From positions 1-50,511 of the forward strand of contig MEOF01000063.1 in NCBI GenBank assembly GCA_001769505.1: a stretch of DNA of 50,511 bases, given 5' to 3'. Shown in pieces: positions 1 to 50,511 of this stretch. Every line of letters starts with the position of its first letter. Position 1 is the first letter of the stretch. The notes below the pieces were generated by a model. It was given only the letters and a program-made list of their open reading frames with translations. It searched no databases and had not been told where the DNA came from. Origin of the DNA: Bacteroidetes bacterium GWF2_33_38. GTDB taxonomy: Bacteria; Bacteroidota; Bacteroidia; Bacteroidales; GWF2-33-38. The position numbers were made by a program, and so were the translations under genes.

Positions 1-84
1 GGATTAATATTTATTTCACATGCTTTATTTAACAGAATAACAGTAGATTATAAAAAATGCCTCAATCTTTTGTCATGTACTTAG
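1..84 (+). CDS. possible 3' end of an upstream gene (partial)
   Basis: Frame 1 is open from the window edge to a TAG at 82-84, giving 27 codons that could be the C-terminus of a gene starting outside the window. The stretch is too short to show a domain, and an open run of this length in AT-rich DNA can arise by chance. The rest of the first 239 bases holds only AT-rich sequence, with one small hairpin (AAGTAT/ATACTT, 166-182). Confidence 0.2.
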   Translation, partial: GLIFISHALFNRITVDYKKCLNLLSCT

Positions 85-239
85 AAAAAAGTTAATGAAT
101 AAATTGTCAATTATTTTTGTTAATTATTATAGATTACAACAACTTATCATAAACCTACAATATTAAAGTATGTTTAATACTTGTTAATTATTTAATTTTT
201 ATTCTTTCATTTTTTTTCACACATTTGTTTTTTAATAAA

Positions 240-653
240 ATGAAAAGCATAATGAGTAACAATTATCTATGTCCCCACTGCAAAGGCTATCTGAATGTTG
301 ACGATAAAATTATTTTTGGAGTTCGTTCAAAGCACAATAAAAAAGGCTTATTGTTGCTAAGTTCAAAAATTGGAGATTATTCAATTCATAGTCATCCTGA
401 ATTTAAGTATGAAAAAGGTGATTTAATTAGCTTTTATTGCCCAATTTGCAACGAAAGCTTACACACTCCTAGTATAAATAATAATTTGGCTAAGATTGAA
501 ATGATTGACGAAATTGATAATCATTTAGACATATATTTTTCAGGAGTTGTTGGAGAAAAATGCACATATGTTATTAAAGATAAAGATATTGAGGCATATG
601 GAGACAACAAATCTAATTATTTAGATTTTTTCAACCTAAGTTCAATTAGATAA
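240..653 (+). CDS. hypothetical protein with two CxxC pairs
   Basis: A 137-residue protein of unknown function. It has two CPxC pairs, C11/C14 and C67/C70, which look like the two halves of a zinc ribbon or a rubredoxin-like zinc knuckle around a small beta-rich domain. There is no signal peptide or membrane segment, so it is probably cytoplasmic. The open frame extends up to a TTG at 225, but the ATG at 240 is the more natural start and another ATG follows at 252. A hairpin with a T-run (677-713) ends the transcript. The metal-binding suggestion rests on the Cys spacing only; no named family was recognised. Confidence 0.75.
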   Translation: MKSIMSNNYLCPHCKGYLNVDDKIIFGVRSKHNKKGLLLLSSKIGDYSIHSHPEFKYEKGDLISFYCPICNESLHTPSINNNLAKIEMIDEIDNHLDIYFSGVVGEKCTYVIKDKDIEAYGDNKSNYLDFFNLSSIR

Positions 654-676
654 ATTTCAATAGCCCTAATTTTTAG

Positions 677-713
677 AACTATTCGATACAATTCAATTCT
701 CGAATAGTTTTTT
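677..713 (+). terminator. rho-independent terminator after the twin-CxxC gene
   Basis: A 9-bp perfect stem (AACTATTCG / CGAATAGTT) with a 15-nt loop is followed directly by a T-run. It lies 24 bp past the preceding stop codon and abuts the next gene's ATG at 715, so that gene needs its own promoter or readthrough. Confidence 0.7.
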
Positions 714-714
714 G

Positions 715-1227
715 ATGCACATATTTACTATGAAGGTTATTGACATTAAGGAACTTAAAATTATTGCCCAACAAAAGAAGAACTCAAATATTGAGTTTTG
801 TGCTAAGTTAAAAAAAAAGAAACCAAGCAATTTAGACAGTATTGCCAAGGAAGTGCACGATATAGTTTTCTCAAAAATTGATTGCTTAGATTGTGCCAAC
901 TGCTGTAAAAATATTTCACCAATTATAAAAGATTCGGATATTGTAAGGATTTCAAAGCATTTAAAAACGAAACCTGCAAGTTTTACCGAAAAATACTTGC
1001 GGCTCGATGGCGATGGTGATTATGTTTATAAAGAACCGCCCTGCCCGTTTTTATTGCCCGACAACTATTGCCAAATATACGAGGTTCGTCCAAATGCTTG
1101 CAAGGAATATCCACACACCGACAGACGTAGATTTTATCAACTACTCGATTTAACTCTTAAAAATTCGTTTGTATGCCCTGCTGTTTATTATTTTTTCGAG
1201 TTGCTTAAGAAAGAAAAAAATATTTAA
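715..1227 (+). CDS. YkgJ-family cysteine-cluster protein
   Basis: A 170-residue cytoplasmic protein with the YkgJ/UPF0153 signature: C57-x2-C60-x2-C63-C64 followed by CPFL, a YCxIYExRPxACKxYPH block and a late CP near residue 155. The family is predicted to bind zinc or an Fe-S cluster, but its biochemical role is not established. The ATG at 715 sits immediately behind the preceding terminator's T-run, and a second in-frame ATG at 730 (MKVIDIKEL) is an equally good start. The gene converges on the antiporter gene with no gap: this TAA ends at 1227 and the opposing stop begins at 1228. Confidence 0.85.
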   Translation: MHIFTMKVIDIKELKIIAQQKKNSNIEFCAKLKKKKPSNLDSIAKEVHDIVFSKIDCLDCANCCKNISPIIKDSDIVRISKHLKTKPASFTEKYLRLDGDGDYVYKEPPCPFLLPDNYCQIYEVRPNACKEYPHTDRRRFYQLLDLTLKNSFVCPAVYYFFELLKKEKNI

Positions 1228-3369
1228 TCAATCCTTTTTGAAAATGCTTCCAATACCTTTTCCCAAACTTTCAAAAGCCTCAATCCCTTTGGATAATGGG
1301 CCGGATGATAAATCCTCGTATTGCCCAAACACATGATTGTATTGGAATGGATAAATAATAAGTTTATTATTATCGTAAAAATGTTTTTCCAGTTTATTTG
1401 GAATATTATCCAACGCTTTGATATAAGAAACCGCTCCTTTTCGAGTCGAAATAAAAACGAGCAAATCGTCTCTGTTAATATATCTTGATAAAATTAGAAA
1501 ATCGTCCCACTCATCAAATACAGTCGTGTTTATCGAAATATTTAGATGCATTTGTTTGATCTTAGTATTAATTGCTTCTTGTGTAGTGTTTGAACAATAA
1601 TGTTGAATAGGAATGCTTAGTTCTTGCGAAAGTATTGCTATTTTTTGAAGCCAAGTTTCAAATCCTTTTTCCCTTTCTGCTAAAGGCGGAGATACAATTA
1701 CCATTCGTTTTTGACTAATCAAAGGCTTATCGAAATAACAAATAAAAATATTTTTATTTACATTATTTATAATTGAATGGATTTTTTCACCAATCAATTT
1801 ATCTACAATTCGTGCTTTTTTTGGCCAGCCAATCACAACAATGTCGGCCATAATCTCTCTAGAGATTCTCGTTATTCCACTAGCAGGATTATGGTCAATA
1901 GTTGCAATAGCATTAACTTTAGTTTCTGATGCAGCTCCTTGCATTACAAATTCTTCGAGTTTTTTTCGAGCATTAATAATATTAATTTCAGCTTCGGCAT
2001 TATTGGGAACCACTGATAAAATAGTAATAGGATTTGCCGATTTTTTGTCCTTAATCAATAAAGCAAATTCCAAAAGACTTTCAATATTTGATATATTTGC
2101 AACTGGTATCAAAATATGTTCATTTACAAAAGTATTTAATTTAGATCTATTTTTTTTAATATCTTGTTCCGAAATAAGAATTTTTTTAGAAGCCTTATCT
2201 GTTGCAAATGAAGCAACTACACAGGTTACAAGTATCAAAATAATCGTTCCATTAAGAACATTTTCGTCTAATATCCCAGCTTTATATCCAACCAAGATAA
2301 CAGCTAATGTTGCTGCTGCGTGCGAACTACTCAATCCAAAAATAAGTTGTCGTTGAGCCAATGAATATTTGAAAGTAAGCTGAGTAAAAAGTGCAGCTAA
2401 CCATTTCCCCAATAGTGCAGTAATTGTTAATACAGCTGCAATGATTAAAGCCATCGGACCCTTAAAAATTACGCTTAAATCGACCAACATACCTACCGAA
2501 ATTAAGAAAAATGGAATAAATAAGGAGTTGCCTATAAATTCTATTCGATTCATTAGAGCTGAGGAATGTGGGATAAGAGGATTTAAAGCTAATCCTGCAA
2601 CAAACGCTCCGATAATAGGTTCTAAACCTGAAACTTCTGTCAAAAAAGCTGCAAAAAAGACAACTGACAAAACAAAAATATAGTGAGCATGCTTTTCGCT
2701 TTCTAATTTTTGAAAGAACCACTTTGTTACTTTAGGAATAATCCAAAACATGATAGCAAAAAATACTGCTAACGAAATACCTAGTTGTATCCAAAAATCC
2801 TGATTTAGATTACCTTGACTATTACCCATGATTACAGCTAAAATTAAGAGAACAGCAGTATCTGTTAATATTGTTCCTCCAACAGTAACGGCAACAGCTT
2901 GATTTTTCGTAATTCCTAATTTACTCACAATAGGGTACGCAACAAGAGTATGTGTTGAAAACATGCTTGAAGTCAAAAAACTTGCATTGAAATCAAATCC
3001 CAAAATATAATAGCATACCGGAAAACCAATAGCTAATGGTATAGCAAAAGTAAATAAACCGAAGAGTAAACTTTTATTTCGATTTGCTTTAAAACCTCTC
3101 ATATCAAGGTCTAAGCCGGCAATAAACATGATATAAAGAAGTCCGATAGTAGAAAAAAGTTCAACAGCAGAGTTTTTTTCGAGAATGTAAAATCCATTTG
3201 GACCAATAATTACTCCGGATATAATCAGCCCAATAATTCCCGGAATGTTTAATCTTTTTAGTAAAATTGGTGCTAAAAGAATTATAAATAGGACTAATGA
3301 AAACACCAATACGGGGTTATGGAGAGGAAGACTAAACTCTAATAATAAATCGTTGAAAAATTTGGTCAT
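1228..3369 (-). CDS. CPA2-type cation:proton antiporter with USP-like C-terminal region
   Basis: A 713-residue inner-membrane antiporter of the KefB/Na+-H+ exchanger (CPA2) superfamily. Residues 1-390 form about 12 hydrophobic segments, with conserved-looking membrane Asp stretches (MFIAGLDLDMRGF and GTILTDTAVLL) as expected for ion-coupled exchange. Residues 400-713 are soluble and resemble two universal stress protein (USP) domains (FVNEHILIPVAN and RMVIVSPPL beta starts), a combination typical of Bacteroidota antiporters. The substrate (Na+, K+ or H+) cannot be read from sequence. The gene lies 17 bp downstream of the receiver/PAS gene on the same strand, so the pair is probably co-transcribed. 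Confidence 0.88.
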   Translation of the reverse strand: MTKFFNDLLLEFSLPLHNPVLVFSLVLFIILLAPILLKRLNIPGIIGLIISGVIIGPNGFYILEKNSAVELFSTIGLLYIMFIAGLDLDMRGFKANRNKSLLFGLFTFAIPLAIGFPVCYYILGFDFNASFLTSSMFSTHTLVAYPIVSKLGITKNQAVAVTVGGTILTDTAVLLILAVIMGNSQGNLNQDFWIQLGISLAVFFAIMFWIIPKVTKWFFQKLESEKHAHYIFVLSVVFFAAFLTEVSGLEPIIGAFVAGLALNPLIPHSSALMNRIEFIGNSLFIPFFLISVGMLVDLSVIFKGPMALIIAAVLTITALLGKWLAALFTQLTFKYSLAQRQLIFGLSSSHAAATLAVILVGYKAGILDENVLNGTIILILVTCVVASFATDKASKKILISEQDIKKNRSKLNTFVNEHILIPVANISNIESLLEFALLIKDKKSANPITILSVVPNNAEAEINIINARKKLEEFVMQGAASETKVNAIATIDHNPASGITRISREIMADIVVIGWPKKARIVDKLIGEKIHSIINNVNKNIFICYFDKPLISQKRMVIVSPPLAEREKGFETWLQKIAILSQELSIPIQHYCSNTTQEAINTKIKQMHLNISINTTVFDEWDDFLILSRYINRDDLLVFISTRKGAVSYIKALDNIPNKLEKHFYDNNKLIIYPFQYNHVFGQYEDLSSGPLSKGIEAFESLGKGIGSIFKKD

Positions 3370-3386
3370 ATTGACTGAGCTCCAAA

Positions 3387-6300
3387 TTAATTTTGTTTTC
3401 GCTCATTAATATCGCGAACTAAACAAAAAACTTCATCGTTGTTTAATGCCGTAAGTCTTGCTTCAAACCACCTCAATCCAATCGACGAATTTAATTGATA
3501 TTCAATCATTTGAAGCTTCCCTGAATTCGTCGCCATGCTAATACAAGCCTTAAATTCTTCAAGTTTGGCTCCGGTGAAAAAATCAGTAAGGTTTTTTCCT
3601 ATAATGCTTTCGTCTGAAACATCATAAATCTTTTGATTATCGGAGAAAAAGTCTCGATAATTTCCATTTTTATCAATTACAAATATTAAATCGGGAATTG
3701 CCTGGATTAAACTTCGATTTCGCTGTTCGCTAAGTTGAAGTTTGTTTTCGATGTTTTTTCTTTCCGTAATATCTCGTATAATAGCATATCTAAAATTTGT
3801 ATCGCCAATTTTTACGACTGATAAACTAACTTCAGCATCAAAGGTTTCGCCGTTTTTCCTTTTATAAATCCATTGAAAAGTATGATTTCGATTCCCTTTT
3901 TTTACCGAATCAATTCGTTGATTTCTCAATTCAAGTGATACCTTTCCACTCGACTGTATTTCAGGGGAGAGCTGTATCAATTTAAGATTTCTAAACTCAT
4001 CTTTCGTGTAGCCGAATATTTTTGTCGCACTTTCGTTACAATCAACCAAAATATCAAGGTCGTCGTTTATCATTAAAATAGCATCGCTTGCTTCGGAAAA
4101 TAGTGAATAATATTTTTTCTGACTATCGAGAAGTGCTTTTTCTGCCATTTTTTCTTTTGTAATATCAAGTGTCCAAATCAAAACTCGTATTATTTCTCCT
4201 TTTTCGTTTGAAATTGGTTCAACATGAGTTTCAAGCCATTTTGCACCCGATTTGTGCGAAGTTTTTTCCTTAAATACAATATGTTCGCCTTTTTTTGCAG
4301 CCTCAAACTTGTCTTTAAAATTATTTGACCCAACTTCTTTAGGTACGTAATCAAGAATATTATCTCCCTTTTTAATCAATCGATTAAATTCTTCACGTAT
4401 AATTTCTTTTGCGGCCTTATTAAATGCAACTAGATTATAATTCAAATCACATAAATAAAATCGTTGAATGCTACTCTCGAACAATGGTTTTAATTCTGCT
4501 TTTGTTTCGATTAGCTCATACTCAATATTTTTTTGAGTAGTTATGTCAAAAAGCGATAAGCAAAAACGATTAGCAGAATAATTATCTCCCTCGTTAACTG
4601 GATAAATTGTTAATTCAAAAAATACTGTTCCTAAATCGGTTTCAAACGAACGTTCTAAATTGTGTGAAACTCCTGCTTTGATGGTGTTTTGGAATAGTTC
4701 TTTCGATTCACTTTCAGAAATAAAATCTAATAATTCAAATATTTTTTGACCTTTGGATATATTTTTCTGTATAATTTTTTTGGCATATTCGATAGCTTTT
4801 TTATTAAAATCAATAACTTTATAATGACTATCAATAAATATTATAGCCTCTTTATTTGAATCAAAAATTGCTTGTAAATTAGCGTTATTAGTATTAACAA
4901 TTCCTTGAGTTTGTTTATATGTTGTAACATCGGAAAAAGTGCCCACAATTCTATATGGCTTGCCCAATTCATTTTTCATAGCTAGCCCTCGCTCAGTAAA
5001 CCAGCGATAACTTCCATCTTTATGCTTGATTTGGTAGTCAATAGAATAAAACGGAATTTTTCCTTGTAAATGTTCTTCAATTATTTCAGACACTCGGTTT
5101 CTATCATTCTGTTCGAGCCTACTTTCCCACTCTAGTATATTGTTTTCTAATTCATGTTCTTCATAACCAAGCATTTCTTTAAATTTGGGCGAAAAATAAA
5201 CTTTGTTTGTTTTTATTTCCCAATCCCAATATGCATCATTTGACGTGAGAGATAACATTTCGATTTTTTCTTCGCTTTCTTTTAATTTTTTTTCAATTAA
5301 AAGATTCTCAGTCAAATCTTTGCTATAACAAACAATTCCTATTACTTGTTTGTTCTCATTTTTTAGCGTTGAAAATGTATGTTGAATTACTTTTTTAAAG
5401 CCATTTTTGCCATTAAAATCGAGTTTAAGTTCCAAAAAACCTTTCTCTAAAACAGGTTCTAATATTTTTTCATTGACGAAAACAGAATCCGACAATTTAA
5501 ATACCTCATTAAGGTTTCGACCAATGACATTTTCTTTCGAAGTTTCAAATATTTTCTCAGCCCCTTTATTTAAATGCTTAATTTTACCAGCGAGATTGAT
5601 GGTTAAAATACCATCGTAAATATTATCAATAATGTTGTCTTGTTCTGATGAAATATTTTTAGTTTTCAGTTCCTCTGTAACATCTTTAACTACAAGTTGA
5701 ATTGTTTTCTGATTTTTATAATTTATTACAGAACCTGAAATTTTAGCCCAAAAATAATCGTTCGCAATTGTTTTAAATTTTATATTTTCAAAATAAATTT
5801 TATTGTCCTTGACAATTGCGTCTTCGAGAGAATTAGTAAATGCAGTGGCGTTTTCATCCTCAATATATTGAGCAATAGGTTTGTCTAACATATTTTCGAT
5901 ATGAATAGTTCCAAACAGCTTTAATCCGGAGATATTTATATATTCTATCTGATTATTTGTAATAAGTAAAACTGCATTATGCGAATCTTCGATTAATTTT
6001 CGATATCGATATTCTTTAATTTTAATTTCCTTGTCGAATTTGTGTTTTGAATACGCTAACTCTATTAAAATACCAAGTTCGGTTTTATCAATCGGTTTTA
6101 CTAAAAATCCGTAAGATTTTGTACAAACAGCTCGTTGAATAGTTTTTTCGTCGGTAATGCTTGATACAAAAATAATAGGGACATCATATTTCTCCTGAAT
6201 AATGTTCGCAGCAGTAATTCCATCAGTCTCGCCAGGGAGAAGGATGTCCATTAAAATTACATCGGGAAGTTCATTTTCACATTTGTGTATCGCTTCATTT

Positions 6301-6410
6301 GCATTGGAATATATGCCGATAAGTTCATGCCCTAAGTCATTTAGGAACATTTTGTATATAGTTGAAAGCATCTTATCGTCTTCGACAATTAAAATTCTTT
6401 TTGCTTTCAT
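3387..6410 (-). CDS. receiver-domain protein with about seven PAS domains and no output domain
   Basis: A 1007-residue soluble signalling protein. Residues 1-120 form a complete receiver: acidic pair at E10-D12, phospho-acceptor D55 in VILMDILLP, S83/S84 and K105 in LVKP. About seven PAS/PAC units follow, near residues 130-245, 255-370, 380-500, 510-625, 630-745, 750-870 and 880-1007, most ending in a PAC-like D(I/V/L)T or DIN linker. The protein stops at RDINERKQN, exactly where a HisKA/HATPase or GGDEF module would normally begin; none is present in any downstream frame before the antiporter. It could be a phospho-responsive scaffold, a single-domain-type regulator, or a hybrid kinase that lost its catalytic half. 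It heads an operon with the antiporter. Confidence 0.85.
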   Translation of the reverse strand: MKAKRILIVEDDKMLSTIYKMFLNDLGHELIGIYSNANEAIHKCENELPDVILMDILLPGETDGITAANIIQEKYDVPIIFVSSITDEKTIQRAVCTKSYGFLVKPIDKTELGILIELAYSKHKFDKEIKIKEYRYRKLIEDSHNAVLLITNNQIEYINISGLKLFGTIHIENMLDKPIAQYIEDENATAFTNSLEDAIVKDNKIYFENIKFKTIANDYFWAKISGSVINYKNQKTIQLVVKDVTEELKTKNISSEQDNIIDNIYDGILTINLAGKIKHLNKGAEKIFETSKENVIGRNLNEVFKLSDSVFVNEKILEPVLEKGFLELKLDFNGKNGFKKVIQHTFSTLKNENKQVIGIVCYSKDLTENLLIEKKLKESEEKIEMLSLTSNDAYWDWEIKTNKVYFSPKFKEMLGYEEHELENNILEWESRLEQNDRNRVSEIIEEHLQGKIPFYSIDYQIKHKDGSYRWFTERGLAMKNELGKPYRIVGTFSDVTTYKQTQGIVNTNNANLQAIFDSNKEAIIFIDSHYKVIDFNKKAIEYAKKIIQKNISKGQKIFELLDFISESESKELFQNTIKAGVSHNLERSFETDLGTVFFELTIYPVNEGDNYSANRFCLSLFDITTQKNIEYELIETKAELKPLFESSIQRFYLCDLNYNLVAFNKAAKEIIREEFNRLIKKGDNILDYVPKEVGSNNFKDKFEAAKKGEHIVFKEKTSHKSGAKWLETHVEPISNEKGEIIRVLIWTLDITKEKMAEKALLDSQKKYYSLFSEASDAILMINDDLDILVDCNESATKIFGYTKDEFRNLKLIQLSPEIQSSGKVSLELRNQRIDSVKKGNRNHTFQWIYKRKNGETFDAEVSLSVVKIGDTNFRYAIIRDITERKNIENKLQLSEQRNRSLIQAIPDLIFVIDKNGNYRDFFSDNQKIYDVSDESIIGKNLTDFFTGAKLEEFKACISMATNSGKLQMIEYQLNSSIGLRWFEARLTALNNDEVFCLVRDINERKQN

Positions 6411-6443
6411 GAATTAAGTAATAATTTAATCGTTAGTTAACGA

Positions 6444-6563
6444 GTGCTAAAATTAGTTATATTTTTATAATTCCCATATTTTATTGGTGAATTATGTTCA
6501 ACAAAGAAGTAAATAAGTTCGTCAAGGACTTAGCTATCGATTGTAATCGTTCGATTTTAGCAC
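6444..6563. repeat. spaced 10-bp inverted repeat upstream of the DUF5686 gene
   Basis: GTGCTAAAAT at 6444-6453 is perfectly repeated inverted at 6554-6563 (ATTTTAGCAC), 100 bp apart, in the 259-bp gap between divergent genes. The right arm lies inside a 31-codon small ORF. It could be a paired operator or a long-range RNA stem; no known motif was recognised. Confidence 0.4.
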
Positions 6564-6589
6564 GTAAATATTATAGAATATTGGTGTAA
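6494..6589 (+). CDS. possible small protein, 31 aa
   Basis: An ATG-to-TAA frame encodes a 31-residue basic peptide starting MFNKEVNKFVKDLAIDC and ending ARKYYRILV, with an amphipathic-looking alternation of charged and hydrophobic residues. No signal peptide, no convincing ribosome-binding site and no recognised family. It sits alone in the gap between the divergent receiver/PAS and DUF5686 genes and overlaps one arm of an inverted repeat. A chance frame is quite possible. Confidence 0.22.
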   Translation: MFNKEVNKFVKDLAIDCNRSILARKYYRILV

Positions 6590-6669
6590 TACATTCGAAT
6601 ATTCTTTTTAAAAGTTTATTAATAGTTAGCTAAAATGTCTTTACATTTACCTTAATTTTTTAGAATCAA

Positions 6670-9108
6670 ATGTTTCGCTGGCATATATTAATAATTTTTC
6701 AAGTAGTTTCAATCTTTTCTTTTGCACAAAAAAATGTGCTTGAAGGTCTTGTGCTTGATAGTATTTCGAATGAACCATTGGCTTTTGTTCACATTATTTA
6801 TAATGCCAAAAATCAAGGAGCTTCGACCAATATCGATGGAAAATTTTCGATACAAATTACAGATGAAATTAAAAATTTAAAATTTTCGTCGGTAGGCTAC
6901 AAAACTAAAATAGTTTCGATAGCTGATTTGCAAACGCACAAAAACATTGTCATTCCATTATCCGAAAAAACACTTGATTTACAAGAGGTTGTTGTTTTGC
7001 CAGGGGAAAATCCTGCACATAGGATAATTAAAAAAGTTATTGCAAACAAGGATTTAAATAATCCCGAAAAAAATGTTTCATTTTCATACGAATCGTATAG
7101 CAAAATGTATTTTACATTTTTTTTAGACAGTTTAAAAGAGAAACCGAATTTAGATTCCTTGCAAGCATTAAAAGCTGATACATCGATGATGCGAGCAAAA
7201 GATTTTTTAGATAAACAGCATTTGTTTATGATGGAATCGGTTAACGAACGAAAATTCAAACTTCCAGACAAAAGTATCGAACGGGTAATCGGGTCAAGAG
7301 TTTCGGGAATGAAAAACCCAATGTTTACCATTTTAAATACACAGCTGCAATCATTTTCGATTTACGACGAATTTTTTAAAATATTCGATAAAATGTATTT
7401 GAGTCCAGTAAGTTATGGAAGTGTAAATAAATATTTTTTCTTGATTGAAGACACGATGTATAACAAGGAAAACGATACAATTTTCATCATTTCGTTCCGC
7501 CCATCGAAAGGTAAGAGTTTTGATGGACTAAAGGGCGTATTGCACATAAATACAAAGAATTATGGAATTCAGAATGTTTCAGCCGAACCATACGAAAAAT
7601 CGTCAATGCACGTTCGTGTTCAACAAAAATATGAGTTTGTCGAAAATCAACAGTGGTTTCCGGTTGAATTAAATACAGAAATTAAATTTAATTCGATGCA
7701 GGTTGACATTGGTAGAGGAACAACATCACTGATAGGAATTGGCAAAACGTATATTTCAGCAATTAAGTTAAATCCCGAACTTGAAAATAAATCGTTTTCC
7801 GATGTGTCGTTTTCGATAAATAACAATGCTTATAAAATGCAAGATTCGCTACTCGAAAAGTATCGAGTTGACCCATTAACAGAAAAAGAACTATACACAT
7901 ATCATATTATCGACAGCATTGGCAAAGAAGAGAAATTTGATACAAAAATTAAGCTCATGGAAACCATGATGCGAGGCTATATTCCGTTTAAAATTTTTAA
8001 TCTCGATTACACTAAATTTATCGATTACAATTATTTTGAAGGATATAGATTGGGAATTGGACTTGAAACAAACGAAAAATTGTTCAAAAACCTTAGTATT
8101 GGCGGTCTTTACGCTTATGGCTTTACCGACAAAAAATCGAAATATGGAACACATCTGAAAATAAATTTATCGAAACGTTATAAAACCGAAATCAAACTTT
8201 CGTATAATTTCGATGCAGATGAATCGGGCGGAGTTTCGTTTTACGACAACCTACAGCTTACTGGAACTGAGCTTTTTAGAACTTATTTAATTGATGATAT
8301 GTACTATTTTAATCAGTACAAATTCCAATTTCAAACACGATTTTTACGTCACTTTTCGGCTCGATTGTTTGCTCAACAACGAGATATATACATTACTGAT
8401 GATTACTATCCATTCACAATAGCTTTTGTAACCGATTTTTTAAACCCCATTCAAATTCTTGAAACGGGAGTAAATTTACGTTTTCTATACAAAGAAAAGT
8501 TTATTGAAACGCCATCGGGGATTTTTTCCGAAGGATCTAAATATCCTATGTTGTATGTTAATTTAACCAAAGGTTTGACAAGTGATTACGGCTCATTCGA
8601 TTATGTAAAAGTAGAAGCACAGCTTTCAAAAATGTTTACGACCAAATTTTTAGGTAAAACGATGATGCGATTATCCGCTGGTTACATCAGCGATTATTTG
8701 CCATATCAGTTACGTTATACGAGTTACGGGAGTTACCGAAAATTTCCGATTGACGCTGAATATACCTTTGGAACTATGCGATTAGGCGAATTTATATCCG
8801 ATAAATTTGTAAGTTTTAATTTTAAGCAAGATTTTGGAAATCTTTTGTTTGGAAACAAAAAAATAAAACAAGAAATTGCTATAGTTCAAAACATTGGATA
8901 TGGTTGGTTGACCAATCAGCCTAGTTCTACCGTTAATTTCAAAACTATGGAAAAGGGGTATTTCGAAACAGGACTTTTGCTTAAAAACATAATTCGATTA
9001 CAATTTATGGGCTATGGACTGGGCGTGTATTATCGTTATGGCGAGTACGCTTTCGATAATACACTCGATAATGTCGCCTTTAAACTCACATTTACCTTTG
9101 CTATGTAG
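6670..9108 (+). CDS. DUF5686 / carboxypeptidase-regulatory-like outer-membrane protein
   Basis: An 812-residue envelope protein. Residues 1-19 are a signal peptide ending SFAQ. Residues 20-110 form a carboxypeptidase-D regulatory-like beta-sandwich (LEGLVLDSISNEPLAFVHI; FSSVGYKT; LDLQEVVV), the usual N-terminus of TonB-receptor-like and DUF5686 proteins of Bacteroidota. The remainder matches DUF5686 in character, ending in a long series of amphipathic strands with a terminal aromatic region (FKLTFTFAM) expected of an outer-membrane barrel. The function of the family is not settled. It has no plug domain typical of a SusC receptor. It appears monocistronic, with a near-consensus TACATTTA box at 6642-6649 upstream. 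Confidence 0.85.
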   Translation: MFRWHILIIFQVVSIFSFAQKNVLEGLVLDSISNEPLAFVHIIYNAKNQGASTNIDGKFSIQITDEIKNLKFSSVGYKTKIVSIADLQTHKNIVIPLSEKTLDLQEVVVLPGENPAHRIIKKVIANKDLNNPEKNVSFSYESYSKMYFTFFLDSLKEKPNLDSLQALKADTSMMRAKDFLDKQHLFMMESVNERKFKLPDKSIERVIGSRVSGMKNPMFTILNTQLQSFSIYDEFFKIFDKMYLSPVSYGSVNKYFFLIEDTMYNKENDTIFIISFRPSKGKSFDGLKGVLHINTKNYGIQNVSAEPYEKSSMHVRVQQKYEFVENQQWFPVELNTEIKFNSMQVDIGRGTTSLIGIGKTYISAIKLNPELENKSFSDVSFSINNNAYKMQDSLLEKYRVDPLTEKELYTYHIIDSIGKEEKFDTKIKLMETMMRGYIPFKIFNLDYTKFIDYNYFEGYRLGIGLETNEKLFKNLSIGGLYAYGFTDKKSKYGTHLKINLSKRYKTEIKLSYNFDADESGGVSFYDNLQLTGTELFRTYLIDDMYYFNQYKFQFQTRFLRHFSARLFAQQRDIYITDDYYPFTIAFVTDFLNPIQILETGVNLRFLYKEKFIETPSGIFSEGSKYPMLYVNLTKGLTSDYGSFDYVKVEAQLSKMFTTKFLGKTMMRLSAGYISDYLPYQLRYTSYGSYRKFPIDAEYTFGTMRLGEFISDKFVSFNFKQDFGNLLFGNKKIKQEIAIVQNIGYGWLTNQPSSTVNFKTMEKGYFETGLLLKNIIRLQFMGYGLGVYYRYGEYAFDNTLDNVAFKLTFTFAM

Positions 9109-9189
9109 TTTTTAAATTCACCCAAAAATACATTTATCTGATTTCTTTTTTCTAACTTGCCGACTCAAATAAAAAAATAATCTTTAATC

Positions 9190-9228
9190 ATGGACGAAGG
9201 CCCGAGATACAGAAAAATAAAGTTATAA
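9190..9228 (+). CDS. putative leader peptide of the Mg2+ transporter gene (12 aa)
   Basis: An ATG starts a 12-codon frame encoding MDEGPRYRKIKL followed by TAA. It ends 5 nt before the first arm of two alternative hairpins and 55 nt before the CorA start. The acidic/Gly-Pro head and basic tail recall the enterobacterial MgtL leader ([17 protein letters not shown], quoted from memory), whose Asp/Glu/Pro-rich start makes ribosomes fall off at low Mg2+. An A/T-rich TAATCTTTA stretch 3 nt upstream could be a promoter -7 box, with TTG at 9157-9159 as its -33 part, which would make the ORF nearly leaderless. Seen: the ORF, its position and the hairpins. Inferred: translation and a regulatory role. 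Confidence 0.45.
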   Translation: MDEGPRYRKIKL

Positions 9229-9232
9229 CCAA

Positions 9233-9278
9233 TCTGTAAGGAGCTTTTGTAGTTTTCTTACAGAATATATGTAAGAAA
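9233..9278 (+). promoter_or_regulatory. candidate attenuator: two mutually exclusive hairpins before corA
   Basis: Three segments can pair in two ways. Segment 1 (TCTGTAAGGAG, 9233-9243) pairs with segment 2 (TTTCTTACAGA, 9254-9264): 8 Watson-Crick pairs extended by three more including two G-U pairs. Segment 2 (TTTCTTACA, 9254-9262) also pairs perfectly over 9 bp with segment 3 (TGTAAGAAA, 9270-9278). The 2:3 hairpin ends 5 nt before the corA ATG and would hide its initiation region; 1:2 would free it. No T-run follows, so control would act on translation. A ribosome at the leader stop (9226-9228) would cover segment 1. Confidence 0.5.
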
Positions 9279-9283
9279 TTTAA

Positions 9284-10213
9284 ATGATTAAAATATTCAA
9301 AACATTCGGTGGATACATCGAAATACCTAAAGTTGAAAAGGGATGCTGGATTAATGTTACGCAACCCACAAAAGAAGAAATTCAACGCATTTCAGAGGAA
9401 TTTAATATAACGGCAGATACTGTTCTAGACATCTTAGACGTTGACGAGCGTCCACGTGTTGAGTTTGACGATACTTGGTCGCTGATTATCATGCGAATTC
9501 CGATTAAAAATTCAAATAACTCTGTTCCTTTTCATACAGTTCCTTTGGGCATTTATATGTCTGATGATTTTACCTTGACATTATGTTTGCAAGACAACGA
9601 AATATTACCAATTGAACAAGTGTCTCCGTTTAGGGAGCAATTGCATCAAATTCCCGATGTAATTAATTTTATTCTTCGATTATTTGTGCGAAATGGAAAT
9701 ACTTTTTTGAGATATTTGAAAGAAATTAATCAACAAACTTCTGTTATTGAAAAAGATTTAGAAGAATCGATTAAAAATAGCGAATTGAACAAGCTCTTGA
9801 AAATGGAAAAATGCTTGGTGTATTTTATAACTTCGATTAAAGCAAATGAAATCGTTTTAGCAAAATTACATCATTCGAAAAAAATAGTTGGTGAGATAAA
9901 TGAAGATATGTTTGAAGATGCAAAAATCGAAAATAAACAGGCCTTAGAAATGGCTCAAATTTATTCAGATATCTTAAGCGGAATGATGGATGCTTTTGCT
10001 TCAATTATTTCGAATAACCTAAACATTGTGATGAAACAATTGACCTTAATCTCAATTTTATTAATGATTCCAACTTTAATTGCAAGTATTTTTGGAATGA
10101 ATGTCCCAAACTTTATCGAAGATTCACATTGGGCAATGCCTTCAATTATTATCGTATCTTTATTTATCTCTGTAATTGGAGTGTTCCTGTTTAGAAAACG
10201 ACGTTGGTTTTAA
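9284..10213 (+). CDS. corA: CorA-family magnesium transporter
   Basis: A 309-residue CorA-type divalent-cation channel that would import Mg2+ (or Co2+/Ni2+) across the inner membrane as a pentamer. It shows the family layout: an alpha/beta cytoplasmic N-terminal domain (1-170), a long charged helix region (175-245), then two C-terminal membrane segments (about 250-270 and 286-303). The signature GMN is at G271-M272-N273 (IFGMNVPN), and the basic C-terminal tail is RKRRWF. Its length matches the shorter CorA-like transporters of Bacteroidota and Firmicutes. The 175-bp upstream gap contains the putative leader peptide and alternating hairpins; no M-box-like aptamer was recognised. A weak terminator follows at 10246. 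Confidence 0.93.
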
Positions 10214-10245
10214 TAAAAAGTTTATCAGGTTCATCAAGTTTGTAA

Positions 10246-10294
10246 AGTTGAAAGTCAATTATCAATTAAAAACTTTCAATTATTTCTTTTTTTT
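10246..10294 (+). terminator. probable terminator after corA
   Basis: A 10-bp stem (AGTTGAAAGT / ACTTTCAATT, one G-U pair) with a 16-nt loop is followed by a T-rich tract to 10294. The A/T-rich stem makes it weak, but position and tract fit the end of the corA transcript. Confidence 0.4.
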
Positions 10295-10330
10295 GAATTG
10301 CGAAATCTTTCAGCCTTTGTCGATTTTTTG

Positions 10331-10338
10331 TATCTTTG
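10331..10338 (+). promoter_or_regulatory. TATCTTTG -7 box of recR
   Basis: TATCTTTG matches the Bacteroidota -7 consensus TAnnTTTG. It ends only 5 nt before the recR ATG, so the transcript would be leaderless or nearly so. No well-spaced -33 TTG is visible (the nearest TTTG is 11 nt away). Confidence 0.45.
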
Positions 10339-10343
10339 TATTG

Positions 10344-10973
10344 ATGATAAAAGAAAGAACATATCCATCTAAATTATTAGAAAACGCCGTAAACGAATTT
10401 TCTAAATTGCCAGGAATAGGCTCAAAAACAGCATTAAGATTAGTGCTTCATCTTTTGAAACAATCAAACGAGGAAGTTAATTTATTTGGGAATTCAATCA
10501 TAAAATTGAAAGACGAAATCATTTATTGCAAATCGTGCCATAATATTTCCGATACCGAAACTTGTAGTATTTGTGGAAATCCATCACGCGACGATTCAAC
10601 TATTTGCGTAGTAGAAAATATAAAAGATGTAATGGCAATCGAAAATACACATCAATTTAATGGCAAATATCATGTATTGGGAGGCATTATTTCTCCCATT
10701 GATGGGATTGGACCTAGTGATTTGAATATTGCTTCGCTCGAACAAAAAATCCAAGCAGGCAATATTAAAGAAGTGATATTTGCATTGAGCACCACAATGG
10801 AAGGCGACACCACAAATTTTTATATCTACAAAAAACTAAATAAATATCCAGTCGAATTTAGTACTATTGCTCGCGGTGTGTCTATAGGTGACGAAATCGA
10901 ATATATTGATGAAATTACATTGGGACGTTCGATTGTGAATCGAATGACTTTTGAAATGTCGCTATCGCGTTAA
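10344..10973 (+). CDS. recR: recombination mediator protein RecR
   Basis: A 209-residue DNA-repair protein that with RecO/RecF loads RecA on gapped DNA. Seen: helix-hairpin-helix [17 protein letters not shown] near residues 18-34; a four-Cys zinc finger [17 protein letters not shown] at about 59-75; a Toprim domain starting ICVVEN with the [15 protein letters not shown] block; and the C-terminal [22 protein letters not shown] typical of RecR. The frame is open for 56 more codons upstream, but the ATG used here aligns with RecR N-termini and lies just behind a TATCTTTG promoter box. It is followed after 23 bp by the aldehyde dehydrogenase gene, probably in the same transcript. Confidence 0.96.
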
Positions 10974-10996
10974 AAAACAATGATTACAAATAAATT

Positions 10997-12415
10997 ATGG
11001 AAAATTTTTTAATTTACGTTGGTGGTCAATTTATTACAACAAAATCGCTTTTAGAAGTTCGTAATCCTTTCGATAATTCATTGGTAGCAACAACTTATTT
11101 AGCAGGCAAGGAAGAGTTGGAGATTGCTATTTCAAAAGCCGAAGATGTTAAAAAGTTAATGAAAGAACTTCCTTCTTATAAACGATATTCGATTTTGATG
11201 CAGATTTCTGCTGGATTAATAAAAAAGAGGGAACACATTGCTTTTATTCTGTCAAGCGAAGCTGCAAAACCCATGAAATATGCTCTAGGAGAAGTTGATA
11301 GAGCAATTCAAACATTTATTGTTGCTGCTGAAGAATCAAAACGATTGCCATCGGAACATTTTTCACTGGATTGGACTTTGGCAGGAAACAACAAAGAAGC
11401 AATTGTTAAATATTTTCCACTTGGTATTGTAGCAGGTATTTCTCCATTTAATTTTCCGCTGAATTTAGCTGTTCATAAAATAGCACCCGCAATTGCTTCG
11501 GGCAATGCAATTATATTAAAACCTGCTCGTTCAACTCCATTAACCGTTTTAGAATTGGCAAAAATTATCGATGAAACCGACTTACCTAAAGGAGCCGTTT
11601 CAATTATACCTATGGATAGAATTGCAGGAAATCAACTGGTTACAGATAGTCGGATAGCTAAATTATCATTTACTGGCTCGCCAGAAGTGGGTTGGCAAAT
11701 GAAACATGATGCAGGTAAAAAGAAAATTACGCTTGAACTTGGAGGAAATTCAGGAGTAATAATTACCGAAACGGCTAACATAGAAAACGCTATTTCAAAA
11801 TGTGTTTCAGGAGCATTTGCATATTCGGGACAAGTTTGTATTCATACGCAGCGAATTTATGTTCACGAAAAAATATTCGATGATTTTCTAGTTAAATTTA
11901 TTGAGCAAACTCGAAAATTAAAATCAGGTAGTCCTACAGATAAAGATACTGACTTCACTTCGATGATTGATGAAGAAAATGCTATTCGGGTAGAAAATTG
12001 GATTAACGAAGCCATCGAACTTGGTGCAATTTTATTGCATGGAGGAAAACGAAAAGGAACCTATGTTGAGCCAACCATTCTTACCAATACAAAACACGAA
12101 ATGAAAGTGTGTTCACTCGAAATTTTTGGACCTGTAGTAATAATTGAAAAGTATAATGATTTTAAATCCATCATTGAAATCATAAACAATTCAGAATTTG
12201 GATTGCAAGCTGGAATTTTCACAGATAGCATTGATGAAATGAACTATGGATACGAAAATATTGAGGCTGGAGGAGTAATCATAAACGATATTCCGACTTT
12301 TAGAGTTGATCATATGCCATATGGTGGAATTAAAAATTCGGGGTTTGGACGCGAGGGCGTTAAATATGCCATATTGGAAATGATGGAACCAAAACTTTTG
12401 GTAAAAAACAAATAA
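10997..12415 (+). CDS. NAD(P)-dependent aldehyde dehydrogenase
   Basis: A 472-residue cytoplasmic aldehyde dehydrogenase of the ALDH superfamily, oxidising an aldehyde to the acid through a thiohemiacetal on Cys. Catalytic residues are intact: N152 in SPFNFP, K175 in LKPARSTP, E247 in LELGGN and nucleophile C281 in SGQVCIHTQR. The Rossmann signature is FTGSPEVGWQM. Length is normal for the family. Overall it resembles the lactaldehyde/glyceraldehyde-3-phosphate (non-phosphorylating) group, but the substrate cannot be fixed from sequence. It follows recR by 23 bp and is closed by a GC-rich hairpin shared with the convergent gene. Confidence 0.92.
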   Translation: MENFLIYVGGQFITTKSLLEVRNPFDNSLVATTYLAGKEELEIAISKAEDVKKLMKELPSYKRYSILMQISAGLIKKREHIAFILSSEAAKPMKYALGEVDRAIQTFIVAAEESKRLPSEHFSLDWTLAGNNKEAIVKYFPLGIVAGISPFNFPLNLAVHKIAPAIASGNAIILKPARSTPLTVLELAKIIDETDLPKGAVSIIPMDRIAGNQLVTDSRIAKLSFTGSPEVGWQMKHDAGKKKITLELGGNSGVIITETANIENAISKCVSGAFAYSGQVCIHTQRIYVHEKIFDDFLVKFIEQTRKLKSGSPTDKDTDFTSMIDEENAIRVENWINEAIELGAILLHGGKRKGTYVEPTILTNTKHEMKVCSLEIFGPVVIIEKYNDFKSIIEIINNSEFGLQAGIFTDSIDEMNYGYENIEAGGVIINDIPTFRVDHMPYGGIKNSGFGREGVKYAILEMMEPKLLVKNK

Positions 12416-12417
12416 TG

Positions 12418-12444
12418 AAAAAGCCCCGATAAAAATATCGGGGC
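12418..12444 (-). terminator. strong GC-rich terminator hairpin between convergent genes
   Basis: A perfect 9-bp stem GCCCCGATA / TATCGGGGC with an AAAA loop. On the minus strand it is followed by TTTTT (12422-12418), so it is a good terminator for the TonB_C-like gene. On the plus strand it lacks a T-run but may still end the aldehyde dehydrogenase transcript. Confidence 0.75.
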
Positions 12445-12485
12445 GGAATTTGCAAGTATTGCAATTAAACCAACTACGAAAATAT

Positions 12486-12839
12486 TTACTCTAAATTAAA
12501 TTTGAATTTATACAACAAATTTTGCCCGATTAAACCCGAGTAATCATTGTATTTGTTCATTTCTTCAATTTTTTTCTCGACATGTGATTTGAAAACATTG
12601 TCGCTTGCATTAATCTGATTAATTACTAATTTCCCATTTTCGGTTACGAATAAATCAACTAAAACAATTCCTGTTTTGTTTTCAATTTTTGCACTTTCAG
12701 GATAAGTTATTTGTCTTTTAACTGAATTAGTTAACAATTTTTTTTCATTGTTATCTTTTAGTCCATCGGCTTGGGCTGATGTGAAACTAAATGCAGCAAA
12801 AATTACTGCGATTACTGTTTTCGTTATTACTGTTTTCAT
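12486..12839 (-). CDS. small exported protein with a TonB C-terminal-like domain
   Basis: A 117-residue protein with a clear signal peptide (residues 1-24, ending TSAQA). The rest (about 35-117) resembles a lone TonB_C domain: VKRQITYPESAKIENKTGIV, then VDLFVTENGKLV and a terminal FKFNLE strand. There is no N-terminal anchor or Pro-rich spacer as in real TonB, so it is a free periplasmic domain. Such single TonB_C-like proteins are common in Bacteroidota and their role is unclear. It is divergent from the LysE-type gene, with a 239-bp gap holding a direct repeat and an inverted repeat, and it ends at a strong hairpin. Confidence 0.75.
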   Translation of the reverse strand: MKTVITKTVIAVIFAAFSFTSAQADGLKDNNEKKLLTNSVKRQITYPESAKIENKTGIVLVDLFVTENGKLVINQINASDNVFKSHVEKKIEEMNKYNDYSGLIGQNLLYKFKFNLE

Positions 12840-12884
12840 GGCTTTATATTTTTAATTTATTTATTTACTTTTGACATCAAGACT

Positions 12885-12961
12885 ATTTCTAATAATGTGC
12901 CACAAGCTATAATTATCTATATATCAGGATATAATAACGCATATTAGAAATAATAATAATT
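12885..12961. repeat. spaced inverted repeat in the TonB_C/LysE divergent gap
   Basis: ATTTCTAATA (12885-12894) recurs inverted as TATTAGAAAT (12952-12961), 57 bp apart, inside the divergent intergenic region. Function unknown; it could form a cruciform or an RNA stem. Confidence 0.35.
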
Positions 12962-12970
12962 GTTAAAGAT

Positions 12971-13000
12971 GTTCGTAAAAGGTAAAAATGTGTTCGTAAA
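12971..13000. promoter_or_regulatory. direct repeat GTTCGTAAA x2, candidate operator
   Basis: GTTCGTAAA occurs at 12971-12979 and 12992-13000, start to start 21 bp apart, which is two helical turns. The second copy extends to GTTCGTAAATGAAC, itself an imperfect palindrome. Such spacing suits a dimeric regulator on one face of the DNA. No known regulator motif was recognised. Confidence 0.35.
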
Positions 13001-13078
13001 TGAACAATTGAAAAGAAAAGATTATAGTTTTTAGAAATGTTATTCATTTATTTATATCTTTAAGGCTTTAAAAGCGTT

Positions 13079-13705
13079 ATGGGGCTTGATTATTTATTAA
13101 AGGGAATTATTATTGGCTTATCGGTTTCGATACCTCTCGGACCAATAGGGATAATAGCTATTCAGCGAACGCTTACAAAAGGAAAAATTTCTGGATTTGT
13201 CTCAGGCTTGGGAGCAGGTTTTGCCGATACTATTTATGCTGTACTCGCAGGATTTGGCATTACAATTATTGTTGACTTTTTGGTCGAACACCATATTCTG
13301 TTTCAAGCTATTGGCGGTATTTTTTTACTTTACTTGGGGATTAGAACTTTTTATAAAAATCCAATAAAGCAATTTCGTCAACCTAAAGGAAAAAGTAATT
13401 TGATAGGAGATTTTCTTTCAACATTTTTTCTTACAATTTCAAACCCTTTAGCCATTTTTCTATTCATTGGTGTTTTTGCTGCAATTGGGCTAATGGACAC
13501 AAATTTCGATAACCTTACACTTTCGTATATTATTTTGGGAGTTATGATTGGAACTTCTACTTGGTGGTTTGTCTTAAGTACATTGATAAATATTTTCAGA
13601 CATAAAATTCGTTTGCGTAGCTTAAATTGGATAAACAAAATATCAGGAATTGTTATTTTTATTTTTGGTTTATTTGCAATATTGAGTTTGTTTTTCACTG
13701 AATAA
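13079..13705 (+). CDS. LysE/RhtB-family exporter
   Basis: A 208-residue inner-membrane protein of the LysE translocator family, which exports amino acids or other small molecules by proton exchange. Six hydrophobic segments are visible (about 5-27, 38-60, 68-85, 112-135, 145-168 and 185-205). The family's N-terminal motif appears as IPLGPIGIIAIQRTLTKGKISGFVSGLGAGFADT. The substrate is unknown. A TATCTTTA stretch about 20 bp upstream may be its -7 box. It is followed by the 5'-nucleotidase gene after 8 bp and is presumably co-transcribed with it. Confidence 0.9.
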   Translation: MGLDYLLKGIIIGLSVSIPLGPIGIIAIQRTLTKGKISGFVSGLGAGFADTIYAVLAGFGITIIVDFLVEHHILFQAIGGIFLLYLGIRTFYKNPIKQFRQPKGKSNLIGDFLSTFFLTISNPLAIFLFIGVFAAIGLMDTNFDNLTLSYIILGVMIGTSTWWFVLSTLINIFRHKIRLRSLNWINKISGIVIFIFGLFAILSLFFTE

Positions 13706-13713
13706 GTTTCATA

Positions 13714-15135
13714 ATGAAAATTATTTTATTCCTTTTTTTTGTTGCTTTTTCCTTTTTATCCAGAGCTCAAACTTATAAGGTTGATATCATTCATATTAAC
13801 GATGTGCACGCAAAAATCGATAATTTCGGAAAACTTTCATCGTATATTGAAGCCTGTAAAAAAGAATGCGATACTGTGTTTGTTTTTTCAGCAGGCGACT
13901 TGTTTTCCGGAAATCCTATTGTTGATCAATATTCGTATAAAGGTTACCCAATAATTGATTTAATGAATAAAACTGGTTTTTTGGCTTCAGCTATTGGTAA
14001 TCATGAATTTGACTATGGGCAGGAGGGTCTGAACTCACTTGCAAAAGATGCAAGTTTTAAATTTTTGTGTCTGAATATGAATACTGATAATGCAGTATTT
14101 AAAAATTATGAGAAAAAAATGGAATTAAACTTAACAAACGATTTTCACATTGTTGTTAGCGGAATTATTCATCGGGGAAAAAATGGAATCCCTGAATCGC
14201 ATCCTGATAAAATTAAAGGAATATTGTTTGCAAAAGAGAAAAAAGCATTAAAAAACTTTATTAAGCAAAATAACAATTATGATTTGTTTATTTTGCTTTC
14301 GCATCTTGGCTTAGATAAAGATTCAGTTATTGTAAAACATTTGAACAAACCTGATATTATTATTGGAGGTCATACGCATTCTATAATTTCAAAAACCACA
14401 TTTTATAACAAAACTCTCATTACTCAAGCTGGAGATGATTTAGATTATATTGGAAAAATTAGTCTTGAATTTGAAGGAAAAAAACTCATCAAAAAAACCT
14501 CAGAACTTATTTTTACAGATAGTATAACTTCTGATAATCCTAAGATGCAGCATTTAATTGATAAATATAATAACGACGAAAATCTTTTATCAGTTATTAA
14601 TACAATTGCCGATTCTATTTCTGGACTCGACGAACTTGGAAGTTTAATGACAGATGCTGTAACTAGCCGATACGGCTGCGATGTTGCATTTCAAAACAAT
14701 GGCGGCATTCGCATACCCAAATTTGAACAAGGTGAAGTGAAAATGAAAGATATTTACATGCTCGATCCTTTTGGAAACAATGTTTACGTTTATGAAATGA
14801 ATATTAAACAAGTAAAATCTTTAATCCGATTTTCGTACAACGAAAAAGAAAAAAGTTTGCTTCAAACATCAGGAATAAAATATAAGGTTTTGGTCGATAA
14901 CAATGAGAAATTAAAGGATATTATTATTAGCGATTACGATGGAAATGAAATTGAAGAAAACAAAATTCTAAAAATTGGAATGAATAGTTATATTGCTAGT
15001 ACATACAAGTTTAAGTATATAAAACAGATTTCGATTTCAAGGGCTTCTACTGCTGAACTTTTAATTCAGTATATTGCAAATAACAACGAATTGAATTATC
15101 ATAAAGTTAAAAGAGTCGCTGTTGAAATAAGGTAA
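13714..15135 (+). CDS. secreted 5'-nucleotidase / UshA-type metallophosphatase
   Basis: A 473-residue exported enzyme that would hydrolyse nucleotides or related phosphate esters in the periplasm. A signal peptide is at 1-19 (ending SRAQ). The metallophosphoesterase domain (20-265) carries the di-metal motifs: D24 and N29-D30-H32 (IHINDVH), GDLFSG at 61, GNHEFDYG at 95, SHLGLD at 196 and GGHTH at 218. The C-terminal 5-nucleotidase domain (about 285-470) has FQNNGGIR and a DPFGNNVY substrate-loop-like motif. The two domains lie on one polypeptide, although in many Bacteroidota they are split over two genes. It lies 8 bp behind the LysE-type gene. Confidence 0.92.
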   Translation: MKIILFLFFVAFSFLSRAQTYKVDIIHINDVHAKIDNFGKLSSYIEACKKECDTVFVFSAGDLFSGNPIVDQYSYKGYPIIDLMNKTGFLASAIGNHEFDYGQEGLNSLAKDASFKFLCLNMNTDNAVFKNYEKKMELNLTNDFHIVVSGIIHRGKNGIPESHPDKIKGILFAKEKKALKNFIKQNNNYDLFILLSHLGLDKDSVIVKHLNKPDIIIGGHTHSIISKTTFYNKTLITQAGDDLDYIGKISLEFEGKKLIKKTSELIFTDSITSDNPKMQHLIDKYNNDENLLSVINTIADSISGLDELGSLMTDAVTSRYGCDVAFQNNGGIRIPKFEQGEVKMKDIYMLDPFGNNVYVYEMNIKQVKSLIRFSYNEKEKSLLQTSGIKYKVLVDNNEKLKDIIISDYDGNEIEENKILKIGMNSYIASTYKFKYIKQISISRASTAELLIQYIANNNELNYHKVKRVAVEIR

Positions 15136-15387
15136 TGAAATCGCACTTTTATAAATATTCTTTTTTTATTGAAAATTTAACAATAATTCATTTTCTCTAA
15201 GTCAATCAATTTACTTATTTGCATAGAAAAAGTCCTTTTTCCAATTTATTCTAATTTATATATGTATTTATTATTCTGATATTTAATCTTAAAATATGTC
15301 GAACTTTGGCAAAATTCACCTTAACATTGTAATACATTCAATAGTAAATTTATCGCCATCAAATAAGTAAATATATAAATAATGTCA

Positions 15388-15395
15388 TATCTTTG
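15388..15395 (+). promoter_or_regulatory. TATCTTTG -7 box of fabI
   Basis: Exact TAnnTTTG match 34 nt before the fabI ATG. No TTG at the expected -33 spacing is visible. The rest of the 294-bp gap upstream is AT-rich with no convincing gene. Confidence 0.5.
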
Positions 15396-15429
15396 TAAAT
15401 AAAGCAATAAAACTCTTAAATATTTTATT

Positions 15430-16299
15430 ATGGCTTACAACTTATTAAAAGGGAAAAAAGGTATCATATTCGGGGCATTAAACGATAAATCAATTGCTTG
15501 GAAAATCGCCGAAAAAGCTCACGAAGAGGGTGCCGAATTTGTTTTAACCAACACCCCAATGGCTATGCGTTTTGGGGAAATAAACGAATTAGCCAGCAAG
15601 TGCAATGCAACTGTAATTCCGGCAGATGCAACAAGCATTGAAGATATTGAAGCCTTGTTTCAAAAAACGATGGAAATTTTCGGAGGAAAGATTGATTTTA
15701 TTTTACACTCTATAGGAATGTCGATGAATGTTCGTAAAAGTTTGAATTACGATGAGTTAAACTACGATTATTTTGTAAAAACTTTAGATATTTCTGCTCT
15801 TTCATTTCATAAAGTTATTCAAACTGCTCGTCGTTTAGATGCAATAAATGAATGGGGCTCAATAGTTGCTCTTTCGTATGTTGCAGCACAACGAACCTTA
15901 TACCGTTACAACGATATGGCTGACGCAAAGGCAGTTTTAGAATCCATTGCCCGAAGTTTTGGTTATATTTACGGAAAAGATAAAAAAGTAAGAATAAACA
16001 CAATTTCTCAATCTCCAACACCAACCACGGCAGGAAGTGGAGTAAAAGGATTCGATAATTTAATTGATTTTACCGAACGAATGTCGCCACTTGGAAATGC
16101 AACAGCCGACGAGTGTGCCGATTATTGCGTAACATTATTTTCAGACTTAACTCGTAAAGTTACTATGCAAAACTTATATCACGATGGAGGATTCTCAAGC
16201 ATGGGTATGAGTGAAAGGGCAATGATACAATACAACAAAAGCATGGAAGTTGACGAATTGGTTAAAAAAATTGCCGAAATGGGGGAGGAAAAGTTATAA
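15430..16299 (+). CDS. fabI: enoyl-[acyl-carrier-protein] reductase FabI
   Basis: A 289-residue short-chain dehydrogenase that performs the last reduction of each fatty-acid elongation cycle, using NADH on enoyl-ACP. Seen: an atypical FabI glycine motif GALNDKSIAWKIA at 15-27; the HSIG block at 93-96; and active-site Y150 (LSYVAA), Y160 and K167 in YNDMADAK, which match the FabI Y-x6-K arrangement rather than classical SDR spacing. The segment SPTPTTAGSGVKGF corresponds to the flexible substrate-binding loop. The length is slightly above that of E. coli FabI because of a longer C-terminus. The stop codon is embedded in a heptamer repeat. Confidence 0.95.
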   Translation: MAYNLLKGKKGIIFGALNDKSIAWKIAEKAHEEGAEFVLTNTPMAMRFGEINELASKCNATVIPADATSIEDIEALFQKTMEIFGGKIDFILHSIGMSMNVRKSLNYDELNYDYFVKTLDISALSFHKVIQTARRLDAINEWGSIVALSYVAAQRTLYRYNDMADAKAVLESIARSFGYIYGKDKKVRINTISQSPTPTTAGSGVKGFDNLIDFTERMSPLGNATADECADYCVTLFSDLTRKVTMQNLYHDGGFSSMGMSERAMIQYNKSMEVDELVKKIAEMGEEKL

Positions 16300-16325
16300 G
16301 TTATAAGTTACAAGTTACAAGCTAA
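16291..16325. repeat. five degenerate heptamers across the fabI stop codon
   Basis: Consecutive 7-bp units AAGTTAT, AAGTTAT, AAGTTAC, AAGTTAC and AAGCTAA. The fabI TAA stop spans units 1 and 2. Similar units occur at 17303-17319 and at 49558-49592. Confidence 0.7.
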
Positions 16326-16357
16326 AAAGCCACAAATTATAATTTATTACATTCTCC

Positions 16358-16386
16358 CAAAGATATTTATTTTATTGATATCTTTG
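16358..16386 (+). promoter_or_regulatory. inverted repeat containing the TATCTTTG box of the T9SS cargo gene
   Basis: CAAAGATAT (16358-16366) and ATATCTTTG (16378-16386) are perfect inverted copies separated by 11 bp. The right arm holds TATCTTTG (16379-16386), a consensus -7 box 63 nt before the next ATG. The left arm is the same box on the minus strand. It could be a paired divergent promoter, an operator over the promoter, or the hairpin ending fabI. Confidence 0.45.
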
Positions 16387-16449
16387 AATTCCAAAAAAAA
16401 TTAGTAAATTAGCAAATCGTTATTATTCAAATCAGTACGAATAAACTAA

Positions 16450-17229
16450 ATGAAACATATCATTTTTATTCCTATTCTGTTAATTTTATTTCGAACTTCT
16501 TTTGCTTGCAGTTGTACTAGTGGGCAATCCTTTTGTTTTACTCACTCCAATTATAATTTAACTACAAGTTGTGTAGTTATTGACACTTTCCCAAATGGAA
16601 TTTCATTAAAAATATTACATATATTACGAGGTATCGAAAATAGAGATACAATCAAAGTATGGGACTTAGGAGGACCTTACAATGTTTGTACTTTAACCGA
16701 TTCAAGAGCATCCTTCTTAGGAAGTATTGGAGACACTTTAATAATTTCATTACCTAGAATAGATACCATTAAAAACACATGGGATGTAATTGGAGATTAC
16801 AGAACTCCTGGTTTTGAATGCGATACATATATCCTAAGAGTTCAAAACAATACTGTTATTGGCTTTATTTCAGGCTCTCCTTATTGTTATTATTTACAAA
16901 ACTGTGTCAATAATTATGATTATAATGATTTCATCGTCGACTTCCCATCAAAAAGTTTAAGTTGTGAAACATGGCTAAACTCAGATGACCTTAATGTCCA
17001 AGAATTTTTAAACTATTATCCGAATCCAACAATAGATAAATTTATTTTCACATCGAACGAAAAAGGAACTCTTACAATATCGAATTCTCTAGGACAAATT
17101 ACTGATATATTGAACATTAAACAAGAGCAAACAATCATTCCAACAGATAATCTTATGTCAGGGATTTACTTTTTAACCTTCAAAACAGATAGTTATAATA
17201 TCACTGAAAAATTTATTGTACAACATTAA
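16450..17229 (+). CDS. secreted Cys-rich protein with T9SS C-terminal sorting domain
   Basis: A 259-residue exported protein of unknown activity. A signal peptide occupies residues 1-19 and is followed at once by a Cys-rich start (CSCTSGQSFC), with further Cys in the central part. This arrangement is reminiscent of TIMP/netrin-like small beta-barrels of Bacteroidota, but that assignment is weak. Residues about 185-259 form a type A T9SS sorting domain: NYYPNPTIDKFIF, then SGIYFLTFK and the terminal EKFIVQH. It would therefore be carried across the outer membrane by the type IX system and released or anchored there. It is monocistronic, with a TATCTTTG box upstream. Confidence 0.8.
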   Translation: MKHIIFIPILLILFRTSFACSCTSGQSFCFTHSNYNLTTSCVVIDTFPNGISLKILHILRGIENRDTIKVWDLGGPYNVCTLTDSRASFLGSIGDTLIISLPRIDTIKNTWDVIGDYRTPGFECDTYILRVQNNTVIGFISGSPYCYYLQNCVNNYDYNDFIVDFPSKSLSCETWLNSDDLNVQEFLNYYPNPTIDKFIFTSNEKGTLTISNSLGQITDILNIKQEQTIIPTDNLMSGIYFLTFKTDSYNITEKFIVQH

Positions 17230-17250
17230 ATTTTGCATATTTTCAAACAT

Positions 17251-17272
17251 AAATGTATTCCAAAATACATTT
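17251..17272 (+). terminator. hairpin after the T9SS cargo gene
   Basis: Perfect 9-bp stem AAATGTATT / AATACATTT with CCAA loop, 22 bp past the stop codon. There is no T-run after it, so termination is only probable. Beyond it the gap holds two heptamer-like units (17303-17319) and the next promoter. Confidence 0.4.
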
Positions 17273-17418
17273 ACAATAACCTATAGATTGCTTTAAATTT
17301 ACGAGTTATGAGTTAAAAGCAATAAAACTATACTTTCCAACATCTCAAATTTTTTCATTTATTCTTTTATCAGAATTAGTCTTTCGTCAAATTCATTTTT
17401 CTCATAATTTTAAAAGTG

Positions 17419-17426
17419 TATATTTG
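17419..17426 (+). promoter_or_regulatory. TATATTTG -7 box
   Basis: Consensus TAnnTTTG, 42 nt before the ATG of the DUF302-like gene. A matching -33 TTG is not visible. Confidence 0.45.
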
Positions 17427-17468
17427 TACATATGTATTTCTTTATATTTTTATATTAATTGAATTGTT

Positions 17469-18356
17469 ATGAAAAATTTAAGTTTAATTATTTTATTCTT
17501 TTTGTGCATCTATTCTGCAGGTTTTGCTATTCAGCCTTACTATAAACTAGGGAGCGTATCTACCGATATGATCACATCTATCAGTAAAATAAAATCGACA
17601 TTAGTTGAAAAAGGTTATGAAATTGTTGGAGAATACAATCCCGGAAATAAAAAAAATCTTTATGTAATTGCATTTACTAGTAAAAACTTAAAAATTACTG
17701 CTTCAAGTTTCAAAGACAGAGGATATTTAGCTTCGATAATGCGTATAGGATTAGTGCTAAAAGGAGGAAAAGTAATCGTAAGCCTTACAAATCCTGATTA
17801 TATTTTCAATGCATATTTTGGAGAAGCTCTTTCCAATGCAAGCTTGGAATCTACAGTAAACAAAGTATCAGCAAAAATTATTTCAGATGTAAAATCAATG
17901 GGAACTGAATTTACAGCATTTGGAGGCGAAGTAGAAAAAGAAGATTTACGCGAATATCATTATATGCTTGGGATGCCATACTTTAGCGAACCTGTTGAAC
18001 TAAATACATTTAATTCGTTCGATGAAGGAGTAAGTACAATTAAGAAAAATCTGGCTATGAAAAAAGGGAGTACCCTTAAGGTTTATGAAATTATCGATAA
18101 AGAAAAGAAAATAGCTGTTTTTGGAGTCGGATTACTAGATGCAACCATAGGAGAAGCTCATTTTCTTCCAATCATCGGCGAAGATAATGTTGCAGCAATG
18201 CCTTACGAAATAATTCTACAAGATAAAGAAGCAACAATGCTACACGGAAGGTATCGATTTGCACTGTATTGGAATCAGTTAACCATGGGAACCTTTACAA
18301 AAATTATGAGTACTCCAGGAGATGTCGAAGATTTACTCGAAGCTTTAACAAAATAA
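17469..18356 (+). CDS. exported protein, possibly DUF302-like
   Basis: A 295-residue protein with a signal peptide (1-20, ending GFA). The mature part looks like two related alpha/beta halves, each starting with a helix of the type SISKIKSTLVEKGYEIVGEY (about 38-57) and FDEGVSTIKKNLAMKKGSTLKVYEI (about 184-208). A helix-plus-strand opening of this kind is seen in DUF302, but the match is by eye and uncertain. No catalytic motif or metal site stands out. It is probably periplasmic and monocistronic between its own promoter and terminator. Confidence 0.7.
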   Translation: MKNLSLIILFFLCIYSAGFAIQPYYKLGSVSTDMITSISKIKSTLVEKGYEIVGEYNPGNKKNLYVIAFTSKNLKITASSFKDRGYLASIMRIGLVLKGGKVIVSLTNPDYIFNAYFGEALSNASLESTVNKVSAKIISDVKSMGTEFTAFGGEVEKEDLREYHYMLGMPYFSEPVELNTFNSFDEGVSTIKKNLAMKKGSTLKVYEIIDKEKKIAVFGVGLLDATIGEAHFLPIIGEDNVAAMPYEIILQDKEATMLHGRYRFALYWNQLTMGTFTKIMSTPGDVEDLLEALTK

Positions 18357-18381
18357 AAAAAGACGCAAAAGCATCTTTTTT
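18355..18381 (+). terminator. terminator after the DUF302-like gene
   Basis: A-rich stem AAAAAGA-C-GC / GC-A-TCTTTTT with an AAAA loop and one C-A mismatch, starting at the stop codon and ending in six Ts. Confidence 0.6.
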
Positions 18382-18570
18382 ATAGAGTATTATTGTATCC
18401 ATTTTCATTAGTGTGTTTGTGTACTCAAATCAAGAATAAACCCAAAAAGTTATTTGAAATGAATATTGATGTTATAAAATGTTAATTTTTAATTGTTTTT
18501 CGCATCAAGTTGCTGATAATCATTAATTTTTTATACTTTAGCGTTCTCATTATAAACCAATGTATTTAAA

Positions 18571-19443
18571 ATGCTTTTGAAATTCGCTATTTTCGTATTT
18601 ATCAATATTTTGTTTTTTAGTAATTTATCAGCTCAAAATCAAGTCAATATTAATTCAAAATTGACAGTATTCAATCCCGATAGTTTAAAAAATGGGCATC
18701 CTTGCGAAAATTTATACCAACATAAATGGAATACCGAATATTTGTGGGATAAAGAATTAGTTTTTGGAGTTTACAACGATACAACTTTAGCCTTAGATAA
18801 TGATTCTTCCTTTGTATTCCCATATAAAGGCAAGCTTATATCTCCATACGGACCAAGAGGGAAGAGACAACATTCGGGAGTTGATATAAAACTTCAACTT
18901 GGAGATTCGGTTCGATGTGCATTCGACGGACAAGTTCGTTTAGCCAAAGTAGTTTCAGGATATGGAAATGTTATTGTTGTTCGTCATTATAATGGACTAG
19001 AAACATTGTATGCCCATTTATCTGGATTTTTGGTCAAGCCAAATGAACACGTAAAAGCAGGCGAAGTTATTGGTTTAGGCGGTAGCACAGGAAGAGCTAC
19101 TACAACGCATCTTCATTTTGAAACACGTTACCTGACTAAGGCATTTAATCCTGAGAAAATTTTAGACATTAACTCATATAGCCTTAAAACAGAATCATTG
19201 TTTGTTGCAAACAATAGAATTGAAAACGATTTGTTGTTGCTTGCCGAAAAAACAAACAATGAGAATGATAATGTAATAGAAGCCGATGATTCTAAAAATA
19301 TAAAATATCATACGATTTCGAAAGGAGATACATTGTATGCTATTGCACGAAGAAATAATGTAACCGTTAACGATTTATGCGAATTAAATCAGATTTCAAA
19401 AAACAACATTTTGAAAATAGGAGCAAAAATAAGAGTTAAATAA
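18571..19443 (+). CDS. M23 peptidoglycan endopeptidase with C-terminal LysM
   Basis: A 290-residue exported cell-wall hydrolase. A signal peptide is at 1-21 (ending LSAQ). The LytM/M23 zinc peptidase domain spans about 83-190, with the metal and catalytic residues H101 and D105 (HSGVD), H149 (YAHLSG) and H180/H182 (HLHFE). A single LysM domain (about 245-289; HTISKGDTLYAIARRNNV) would bind glycan strands. All active-site residues are present, so it is expected to cut peptide cross-links rather than act only as an activator. Transcription probably starts near a TATACTTTAG stretch upstream. Confidence 0.93.
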   Translation: MLLKFAIFVFINILFFSNLSAQNQVNINSKLTVFNPDSLKNGHPCENLYQHKWNTEYLWDKELVFGVYNDTTLALDNDSSFVFPYKGKLISPYGPRGKRQHSGVDIKLQLGDSVRCAFDGQVRLAKVVSGYGNVIVVRHYNGLETLYAHLSGFLVKPNEHVKAGEVIGLGGSTGRATTTHLHFETRYLTKAFNPEKILDINSYSLKTESLFVANNRIENDLLLLAEKTNNENDNVIEADDSKNIKYHTISKGDTLYAIARRNNVTVNDLCELNQISKNNILKIGAKIRVK

Positions 19444-19533
19444 TGTGTTACCATTTGTAAACGCATGAAATACTCATTTTTGCAAATCATCGAAAAAGAA
19501 ATCAAAATAGATAAAATATTTTTACAAAATACA

Positions 19534-19562
19534 TTGATAGATAAAATTTTTATTTACCTTTG
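19534..19562 (+). promoter_or_regulatory. rpsO promoter (TTG-N18-TACCTTTG)
   Basis: TTG at 19534-19536 and TACCTTTG at 19555-19562, 18 bp apart, fit the Bacteroidota -33/-7 consensus. The resulting leader would be about 35-40 nt. Confidence 0.65.
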
Positions 19563-19604
19563 TGTTCTCAAAATTTGAAAGATTAATTTAAAAGTTAAAT
19601 AACA

Positions 19605-19874
19605 ATGCATTTAACAACAGAACAAAAAAAGGATATTTTCAAGCAATTCGGAAAATCGGCAGTTGATACAGGTTCATCAGAAGCTCAAATAGCAATGTTT
19701 ACACAACGTATTACTCATTTGACGGGACACTTGAAAACCAATAAAAAAGATTTTAGTACTCAACGTGCTTTGTTGCAATTGGTAGGTAAAAGAAGAAGTT
19801 TATTAGATTATCTAAAGAAAATAGATATTGAAAGATATAGAGCAATAGTAAATACGCTCGGTTTAAGGAGATAA
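19605..19874 (+). CDS. rpsO: 30S ribosomal protein S15
   Basis: An 89-residue S15, the standard length. It binds the central domain of 16S rRNA early in 30S assembly. The family signature is clear: [24 protein letters not shown], then [24 protein letters not shown] and the final [14 protein letters not shown]. It lies 79 bp upstream of pnp, an arrangement also found in many other bacteria, but here a strong terminator separates the two. Confidence 0.98.
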
Positions 19875-19881
19875 TAAAAAG

Positions 19882-19905
19882 AGGCAATGGAAGTTGCCTT
19901 TTTTT
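19882..19905 (+). terminator. rho-independent terminator between rpsO and pnp
   Basis: Stem AGGCAA / TTGCCT with a 6-nt loop and a run of seven Ts. It would limit readthrough into pnp, which starts 49 bp later. Confidence 0.8.
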
Positions 19906-19953
19906 GTTTATATATAAAAGATATACACACAAAAAAGACGAATAAAAAAAATT

Positions 19954-22110
19954 ATGTACAATTTAATTCAAAAAACTATTGATTTAGTAGACGGTCGAAC
20001 AATTACAATTGAAACCGGAAAACTTGCGAAACAAGCTGACGGTTCTGTTGTCGTTAAGATGGGTAACACAATGATTTTAGCAACTGTAGTTGCTGCAAAA
20101 GAAGCAAAAGAAGACATCGATTTCATGCCTCTTTCAGTTGAGTATCGTGAAAAATACGCAGCCACAGGAAGATTTCCTGGAGGTTTTATAAAGAGAGAAG
20201 CTCGACCTTCGGAAAATGAAATACTAACAGCAAGATTAATTGATAGAGCCTTAAGACCTCTATTCCCAAGTAATTATCATGCAGAAGTATTTGTAAATGT
20301 TGAACTAATTTCCGCAGATAAAGAAATTATGGCAGATGCCCTAGCGGGTCTTGCAGCTTCAGCTGCTCTTGCAGTTTCTGACATCCCTTTTCACGGACCA
20401 ATTTCTGAAGTTAGAGTTGCTCGGGTAAATGGTAAATTAATGATAAATCCAACATTTACAGAACTAAAACAAGCAGATATTGAATTAGTAGTAGGAGCTA
20501 CTTTCGAAAATATCATGATGGTTGAGGGAGAAATGAACGAAGTTTCAGAAGCCGAAATGATCGAAGCCATTAATTTTGCTCACGAAGCTATTAAAATTCA
20601 ATGCACAGCTCAAGTTGAATTAAGCAAAATGGTTGGAAAAACTGTTAAAAGAGAATATTGTCACGAAAATAATAACGAAGAATTAAGAGCAAAAGTAAAA
20701 TCAGTAACATATGACAAAACATATGCTCTTGCACTTTCTCCTAATCCAAATAAACACGAGCGTCACGATAATTTCCAAAAAATTAAAGCTGAATTTATTG
20801 CATCTCTTGGAGAAGGCGTTGAGTCAGCAGATTTAAAATTGATTGATAAATATTATCATGATGTAGAAAAAGAAGCTGTTCGTAATGCAATTTTAAATGA
20901 AGGCATTCGATTAGACGGTCGTAAAACAAACGAAATCAGACCAATTTGGTCAGAAGTTGATTATTTGCCTGGTACACATGGTTCTGCAATATTTACACGA
21001 GGAGAAACACAATCCTTATCCACAGTTACATTAGGAACAAAATTAAATGAGCAATCAATTGATGGAGCTCTGATTCAAGGAACCGAAAAATTCATGTTAC
21101 ATTATAATTTCCCTCCATTTTCAACAGGCGATGCGAGACCGAATAGAGGAACAGGTCGAAGAGAAATTGGTCACGGAAACTTAGCTCATAGAGCATTGAA
21201 AAGAATGGTCCCTGGTGAAGCGGAAGGTAATCCATATACAATCAGAGTTGTCTCTGATATTTTAGAATCGAATGGTTCGTCATCAATGGCAACAGTTTGT
21301 GCAGGCACACTTGCTTTGATGGATGCAGGAGTGAAACTGAAAAAGCCAGTTACAGGAATAGCAATGGGATTAATTACTGATAACACTGGCAAATTTGCTG
21401 TATTGTCAGATATTTTAGGAGACGAAGATCATTTAGGAGACATGGATTTCAAAGTAACTGGTACCGTTGATGGAATTACTGCTTGTCAAATGGATATTAA
21501 AGTTGATGGTCTATCTTCCGAAATTCTAACAAAAGCACTAGCTCAAGCAAAAGACGGTCGTTTGCATATAATGGGAAAAATATTGGAAACCATTCAGGAA
21601 CCTAGAGCCGAGTTAAAGCCTCATGCTCCAAGAATAGAACGTATTATTATTCCTAAAGATATGATTGGTGCTGTAATTGGTCCAGGTGGAAAAATTATTC
21701 AAGAAATTCAAGCTAGTACGGGTTCTATTATTGTACTTGAAGAAGTTGGAAATACTGGAGTTGTTGATATTTTCTCTAACGATAAAGATTCAATAACCAG
21801 AGCAATGGCTCGAATAAAAGCGATTGTCGTTGTTCCTGAAGTAGGAGAAGTATATGATGCAAAAGTGAAAACAATTATGCCTTACGGTGCATTTGTAGAA
21901 TTTGTTCCTGGTAAAGAAGGACTGCTTCATATCTCTGAAATTGAGTGGCGAAGACTTAATACTGTTGAGGAAGTATTGAAAGAAGGAGACATTATTCAAG
22001 TTAAACTACTTGAAGTTGATAAAAGTGGTAAATATAAACTTTCTAGAAAAGTTTTATTACCTCGTCCTCCTCGAGAAGAACAAGCTCCAGCAAAAAAGGA
22101 AGAAAATTAG
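19954..22110 (+). CDS. pnp: polynucleotide phosphorylase
   Basis: A 718-residue 3'-to-5' phosphorolytic exoribonuclease, working as a homotrimer in RNA decay. Two RNase PH-like cores are visible (about 10-225 and 325-545; second-core markers [30 protein letters not shown] are partly listed here by position 386-415). A KH domain begins at [20 protein letters not shown] (about 556-575). An S1 domain spans about 625-695 ([21 protein letters not shown]). The C-terminus is a short basic/acidic tail. Length is typical. It is bounded by terminators on both sides, so it is probably a single-gene transcript. Confidence 0.98.
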
Positions 22111-22113
22111 ATT

Positions 22114-22142
22114 AAATGCCGACTGTAAAAGTCGGCATTTTT
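22114..22142 (+). terminator. rho-independent terminator of pnp
   Basis: Perfect 10-bp stem AAATGCCGAC / GTCGGCATTT with a 7-nt loop, 3 bp after the pnp stop and followed by T-rich DNA. Confidence 0.8.
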
Positions 22143-22163
22143 CATTTTTAACGAAAATGTGTT

Positions 22164-22171
22164 TATTTTTG
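22164..22171 (+). promoter_or_regulatory. TATTTTTG -7 box of the toroid gene
   Basis: Consensus TAnnTTTG 31 nt upstream of the ATG at 22203, just after the pnp terminator. No clear -33 element. Confidence 0.45.
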
Positions 22172-22202
22172 AAAAAAATCATTTTTTTATTGAATGTAAG
22201 AA

Positions 22203-23678
22203 ATGCTATTCGTAAATAGTTCTTCGTTTTTTCGTAAATTATCCAAAAGAATAATACTTCTATTCTTTTTAGTATTATTCTTTTCTAATGTTTTTTTTTC
22301 GCAAAATTCTTCATTCGATTCTACTCAAATTTTACACGCCAAACTCAAAAAACATATTTCGGAAGGGTTACAATTTTTAGAAAAAACTCAACGAAAACAA
22401 ACAATTCACGATTCAATTTATTCGGGAGAATGGCAAACTTTGATGTGTTTGCGAAATTCGTTTTTGTTGCTTGGTCATAAACGTGATATTGAAGATTCAA
22501 ACTGTTTTTCGGTGGCTTCAACGCATAATTTTTTAGCTCGAATTTATTTGAATTATCCTGAATATCGTAACATTCAGCCAATATTAGATTTGTCGTTTCA
22601 ACGAATTTTAGCTTATAGAAATGGTAATTATTTCAATTTTTGGAATTTGTTACTTCCGTTTCGTGATTTGAAAAAAAACGATTCGCTTTGGACAAAAACA
22701 TTGGTTCGTCGTCCAACAAATTACTATCTCGGAAACCGATATATTCACAACGCAGCAAATATTGTTGACGATGCCGACGATTCTTCAATGTCTTTTACAG
22801 CAATGCTTTTGCGAAAAAAAATCTTAAATCGTGATAGCATTTCGAGTTCATTTTTGACTGATTCAATTCAACTTTCATCTGTTTTTTCAAATTATAGAGA
22901 TTTGAATCGAAAAAATCGACATTGGTATAATTATGTGTTTGGAAATGACCATAATACAGGAGCTTTTGTAACTTGGCTTGGAAACGAATATCAATTTAAA
23001 CATTGGAATATTGTTTCGGTTTTAGGACATAATGCAACTTTTTTTCTTCCGTTTAGCGAATGTTTTCCACATCCTTATGTTCCATATATTCCTTACGGAA
23101 GCAATGATTTGGACGCGGTTGTGAATTCAAATATTTTAACCGCTTTGTCGTATAAAAACGAATTAAATGCCGAAGGAGCGAGCGATGCAATAAAATACAT
23201 CGAGAAGAAAACTGAAAAACGAAATTATAATAGAGTTGGATTTTATTATCCAAATAGATTTCATTTTGCATATTCGGTTTCGCAAAGTTACGCTTCAGGA
23301 GTTGCTGATTTAGAACAAAGTACAAAAAATATTTTGAAATTTGTTTTGCGAAAACAACTCGAAAATGGAAGTTGGAAGGCAAGGAGAGTGTTGAACAAAC
23401 ATGATAGAATTCAATCAACCGCTTATGCTCTGAATGCATTGATTTATATGGGAAATTTCGAAAAAAATCAAACAAAAATTCCAATTGAAAAAGGATTAAA
23501 TTATTTATTTCAAAATGCAACTTTTGATGAAAATGGTTGTCATTGGAAAGGTGGTGTGTTTTTTTCAGGTGGAACAGTTGTTCGCAACACACTAACTTGG
23601 AAATCGGATGCTTACACAACTGCATTAATTTTGAATGCTTTTGCAAACTATGCGAAATATATCGAACAAAAATATTAA
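22203..23678 (+). CDS. secreted alpha/alpha-toroid (prenyltransferase/squalene-cyclase-like) protein
   Basis: A 491-residue protein with a basic N-terminus and hydrophobic segment (signal peptide, about 1-34, ending FFSQ). The mature chain is helical with repeat units like those of prenyltransferase/squalene-oxidase repeats: KQLENGSWKAR at 384-394, then RIQSTAYALNAL (402-413) and KSDAYTTALILNAF (467-480). A DxDD motif is present at 190-193 (VDDADDSSMSFTAML), as in class II terpene cyclases, and NDLDAVVNSN at 301-310 occupies a similar place in another unit. Export argues against a classical terpene cyclase, so a glycan- or protein-binding toroid is also possible. It is followed by a propeller-like gene in the same transcript. 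Confidence 0.7.
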   Translation: MLFVNSSSFFRKLSKRIILLFFLVLFFSNVFFSQNSSFDSTQILHAKLKKHISEGLQFLEKTQRKQTIHDSIYSGEWQTLMCLRNSFLLLGHKRDIEDSNCFSVASTHNFLARIYLNYPEYRNIQPILDLSFQRILAYRNGNYFNFWNLLLPFRDLKKNDSLWTKTLVRRPTNYYLGNRYIHNAANIVDDADDSSMSFTAMLLRKKILNRDSISSSFLTDSIQLSSVFSNYRDLNRKNRHWYNYVFGNDHNTGAFVTWLGNEYQFKHWNIVSVLGHNATFFLPFSECFPHPYVPYIPYGSNDLDAVVNSNILTALSYKNELNAEGASDAIKYIEKKTEKRNYNRVGFYYPNRFHFAYSVSQSYASGVADLEQSTKNILKFVLRKQLENGSWKARRVLNKHDRIQSTAYALNALIYMGNFEKNQTKIPIEKGLNYLFQNATFDENGCHWKGGVFFSGGTVVRNTLTWKSDAYTTALILNAFANYAKYIEQKY

Positions 23679-23696
23679 ATTGCGAAAAATTTTGAT

Positions 23697-24668
23697 TTGA
23701 AAACTTGTCTTAAAATATTCTTTTTTCTTTTGATTTGCTCAAATGCTTTTGGACAAAAAATCCAAACTATTTTGGATGGCAATAAGTCTGATAGCAGTTT
23801 TTATCATTTAACAAAAATTTCTGACAACGAATTTTGGCTTGGTGGGAAATTTGGAATTATAAGCAAAATAGATTCTCTAGGCAAAATTACTTCGCTTAAT
23901 TTACCAACCGAAGGTTTGAATATTTTAAAGATTGAACGACTCGAAAATTATATATTTATTGCCACTGATAATGCTGTAATTTTTAGATATAATATTGAAA
24001 CAAAGGAATTTATTCGTAAAAAATTTGAAGATTTTGAAAATCGTTGTTTTTACGATATGATTGTTCTTAAAAATGGAAATTTATTGCTTTGTGGCGGAAC
24101 AAGTGGAATTGCAGTTGCTGAGAAAAAAATTCCTCACGGTTTTATTGCCACCGTTGATAAAAATTTGACCGAAATTAATATTGTTTGGAAATGTTGGCGA
24201 AAATTTGTTTGGTCGGCTTTTGAATCAGAAAACGGTGATGTTTTTGCAACAACATTCAATCGATATAACTCTAAAATTTTAAAATCTTCAAATTTAAATA
24301 ATTGGAAATCAGAACATAAAGTAAAAGGTTTGGTTCACGAAATTTCAAAATTTGGTTCTAATATTTTATACTGTGGCACAAAAAATATACATTACAACGA
24401 AACAGGGATTTTGGGAATTCTTGGAGTTGGAATCGAAGCATCTGATATACTTGAAAAAGCTGGTTGTTTATGGAGTTCGCAAGATTCTGAAAATGAAATC
24501 CTTGCTGTTTCTCAATCTGGCGAACTAATTAGATTTATTAAAAATTCAACTATAATTAATCGTATTTCAATAAAACCAAACTTCGCTCTTTACGATATTG
24601 AACAAATTTCTAAATCGAAATACATGATTATTGGGCAGGGAAAATGCATATTTATTACAGAAATATAA
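23697..24668 (+). CDS. secreted beta-propeller-like protein, TTG start
   Basis: A 323-residue exported protein of unknown function. The signal peptide KTCLKIFFFLLICSNAFG is preceded by TTG, the only plausible start codon; no in-frame ATG lies between the upstream stop and this point. The mature part is built of short repeated strands with motifs such as FWLGGKFGIISKID, NGNLLLCGGTSG, ESENGDVFATTF and NEILAVSQSGELI, fitting a WD40/YVTN-type or sortilin-like propeller. The frame is the same as that of the preceding toroid gene (its TAA is at 23676-23678), and only 18 bp separate the genes. The two are presumably co-expressed and may act together outside the cytoplasm. It ends convergent with the RND gene. 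Confidence 0.65.
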   Translation: MKTCLKIFFFLLICSNAFGQKIQTILDGNKSDSSFYHLTKISDNEFWLGGKFGIISKIDSLGKITSLNLPTEGLNILKIERLENYIFIATDNAVIFRYNIETKEFIRKKFEDFENRCFYDMIVLKNGNLLLCGGTSGIAVAEKKIPHGFIATVDKNLTEINIVWKCWRKFVWSAFESENGDVFATTFNRYNSKILKSSNLNNWKSEHKVKGLVHEISKFGSNILYCGTKNIHYNETGILGILGVGIEASDILEKAGCLWSSQDSENEILAVSQSGELIRFIKNSTIINRISIKPNFALYDIEQISKSKYMIIGQGKCIFITEI

Positions 24669-24689
24669 GCCATTTTTAGTGATTCGTAT

Positions 24690-27104
24690 TTAGTTCAAAA
24701 GTGTTTCTACGTCCTCGTCATCAACCGAATCTTCACTTTCGTAAATATCAAGTACTTGAGGCATTTCCTCAATCACTTTTCGGGTTAATAGTCTATCGAA
24801 AGTAATTAACAACGACGGAAGAACCACAATATTGAAAAGTAAAGCAATAAATAAAGAAATAGAAATCAGCATACCCAATGCTTGAGTTCCTCCAAATTCA
24901 GAAACCATATAAACACCAAAACCAAGAACCAACACCAATGAAGAGAATATCATGCTAATTCCAGACTCATTCATTGCTATAATTACTGCTGATTTTATTC
25001 CTATTGTTTTGTTTTTGCGTATTTCATGTCTATATCTAGATAAATATAAAATTGCATTATCGATTGAAATTCCTAATGCAACAGTAAAAATGATTAATGT
25101 TGATGGTTTTAGCGGAATATTTCCAAAGCCCATAATAGCCGCTGTAACAATTAGAGGAATTAAATTACAAATCAACGCAATTATTACCATGCTAAAAGAA
25201 GTGAAAACTAAAGCCATAATAACTGAGATTACGATAATTCCAAGAATTACACTTTCTAATAAATTATCAATCAAAAAATCGGTCCCCTTAGCGTAAACTA
25301 CGCTGTTTCCTGTAAGTTCTACATCAAAATCGGTATTACTAAACAATGAATCAACCTGAGGTTTAATTATTGTTTGAAGTACATCCATTCGTTTTGAACC
25401 AACGTCTGCCATTTGAAAACTAATACGTGTGTATTGTCCGGTGCTATCAACAAATGAGCGAAGTAAATTCTTTTTAGAATTGTCTTTTTGAGGCAAATAA
25501 GAAAAAATATAATTTTTTTCACCCTCGTTTGGAATCGAATATTTTTTTGGATTACCATTATAATAAGTCTGTTTAGCAAATTTTATTACTTCTGCAATCG
25601 AAATAGGTTTCGAAAATTCAGGATTCTTCAAAATAATATTTTGCAAAGAATCAATTCTTTTGATAGTTGAAATTTTATAAACTCCTTTTTTCTTCTTGGT
25701 ATCGATCGAAACTTCAAACGGCATAACTCCATTGAAGTTATGCTCGAAAAATTTTAAATCTATATAAATCGGATTCGATTCAGCAACATCATCAACCAAT
25801 TTTCCAGATGTTTTTAATAAGGTCATTCCATAAATGCATATGGCAAGCCCTGCAACTACTACAATATAAATTCGTGTTCGGTAGTTAAGAATCACATAAC
25901 TTATTTTATCAATGATGAAATTTACAGATTTATTATCTAAGTTTTTTAGATGTTTTTTACTTGGTACCGACAAGTATGAAAAAATGATTGGAATTAGAAT
26001 AATTGACAATACATATTCAATCATGACTGTTAAAAAAGCAAGCATTCCAAATTCGCGAAGCATTGTATTTGATACAAAAACAAATGCACCAAAACCTACG
26101 GCTGTTGTAAAATTTGTTATAAAAGTAGCAGAGCCAATTCTAATCATCATTCGGTATAATGCTTTGGCTTGATTTCCATGTTCATTAAATTCCCAATGAT
26201 ACTTATTTACAAGATAAATACAATTTTCAATAGCAATAATCATCAATAAAGACGGTAAAACCCCGGTCAAAATTGTTATTTTATAGCCCATTGCCCCAAT
26301 TAAACCAAATGTTATGGTTAAAACAACCGCAATTAAAATAGATGATGCAAAAATAACTTTAAACGAACGGAACAATAAAATTAAAACTACGATTGAAATA
26401 ATCAACGAAATAATAATAAATATAACTAATTCACTTTGAACCATTTTAGTTATAACGGTACGAATATATGGCAATCCAGAATAGTGTAACTCAATATTGT
26501 TTGTTTTTCCAAATCTATCAAGAGTTTCTTGAACGTTTTCTACAATTGCAATTCTATCCTTATTGTTCACTTTCGCATCGTCGAATGTTACTGAAATTAC
26601 AAAAGCGTTTTTTTCTTTATTATAAAAAAGACCATCAAAAAAAGCATTCGATTCAATTAGTCTTCGGATGCTATCAATGTCGGCTTGAGTTTTTGCTTCT
26701 CCTTCGAACAATGGTCCAAACACAAATTTTTTGATTGTGGTGTCCTTCTTAACGGTGAATAAATGAGTAATTGATACTACATCACTAATTCCTTCCATTT
26801 TTTTTATGGTGTCGCAATATCGTTTTAACGAATTGTACTTTTCAATATTGTAAATAGAACTGTCGGCAAAACCAATAAACATTGATTTTCCATCTTCGCC
26901 AAAACGATGTTTAAATTCTTTGTATTTTACATAAACGCTATCCGATTCGGGTAACATTCGAGCCAATTCATACGATAGTTGAACTTTTGTAGAGAAAAAA
27001 CCCATTATGGCAGTAAGAGCACCAATTACAAATAATATAGCAACCCTATTTCGTAAGATTGTTCTCACAATCCATTTCCACATATTTCCTAAAAACAACG
27101 ACAT
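24690..27104 (-). CDS. RND/MMPL-family exporter
   Basis: An 804-residue inner-membrane transporter of the RND superfamily (MMPL/HpnN/patched-like, single polypeptide with two repeated halves). There is one N-terminal membrane helix (about 15-35), a periplasmic loop (40-220), a five-to-six-helix block (about 222-375), then a second helix (about 410-428), loop (430-620) and helix block (about 628-775). The block beginning GVLPSLLMIIAIENCIYLV and its counterpart TVALGISIDNAILYLSRYRHE show the repeated motif. Such proteins export lipids, hopanoids or hydrophobic compounds; the cargo here is unknown. An internal ATG at 27083 (MWKWIVRTIL) is an alternative start. It is far shorter than AcrB-type drug pumps. 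Confidence 0.88.
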   Translation of the reverse strand: MSLFLGNMWKWIVRTILRNRVAILFVIGALTAIMGFFSTKVQLSYELARMLPESDSVYVKYKEFKHRFGEDGKSMFIGFADSSIYNIEKYNSLKRYCDTIKKMEGISDVVSITHLFTVKKDTTIKKFVFGPLFEGEAKTQADIDSIRRLIESNAFFDGLFYNKEKNAFVISVTFDDAKVNNKDRIAIVENVQETLDRFGKTNNIELHYSGLPYIRTVITKMVQSELVIFIIISLIISIVVLILLFRSFKVIFASSILIAVVLTITFGLIGAMGYKITILTGVLPSLLMIIAIENCIYLVNKYHWEFNEHGNQAKALYRMMIRIGSATFITNFTTAVGFGAFVFVSNTMLREFGMLAFLTVMIEYVLSIILIPIIFSYLSVPSKKHLKNLDNKSVNFIIDKISYVILNYRTRIYIVVVAGLAICIYGMTLLKTSGKLVDDVAESNPIYIDLKFFEHNFNGVMPFEVSIDTKKKKGVYKISTIKRIDSLQNIILKNPEFSKPISIAEVIKFAKQTYYNGNPKKYSIPNEGEKNYIFSYLPQKDNSKKNLLRSFVDSTGQYTRISFQMADVGSKRMDVLQTIIKPQVDSLFSNTDFDVELTGNSVVYAKGTDFLIDNLLESVILGIIVISVIMALVFTSFSMVIIALICNLIPLIVTAAIMGFGNIPLKPSTLIIFTVALGISIDNAILYLSRYRHEIRKNKTIGIKSAVIIAMNESGISMIFSSLVLVLGFGVYMVSEFGGTQALGMLISISLFIALLFNIVVLPSLLITFDRLLTRKVIEEMPQVLDIYESEDSVDDEDVETLLN

Positions 27105-27128
27105 TCTTTTACCAAAAATTTTCTCAAA

Positions 27129-27151
27129 AATAAGAATTTTTTATTCTTATT
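27129..27151. repeat. AT-rich hairpin in the RND/sucD gap
   Basis: Perfect 9-bp stem AATAAGAAT / ATTCTTATT with a TTTTT loop, 24 bp upstream of the RND start and about 185 bp downstream of sucD. It could stop sucD transcription or sit in the RND leader. Nothing else convincing was seen in this 231-bp gap. Confidence 0.35.
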
Positions 27152-27335
27152 CATACTTAATCTTTTCAACATTCATTGATTAAAAAACAGAATTTAAAAA
27201 TTATTAGAATTTAAGCATTGAAGTTGTCAAAAGGTGAATATTGAAAAAGGAACGACATTAAAAAACTAAAAAATGTGGCATACTTTTTATATTTTTTTTC
27301 TCACTTTTTGTTGCAATTCCCAAAAAAAACTAATA

Positions 27336-28208
27336 TTACTTCGAAAGAACTTCTTTCATTTTACTCCCAATTTCGGCAGGTGATTCAACTACATGAATTC
27401 CACATTCACGCATGATTTGCATTTTGGCTGCAGCAGTATCATTTTTGCCCCCGATTATAGCTCCGGCGTGCCCCATTCGCCTTCCTTTAGGAGCTGTTTG
27501 TCCAGCTATAAATCCAACAACAGGTTTGTTACAATTTTGTTTTATCCAATATGACGCTTCGGCTTCCATACTTCCACCTATTTCGCCTATCATAATTATT
27601 CCTTTGGTATTTTTATCTTCGTTAAACAACTTGATTATATCCAACGTAGTTGAACCTATAATTGGATCGCCTCCAATACCAACGCAAGTTGACTGACCTA
27701 AGCCGGCTTTCGTAATTTGATCTACCGCCTCGTAGGTTAATGTGCCTGAGCGAGATACGATTCCTATACAACCTTTTTTGTGAATAAAACCAGGCATAAT
27801 ACCAACTTTAGCTTCGCCGGGTGTAATAATTCCTGGGCAATTCGGACCAATTAATCTGATTCCTTTATCTTGAATAAATTCTTTTACCTTAATCATGTCA
27901 GAAGTCGGAATGCCTTCGGTAATTGCTACAATCAACTTAATTCCTGCAGCAGCAGCTTCCAGAATAGAATCGGAAGCAAATGCAGGTGGTACAAATATAA
28001 CCGATGTGTCGGCTCCGGTTTCTTTAACAGCGTCCTCCACCGAATGAAATACTGGACGATCGAGATGAGTCTGACCGCCTTTACCCGGTGTTACTCCGCC
28101 AACTACATTGGTTCCATATTCAATCATCTGACTTGCGTGAAAAGTACCTTCACTGCCTGTAAATCCTTGAATAATAACTCTTGAGTTTTTGTTTAAAAGA
28201 ATGCCCAT
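27336..28208 (-). CDS. sucD: succinate-CoA ligase (ADP/GDP-forming) alpha subunit
   Basis: A 290-residue subunit of succinyl-CoA synthetase, which interconverts succinyl-CoA and succinate with substrate-level phosphorylation. The CoA-binding Rossmann start is [21 protein letters not shown], the Cys-containing [12 protein letters not shown] is at 121-132, and the phospho-histidine is H247 in [12 protein letters not shown]. Length and motifs are standard. The partner sucC is not in the window, so the two subunits are encoded apart, at least here. A consensus promoter precedes it on the minus strand. Confidence 0.97.
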
Positions 28209-28230
28209 TTTTGTGCTTTTTAGATTTATT

Positions 28231-28261
28231 CAAAAGTATTTATTTATAATTTATTTTCAAA
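28231..28261 (-). promoter_or_regulatory. sucD promoter (TTTG-N19-TACTTTTG)
   Basis: On the minus strand TTTG (28261-28258) is followed after 19 bp by TACTTTTG (28238-28231), an exact fit to the Bacteroidota -33/-7 consensus, 22 nt before the sucD ATG. Confidence 0.75.
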
Positions 28262-28328
28262 GCAAAATTGCAAAAGCATTTTATTCAATTTAAATTATGT
28301 GTAAATTTACGTTTAAATAATCGAAAAT

Positions 28329-29702
28329 ATGATAAGTAAAGATACTATTTGTGCAATCGCAACTCCGGCAGGAAATGGAGCAATTGCTGTAATAAGATTA
28401 TCAGGAGATAAATCTTACGAAATTCTAACGCATGTTTTTAATTCAGAAACTAAGGATTGGAAAGCTAATAGTATTGTGTACGGGAATATTGTTCAAAACA
28501 GCGAGATAATTGATGAAGTATTAGTTAGTTTCTTTAAAAATCCAAAATCCTACACAGGCGAAGATAGTATCGAGATTTCGTGCCACGGTTCTACGTTTAT
28601 TCAACAAAAAATTCTGGAATTATTGATTAATCATGGTGCTAGAATTGCACAACCAGGCGAATTTACAATGCGAGCTTTTTTTAATGGCAAACTTGATTTG
28701 TCGCAAGCTGAAGCAGTTGCCGATTTAATTGCTTGTACTTCAGAAAATTCACATCGAATTGCCATCAATCAGGTAAGAGGAGGTTTTTCGAAAAATATAA
28801 ATTCATTGCGAAGTGAATTACTCGACTTTGCTTCATTAATCGAACTTGAATTGGATTTTGGCGAAGAGGAAGTTGAATTTGCCGATAGAACCAAATTACT
28901 TGAACTAAGCGACAAAATTTATTCAGAAATTGATAAATTGGTTGATTCATATAAGCTCGGGAATGTTATTAAAAAAGGTATTCCGGTTGCAATTATCGGG
29001 TTGCCTAATGTCGGAAAATCTACACTGTTAAATGTGTTGCTAAATGAGGAAAAAGCGATTGTTTCGGATATTCCGGGAACTACTCGCGATGCAATTGAAG
29101 ATACATACATTATAAATGGAGTAAATTTTCGATTTATCGATACTGCGGGTTTAAGGCACTCGACCGATACGATTGAAAAAATTGGGATAGCCAAAACTTA
29201 CGAAAAGATTAATCAAGCGTCAATAATATTGTATGTTGTTGATATTAGCGAAACTACGATTCAAGAAATTACTGAAAATATCAACGATTTTAAAAGTAAA
29301 ATGGACGACCCAAATAAAAAAATTATTTTGATAGCCAACAAGATTGATAAATTGATGGATTTGCCAAAAGGAGGAAAAAAATTATTTGAATGGGAAACTA
29401 TTTTTGTTTCGGCAAAACGAAAAGAAAATATTCAACTTATTGCAGACAGTTTGATGAAAGCAGTTGTGATAAAAATTGGAAACGAAGATACCATTGTTTC
29501 AAATGCACGACATTACGAAGCATTGGTTAAAACAAAAGAAGCGATGACAGAAGTTCAACGTTCGCTGAACGAAAATATTTCGGGCGATTTGTTAGCGATG
29601 GATATACGCCAAGCCATACATTATTTAGGAGAAATTACAGGTCAAATAACTACAGATGAGATACTTGGCAATATTTTTAGCAGATTTTGTATCGGAAAAT
29701 AA
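28329..29702 (+). CDS. mnmE: tRNA modification GTPase MnmE
   Basis: A 457-residue GTPase that with MnmG installs the (carboxymethyl)aminomethyl group at U34 of certain tRNAs. The N-terminal formyl-THF-binding domain starts DTICAIATPAGNGAIAVIRLSG, with GEFTMRAFFNGKLDLSQAEAVADLI around 112-136. The G domain has GLPNVGKST at about 222-230, an FRFIDTAGLR switch and an NKID motif. The protein ends in the conserved C-terminal IFSRFCIGK with the active Cys. All motifs are complete. It is divergent from sucD. Confidence 0.97.
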   Translation: MISKDTICAIATPAGNGAIAVIRLSGDKSYEILTHVFNSETKDWKANSIVYGNIVQNSEIIDEVLVSFFKNPKSYTGEDSIEISCHGSTFIQQKILELLINHGARIAQPGEFTMRAFFNGKLDLSQAEAVADLIACTSENSHRIAINQVRGGFSKNINSLRSELLDFASLIELELDFGEEEVEFADRTKLLELSDKIYSEIDKLVDSYKLGNVIKKGIPVAIIGLPNVGKSTLLNVLLNEEKAIVSDIPGTTRDAIEDTYIINGVNFRFIDTAGLRHSTDTIEKIGIAKTYEKINQASIILYVVDISETTIQEITENINDFKSKMDDPNKKIILIANKIDKLMDLPKGGKKLFEWETIFVSAKRKENIQLIADSLMKAVVIKIGNEDTIVSNARHYEALVKTKEAMTEVQRSLNENISGDLLAMDIRQAIHYLGEITGQITTDEILGNIFSRFCIGK

Positions 29703-29722
29703 AAATATTTTTTTTATCTACT

Positions 29723-29750
29723 GTAACTTTTTGAAGCCCTCGTTCGTTTT
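29723..29750 (+). promoter_or_regulatory. candidate ECF-type (autoregulated) promoter
   Basis: TGTAACTT at 29723-29730 followed by CGTTCGTTT at 29742-29750 resembles ECF sigma promoters (an AAC-containing -35 element and a CGT-type -10), with about 15 bp between AACTT and the second CGTT. It lies 21 bp before the ECF sigma gene, as expected for autoregulation. Pattern read by eye. Confidence 0.45.
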
Positions 29751-29770
29751 ATGCTCGAATTTGACAAAGA

Positions 29771-30256
29771 ATGACTATACAAGAGTACAATAAATGTGTT
29801 GATTTATACTCAGATAACGTTTATCGATTTATCTTAAAGAATATGCAGGATAAAGAAAAATCGAGAGACGTTGTTCAAGACTCGTATGAAAAACTTTGGA
29901 TAAATGTAAAAGATGTTGAGTTCGAAAAATCGAAATCGTATTTATTTACTATTGCATATCGACGAATGATTGACGTAATTAGAAGAGATAAACATATGTC
30001 GGCTTTCGATGCGGCAACACCGCTTTCGTATTCACATTCGGAGCAATACAGCGATTTAAAAGAAATTTTAAACGAAGCCGTTTCAAAACTTCCCGAAGAC
30101 CAACGTTCTGTGGTTATGCTGAGAGATTACGAAGGTTATGCTTATGACGAAATTAGCGAAATCACAGGCTTGTCGGAAAGTCAAGTTAAAGTTTATATTT
30201 TCAGAGCTCGTGTTTTTTTGAAAAATTATATTAAAAATCCTGAATTTGTAATATGA
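29771..30256 (+). CDS. ECF-type RNA polymerase sigma factor
   Basis: A 161-residue sigma-70 family extracytoplasmic-function factor. Region 2 runs about 5-75 (NVYRFILKNMQDKEKSRDVVQDSYEKLW, then KSYLFTIAYRRMIDVIRR). Region 4 is about 100-155, with the helix-turn-helix LPEDQRSVVMLRDYEGYAYDEISEITGLSESQVKVYIFRARVFLK spread over 104-148. It overlaps the next gene by 4 bp (ATGA), so the two are translationally coupled, and the neighbour is the likely anti-sigma factor. The upstream TGTAAC/CGTT elements suggest that it drives its own promoter. Confidence 0.93.
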   Translation: MTIQEYNKCVDLYSDNVYRFILKNMQDKEKSRDVVQDSYEKLWINVKDVEFEKSKSYLFTIAYRRMIDVIRRDKHMSAFDAATPLSYSHSEQYSDLKEILNEAVSKLPEDQRSVVMLRDYEGYAYDEISEITGLSESQVKVYIFRARVFLKNYIKNPEFVI

Positions 30257-31320
30257 AAATAGATAGGAATAATTACGAAGCGTTTATGATCGATTATTTC
30301 GACGGAAATTTATCCGACGCTGATATTTCTGTTCTATTCGATTTTTTGAACACAAACGAAGATATTAAAAGAGAATTTTTAGAATTTCAAGAAATAAACG
30401 TCGCAACAAATTCAACGCTCACTTTTTCAAATAAAAACGAACTAAAACATATTGATTCAACGACCGAGTTTTCAAACGGTTTATTCGATGCTTTTGCAAT
30501 TGGATACATTGAAAATGAATTAAGTGAAAAACAGCAAAACGAATTTTTGTCGGCAGTAAATAAAAATAACTCGTTTCAAAACGAATTTGACTTATATAAA
30601 TCGAGCAAAATTGAGCCCGACGAAAGCATTGTTTTTGAAAACAAAGATTCGTTAAAACATAAAACAATTAATATTTTTAGTACCCCGCTTCGATATGCTG
30701 TTGCTGTAGCAGCAATGTTTGTAGTATTTTATAGTTTGTATAAACTAAACGATAAACCCGAAATACGATTGGCTTATGTTCCAAGAGTAGTTGAAGAAAG
30801 TTTGCTTGCCAACATTATTGATGACGATATGCCACTTGTGTTTGAAGAAAAAGCGTTAAAGTCCAAAAATGTTGATGTTGTTTATAATAAAGAAACTGAA
30901 ATAAATTTAGTAGCCGAGAATAACGCTGAAACTTTCAAGTTTAATGAATCTGTTTCGAAAATAAAAAAACTCGCCCCTCAAAATATTGAAAGAAAAGTAT
31001 TTACCAATGAAAACAATATTGAAAAACGAGAAGTCAACATAAATGAAATAAATAATATTCCACAAAACGATAACAAAACAAATTCAATAAATAAAAATTC
31101 GATAAAAGACTTAGCATTGAATTTTGTAAAAGAAAAGCTTTTAAAAGTTGACGATTCTCAAACTGAAAAATTCTCGTTGTGGATGCTTGCTGACGTAGGC
31201 GTTGAACAGCTCAATAAAGTTGCCAATAACTCTGTTTCGTTCAGAAAAGAACTAAGCGAATCTGGAAAACTTAAATCGTTTTCGATATTTGCTGGAAATT
31301 TTGGAATTGAAAAAAAATAA
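30253..31320 (+). CDS. membrane anti-sigma-factor-like protein, no zinc motif
   Basis: A 355-residue single-pass inner-membrane protein. The N-terminal cytoplasmic part holds two related helical units, YEAFMIDYFDGNLSDADISVL (8-28) and FDAFAIGYIENELSEKQQNEF (about 78-98), which look like anti-sigma bundles without the H-x3-C-x2-C zinc site. One membrane helix follows at about 147-165 (YAVAVAAMFVVFYSLYKL). The remainder is a charged, Asn/Lys-rich low-complexity stretch and a short conserved-looking end (LADVGVEQLNKVANNSV). By position and coupling it should hold the ECF sigma factor at the membrane; what it senses is unknown. A strong terminator follows. Confidence 0.75.
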   Translation: MKIDRNNYEAFMIDYFDGNLSDADISVLFDFLNTNEDIKREFLEFQEINVATNSTLTFSNKNELKHIDSTTEFSNGLFDAFAIGYIENELSEKQQNEFLSAVNKNNSFQNEFDLYKSSKIEPDESIVFENKDSLKHKTINIFSTPLRYAVAVAAMFVVFYSLYKLNDKPEIRLAYVPRVVEESLLANIIDDDMPLVFEEKALKSKNVDVVYNKETEINLVAENNAETFKFNESVSKIKKLAPQNIERKVFTNENNIEKREVNINEINNIPQNDNKTNSINKNSIKDLALNFVKEKLLKVDDSQTEKFSLWMLADVGVEQLNKVANNSVSFRKELSESGKLKSFSIFAGNFGIEKK

Positions 31321-31390
31321 GGCTAATCAAATCGAAAAAAAAAGAATTTGACTTTAGAAATTCTTAAAACATAGGCAAATGCTTAAACCA

Positions 31391-31425
31391 AGAAAGCCTT
31401 ACAGAAATGTAAGGCTTTCTTTTTT
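31391..31425 (+). terminator. terminator of the first sigma/anti-sigma operon
   Basis: Perfect 12-bp stem AGAAAGCCTTAC / GTAAGGCTTTCT, 6-nt loop, then a T-run. It also lies 5 bp from the 3' end of the convergent tRNA and may serve both. Confidence 0.85.
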
Positions 31426-31429
31426 AATG

Positions 31430-31504
31430 TGGGAACTGCTGGAGTCGAACCAGCGACCCCCTGCTTGTAAGGCAGGTGCTCTGAACCAGCTGAGCTAAGC
31501 TCCC
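31430..31504 (-). tRNA. tRNA-Val (anticodon UAC)
   Basis: Read on the minus strand, a complete 75-nt cloverleaf: acceptor GGGAGCT / AGTTCCC (one G-U pair), D arm AGCTCAGCTGGTTCAGAGC, anticodon stem CCTGC/GCAGG around loop CTTACAA (anticodon TAC), and T arm with GGTTCGACTCC. The discriminator base is A. The 3' CCA is not encoded, so it must be added by the nucleotidyltransferase. Confidence 0.95.
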
Positions 31505-31608
31505 AAAAGCGAGTGCAAATATATAAATAATATTTTAAAACCAAAAAAATATTTTAAAACCTATCAAAAAAAAAGATTTACTACTATAAATCGGTTAATA
31601 TTAATGAC

Positions 31609-32769
31609 TTACAAAATAGCAACTAAATCTTCGGTTATTTTTTTCAGGTCTTCGTCTGATGGAATATATTTCGCACGAAACGATTTTACAACTTGAAGCC
31701 CAGATTCTGTTAAATTAGACTCAATTTGTGCAATGCTCTGTCCTCCCCAACCATACGAACCGAAAGCAACCGCTTTTCTATCTCGTGGCGATAATCCCTT
31801 TAAATACGTTAAAAATCCTGCAACTGCTGGCATCATATTATTATTTAAGGTTGGAGAACCAACACAAATATATTCAGCTGATAAAATTTCGGTCATAATA
31901 TCAGACATATGATGGTGTTGAAGATTACAAATTACAGGAAAATAGCCTTTTGTTTCGAATGCACTCGACAAGGCGTATGCCATTTTTTCGGTTGAGTTCC
32001 ACATCGAATCATAAATAATAATAGCTTTTTTTGTTACTTCACCCGACGACCATTTTTTGTATTCTTCTATAATCTTTCCAACATTATTACGCCAAATAAT
32101 TCCATGACTTGTTGCGATTATTTCAATATCAACACCCTTTAAATCATCTAAAACCTTTTTAACTGGTTTATAATAAGGAAGAACAATATTTGCATAATAT
32201 TTTCGAGCTTCTTCCATGATAATATCAACTGGATATTCGTCGTCAAAACGTTCCGATGAAGCTAAATGCTGACCAAATGCATCGTTTGAAAACAGAATTT
32301 TTTCTTCCGGAATATAACAAACCATATTATCTGGCCAATGAACCATTGGAGTTGTTATAAATTGCAAGGTATGCTTTCCTATGCTAATTTTGCTCCCCGT
32401 TTCTACAATTTTGAAATTCCAATTTTGTTTGTAATGAGCATTCAAACCTTTCACACCATTTGCAGTTGCAATAAGTTCTGCGTTAGGATTCAGTTCCATA
32501 ATTTTAGGAATACCACCCGAATGATCCATTTCGGTATGATTTGAAACAACAATATCAATTTTACGTGAATCGATAATGTCAGAAATCCGTTCAATTAACT
32601 GATTTGTTAAATTGGGTTTTACTGCGTCAATTAAGGTTACTTTTTCATCAATGATTAAATACGCATTGTAGGTTGTGCCTCGTTGAGTAAGATAACCATG
32701 GAAATTTCGAACATTCCAGTCAATTGCCCCAACCCAATACACATTTTCTTTAATTTTTACAGCTTTCAT
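31609..32769 (-). CDS. fprA: flavodiiron protein (FprA, A-type flavoprotein)
   Basis: A 386-residue cytoplasmic O2 or NO reductase. Residues 1-245 are the metallo-beta-lactamase-like diiron domain with ligands H78, E80, D82, H83 (HTEMDH), H144, D163 and H222. From about 248 (KAIIIYDSMWNSTEKMAYAL) there is a flavodoxin domain that binds FMN. The frame extends 5 codons upstream to a TTG, but MKAVKIKENVYWVGAIDWN is the usual FprA N-terminus and gives the start used. It lies last in a minus-strand unit with rubrerythrin and rubredoxin (gaps of 16 and 21 bp); rubredoxin is the known electron donor for this family. Confidence 0.95.
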   Translation of the reverse strand: MKAVKIKENVYWVGAIDWNVRNFHGYLTQRGTTYNAYLIIDEKVTLIDAVKPNLTNQLIERISDIIDSRKIDIVVSNHTEMDHSGGIPKIMELNPNAELIATANGVKGLNAHYKQNWNFKIVETGSKISIGKHTLQFITTPMVHWPDNMVCYIPEEKILFSNDAFGQHLASSERFDDEYPVDIIMEEARKYYANIVLPYYKPVKKVLDDLKGVDIEIIATSHGIIWRNNVGKIIEEYKKWSSGEVTKKAIIIYDSMWNSTEKMAYALSSAFETKGYFPVICNLQHHHMSDIMTEILSAEYICVGSPTLNNNMMPAVAGFLTYLKGLSPRDRKAVAFGSYGWGGQSIAQIESNLTESGLQVVKSFRAKYIPSDEDLKKITEDLVAIL

Positions 32770-32790
32770 TTTACAAAATTTCAAAATCCA

Positions 32791-32952
32791 TTATTCTTCT
32801 TCGTCAAATTCATCTTTAGTTGCTCCACAGATAGGACACTCCCATTCATCGTGGATACTTTCAAAGCTAGTTCCTGCTTTAATATTTCCCGACGAATCTC
32901 CTACTTCAGGATCGTACACATAACCACAAACGACACATTTATGTTTTTTCAT
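32791..32952 (-). CDS. rubredoxin
   Basis: A 53-residue electron-transfer protein with one Fe(Cys)4 centre: CVVCGYVYDPEVGD at the start and CPICGATKDEFD at the end. The size is that of classical rubredoxins. The start is the ATG giving MKKHKCVVCGY; the longer open frame upstream (to 32994) overlaps the rubrerythrin gene and lacks similarity. Placed between rubrerythrin and the flavodiiron protein, it probably passes electrons from an NADH:rubredoxin reductase to both. Confidence 0.96.
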   Translation of the reverse strand: MKKHKCVVCGYVYDPEVGDSSGNIKAGTSFESIHDEWECPICGATKDEFDEEE

Positions 32953-32968
32953 TATTATTGAATTTAGG

Positions 32969-33544
32969 TTAGTAATTTTCGGGGTATATTTCAAAATGCG
33001 ATTTTGGATGTTGGCATGCAGGACACATATCTAAAGCCTCTTCTCCTTCGTGAACATATCCGCAGTTTCGACAAGCCCATTTTACCTTTTGACCCTTTTT
33101 AAATACAGTTCCGTCTTCGACATTTTGCAATAATTTTTTGAAACGTTTTTCGTGTTCAGCCTCAACTTTTGCAATCATTTTAAAAGCCGCTGCAATTTCG
33201 TTAAACCCTTCTTCTTTAGCCACTTCTGCAAAATGCGGATATAAATCAGTCCACTCTTCATTTTCGCCCATAGCTGCCGCCAAAAGATTTTCGGCTGTTG
33301 TTCCAATTTTACCGGCAGGGTAAGTTGCTGTAATCTCAACTTCACGACCTTCTAAAAATTTAAAAAAACGTTTTGCATGTTGCTTTTCTTGATTTGCTGT
33401 TTCAATAAAAATTGCTGCAATTTGTTCAAAGCCTTCATTTTTGGCAACTTTTGCAAAAAATTCGTATCTATTTCTTGCTTGTGATTCTCCGGCAAACGAT
33501 TTTAATAAATTTTGTTCTGTTTTTGTTCCTGCTAACGATTTCAT
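32969..33544 (-). CDS. rbr: rubrerythrin
   Basis: A 191-residue peroxidase of anaerobes that reduces H2O2 to water. Residues 1-140 are the four-helix diiron domain with paired helices carrying Glu/His ligands (LLKSFAGESQARNRYEFFAKVA, ANQEKQHAKRFF, KVEAEHEKRF). Residues 153-191 are a rubredoxin-like iron site: CRNCGYVH and CPACQHPKSHFE. It leads the rubrerythrin-rubredoxin-fprA unit; 57 bp separate it from the upstream flavoprotein gene, enough for its own promoter (a TATAATTTAG stretch lies there). Confidence 0.96.
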   Translation of the reverse strand: MKSLAGTKTEQNLLKSFAGESQARNRYEFFAKVAKNEGFEQIAAIFIETANQEKQHAKRFFKFLEGREVEITATYPAGKIGTTAENLLAAAMGENEEWTDLYPHFAEVAKEEGFNEIAAAFKMIAKVEAEHEKRFKKLLQNVEDGTVFKKGQKVKWACRNCGYVHEGEEALDMCPACQHPKSHFEIYPENY

Positions 33545-33601
33545 ATTTTTTATTTTAAATTTATTATTGTTCTAAATTATATTAATGTTCTTTACAAATA
33601 A

Positions 33602-34063
33602 CTAATATCCTCTTTTTCTAGCTGTCATTTTATCAATATTAACTTTCATAACCTCAACACCATTAATAGCTGGAGCATTGTACTGAAAATCAGCTCTATC
33701 AGTATAGTTACTCATAATTATATTCATGACACTAACTTTATCATCAAAGTTTTCGATAAATTCTACCCTCCCTTCGATAACAACACTTTTAAATTTCATT
33801 GAGTAACTACATGCAACTTGCTCTTGACGTATATTCAATACACTTTCTGTCTCCATCGAAATGCAAATGTTATTATTTTTTCGCAGAATGTCGATTTTTC
33901 GTCCAGTTTTGGCAGTATGTAAATACAGAATTCTATCTTTATAACCAAAATTAAAGGCAATCACATAAGGTTTATCTCCGTCAACAAAACCGACGTGGCA
34001 AATCTTAATATTTGCAATAATTTTTTCAATTTCCTTGATATCTGTTACTTCGAAGTTTTTCAT
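33602..34063 (-). CDS. pyridoxamine 5'-phosphate oxidase-like flavoprotein
   Basis: A 153-residue split-barrel FMN-binding protein of the PNPOx-like/NimA-type group: ICHVGFVDGDKPYVIAFNFGY, then LYLHTAKTGRKIDIL and ISMETESVL. Members reduce diverse substrates (nitro groups, flavins or haem-linked compounds) and the actual substrate here is unknown. The frame opens at a TTG, but the ATG giving MKNFEVTDIKEIEKII is preferred. It lies directly upstream of the rubrerythrin unit on the same strand and is divergent from the ferritin gene. Confidence 0.85.
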   Translation of the reverse strand: MKNFEVTDIKEIEKIIANIKICHVGFVDGDKPYVIAFNFGYKDRILYLHTAKTGRKIDILRKNNNICISMETESVLNIRQEQVACSYSMKFKSVVIEGRVEFIENFDDKVSVMNIIMSNYTDRADFQYNAPAINGVEVMKVNIDKMTARKRGY

Positions 34064-34149
34064 AAAATTTTGTTTCAAAGTTAATTATTTAGACTTAATT
34101 TAACCAAAATAAATATTGAATAAAATAAGTTTTCAAACAGATAATTTCA

Positions 34150-34157
34150 TATTTTTG
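34150..34157 (+). promoter_or_regulatory. TATTTTTG -7 box of the ferritin gene
   Basis: Consensus TAnnTTTG 34 nt before the ferritin ATG. A -33 TTG is not evident at the right spacing. Confidence 0.45.
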
Positions 34158-34191
34158 AGAAACGAAATTAAAAAACTAAAATCTAAATATT

Positions 34192-34701
34192 ATGATAAAA
34201 GAAAAAGTAGAAAAAATAATAAATGAGCAAATCGAAAAAGAAGCTTATTCTTCGAATTTATACTTAGCAATGGCAAGTTGGGCAGAAACCAGCGGATATG
34301 AAGGAGTTTCGAATTGGCTTCATGCTCAGGCAAACGAAGAGCGAATGCATATGTTAAAATTCATTTCGTATGTAAACGAAAGAGGCGGAAAAGCGGTTAT
34401 TCCAGCAATTAAAAAACCACCAGTAGCTTTTAAAACGGTACACGATATGTTTAAACAAGTCTTGACTCACGAAGAATATATTACCGATTCGATTAACGAA
34501 ATTGTAGCTACTTGTATCGAACAAAAAGATTTTTCAACTCAAAATTGGGTTCAATGGTTTGTTACCGAGCAAATTGAAGAAGAAAAATCAGTACGAGCAA
34601 TTATCGATAAATTAAGTCTTGTAGGAAAAAACAACGACAATCTTTATTTATTCGATAAAGATATTCTTGGGATGAGAGGAACTGCAACCGCTGCAGAATA
34701 A
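34192..34701 (+). CDS. ferritin (non-haem, FtnA type)
   Basis: A 169-residue iron-storage protein forming a 24-mer shell. The four-helix bundle carries ferroxidase residues: a Glu in the first helix (EQIEKEAYSSNLYLAMASWAE, start region), the EERMH motif at about 50-54, and QIEEEKSV near 127. This pattern is typical of bacterial ferritin rather than bacterioferritin, since the haem-binding Met position is not evident. It sits within the oxidative-defence island, where it would keep Fe2+ away from peroxide. It has its own promoter box and terminator. Confidence 0.96.
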   Translation: MIKEKVEKIINEQIEKEAYSSNLYLAMASWAETSGYEGVSNWLHAQANEERMHMLKFISYVNERGGKAVIPAIKKPPVAFKTVHDMFKQVLTHEEYITDSINEIVATCIEQKDFSTQNWVQWFVTEQIEEEKSVRAIIDKLSLVGKNNDNLYLFDKDILGMRGTATAAE

Positions 34702-34710
34702 AACAAAAAA

Positions 34711-34741
34711 GAGGAGTTTCAAATGAAACTCCTCTTTTTTT
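34711..34741 (+). terminator. ferritin terminator
   Basis: Perfect 10-bp stem GAGGAGTTTC / GAAACTCCTC with AAAT loop, extended by A/T pairs and ending in a T-run. Confidence 0.85.
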
Positions 34742-34746
34742 TAAGG

Positions 34747-34777
34747 AAAAAGCCCCAAACATTGCTGTTTGAGGCTT
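34747..34777 (-). terminator. terminator of the superoxide reductase transcript
   Basis: On the minus strand AAGCCTCAAACA / TGTTTGGGGCTT forms a 12-bp stem with one U-G pair and a 4-nt loop, followed by TTTT. It lies 17 bp past the superoxide reductase stop. Confidence 0.75.
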
Positions 34778-34793
34778 GGAAATTATGAAAAAA

Positions 34794-35171
34794 CTAACTA
34801 ACCTCAACTTCTATCTCTTCGCTTTGCCACAATCCGTGTTTAGTACAGAATGACATGGCTAAGAGCTTCATGTTACTTTTAGGTACAATGTAAAAATCCA
34901 CCTCAACTTGATTTGCAGCACTTCCCATCGCTCCTTCAACCATTGTTGTTTGTGCTAACATTTTCTCACCGTTCCACAATTGCACCCATGCAATATAATG
35001 GTCGGGGTCATCGGGGTGTTTATATTCTTCGCCTACTTTAACTTTAACTTTAAACTTTTCACCTGCTGTTGCTTTATTTTCGCAGTGCACAAATACCGAA
35101 TGTCTATCGATATAATCTTTTTTTGCTTCTCTGTCGATTGTTGAAATATCAACGTATCTATTAATTTTCAT
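34794..35171 (-). CDS. class II superoxide reductase (neelaredoxin/desulfoferrodoxin-like)
   Basis: A 125-residue enzyme that reduces superoxide to peroxide at a mononuclear Fe(His)4(Cys) site without producing O2. Visible ligands are H24 (in DRHSVFVHC), the YKHPDDPDHYI histidines at about 51-58, and the terminal C-x2-H pair in SFCTKHGLW. There is no N-terminal rubredoxin-like Fe site, hence class II. The loop usually written EKHVP in characterised enzymes reads DRHS here. It lies 57 bp downstream of the peroxiredoxin gene on the same strand; the peroxide it makes would be removed by that enzyme and rubrerythrin. Confidence 0.92.
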   Translation of the reverse strand: MKINRYVDISTIDREAKKDYIDRHSVFVHCENKATAGEKFKVKVKVGEEYKHPDDPDHYIAWVQLWNGEKMLAQTTMVEGAMGSAANQVEVDFYIVPKSNMKLLAMSFCTKHGLWQSEEIEVEVS

Positions 35172-35228
35172 GACTTTAAATTTTAAATTGTTTTACTAAA
35201 AACTTCATCTAACGAAGTTAATAAAATT

Positions 35229-35858
35229 TTATTTTTTTCCTAAATAATCAGCAACACCTTTAGCTGTTGCTTTCATTGCCTCATCTCCTTTGTGCCAATC
35301 AGCTGGACAAACTTCGCCAAATTCTTCAAAATGTTGAAGTGCATCAACCATTCTAATTGCTTCATCAACACTTCGTCCTAATGGCAAATCGTTTATAACT
35401 TGATGCCTAACAATTCCTGATTTATCGATTAAAAATAATCCGCGATAAGCTACCGGAGCTCCTGTAAATATTGAATTCCCATCTTCGTTATAGTCATAAC
35501 TACCGGCAAGAACTTCGTAATTTTCGGCAATTGTTTTTGATAAATCAGAAACTATTGGAAAAGTAACTCCTTTAATTCCTCCGTTTTTTAATTCAGTTTG
35601 TAACCAAGCCAAATGAGAGAACTCAGAATCGATAGAGCAACCAACAACGGCTACGTTTCTTTTTTCAAATTCCGCAATTTTTTCTTGAAATGCGATAATC
35701 TCAGTAGGACAAACAAATGTAAAATCTAATGGATAGAAAAAGAAAATTACATGTTTTTTACCAAGATATTGTTCCAACGAAAAACCTTCAGATATTTGAT
35801 TTCCATTTAATACGACTTTCGATTTAAAAATCGGTGCTTTTTTTCCTACTAATGACAT
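35229..35858 (-). CDS. typical 2-Cys peroxiredoxin (AhpC/Prx1 type)
   Basis: A 209-residue thiol peroxidase. The peroxidatic Cys is C50 (FTFVCPTE) and the resolving Cys is C184 (GEVCPADW). The Prx1/AhpC core is complete, with GVTFPIVSD and the GLFLIDKSGIVRH strand. A C-terminal YLGKK tail replaces the eukaryotic YF motif. No ahpF is nearby, so reductant may come from thioredoxin. It has a consensus promoter upstream and is probably co-transcribed with the superoxide reductase gene (57-bp gap). Confidence 0.95.
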   Translation of the reverse strand: MSLVGKKAPIFKSKVVLNGNQISEGFSLEQYLGKKHVIFFFYPLDFTFVCPTEIIAFQEKIAEFEKRNVAVVGCSIDSEFSHLAWLQTELKNGGIKGVTFPIVSDLSKTIAENYEVLAGSYDYNEDGNSIFTGAPVAYRGLFLIDKSGIVRHQVINDLPLGRSVDEAIRMVDALQHFEEFGEVCPADWHKGDEAMKATAKGVADYLGKK

Positions 35859-35895
35859 AATTATTATTTTTTAGTTTTATACATAATTTATTGTA

Positions 35896-35926
35896 CAAAG
35901 ATAGGACGAAAAATCCATTTAATCAA
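35896..35926 (-). promoter_or_regulatory. peroxiredoxin promoter (TTG-N20-TATCTTTG)
   Basis: On the minus strand TTG (35926-35924) and TATCTTTG (35903-35896), 20 bp apart, match the Bacteroidota consensus, 37 nt before the ATG. Confidence 0.7.
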
Positions 35927-35945
35927 GTATTATTTTACTTAAATG

Positions 35946-36164
35946 CTATTTTGTTAATATAAATCCTGATAGCGAACCAAAACCTATTGTCATCCAAGGA
36001 TTTGAAGTTATAGGACAAGTTCCTCCACTACAACCTATATAATAATAGTATAAGTACCCGATTATTCCTCCGACAATAATTCCTAATGCGTGTTTTGCAT
36101 ACTTATATTTTCGAAAAAACACTTTTAAAGGACACGGATTTTCAGTATTACATTCTGTATTCAT
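35946..36164 (-). CDS. DUF6132 family small membrane protein
   Basis: A 72-residue protein with a short Cys-containing N-terminus (ECNTENPCP), a basic segment and two membrane helices (about 26-45 and 57-71) joined by the characteristic YYYYIGCSGGTCPITSNP loop, which recalls DUF6132 of Bacteroidota. The conserved Cys pair in the loop may bind metal or cycle redox state, but the function is unknown. It is divergent from the Rrf2 regulator across a 120-bp gap with a long palindrome, which suggests regulation by it. Confidence 0.8.
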   Translation of the reverse strand: MNTECNTENPCPLKVFFRKYKYAKHALGIIVGGIIGYLYYYYIGCSGGTCPITSNPWMTIGFGSLSGFILTK

Positions 36165-36194
36165 AATTATAATTATTTAAACATAATAATATGT

Positions 36195-36230
36195 AAATAT
36201 AAAAATTATTCCTTAATAATTTTTATATTT
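36195..36230. promoter_or_regulatory. 36-bp AT-rich palindrome between DUF6132 and rrf2
   Basis: Perfect 16-bp arms (AAATATAAAAATTATT and its inverse) flank CCTT, midway between two divergent starts. It could be the operator of the adjacent Rrf2-type regulator, whose relatives bind AT-rich dyads, or simply an AT-rich cruciform. A GATATTTG near-consensus -7 box for the regulator gene follows at 36243-36250. Confidence 0.45.
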
Positions 36231-36284
36231 CAAAAATAGTTTTGATATTTGGGTAATTAAATACATGTTTAACCTAGTAAAATT

Positions 36285-36683
36285 ATGGCAAAAGTTTTTT
36301 ATATGTCCGAAGCGGCTTCAATAGCATTGCACTCAATGGTAATGATAGCACGAAGAAATGAGATGATGAATGTTCTTAAAATATCTGAATTGATTGGTTC
36401 GTCGAAGCATCATGTTGCCAAAGTTTTACAGCGTCTTGTGAAAGACGATTTGCTAATTTCGTCTAGAGGACCATTTGGCGGATTCACATTAAAAAAGAAA
36501 CCCTCAGAAATAGCTTTATTAGAAATTTTCGAATCAATTGAAGGACGAATAGAGATTTCTAAATGTCCTAACGACATTGCTATTTGTCCATTCGACAAAT
36601 GTATTCTTGGAACAGTAGCCAATAAAATGACCAAAGAATTTAGAGAGTATATGAACGAGCAAACACTCGACAAATATTTATAG
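36285..36683 (+). CDS. Rrf2-family transcriptional regulator
   Basis: A 132-residue winged-helix regulator. The N-terminal HTH spans about 20-60 (LKISELIGSSKHHVAKVLQRLVKDDLLISSRGPFGGFTL, with the usual RGxxGG wing). Three Cys follow in CPNDIAICPFDKC (C-x6-C-x4-C, about 99-111), the arrangement that in IscR/NsrR-type members holds an Fe-S cluster sensing O2, NO or iron status. It adjoins the oxidative-defence genes and a palindromic site. The 3' end overlaps the convergent membrane-protein gene by 6 bp. Confidence 0.92.
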   Translation: MAKVFYMSEAASIALHSMVMIARRNEMMNVLKISELIGSSKHHVAKVLQRLVKDDLLISSRGPFGGFTLKKKPSEIALLEIFESIEGRIEISKCPNDIAICPFDKCILGTVANKMTKEFREYMNEQTLDKYL

Positions 36684-37004
36684 TTTCTTTTTCGAGAATT
36701 TGTCTATTGTAAAACCCAGCAAGCTTCCTAATACTAATGTCATGATGGATATTGGTATCAAAGATATAGGTTCGTGCCAAGCAATAATAAACGAACTTGG
36801 GATTAGTGTCAAGAAAGAAATTAGAATTCCTTTCAAAACAGGATTTATTTTCAAGTCAACAGAAGCGATGAAAAAACCAATAATTATCCACATCGATAAA
36901 GCCGAAAAATTTGCATCCCAAGTCAAGCCTTGAATTATCATAGGAGTAACATCAATGATTCCGGCAACAACTCCTAAAATTAAGCCTATTGATTTTTTAT
37001 TCAT
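36678..37004 (-). CDS. small integral membrane protein, unknown
   Basis: A 108-residue protein with about four hydrophobic helices (residues 5-24, 30-46, 54-73 and 79-98) and a basic C-terminus (FSKKKL). The ATG giving MNKKSIGLILGVVAG is chosen over the upstream frame to 37055. No family was recognised. Its 3' end overlaps the Rrf2 gene tail by 6 bp in convergent orientation. Confidence 0.65.
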   Translation of the reverse strand: MNKKSIGLILGVVAGIIDVTPMIIQGLTWDANFSALSMWIIIGFFIASVDLKINPVLKGILISFLTLIPSSFIIAWHEPISLIPISIMTLVLGSLLGFTIDKFSKKKL

Positions 37005-37116
37005 CTGTTTAATTTTTATTAGTTTTTTTATTTGCCAGATGGAATACGCCAACAATAATCATGTAGCTTGTTAATTTATTCTCAATCATGGCTTTTTCAT
37101 ACAGTTATTTATAAAT

Positions 37117-37758
37117 TTAACAAATGCATTTTTGCAAAACACTTAAACTACGAGTACCTTCGTTAAAAATCAAGTCCAACATACTCAGATTGGGTTTAAA
37201 TCCAAATTTGTTGTCAAACACTTGATAATATGGAATATTTTCGAAAAAATCATCAGTTTTTTGCATTCGTTTTTTGGGATGAATAGAATCGCGATAATCG
37301 ACAATTGTATCATAATGCAATCTATAATCATCGGAATACATAACTTTTTTTTTCAAGCCCAACAAATTAAGGACTTCAGTTGTAATCAAATTGTTGTAAT
37401 CGAATAAATACTTGTGTTTTTTTTCAAAAAAAATCAGCAAATCTTCGATATAATAATCATAGAATGGAGACGATTTATAAGCAGATTCAAGCGTACGCAT
37501 ATGTTGCTTTTGCCAATTTTCAGAATAATCGATTTCAACATCGGTAATCAAATTTTTAAGCTGTCCATTCTTTTTAATGGGCACATTAAGATTTTGAATC
37601 CCGTTTGCCCCTAATATTTCGCATCGATTCCGAAAAGATTGCTTCGAATAATTTTCGTGTTGCTCAATTATTAGATTATCGAATTGCAGAAACTTTGAAA
37701 AATATTGAATATTTCCAAAAAAACTTGACGAAAGAATGCATGTATTTTCAGTATTCAT
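37117..37758 (-). CDS. WbqC-like family protein
   Basis: A 213-residue soluble protein of the WbqC family: ILSSSFFGNIQYFSKFLQFD at the start, then SFRNRCEILGANGIQNLNVPI and the WQKQHMRTLESAYKSSPFYDYY block. WbqC genes often lie in O-antigen or capsule loci, and members are predicted to be involved in amide or acyl transfer onto sugars, but the reaction is unproven. No polysaccharide genes are nearby here. It is divergent from iorA. Confidence 0.88.
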   Translation of the reverse strand: MNTENTCILSSSFFGNIQYFSKFLQFDNLIIEQHENYSKQSFRNRCEILGANGIQNLNVPIKKNGQLKNLITDVEIDYSENWQKQHMRTLESAYKSSPFYDYYIEDLLIFFEKKHKYLFDYNNLITTEVLNLLGLKKKVMYSDDYRLHYDTIVDYRDSIHPKKRMQKTDDFFENIPYYQVFDNKFGFKPNLSMLDLIFNEGTRSLSVLQKCIC

Positions 37759-37872
37759 CTATTAATTAAGCATTTATGCGATTGTGTTATTAAGTATTGT
37801 TAAATTAATTCAAGTTTATAAAAAAAAATGTATTTTTAACGACAATAATTTGAAAATTTTTTAAATAAATAT

Positions 37873-39483
37873 ATGCAAAAATTACTAATGTTAGGCGATG
37901 AGGCAATTGCACAAGGAGCAATTGATGGCGGAATGTCGGGAATATATGCCTACCCAGGAACTCCCTCAACCGAAATTCTTGAATTTGTGCAACATGCACC
38001 TTTAGCAAAAGAAAGAAACATTCATAGACTTTGGTCAACAAACGAAAAAACAGCTATGGAATGCGGCTTAGGAATGTCTTATGCTGGAAAACGAGTCATG
38101 GTTTGTATGAAACATGTTGGGCTAAATGTTGCCGCAGATCCTTTTGTTAACTCAGCAATCACAGGAGCAAACGGAGGTTTAATATATACAATCGCCGATG
38201 ATCCATCAATGCATTCATCACAAAATGAACAAGATTCAAGAGCCTTGGCAAAATTTGCGTTGATTCCGGTTTTTGAACCATCGAACCAACAAGAAGCATA
38301 TGACATGGCTTATTCGGGTTTTCAATTTTCGGAAAAGTATAAATTACCAGTAATGCTTAGAATAACGACTCGCTTGGCTCATTCACGTTCAGGAGTTGCC
38401 CGAAAAGAAGTAAAACCAGAGAACTCTGTAAAATTGCCTGAAAATCCTACACAATTTGTACTTTTACCTGCTATCGCACGCAAACAATACAAAGATCTGC
38501 TAAAAAAACAAGAATTATTAGAGATGGAATCGGAAAATTCTGTTTTTAATAAATATATTGATGCCGATAATAAAAGCATGGGAATTATTGCTTGCGGTTT
38601 GGCATACAATTATTTGCTTGAAAATTATGAAGATGGAAAAGTTCCATATCCTGTTTTAAAACTTGGACAATATCCACTTCCTAAAAAAATGATTCAACGA
38701 ATGGTAAATGAATGCGATTCGATTCTTGTTCTTGAAGATGGATATCCAGTTGTAGAAGAATTACTTAAAGGATTTTTGGGAATCGGAATAAATGTAAAAG
38801 GTAGATTAGATGGCACAGTTCCTCGCGATGGCGAATTAGACCCAAATATTGTTGCAAGTGCGCTTGGAATTAAGCAAGAATTTGGTTCTGATAAACCTAA
38901 AATCGTTGAAAATCGTCCGCCTTCGTTTTGTTCGGGTTGCGGTCATATAGACACATACAGTGCAATGAATGAAGTTGTTGACAGATATGGACGAGGACGA
39001 GTTTTTGCCGACATAGGTTGTTATACCTTGGCTGCCCTACCTCCGTTTAATGCTATTAATTCTTGTGTTGATATGGGTGCTTCGGTTACCATGGCAAAAG
39101 GAGCCTCCGATGCAGGTTTAAGACCCGCTGTTGCAGTAATTGGAGACTCAACTTTTACACATTCTGGAATTACAGGTTTACTAGATGCTGTCGTTGAAAA
39201 CACTCCTATGACTTTGATTATTTCAGATAACGGAACAACAGGAATGACTGGAGGTCAGGAATCAAATGCAGTTGGCAAAGTTGAAGATATTTGCAAAGGC
39301 ATTGGTGTTGACCCAAACCATATAAGAGTTATTACTCCTCTGAAAAAAAATCACGAGGAAAACGTAAAAATTATGCAAGAAGAATTTGAGTATAATGGTT
39401 TATCGGTAATTGTTTCGAGAAGAGAATGTATTCAAACCTTGAAGCGACGCAATGCAATGAAATTTGCTAAAAAAATGGATTAA
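37873..39483 (+). CDS. iorA: indolepyruvate:ferredoxin oxidoreductase alpha subunit
   Basis: A 536-residue thiamine-diphosphate enzyme that with IorB oxidatively decarboxylates aryl 2-oxoacids (from Trp, Phe, Tyr) to acyl-CoA while reducing ferredoxin. The N-terminal half starts LMLGDEAIAQGAIDGGMSGIYAYPGTPSTE. The TPP half has FCSGCGHIDTYS near 354 and the GDSTFTHSGITGLLDAVVENTP / ISDNGTTGMTGGQE block near 420-460. The C-terminal 2[4Fe-4S] ferredoxin domain of longer IorA proteins is absent: the chain ends RRNAMKFAKKMD. Electrons must leave by another route. iorB follows after 21 bp. Confidence 0.93.
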   Translation: MQKLLMLGDEAIAQGAIDGGMSGIYAYPGTPSTEILEFVQHAPLAKERNIHRLWSTNEKTAMECGLGMSYAGKRVMVCMKHVGLNVAADPFVNSAITGANGGLIYTIADDPSMHSSQNEQDSRALAKFALIPVFEPSNQQEAYDMAYSGFQFSEKYKLPVMLRITTRLAHSRSGVARKEVKPENSVKLPENPTQFVLLPAIARKQYKDLLKKQELLEMESENSVFNKYIDADNKSMGIIACGLAYNYLLENYEDGKVPYPVLKLGQYPLPKKMIQRMVNECDSILVLEDGYPVVEELLKGFLGIGINVKGRLDGTVPRDGELDPNIVASALGIKQEFGSDKPKIVENRPPSFCSGCGHIDTYSAMNEVVDRYGRGRVFADIGCYTLAALPPFNAINSCVDMGASVTMAKGASDAGLRPAVAVIGDSTFTHSGITGLLDAVVENTPMTLIISDNGTTGMTGGQESNAVGKVEDICKGIGVDPNHIRVITPLKKNHEENVKIMQEEFEYNGLSVIVSRRECIQTLKRRNAMKFAKKMD

Positions 39484-39504
39484 AAATTTAAACGAAACTT
39501 AAAA

Positions 39505-40086
39505 ATGAAAACAGATATAATTTTAGCAGGTGTTGGAGGTCAGGGAATATTGTCAATTGCGGCGTCAATAGGCATGGCTGCCCTTAAAATTAATTTACAC
39601 TTAAAACAAGCCGAAGTTCACGGTATGAGTCAACGAGGAGGTGATGTTCAATCACACTTACGAATATCCGACAAAGAAATTGCCAGCGACCTGATTCCCA
39701 AAGGAAAAGCAGATATTATTATTTCAGTAGAGCCAATGGAATCGCTGCGGTATCTTCCATACTTGTCTCCAACAGGATGGATTGTTACAAACACAAAGCC
39801 GTTTATTAATATTCCGAACTACCCTGAATTAGAAAATGTAATGAACGAAATTAAAAAGCAAAAAAACTATATTATGATTGATGCTGATTCAATTGCAAAC
39901 GAACTTGGTTCTGCCCGATCATCAAATATGGTAATGCTTGGAGCAGCTTCACCGTTTTTAAATATTTCGTTCGAAACATTAGAACAAGGGATTCGTGATA
40001 TTTTTGGAAGAAAAGGAGAAGAGGTTGTTAATGTTAATTTAGCTGCACTAAAAGCAGGTAGAGACTTTGCCGAGAAGAACCGATAA
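39505..40086 (+). CDS. iorB: indolepyruvate:ferredoxin oxidoreductase beta subunit
   Basis: A 193-residue gamma-type domain of 2-oxoacid:ferredoxin oxidoreductases. Typical features are the N-terminal ILAGVGGQGILSIAASIGMAAL, the QAEVHGMSQRGGDVQSHLRI motif that contributes to CoA/substrate binding, and the ISVEPMESLRYLPYL strand-helix. Length is normal. It forms an operon with iorA; together they serve amino-acid fermentation or aromatic amino-acid synthesis in reverse. Confidence 0.95.
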   Translation: MKTDIILAGVGGQGILSIAASIGMAALKINLHLKQAEVHGMSQRGGDVQSHLRISDKEIASDLIPKGKADIIISVEPMESLRYLPYLSPTGWIVTNTKPFINIPNYPELENVMNEIKKQKNYIMIDADSIANELGSARSSNMVMLGAASPFLNISFETLEQGIRDIFGRKGEEVVNVNLAALKAGRDFAEKNR

Positions 40087-40167
40087 AGATTAACAAGCTT
40101 TTGATAAGCGTTTATGATTTGTGAAAAAAATGTTTTTTCTTTGTACATAAACAAAATTACAAACAAC

Positions 40168-40839
40168 ATGAAAAAAATATTCTTTTTTACCTTGCTCGCA
40201 ATTTCTGCAATTAATTTATCGGCTCAAGAAGGTTTGTTTCTTGGAGCAAGAGGCGGTTACGGTTCGTCGTGGTTACTAAATCCAAATGTAATGGATCAAG
40301 GAGATTCACAAGATTTTGCTATTACGGGCAGTCATAATATAAATGTGTTTTTAGGCTACGATATTACCGAAAGCTTTGGATTAGAAACTGGCTTAATTCT
40401 AAACACACACAAGCAAAAATACATTGGAGATGTTACGGTTGACACTTACGAATCGTTAATTACCATGAAAACTGTTGATATTCCACTTTTGTTTAAAGTG
40501 GGAAAAGCTGTTTACTTTGAAGCAGGACCTATTGTTTCGTTCATTAGCGATGTTGAGTACAATATTGATTACGAAACATTTGATATTGTTGACGACACAA
40601 AAACAGTAACCGAGGATTTTAAAGGTACAAATATTTGTTTTTCATTAGGAGTTGGCGGAGATATTCCAATTAACGAAAATATTTTTATTAATATTGGCGG
40701 TAGAATTATTGGTGGATTAACCGACATTGAAGGAGTTAATGCATTTGGAGCATCGAAAGATTTATTAGGAAATCCTGAAGACTTTAAAACCAATACTGCT
40801 TATGCAGGAATACATATTGGAATCAAGTTTAAATTGTAA
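40168..40839 (+). CDS. outer-membrane beta-barrel protein (PorT/OmpW-like size)
   Basis: A 223-residue exported protein. The ATG giving MKKIFFFTLLAISAINLSAQ is chosen because it starts a clean signal peptide (cut before EGLF). The mature part alternates amphipathic strands (GLFLGARGGYGS, FLGYDITESFGLETGLILN, AYAGIHIGIKFKL) and ends in a hydrophobic C-terminal strand, as in small 8-strand barrels of the outer-membrane beta-barrel/PorT-like family. Function unknown. It is followed by a strong terminator. Confidence 0.85.
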   Translation: MKKIFFFTLLAISAINLSAQEGLFLGARGGYGSSWLLNPNVMDQGDSQDFAITGSHNINVFLGYDITESFGLETGLILNTHKQKYIGDVTVDTYESLITMKTVDIPLLFKVGKAVYFEAGPIVSFISDVEYNIDYETFDIVDDTKTVTEDFKGTNICFSLGVGGDIPINENIFINIGGRIIGGLTDIEGVNAFGASKDLLGNPEDFKTNTAYAGIHIGIKFKL

Positions 40840-40853
40840 AATTGGATTCATTA

Positions 40854-40891
40854 GGAATAAAAAAAGCCTCTTTCGAGGCTTTTTTTATTCC
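40854..40891 (+). terminator. strong terminator after the OMP gene
   Basis: 17-bp perfect inverted repeat (core AAGCCTC TTTC GAGGCTT inside A/T arms) with a T-run in the right arm, 14 bp past the stop codon. The remaining 215 bp to the next gene are AT-rich with no further element recognised. Confidence 0.85.
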
Positions 40892-41106
40892 TAGAGGGAA
40901 CTACTTTTCATTAAGAATTGTGTTTCGATTTAATGAAATTTTTAACAAATACCTTTAAAAATCTTCATCTCATATCTAAATATATGCAATAATCTCCAAC
41001 AATAAACATTTGTATATTAATAACATAATATGTTTTTTTTATTTATTTTCAATTTTTAAGTCTTTTTAATCGTCATTTTCGTTTTGTATATGAGAATTAA
41101 ATTTTG

Positions 41107-41634
41107 ATGACAATGAATTTAAAGCAGATAAAAGAATTTGAGAAAATAATTGAACAATACCAAGATCAACTTGTAAAATATGCATTTTATAGAGTTGGGT
41201 CTTATGAGGACGCTCAGGATATTGTTCAAAATACTTTTATTCGATTTTTTAGTAAACAAATAGAGGTCAATAAATTAGACAACTCTAAAAGCTATCTTTA
41301 TCGATGTATTCATAATGCATGTATCGATTTTATTAGAGTAAATAACAAAATCAAATACGATTCCCTCGAAAGTTTTCCTGAAATAAATAACATTGAAACG
41401 ACTTCTCATTTTGATTTAATTGAAGAATATAAAAGAATCAATGCAATGCTTAGAAATTTACCTATTGACCAATCTGAAATCGTACAAATGCGTTGTATCG
41501 ACGAACTCAGTTTTATCGAAATTGCTGAAATTTTAAAGATTCCTATAACAACAGCAAAATCAAGATTTAAATATGGAATTGAAAAATTAAAAACAAGTTA
41601 CATGAAAGAAAGAGAGGTTAACTATGGATTGTAA
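41107..41634 (+). CDS. ECF-type RNA polymerase sigma factor (second locus)
   Basis: A 175-residue ECF sigma factor. Region 2 covers about 20-85 (LVKYAFYRVGSYEDAQDIVQNTFIRFF, then SKSYLYRCIHNACIDFIRVNNK). Region 4 covers about 115-168 (LPIDQSEIVQMRCIDELSFIEIAEILKIPITTAKSRFKYGIEKLK spread over that range). The open frame begins with a TTG; the ATG at 41107 or the one at 41113 is the likely start. It overlaps the following anti-sigma gene by 11 bp, which indicates coupled translation. No ECF-type promoter motif as clear as that of the first locus was found. Confidence 0.92.
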   Translation: MTMNLKQIKEFEKIIEQYQDQLVKYAFYRVGSYEDAQDIVQNTFIRFFSKQIEVNKLDNSKSYLYRCIHNACIDFIRVNNKIKYDSLESFPEINNIETTSHFDLIEEYKRINAMLRNLPIDQSEIVQMRCIDELSFIEIAEILKIPITTAKSRFKYGIEKLKTSYMKEREVNYGL

Positions 41635-42952
41635 AAATTTTAAAGAAAACAGTTTTGAACTTTTCGAAAACTACGAAAATGAAAATCATCAAGAATTAAG
41701 AGATCATCTTAGAGCTTGTTCGGTTTGTTCAAAAGAATTTGAAGAAAATCATGCTGTTTTAAAATCACTAAAGCCTAAAATTAAAATCACTGCTAATATT
41801 AATCTTAAGCAGTCAGTTATTAACCATTTAAAAAATACAAACAATATGACACTAAAAAAGAATATCAACATTAAACGATTAATTTCAATTGCTGCTATCA
41901 TATTAGTCGTCCTTGCAATTACTCCTTTCATAAATATTTCAAACAGTGGGTTATTCGTAAATACAGCCAATTCGGCTGAGCGTATTTTTGAAAAATCACT
42001 AGAGTCAATGTTAAATGTACATACTATGTATATCAATTTAAAAGTAAGAACCATAGAACAAGACAACTTTGAACTAATTGGGAAAGAATATGATTTCGTT
42101 GAACACATTATAACCAAAACATTTGATAAACCAGAAAAATGGAAGATTAAGAAACCATTAAGAGAAGTTGCTTTCGACGGAAAAACAAACTACTTATTTA
42201 TTAAAAATGTTGAATATGCTATAAAAGAAAATCGAAATGTAAATTTTACATCGTGGATGAATAGAATCCTTTTTCCTGCGGAACTTTATAAATCTGAAAT
42301 TGAGAATGCAAAAAATAATAAAAACTGTACTTATAAAGTGGAAGAAGCTGATAATAACATTATTTTAACAGTCGAATCGCAGGCAAATGGCAATTATAAC
42401 AATCCATACTTAAAAAATACGTCAATTTCCGATTCTGATAGCAAGGTAGTTTACACATTTTCGAAAAATAGTTATTTGCTCAGTAACTTAAAGGTTTTCA
42501 TTAAAGTTGACCAAATTGATAAATTGGTTCTTTACACTGAGAAAATAGAATACAATAAAGAATTACAAGATGAAGATTTTAGTATCGAACTACCTTCAAA
42601 TGTTGAATGGAAAACAATTAAAGATGAATTTATCAATGCTGAAAATTTCAAAAACATTTCTAGTAAAGAAGCGACTAAAAGATTTTTTGAAGCAATGGTA
42701 ACTGAAAATTGGGAAGCAATAGAAGAAGTTTATTCTCTACTGAGTATTTCTAGTAGCGAAAAAACAGAAGAATTCAAATCTATATTTTCTAACCTAAAGA
42801 TATTGTCAATTGGAAATTCTTTCAAGTCAGGAAATTATCCAGGAGAATTTGTTCCATATAAAATTAAGCTTTCAGATGGCAACATTATCGAACATAATCT
42901 TGCCTTAAAGAAAAATGCACAAAATGTGTGGATAATTGATGGCGGAATATAA
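41624..42952 (+). CDS. zinc anti-sigma factor fused to LolA/RseB-like and NTF2-like domains
   Basis: A 442-residue single-pass membrane protein. The cytoplasmic head has an anti-sigma zinc motif H28-x3-C32-x2-C35 (HLRACSVC). A membrane helix spans 85-104. The periplasmic part 120-315 resembles the half-barrel of LolA/RseB-type lipid sensors (NVHTMYINLKVRT, KPEKWKIKKP, VAFDGKTNYLF). The last 110 residues look NTF2-like (ATKRFFEAMVTENWEAIEEVY to VWIIDGGI). The layout is as if E. coli RseA and RseB were one chain plus an extra module. Its start codon lies inside the end of the sigma gene. The trigger is unknown, but an envelope-lipid signal is plausible. Confidence 0.8.
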   Translation: MDCKNFKENSFELFENYENENHQELRDHLRACSVCSKEFEENHAVLKSLKPKIKITANINLKQSVINHLKNTNNMTLKKNINIKRLISIAAIILVVLAITPFINISNSGLFVNTANSAERIFEKSLESMLNVHTMYINLKVRTIEQDNFELIGKEYDFVEHIITKTFDKPEKWKIKKPLREVAFDGKTNYLFIKNVEYAIKENRNVNFTSWMNRILFPAELYKSEIENAKNNKNCTYKVEEADNNIILTVESQANGNYNNPYLKNTSISDSDSKVVYTFSKNSYLLSNLKVFIKVDQIDKLVLYTEKIEYNKELQDEDFSIELPSNVEWKTIKDEFINAENFKNISSKEATKRFFEAMVTENWEAIEEVYSLLSISSSEKTEEFKSIFSNLKILSIGNSFKSGNYPGEFVPYKIKLSDGNIIEHNLALKKNAQNVWIIDGGI

Positions 42953-42971
42953 AACGTTCATTAATCACTCC

Positions 42972-43004
42972 AAACCTCCAAGGGTTTGAAACCCTTGGAG
43001 GTTT
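42972..43004. repeat. 33-bp GC-rich palindrome between convergent genes
   Basis: Two perfect 16-bp inverted arms (AAACCTCCAAGGGTTT and inverse) meet around a single G. It sits between the convergent anti-sigma and protease genes, much richer in GC than the surroundings and without T-runs. It may act as a bidirectional terminator; from memory similar sequences recur between genes in other Bacteroidota, which would make it a REP-like element. Confidence 0.6.
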
Positions 43005-43047
43005 ACATAAAATTATTTAATGTTGTATCGTTTTACAATGCCCCCAG

Positions 43048-45471
43048 CTACCTCCTAATGCTTATTCGTTCAGTTAAAATTTTATCGTTTGTAATCAGAT
43101 TTATGAAATAAATACCTTGTGAATATTGGTCTAATTTAAGTTCAATAAGTTTATTTTCGCGAACAATTTCTTCGAATAATAATTGCCCTAATTCATTGTA
43201 AAATCTGATATTTTCAACTTTTAAATCGCTTTTGCTTAAATCAACAAATAAATTATTTTTCGTTGGATTTGGATAGATATTTATATTGTGTAAATTAAGT
43301 TCCTCCACGCTGTTTGAAGTATCTTTTACCGTAACATAAGTTTGAACTAACGCGGTATCGTAATTCAAATTATTGAATACAATTAACTTTGTTGAAAAAA
43401 TTCCAATTGTATTATATTTTACAGATGATGGATTATCGTCAGAAGAAATACTTGGTGTAGCACCTTCAAATGTCCAATTATTGCTTATAATTGTTCCTGT
43501 TGACAAATTTGTATAATCAAGCGAGTCGCCCACAAAAATAGTCGTGAAATTAGATGTAAAATCGGCATTCAGTTCAACTGTATCTTGAACATAAATATAA
43601 CTTTCGACATAAGCCGTATCAAAACTAACTGTATTGTTTACAATGAGTCGAACCGCATAAAAACCGGGAATATTGTATTTAATATTCAAAGGATTTTTAA
43701 TAGTTGATGTATTTGTAACAGCTCCGTCAAAAGTCCAATCATAAAAGAAAGGCGTTCCAGTCGAAAGGCTTGTAAAATTAACCGAATCGCCTACAAAAAT
43801 GGTATCCATATTAACTGTAAAATCAGCATTTAAAGGAGCAGTATCAAGAACAATAATTCTATCCGATTTTACCAAAGTATCTCCGCCAAAGCCATTTTTC
43901 GCCCACAAAGTTACGTCATAAATACCTGGAGTGTTATAAGTAACTGTTCGATTTTTATCAAACGAAAGGCTTGGAGTTCCTCCTTGAAAAGTCCATTTCC
44001 ACCAATTTGGCAAGCCTGTAGTTTCGTCGGTAAAACTAACCGTTTGACCTTTATTGATTAAGGTATCGCTTTCAGAAAAAGCAACAACCGGCAAAATAGT
44101 TCCACAAGTTTGATTCATTCCATTGAGCGACATAACTCCACTATTATCAGGGTCGAGCCAATCTTTCAATCTTTTATCGGCAGTAGTTCCGTTCGATGCC
44201 CACGAGTATGAAAATTTTCCATAATAATCGTAACCCAACAAATTTGTGCAAGTTGAAGAACCTCCAGTTAAATCGCCAACGATTAGTCCACTTGAATTAA
44301 ACATTGGAGAACCCGAAGAACCACCTTCGGTTACACCATCAGCCCAACGAAAAGTCCAATGACTGCCCGATGCACTTCCCCAAGAAGAAGAAATAGGAGT
44401 TTGTGTATAAGTTGATATTTTTTTAATATCTCCACTTGGGTGATGAATGCCTGCTCCTCCAGCAGATGCTGTAGTCGAGCGATTCCAACCGTTATAATAA
44501 ACATTCCATGCTTCGGTTGGGTATGTTTCGAGAGCCAATAAGTAAAAATCGGAACCTGAATCACCACCATTTCCTCCGTTTGCAACATGAAATGCACCAG
44601 TCATTGTATTCGATGATGGTTCGGTTGCTGGATTTGTACAATCAACCGCTTCATAGTTAAAATAAAATACCCAACTTTCTAAATCTTCGTCGGTTGCACC
44701 TTCAGCACAATGGTCGGCAGTTAAAAAATATGGATAGCAATCTTCTTTAACATTATTTATCAATGAACCGGTACATAAATAATATCCGTCGCCAATTTTA
44801 ATAGAAATTCGAGCAACACCTCTTTTTTCATCTTGCCAATCGTCGCCAATCGGAGTACAATTTATATTATTCTGGCACGATTCAGAATCTCCAAACTCTT
44901 TATTTCCAAGCAAGAAATTCACATTGCGAAAAGCATAAGCTATTTCGGAAATGCTTATTATAGGTTTATATGGCGATGATGGCGACTCAACATATTCAAT
45001 AGTTATAGTTTCTCCTTTTATGAGTTCGTTTGCAAATCTTCCATGTGGTTTATTATTGTCGATAGTGTAGGCTCCCAACTGCTGTTGTTTGGTTTCATCG
45101 TAAAGATACAATTCTCCGCCTTCGGGAATAATAAATTTATCGTAATAAACGCCTAAAGCTAAAGCTCCATCTGATTGAATTTTTAATCGCCATATTTCAC
45201 GACCATCGGGTAATTGTTGCCAATATCCTGAATTATCAATTGTTAAATTTACAAAAATAGACTCAGCATATTTTAAGGGAGTTCCATCTTTTAAGTTTTC
45301 AGCATCTTCGATTTCGATTTTATTCATATCGATGCTTGATAATTTGACAATTTTAGCATTGTCGTACGCCAAATTATAATATAAACTTGGAGCTAAACCC
45401 CCTTTGCTAATTTGTGCATTTGCATAAAATGCTAAGAAAACTAAAACTGTAAAAAGTGCTAAAATTTTCAT
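43048..45471 (-). CDS. T9SS-secreted trypsin-like endopeptidase with PKD domains
   Basis: An 807-residue secreted protease. A signal peptide is at 1-20 (ending NAQ), followed by a propeptide-like region to about 200. The trypsin-fold catalytic domain (about 205-440) resembles lysyl endopeptidases, with His in LTADHCAEG, Asp in GSDFYLLALE and Ser in EGGSSGSPMFN. Three PKD/Ig-like domains follow (about 470-550, 555-645, 648-730), each opening with a related (L/P)xADFTxNxxTIFVGDS-type strand. The last 75 residues are a T9SS type A sorting domain (INIYPNPTKNNLFVDLS to ILTERISIRR). The ATG giving MKILALFTVLVFLA is chosen over the longer frame to 45498. Confidence 0.92.
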   Translation of the reverse strand: MKILALFTVLVFLAFYANAQISKGGLAPSLYYNLAYDNAKIVKLSSIDMNKIEIEDAENLKDGTPLKYAESIFVNLTIDNSGYWQQLPDGREIWRLKIQSDGALALGVYYDKFIIPEGGELYLYDETKQQQLGAYTIDNNKPHGRFANELIKGETITIEYVESPSSPYKPIISISEIAYAFRNVNFLLGNKEFGDSESCQNNINCTPIGDDWQDEKRGVARISIKIGDGYYLCTGSLINNVKEDCYPYFLTADHCAEGATDEDLESWVFYFNYEAVDCTNPATEPSSNTMTGAFHVANGGNGGDSGSDFYLLALETYPTEAWNVYYNGWNRSTTASAGGAGIHHPSGDIKKISTYTQTPISSSWGSASGSHWTFRWADGVTEGGSSGSPMFNSSGLIVGDLTGGSSTCTNLLGYDYYGKFSYSWASNGTTADKRLKDWLDPDNSGVMSLNGMNQTCGTILPVVAFSESDTLINKGQTVSFTDETTGLPNWWKWTFQGGTPSLSFDKNRTVTYNTPGIYDVTLWAKNGFGGDTLVKSDRIIVLDTAPLNADFTVNMDTIFVGDSVNFTSLSTGTPFFYDWTFDGAVTNTSTIKNPLNIKYNIPGFYAVRLIVNNTVSFDTAYVESYIYVQDTVELNADFTSNFTTIFVGDSLDYTNLSTGTIISNNWTFEGATPSISSDDNPSSVKYNTIGIFSTKLIVFNNLNYDTALVQTYVTVKDTSNSVEELNLHNINIYPNPTKNNLFVDLSKSDLKVENIRFYNELGQLLFEEIVRENKLIELKLDQYSQGIYFINLITNDKILTERISIRR

Positions 45472-45577
45472 ATTAAGGTATTTTGTGATAAGTAACATTT
45501 AAAAGTATAAAGAAATATTTCAAAAAATTAAAAAGAATATGTTTTTTTGATAAATCGACAAAAAACAGTAAATCAAT

Positions 45578-47506
45578 TTACTTTAAAAGGCTGATATTAT
45601 ATTCTCTGTCAAAATAAATAACTTTTACCGACTGATTTTCGAAACCGTCTTCAGCATTTTTTTTAACAAATTCAAAATCGGTGCTTAATACAGGAATATC
45701 GATATGCTCGATGCAATTAACAAAATTCTTTCCGTACTCTGACAGGCTTTTTACAAAATAGCGAGTAATGTCGTAACCTAAAAAACTGAAAGGGTCTTCG
45801 GGTTCGTGCTTAAACATAAAATGAGACTCCTTAATAAAAACCATAGTTGTTGAATCTGTGTAATCGACAAAAGTTGGTTGAAATGAATGTAAGTTTATAC
45901 GATGAAAATATTCTAAATCTATATTTTCAAATTTCTCCCATACTGGTAAACCTACAATCGAAATTTTAAATTCTTTTGCATTCAAACTCAAACGCGAAAC
46001 AATACTGCTGACTTGGGCTTGGTCGGTAAAAGGCAAAAACACAACATTTTCTTTTGTCTGCACCATTGCATTTTCAACATTTGTTGATATCGAACCCGTA
46101 CCTTGTATTTCTTTGAAAGTGATTGTAGAGGCCATTTCGGCAACAAAACCATCAATCATTTTTTTGTAGATTTGAGCCAATTTATCTTTTTCGATATTTG
46201 CACTTGAGACATAAATAAAGTTTCGGTCTTTGTATTTGGTTAAAATATTTTTTATCGAAAAGTACAATTGCGTTGTAATAGATGGAATTACCTGAAATAC
46301 AAATGGATTTTGTGTAAGAATTTCTTGTTTTGATAAGAAGGGAGAAACTATATAAATTCCATGTTGTTTTGCAAATTCACTTACTTGCATAAATTCATCG
46401 AAATACGAAGGTCCTATAATTAAATCAACCGTTTTAAGCTCTGGTTTATTTAATATTTCAACAATTTTTGCCGAGTCGTTTTTAGTATCAAAAACCTGCA
46501 AAAGGACATTTTTGCCCTCTTTTCGAAGTGTGTCAAGAGCCAAAAGTACTCCCTCGTAAAACTCTATAAAATGAGAATTCGGATAAAATTCATCCTCGTT
46601 TTTTACAAGTTTATCCATATCAACTCTAAGATTTTTTTCGGCGTGAAAAGGTAAAAATAGTGCAATATTTATCGGGCGACCAACAATTGGTTTAATGTTG
46701 CTGTCGCAAGGTAGTGATATTATTTGTTGATTGTTTGCCGTATTCGTTTTTTGAATAAGCGAATCGATTTGCTGTACAAATTTTGTTGTATCGACCGATT
46801 TTGGATTATGAGCTTTAAAGTCTTCGATAATTACATTGTTTATTTTCGGAATTCTAATGGCTTCACCTGCTTTTAATCCATTTGCATTTACGTCGGGGTT
46901 TGCTTTTAAAATATCCTCCACCTCAACATTGTACATTTTTGCAATGGAATATAAGGTTTGTTTTTTTTCTACTTCGTGATAATTATAGTTGTTGTCTTTT
47001 GCTATTTCTTTTTCAGGCTCGACTTTAAATGCTTCTGCAACCCTATCTTCCTTCAGTTTTGGGATTCTAATTAAATCGCCAATCTTAATACCTTCACCTA
47101 TTAACGGGTTGTTTGATTTTATTTCATCTACCGTTACGTTATATATTTTCGAAATTGCATAAAGCGTCTGACTTTGCTCAACTTTATGAACAATATATTT
47201 TCCGGCACTTAATATTTCTTCTTCGGTACTATTAACTCCCTGAAAAATAGGAATATTCAAAACTTGGTCAGGCTTAATTCCTTCAAAAACATTTGTATTT
47301 TCAATTGCAATGTCTTTGGGTAATACATTATATGCTTTACTGATTGAATAAAGAGTTTCTCCTTTTTGAACGGTATGCAGATAAAATTTTTTACCGTTTA
47401 CCAACACTTTTTGGGTTGAGCGTTTAACTGTTATTGTTGTATCCTGAGCATTAAGATTAATGGTAAATAATACAAATAAAACAACTGTTAAAAGCCTTGC
47501 AAGCAT
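45578..47506 (-). CDS. LysM x3 protein with type 1 periplasmic-binding domain
   Basis: A 642-residue exported protein. A signal peptide is at 1-20 (ending NAQ). Three LysM domains at about 43-88, 105-150 and 174-219 (HTVQKGETLYSISKAYNVLP, HKVEQSQTLYAISKIYNVTV, HEVEKKQTLYSIAKMYNVEV) would bind peptidoglycan. After a linker, residues about 275-642 resemble a type 1 periplasmic-binding (amino-acid/Leu-Ile-Val receptor-like) fold: INIALFLPFHAE, VDLIIGPSYFDEFMQVSEFAKQ and GIYIVSPFLSKQE. No ABC transporter genes are nearby, so it may sense or hold a ligand at the cell wall instead of feeding an importer. Confidence 0.88.
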   Translation of the reverse strand: MLARLLTVVLFVLFTINLNAQDTTITVKRSTQKVLVNGKKFYLHTVQKGETLYSISKAYNVLPKDIAIENTNVFEGIKPDQVLNIPIFQGVNSTEEEILSAGKYIVHKVEQSQTLYAISKIYNVTVDEIKSNNPLIGEGIKIGDLIRIPKLKEDRVAEAFKVEPEKEIAKDNNYNYHEVEKKQTLYSIAKMYNVEVEDILKANPDVNANGLKAGEAIRIPKINNVIIEDFKAHNPKSVDTTKFVQQIDSLIQKTNTANNQQIISLPCDSNIKPIVGRPINIALFLPFHAEKNLRVDMDKLVKNEDEFYPNSHFIEFYEGVLLALDTLRKEGKNVLLQVFDTKNDSAKIVEILNKPELKTVDLIIGPSYFDEFMQVSEFAKQHGIYIVSPFLSKQEILTQNPFVFQVIPSITTQLYFSIKNILTKYKDRNFIYVSSANIEKDKLAQIYKKMIDGFVAEMASTITFKEIQGTGSISTNVENAMVQTKENVVFLPFTDQAQVSSIVSRLSLNAKEFKISIVGLPVWEKFENIDLEYFHRINLHSFQPTFVDYTDSTTMVFIKESHFMFKHEPEDPFSFLGYDITRYFVKSLSEYGKNFVNCIEHIDIPVLSTDFEFVKKNAEDGFENQSVKVIYFDREYNISLLK

Positions 47507-47525
47507 AATAATTTAAAGTTTTTTA

Positions 47526-47533
47526 CAAATGTA
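47526..47533 (-). promoter_or_regulatory. TACATTTG -7 box of the LysM gene
   Basis: Minus-strand TACATTTG, 19 nt before the ATG at 47506. No well-spaced -33 TTG is visible, so the promoter is only suggested. Confidence 0.4.
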
Positions 47534-47572
47534 AATAAAAAAAGGTTTATTGGTATAATAATTTGCAAATAA

Positions 47573-49579
47573 CTACTCTATACTTATAATTTTAAACTCT
47601 GTTCTTCGATTTTGTGCTCGACCTTCTTCGGTATTGTTTGAGGCAATTGGCTCAGAAAAGTTATAACCTTTATACGAGACTCGTTCTTTCGGAATATTAT
47701 TTTCAAGCAAATATTCATAAACTGTTTTTGCTCTATTCTCTGATAATGATTGATTATACGCTTGATTTCCAATATTATCGGTATGTCCGCTTATTTCAAT
47801 CTTAACTTTTGAATTTTTATTCATGAATTCAAGCAATTTTGTTAACTCGGCTTTCGATTCTGGTTTTAGCTGATACTTGTTTGTTTCATAAAAAATATTT
47901 TTCAAAACAATTTTCACATCTTCTTTTATTGGCAGTAGGGGAATGTTTAACGTATAAGGCTTCGAAGGGTCAGTCATATCTTTTAACGAAAAATTTTCGG
48001 AATAAAACATGTATCCGTCTTTTGAAGCATTGAAGGCGTAATTTTTATTTATTGGCAGACAAACCAAATATTCACCATTTATTTCGTTTGAATTTGAACT
48101 AATCAAGGTTTCGGAAGTTTCCAAATCCATTAATTCAAATTTTGCATGTAACCGTTCTTTTGAAAGCGAATCGTAAATAAATCCCTTAACGTAAGTAACT
48201 AAAGTTGGTCGGGCATTTTCGTACAATTCAAAACCATAAATATCTAATCCGTTTTTTGAGTCTCGATTAGAAGCAAAATATGCATAATTTCCTTGTGCAT
48301 TCACAATTAAGCCTCGTTCGTCGGAAAATGTGTTTATCGGAAAACCCACGTTTTGAGTTGCCGACCAATTACCAAGAGAATCACGTTTGGTGTAAAAAAT
48401 ATCTAATCCGCCCATGCCTACATGTCCATCGGAAGAAAAATATAAGGTAGAATTATCGGGGTGAATGAAAGGTGCTATTTCGTTATTAATGGTATTAATA
48501 GTGTCGCTTAAATTTTGAGGCACCGACCATGAGATTTTACCCATTGGGGAAACATTAACAATTTCGGCCGACCAAATATCCATCAAGCCATTTCCTCCGG
48601 GACGATTACTAACATAGTACAATGTTTTTCCATCGGACGAAAAAGAAGGATTCGACTCCCAATATTCTGAATTAACAGGAGTTCCGACATTTTGAGGAAC
48701 CGTCCAAATATCTCCAATAATTTTGGAATAATAAATATCGCAAGAACCAAAATCCTCAGGTCGATTGCAAACCGTGTAAAAAACGTACATTCCATCGGGT
48801 GAAATACACAAAGCTCCTTCGTTATTAGGAGTGTTTATGGGTTTTCCCATATTTTTAGCCAAAGTCCAATCGTAATAATTTTTTTTACTAATGTAAAAAT
48901 CCTCTTGCATTCCAGTGTGAGTTACTCTCTCGTTTGGATTGCTTGGAATTTGGCGAGTAATAAACATGAATTCTTCATCGGCTGTAAGCGAGGGCCAATA
49001 TTCATCGTATTCAGAGTTTATATTACTGCCCAAGTTAACAGGTTTAAAATCAACTGGGTGTAAACTTGATTTATAACCATATTCGGCTCTTGACAATTTA
49101 TCTTCGGCTTGAGCTTTCAGGCTCGCTTTTATTTTGTCGAGTGTAAGAAAATAGGTTAGATGGTCTTTCGATTCTTTATACATTCCAATATTTAATTCGG
49201 CTTCGGCAACGAACAGATATGTTTTCGGTGAAAATGCAGAATCGATATTAATGGCTCGATTGTATTCGTTAATTTCTTCTAAATATTTTTTATTGTCGTG
49301 ATAAATGTTCGCTTTTAAAATATAAGCTTCGATAAATTTATTGTCAATAGCTATGGCATTATCGAGTTCGGCAATAGCTTCGGTATCGAGACGACTGTCG
49401 TATTTTTGCATCGCCGACTGAAATAGTTTTATTGCCTTTTTCGATTTAGTAGAATATTCTTCCTGAGAAAACGATGTTTGAGATTGAAATGATAGTAGCA
49501 ACAAAACGAAAAAAAACTTTGCTACTTCACAAAATGGGAATCTTATAAATGATGCAACTTTAAACTTTAAACTTTTCAC
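47573..49579 (-). CDS. TPR / WD40-like / OmpA C-terminal protein, PorE-like (T9SS-associated)
   Basis: A 668-residue exported protein. A basic leader and hydrophobic core (K-FFFVLLLLSF) end at SFSQ; no lipobox Cys was seen. Order of parts: TPR units (about 45-165; KAIKLFQSAMQKYDS, AYILKANIYHDNKKYLEEI), a PD40/WD40-like propeller (about 185-460; repeated SPDGMYVFYT, SSDGKTLYYVSNRPGG and PDNSTLYFSSDG motifs), a carboxypeptidase-regulatory-like domain (about 470-550) and an OmpA C-terminal peptidoglycan-binding domain (560-668; GHTDNIGNQAYNQSLSENRA, NRRTEFKI). Length and order match PorE of the type IX system, although paralogues exist. The start is GTG inside a heptamer repeat, 10 bp after queE. 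Confidence 0.85.
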   Translation of the reverse strand: MKSLKFKVASFIRFPFCEVAKFFFVLLLLSFQSQTSFSQEEYSTKSKKAIKLFQSAMQKYDSRLDTEAIAELDNAIAIDNKFIEAYILKANIYHDNKKYLEEINEYNRAINIDSAFSPKTYLFVAEAELNIGMYKESKDHLTYFLTLDKIKASLKAQAEDKLSRAEYGYKSSLHPVDFKPVNLGSNINSEYDEYWPSLTADEEFMFITRQIPSNPNERVTHTGMQEDFYISKKNYYDWTLAKNMGKPINTPNNEGALCISPDGMYVFYTVCNRPEDFGSCDIYYSKIIGDIWTVPQNVGTPVNSEYWESNPSFSSDGKTLYYVSNRPGGNGLMDIWSAEIVNVSPMGKISWSVPQNLSDTINTINNEIAPFIHPDNSTLYFSSDGHVGMGGLDIFYTKRDSLGNWSATQNVGFPINTFSDERGLIVNAQGNYAYFASNRDSKNGLDIYGFELYENARPTLVTYVKGFIYDSLSKERLHAKFELMDLETSETLISSNSNEINGEYLVCLPINKNYAFNASKDGYMFYSENFSLKDMTDPSKPYTLNIPLLPIKEDVKIVLKNIFYETNKYQLKPESKAELTKLLEFMNKNSKVKIEISGHTDNIGNQAYNQSLSENRAKTVYEYLLENNIPKERVSYKGYNFSEPIASNNTEEGRAQNRRTEFKIISIE

Positions 49580-49592
49580 TTTAAACTTTTTA
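49558..49592. repeat. five degenerate heptamers spanning the queE stop and the next start
   Basis: Plus-strand units CTTTAAA, CTTTAAA, CTTTTCA, CTTTAAA and CTTTTTA. On the minus strand they hold both the queE TAA (49592-49590) and the GTG start of the PorE-like gene (49579-49577). The pattern parallels the heptamers after fabI (16291-16325). Confidence 0.65.
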
Positions 49593-50216
49593 AGGAATAT
49601 TCATAAATTTATGACTTTGCAGCGATATTTTCCATTTAGGATTGTTTTTTATATAAGAAACTGTTTGATGAATAATTTTATTGTACATGCTCCATTCGGG
49701 TTGCAAATACAATATACATTCATTGCGAACTTGTTTAGCAGCTTCTTCTGCCCATTCAAAATCTTCGATGCTGTAAATAATAACTTTTAATTCGTTTGCT
49801 TTTTTGTAAATATCGAGCAAGGGAGGATTATTTTTTTTGGGCGATAAACAAATCCAATCCCATTCTCCTGTCAAAGGTTTGTTTCCGGCTGTTTCGAGAA
49901 AAGTTTCAACTTTTTGCTTTTTTAATTCAATGCACAAATAATCGAGATTATAGTTCAATGGTTCGCCACCTGTAACAACAATAGCTTTGGCTGGCTGAGA
50001 GGCTGCGTTTTTTACGATTTCGTCAACATTAACCGTTTTGTGCAATTCAGGATTCCACGAAAATTTTGAATCGCACCATTTGCACCCAATATCACAACCG
50101 CCAATTCTGATAAAATAGGCAGCTTTTCCAGTATTATAACCTTCTCCTTGAAGTGTATAAAATTCTTCAACTAAAGGTAGAATCTTTCCTTCTTCTAGTA
50201 ATTTTTCATCGTTCAT
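49590..50216 (-). CDS. queE: 7-carboxy-7-deazaguanine synthase (QueE), radical SAM
   Basis: A 208-residue radical-SAM enzyme that contracts CPH4 to CDG in the queuosine/7-deazaguanine pathway. The Fe-S cluster Cys are C41-x3-C45-x2-C48 (GGCDIGCKWCDSKFSW), with FYTLQGEGYNTGKAAYFIR before them and VTGGEPLNYN at 81-90. The remaining queuosine genes are not in the window. A GTG 9 bp upstream (50225) is excluded as start because it lies in the TATTTTTG promoter box; the ATG giving MNDEKLLEEG is used. The PorE-like gene follows after 10 bp. Confidence 0.95.
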   Translation of the reverse strand: MNDEKLLEEGKILPLVEEFYTLQGEGYNTGKAAYFIRIGGCDIGCKWCDSKFSWNPELHKTVNVDEIVKNAASQPAKAIVVTGGEPLNYNLDYLCIELKKQKVETFLETAGNKPLTGEWDWICLSPKKNNPPLLDIYKKANELKVIIYSIEDFEWAEEAAKQVRNECILYLQPEWSMYNKIIHQTVSYIKNNPKWKISLQSHKFMNIP

Positions 50217-50224
50217 ATTAATCA

Positions 50225-50232
50225 CAAAAATA
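50225..50232 (-). promoter_or_regulatory. TATTTTTG -7 box of queE
   Basis: Minus-strand TATTTTTG ends 8 nt before the queE ATG, so the leader would be at most a few nucleotides. It argues for the ATG start over the GTG inside the box. Confidence 0.5.
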
Positions 50233-50334
50233 TGAAAGTATATGGAATGGATAAAATTAAATTACACTGCTAAGCGATTAAAACATAAATTAATGATATA
50301 AATAATTAATAATGAGCAAATAAAAACACATTAC

Positions 50335-50347
50335 GCTCCTACGGAGC
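50335..50347. repeat. small palindrome GCTCC-TAC-GGAGC
   Basis: A 5-bp stem with TAC loop, the first of three palindromes in the 250-bp stretch before the transposase-like start. It shares CCTACGG with the copy at 50384. Confidence 0.55.
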
Positions 50348-50383
50348 TAAAAAAAATACATTAATATTTACTTTAAACATCAC

Positions 50384-50396
50384 GTTCCTACGGAAC
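50384..50396. repeat. small palindrome GTTCC-TAC-GGAAC
   Basis: Covaried version of the palindrome 49 bp upstream: the second base pair changes from C-G to T-A while the stem is kept. Compensatory change suggests that the hairpin itself matters. Confidence 0.55.
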
Positions 50397-50445
50397 TTTG
50401 AAAGAGCTAACTCCAAATAAACCCAGATTACGCAATAGATTTTTT

Positions 50446-50462
50446 CTAATGCGTAGCATTAG
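50446..50462. repeat. palindrome CTAATGC-GTA-GCATTAG
   Basis: Perfect 7-bp arms around GTA, 13 bp before the ATG of the truncated transposase-like gene. It may belong to the leader or the terminal region of a mobile element. Confidence 0.5.
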
Positions 50463-50475
50463 GTAAATTTGCAGC

Positions 50476-50511
50476 ATGGAATATGATATAAGCTATACAA
50501 ATAAAGAGATT
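50476..50511 (+). CDS. start of a gene cut by the window edge, possibly an IS1380/IS4-type transposase
   Basis: Only 12 codons are visible: MEYDISYTNKEI. Starts of this kind (short acidic/aromatic stretch followed by S/T-x-KEI) occur in IS1380-like transposases of Bacteroidota, as far as I recall, and the three palindromes upstream fit a mobile or REP-associated context. The identification is tentative because the catalytic core lies outside the window. Confidence 0.35.
   Translation, partial: MEYDISYTNKEI

Follow-up and report, generated by a model that had tools for sequence, protein, structure and literature searches.

The described enzymes closest to the protein presented here are squalene-hopene cyclase (SHC), MstE and AsDMS, which, like oxidosqualene cyclase (OSC), are generally regarded as enzymes of the cytoplasm or of the membrane surface that borders it. 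Squalene-hopene cyclases are monotopic proteins of the inner face, possess an additional gamma domain and use a C30 substrate; prenyl diphosphates are likewise cytoplasmic. MstE, a monodomain merosterolic acid synthase of 367 aa (PDB: 6sbb-6sbg), is a class II cyclase whose substrate, according to the PDB entry titles, is not a diphosphate. AsDMS from Aquimarina spongiae is a HAD-fused drimenol synthase with a TC-beta domain (PDB: 9m7d-9m7f). The accessible part of its description (PMC12365925) reports the fusion to a HAD phosphatase, farnesyl pyrophosphate as substrate, and complete inactivity of the mutants D331A, D331N, D333N, Y427F and Y426A; among the arginine mutants, only R378A lowered the activity, while R380A, R425A and R513A increased it. 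In the accessible part of a second source (PMC9128629), the acid motif of AsDMS has the form DxDTT.

Among the titles listed by searches of open-access PubMed Central, none dealt with an exported class II terpene cyclase, which is weak evidence of absence, and these searches yielded no report of an extracytoplasmic substrate for such a family. Here we analyze a gene pair from the Bacteroidetes bacterium GWF2_33_38; the window, i.e. the whole stretch of DNA that was analyzed, comprises 50,511 nucleotides. A preliminary description of this DNA had pointed to a 491-residue protein with DADD at positions 190-193 and a signal-type start, followed directly by a second, also exported, propeller-like protein. 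Both reading frames, the motif and the charged-hydrophobic N-termini were all found again, and the second protein is modeled as a 28-strand propeller. The features are as follows:

22114..22140, + strand: terminator-like stem-loop after the upstream gene, which we take to be polynucleotide-phosphorylase-like (consensus scan; weak, with 2 such structures found versus 1.4 expected)
22203..23678, + strand: exported monodomain class II terpene-cyclase-like protein, 491 aa (open reading frame with ATG start; model; family alignment)
22203..22304, + strand: signal-peptide-like N-terminus, residues ~1-34, with charged RKLSKR, hydrophobic core and FFSQ (sequence and crude hydrophobicity scan; the cleavage site is a guess)
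22770..22781, + strand: DADD, residues 190-193, putative catalytic acid motif with D192 as proton donor (conservation; alignment with AsDMS and SHC)
23103..23114, + strand: NDLD, residues 301-304, within the family motif P-x-G-x-N-[DN]-x-D-x-V-V-N-A-N (conservation)
23244..23252, + strand: YYP, residues 348-350, with Y349 as putative partner of D192 (conservation; alignment with AsDMS)
23697..24668, + strand: exported seven-bladed beta-propeller partner, 323 aa (open reading frame with TTG start; model; fold matches; pairing)

The AlphaFold model of the 491-aa protein (pLDDT 89.3, pTM 0.89) is an alpha6-alpha6 barrel, with the toroid starting at residue ~37. It contains one barrel only, and not the pair of beta and gamma domains of about 630 aa known from squalene-hopene cyclases. 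The best fold matches are beta domains of class II terpene cyclases, namely that of AsDMS (Z 31.7 over 299 residues, rmsd 2.5, 17% identity), MstE, which also consists of a single TC-beta domain (Z 29.6, 12-13% identity), and SHC from Alicyclobacillus acidocaldarius (PDB: 1sqc, 2sqc; Z 28.6). In a second-look fold list, terpene-cyclase-type entries account for 32 of the first 33 rows (Z 23.3-31.7), 6ij1 being included by its molecule name 'Prenylcyclase'. Terpene cyclases rank above sugar-active toroids, the best of which reaches Z 23.4 among the rows shown (GH88, GH105 and cellobiose 2-epimerase kinds, Z 22-23.4). Matches in a viral fold library were a glucuronyl-hydrolase-like toroid and an unnamed protein, the remainder being noise.

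The squalene-cyclase-like repeats claimed for the protein are weak in the single sequence and become clearer in the family. On its own, the 491-aa sequence has toroid-like repeats with TIGR01787 as the sole match (E 5.4e-4, residues 373-450), and the Pfam scan gave no credible family. At the family level, 11 of the 44 members have a match to SQHop_cyclase_C at E <= 0.1, the strongest with 5.8e-6, and the top PDB profile match is squalene-hopene cyclase (E 1.2e-6); the profile also finds drimenol synthase as well as diterpene and oxidosqualene cyclases. Carbohydrate-active toroids are absent among the 27 PDB sequences matched by the family profile at E <= 0.1. One of these 27 is a 52-residue beta-hexosaminidase fragment (E 0.069), which is no toroid. 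Three features of the TC-beta superfamily, namely fold, in-register acid motif and sequence relation, are present.

Members of the family occur in Bacteroidota, Bdellovibrionota, Riflebacteria, Pseudomonadota and others. They were fetched with two other motifs, DxDD not being among them; these search patterns partly account for the invariance of G253, T257, W258, W466 and S468. The resulting alignment of 44 rows omits four of 47 motif-found loci (L070, L079, L083 and L085), which were removed by eye as near copies, mis-started or incomplete, L079 without a recorded reason; DxDDT can be read in each of the four. Every row has D190 and D192, and 40 have D193 (three Thr, one Asn), i.e. the motif reads DxDD in 40 rows, DxDT in three – all members of Bdellovibrionota – and DxDN in one. 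Furthermore, DADDT is present in all 30 loci retrieved by a whole-profile search that made no use of the motif. Given the invariance and this motif-independent sample, a coincidental DADD was rejected; homologs lacking the motif, named in the preliminary description as an outcome that would speak against its proposal, were not seen, D-x-D being kept in all 44 rows. YYP is kept in 44/44 rows, and the sample of 30 loci contains one YYS. Also conserved are N301 and N308 (44/44 each) and D304 and N310 (43/44 each). A single QW-like stretch, Q385-x3-G389, can be read from the alignment (Q385 in 40/44, G389 in 44/44).

The family pattern N-x-P-x-D-x-D-[DT]-T falls on N-F-P-D-D331-L-D333-T-T of AsDMS (7.3 bits) and YYP on R425-Y426-Y427-P (15.2 bits), with D331, D333, Y426 and Y427 corresponding to D190, D192, Y348 and Y349. 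The D-x-D-T variant of Bdellovibrionota is the DxDTT form of AsDMS. In SHC, N-x-Y-Y-P-D-V-D-D-T-A is the counterpart of the family's N-x-P-x-D-A-D-D-T, and DVDD aligns in a weak segment (-0.5 bits). The early interpretation of DADD as a class II acid motif therefore agrees with the register of AsDMS and, in that weak segment, of SHC. In the model, the motif caps helix 191-210 of the barrel; judging from both alignments, it probably faces the cavity, and a surface position, the other adverse outcome named at the outset, was not seen. The 491-aa protein differs from AsDMS in its signal-like residues 1-36, which stand in place of the N-terminal HAD phosphatase domain, and, at least at R425, in the basic residues that bind pyrophosphate in AsDMS. 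R425 corresponds to position 347, which is non-basic in 43 of 44 rows and His in one. If anchored on D304 = D382, R378 and R380 fall on positions 300 and 302, which are non-basic in 37/44 and 44/44 rows; the first segment of the HMM alignment instead sets R236 (43/44 rows) on R378.

The unnamed sister family (L037, L038, L039, L041) has shorter members of 319-381 aa, mostly without a signal-like start, and forms a separate branch in the tree (support 100/99). The two families align with an hhalign probability of 99.8 (E 2.8e-30), DxDD on DxDD, NDVDxVVNAN on NDVDxVVNAN and catalytic Tyr on Tyr. A weaker sister-like match (L040, E 1.1e-8) has D-x-D-C when read by eye, and a match of E 3.6e-5 occurs in genome G390. 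Corynebacterium glutamicum WP_011013715.1, which the accessible part of PMC12021427 describes as a putative cell-surface protein with a prenyltransferase/squalene oxidase repeat, can be likened to the family by description only. Searches for close relatives found none in 98 related genomes besides the organism's own, in plasmids or in viral contigs.

Both proteins of the pair begin with a charged and then a hydrophobic stretch. In a crude hydrophobicity scan, 40 of the 44 family rows have a signal-peptide-like start, versus one of four sister sequences. The criterion was a hydrophobic 10-mer with a mean of at least 2.3 that begins by residue 35; a laxer first cut-off passed all 44 rows but also three of the four sister sequences, so the stricter reading was used. 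Lipoprotein-type Cys sites such as VTAC in L062 and L065 occur in some of the distant members.

The partner gene begins 18 bp downstream of the cyclase-like gene's stop codon. Its product is modeled as a seven-blade wheel of 28 strands (pLDDT 84.9) with propeller fold matches of Z 28.5-30; for four partner proteins, the Pfam scan yielded sub-threshold BNR/Sortilin matches only, in two of them. In a set of 200 genomes from a single family, the cyclase occurs in 28, the propeller in 26 and the two together in 24, and the six propeller genera all lie within the eight cyclase genera, out of 36 (p 1.4e-5). In 8 of the 24 genomes, the two genes are present but not adjacent. The pair, whose conservation the preliminary description had proposed to check, is hence conserved, but was seen only in part of Bacteroidota. 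The stem-loop at 22114..22140 weakly suggests that it forms its own transcription unit. The two proteins may constitute a periplasmic enzyme/binding system, as first proposed.

What is more challenging is the question of the substrate. Profile searches of the GWF2_33_38 genome gave no match to the squalene/phytoene synthase and squalene-hopene cyclase families, so self-made squalene is unlikely in this organism; it has two polyprenyl synthases, and polyprenyl substrates are therefore unaffected by these absences. The search for squalene/phytoene synthase (PF00494) covered 31 host genomes out of 48 possible ones, mostly drafts of unstated completeness; at E <= 1e-10 the family is missing from 15 of the 31, GWF2_33_38 included. 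Squalene or a carotenoid as general substrate was accordingly dropped, since the customary C30/C40 compounds would not suit those 15 hosts. PF00494 is present in all ten searched hosts of L042-L053, the nearest relatives of the 491-aa protein, which makes a C30/C40 substrate possible there. Gene context failed as a guide to function: besides the propeller, the neighbor clusters recurring in at least four loci are an ankyrin protein and a mixed signaling cluster, and no recurrent isoprenoid gene appears among the examined neighbors. A Pfam tally covers 93 of 147 candidate neighbors (of L055 and L057-L087/88, a few omitted by eye); 25 of 80 families are listed, and the multi-member ones are mostly shared by near-identical lineages.

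Based on these results, we favor, with moderate confidence, the view that the 491-aa protein is an exported single-domain (TC-beta-only) class II-type cyclase acting on a probably isoprenoid substrate. The protein would be exported across the inner membrane, and its barrel would take up a linear hydrophobic molecule. D192, held and polarized by Y349 and backed by D190, would donate a proton to a double bond at the chain end or to a comparable group, and the resulting cation would be quenched through ring closure or water. The substrate is probably no soluble prenyl diphosphate, because those are cytoplasmic and the head-group arginines of AsDMS are not clearly kept. Our guess would be an envelope lipid – the undecaprenyl carrier or a menaquinone tail – or an environmental terpenoid. 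In part of Bacteroidota, the co-exported propeller might retain the substrate or bring the enzyme into place. Computation thus supplies the export-type start, both folds, the conserved motif and the co-occurrence of the two genes, whereas catalysis, the parts played by the acid and the Tyr, the substrate and the task of the propeller are proposals derived from these results.

A smaller but real possibility is that an acid enzyme on a terpene-cyclase scaffold has shifted to a non-isoprenoid envelope or outside substrate, such as a glycan or a glycolipid, D192/Y349 then serving as the general acid. Many invariant residues of the 44-row alignment are polar (N186, D233, N301, N308), several of them at helix starts in the model; they exceed the needs of a purely hydrocarbon pocket, which counts against an isoprenoid. 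A paralog (L031, 8359-10119) has a sodium:solute symporter gene 19 bp behind it and, after a further 3 bp, an amidohydrolase gene, and the other copy in that genome sits among genes that are presumably CotH-, fucosidase- and hexosaminidase-like, a context that hints at sugars. The absence of squalene/phytoene synthase from about half of the searched hosts points the same way. However, the sugar context is confined to this one genome, the tally of 93 neighbor proteins contains no recurrent carbohydrate family, and the profile matches terpene cyclases and no carbohydrate-active toroid.

We regard as improbable a catalytically silent toroid that merely binds a ligand or protein together with the propeller. 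Co-conserved propellers are typical of binding or scaffolding, and the fold matches include the related toroid of complement C3, where an alpha/alpha barrel serves a purpose other than cyclization; yet D-x-D and YY persist in all 44 rows across several phyla, also where a nearby propeller gene was looked for and none found, and it is not obvious why a binding protein would retain an acid motif. It is very improbable that an active class II cyclase works on the cytoplasmic side, anchored by an uncleaved N-terminal helix in the manner of the monotopic squalene-hopene cyclases, because the charged residues before the hydrophobic helix predict a domain outside, where the lipoprotein-type Cys would also place those distant members. 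Hardly credible is an unrelated toroid (PL10, GH88/GH105 or cellobiose-epimerase type) with coincidental DADD: such toroids are commonly exported and match at Z 22-23, PL10 itself lying outside the comparison, but terpene cyclases score higher, the motif is invariant and in catalytic register, and the sister family with the same motifs passes the Pfam squalene-cyclase cut-off in one of two scanned members.

More speculative than an exported class II-type cyclase as such, and in itself rather unlikely, is the specific proposal that in several phyla a secreted TC-beta enzyme cyclizes or hydrates an envelope isoprenoid (undecaprenyl carrier, menaquinone side chain) outside the cytoplasm, with its own propeller partner in Bacteroidota. 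For an exported family that retains the catalytic Asp and Tyr, the substrate is to be expected outside the cytoplasm; in hosts without PF00494, the candidates narrow to the few isoprenoids that are universal in cell envelopes or to compounds from outside. Class II terpene-cyclase chemistry may thus occur outside the cytoplasm.

By predicted fold, motif and sequence, the 491-residue window protein belongs to the class II TC-beta superfamily. Its gene and that of its partner, preceded by a weak terminator-like signal, are arranged as follows:

22114-22140, between the pair and the upstream gene: terminator-like hairpin (terminator scan, weak)
22203-23678, + strand: cyclase ORF of 491 codons (ORF reading)
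23697-24668, + strand: partner ORF of 323 codons with a TTG start, 18 bp past the cyclase stop codon (ORF reading)

Upstream of the hairpin lies a gene that, as read from its sequence, would encode a polynucleotide phosphorylase. A Pfam scan returned no credible match for either protein of the pair; for residues 373-450 of the cyclase, NCBIfam gave a sub-threshold squalene-cyclase match. The AlphaFold model of the cyclase, based on a 44-row alignment, is mainly helical (mean pLDDT 89.3, pTM 0.89), and on a second look 32 of its 33 top Foldseek rows are terpene-cyclase-type entries. The best match is AsDMS, the HAD-fused drimenol synthase of Aquimarina spongiae (9m7f; Z 31.7, rmsd 2.5, 299 residues). 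Also matched are two short enzymes from bacteria that are catalogued as squalene-hopene cyclases (Z 30.6-30.9), the monodomain merosterolic acid synthase MstE (29.6), squalene-hopene cyclase (28.6), drimenyl diphosphate synthase (27.8) and an oxidosqualene cyclase (26.0); sugar-active toroids rank lower (Z 23.4 and below). Sequence-profile comparisons agree with these fold matches.

A single-sequence search with the window protein (E <= 0.001) found no match in 98 relative genomes besides its own, and among 393 genomes of the order, matches at E <= 7.5e-10 comprise four genes in three other genomes. With a five-sequence alignment as query, 47 loci were fetched from a GTDB-based contig collection, DxDD playing no part in the fetching; they belong to Bacteroidota, Bdellovibrionota, Riflebacteria, Pseudomonadota, Campylobacterota, Elusimicrobiota and other phyla. 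The window protein and 43 of these loci make up the 44-row alignment, in which D190 and D192 are invariant, as are G75, W77, F146, N186, D233, G253, T257, W258, P297, N301, N308, Y348, Y349, P350, G389 and S468. Position 193, the last of the DADD at 190-193, is Asp in 40 rows, Asn in one and Thr in three, all Bdellovibrionota. As an independent check, a whole-profile search of another bacterial family yielded 30 loci, all with DADDT; one has Asp for N186 and one YYS for YYP. The preliminary description had proposed a cyclase-like toroid with an acid motif, and both parts hold.

In a midpoint-rooted tree, to be read with a long-branch warning, this family and a sister family of shorter proteins (319-381 residues; two from the window's class, two from elsewhere in the phylum) form separate branches with 100/99 support, and the former divides into two clades, one short and one long, each with 22 rows. 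In common with the exported family, the sister proteins have DxDDT or DxDNT, the Tyr and a D-x-D-x-V-V-N-A motif; profile-profile comparison aligns the motifs in register (99.8% probability, E 2.8e-30). Three of them, of 319-347 residues (L038:157-3017, L039:1129-3133, L041:77-1992), look like uncharacterised monodomain cyclases within biosynthetic clusters. Their neighbours are, respectively, what we take to be a membrane prenyltransferase-like and a glycosyltransferase-like gene, a sulfotransferase-family gene (sub-threshold Pfam match), and, presumably, a radical-SAM/SPASM-like gene.

Profile alignment to AsDMS (whole-sequence E 2.7e-4) places the family N-x-P-x-D-x-D on N-F-P-D-D-L-N/D-T-T in a 7.3-bit segment and YYP on R-Y-Y-P in a 15.2-bit segment. 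Because the 9m7d chain carries D333N, the numbering is fixed: D190/D192 correspond to D331/D333, and Y348-Y349 to Y426-Y427. According to the available part of the AsDMS study, D331A, D331N, D333N, Y427F and Y426A each abolish activity, and a hydrogen bond links D333 to Y427 (PMC12365925). The Thr-193 variant equals the DxDTT form of AsDMS, as far as the available part of its description goes (PMC9128629). The DxDD register is also seen against squalene-hopene cyclase, in a segment of only -0.5 bits. In the model, helices begin at 191, 305 and 469, directly after D190, D304 and S468.

More ambiguous are the head-group arginines. At position 347, beside the YY pair and the counterpart of AsDMS R425, 43 of 44 rows have a non-basic residue and the remaining one has His; since R425A, like R380A and R513A, raises AsDMS activity in the part of the study available, this absence says little, while loss of R378 costs 96% of activity there (PMC12365925). 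If D304 equals D382, the R378 counterpart is position 300 (non-basic in 37/44); one profile-alignment segment instead pairs R378 with the conserved R236. On this evidence the family may lack a diphosphate site. The window protein belongs neither to the HAD-TC-beta drimenol synthases nor to the squalene-hopene cyclases with two domains.

An export-type start and a propeller-like companion had also been claimed, and both are borne out. By a crude hydropathy scan whose cut-off was picked after the scores were seen, a strongly hydrophobic 10-mer (mean hydropathy >= 2.3) begins by residue 35 in 40 of 44 rows (exceptions: L059, L064, L080, L082), against one of the four sister proteins. Lipoprotein-type Cys sites occur in some distant members. 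The partner is modelled as a 28-strand propeller (pLDDT 84.9), matching seven-bladed propellers at Z 28.5-30. It adjoins the cyclase in the window, at seven of the 47 loci (L042, L043, L044, L049, L050, L054, L056) and in genome G582 (L036), in tandem in the window's clade and elsewhere tail to tail with ends nearly touching or overlapping, a comparison that includes the same genome twice for some loci (e.g. L056 = L152). Among 200 genomes of G582's family, 28 contain the cyclase (E <= 1e-20), 26 the propeller (E <= 1e-5) and 24 both, adjacent in 16 and apart in eight; G793, G807, G824 and G826 have the cyclase alone, G903 and G912 the propeller alone. A hypergeometric test gives p = 1e-24 when genomes are counted, with kinship ignored, and p = 1.4e-5 when genera are counted. 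Gene neighbourhoods of long-clade and Bdellovibrionota cyclases revealed no partner.

Several other neighbours were observed. Tail to tail with the window's propeller gene lies an MMPL-family permease gene (24690-27104) with Patched and sterol-sensing-domain matches; such a cluster does not recur at the other loci compared. A GH3-family gene (Pfam on L144) directly precedes the cyclase at L144, L146, L148, L151 and L156, in three genera, and several related loci have def-like and amidase-like genes flanking the propeller gene. At L090:352-3512, cyclase and propeller genes are neighbours again, though of another type: a squalene-hopene-cyclase-like gene (652 residues) overlaps by 4 bp a gene for an exported-looking propeller that by eye resembles PQQ/BamB proteins. 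At L074, L078 and L087, the end of a long ankyrin-repeat gene lies shortly ahead of a cyclase-like gene or overlaps it.

As to the substrate, genome-wide profile searches of the window's genome (99% complete) found no match to PF13243, PF13249 or PF00494 (squalene/phytoene synthase family); it has two polyprenyl synthases. PF00494 is present in 16 and absent in 15 of 31 host genomes searched, completeness being given for the window's genome alone, and hence host-made squalene or phytoene is ruled out as the general substrate. The distribution is non-random: all ten searched hosts of L042-L053 are positive, the window's genome and the majority of the more distant hosts negative. For the window protein's nearest relatives, squalene or phytoene is possible. 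A sugar substrate would fit L031:8359-12985, where, in one genome, a long-clade cyclase-like gene directly precedes genes for a sodium:solute symporter and an amidohydrolase (Pfam Amidohydro_1), presumably a GlcNAc-6-P deacetylase. A lipid substrate would fit genus g392 (L143, L145, L147, L160), where genes for an MlaE-type lipid permease, an ABC ATPase and an extra cyclase copy lie in that order on one strand, with an ATPase-cyclase gap of about 14-23 bp in four genomes (Pfam on one of four). Neither context recurs among the first 48 loci. Undecaprenyl carrier lipid is expected in the envelope of all hosts, and menaquinone in many. From models and sequences, we call these proteins a putative exported class II-type cyclase family, with a propeller partner in some Bacteroidota.
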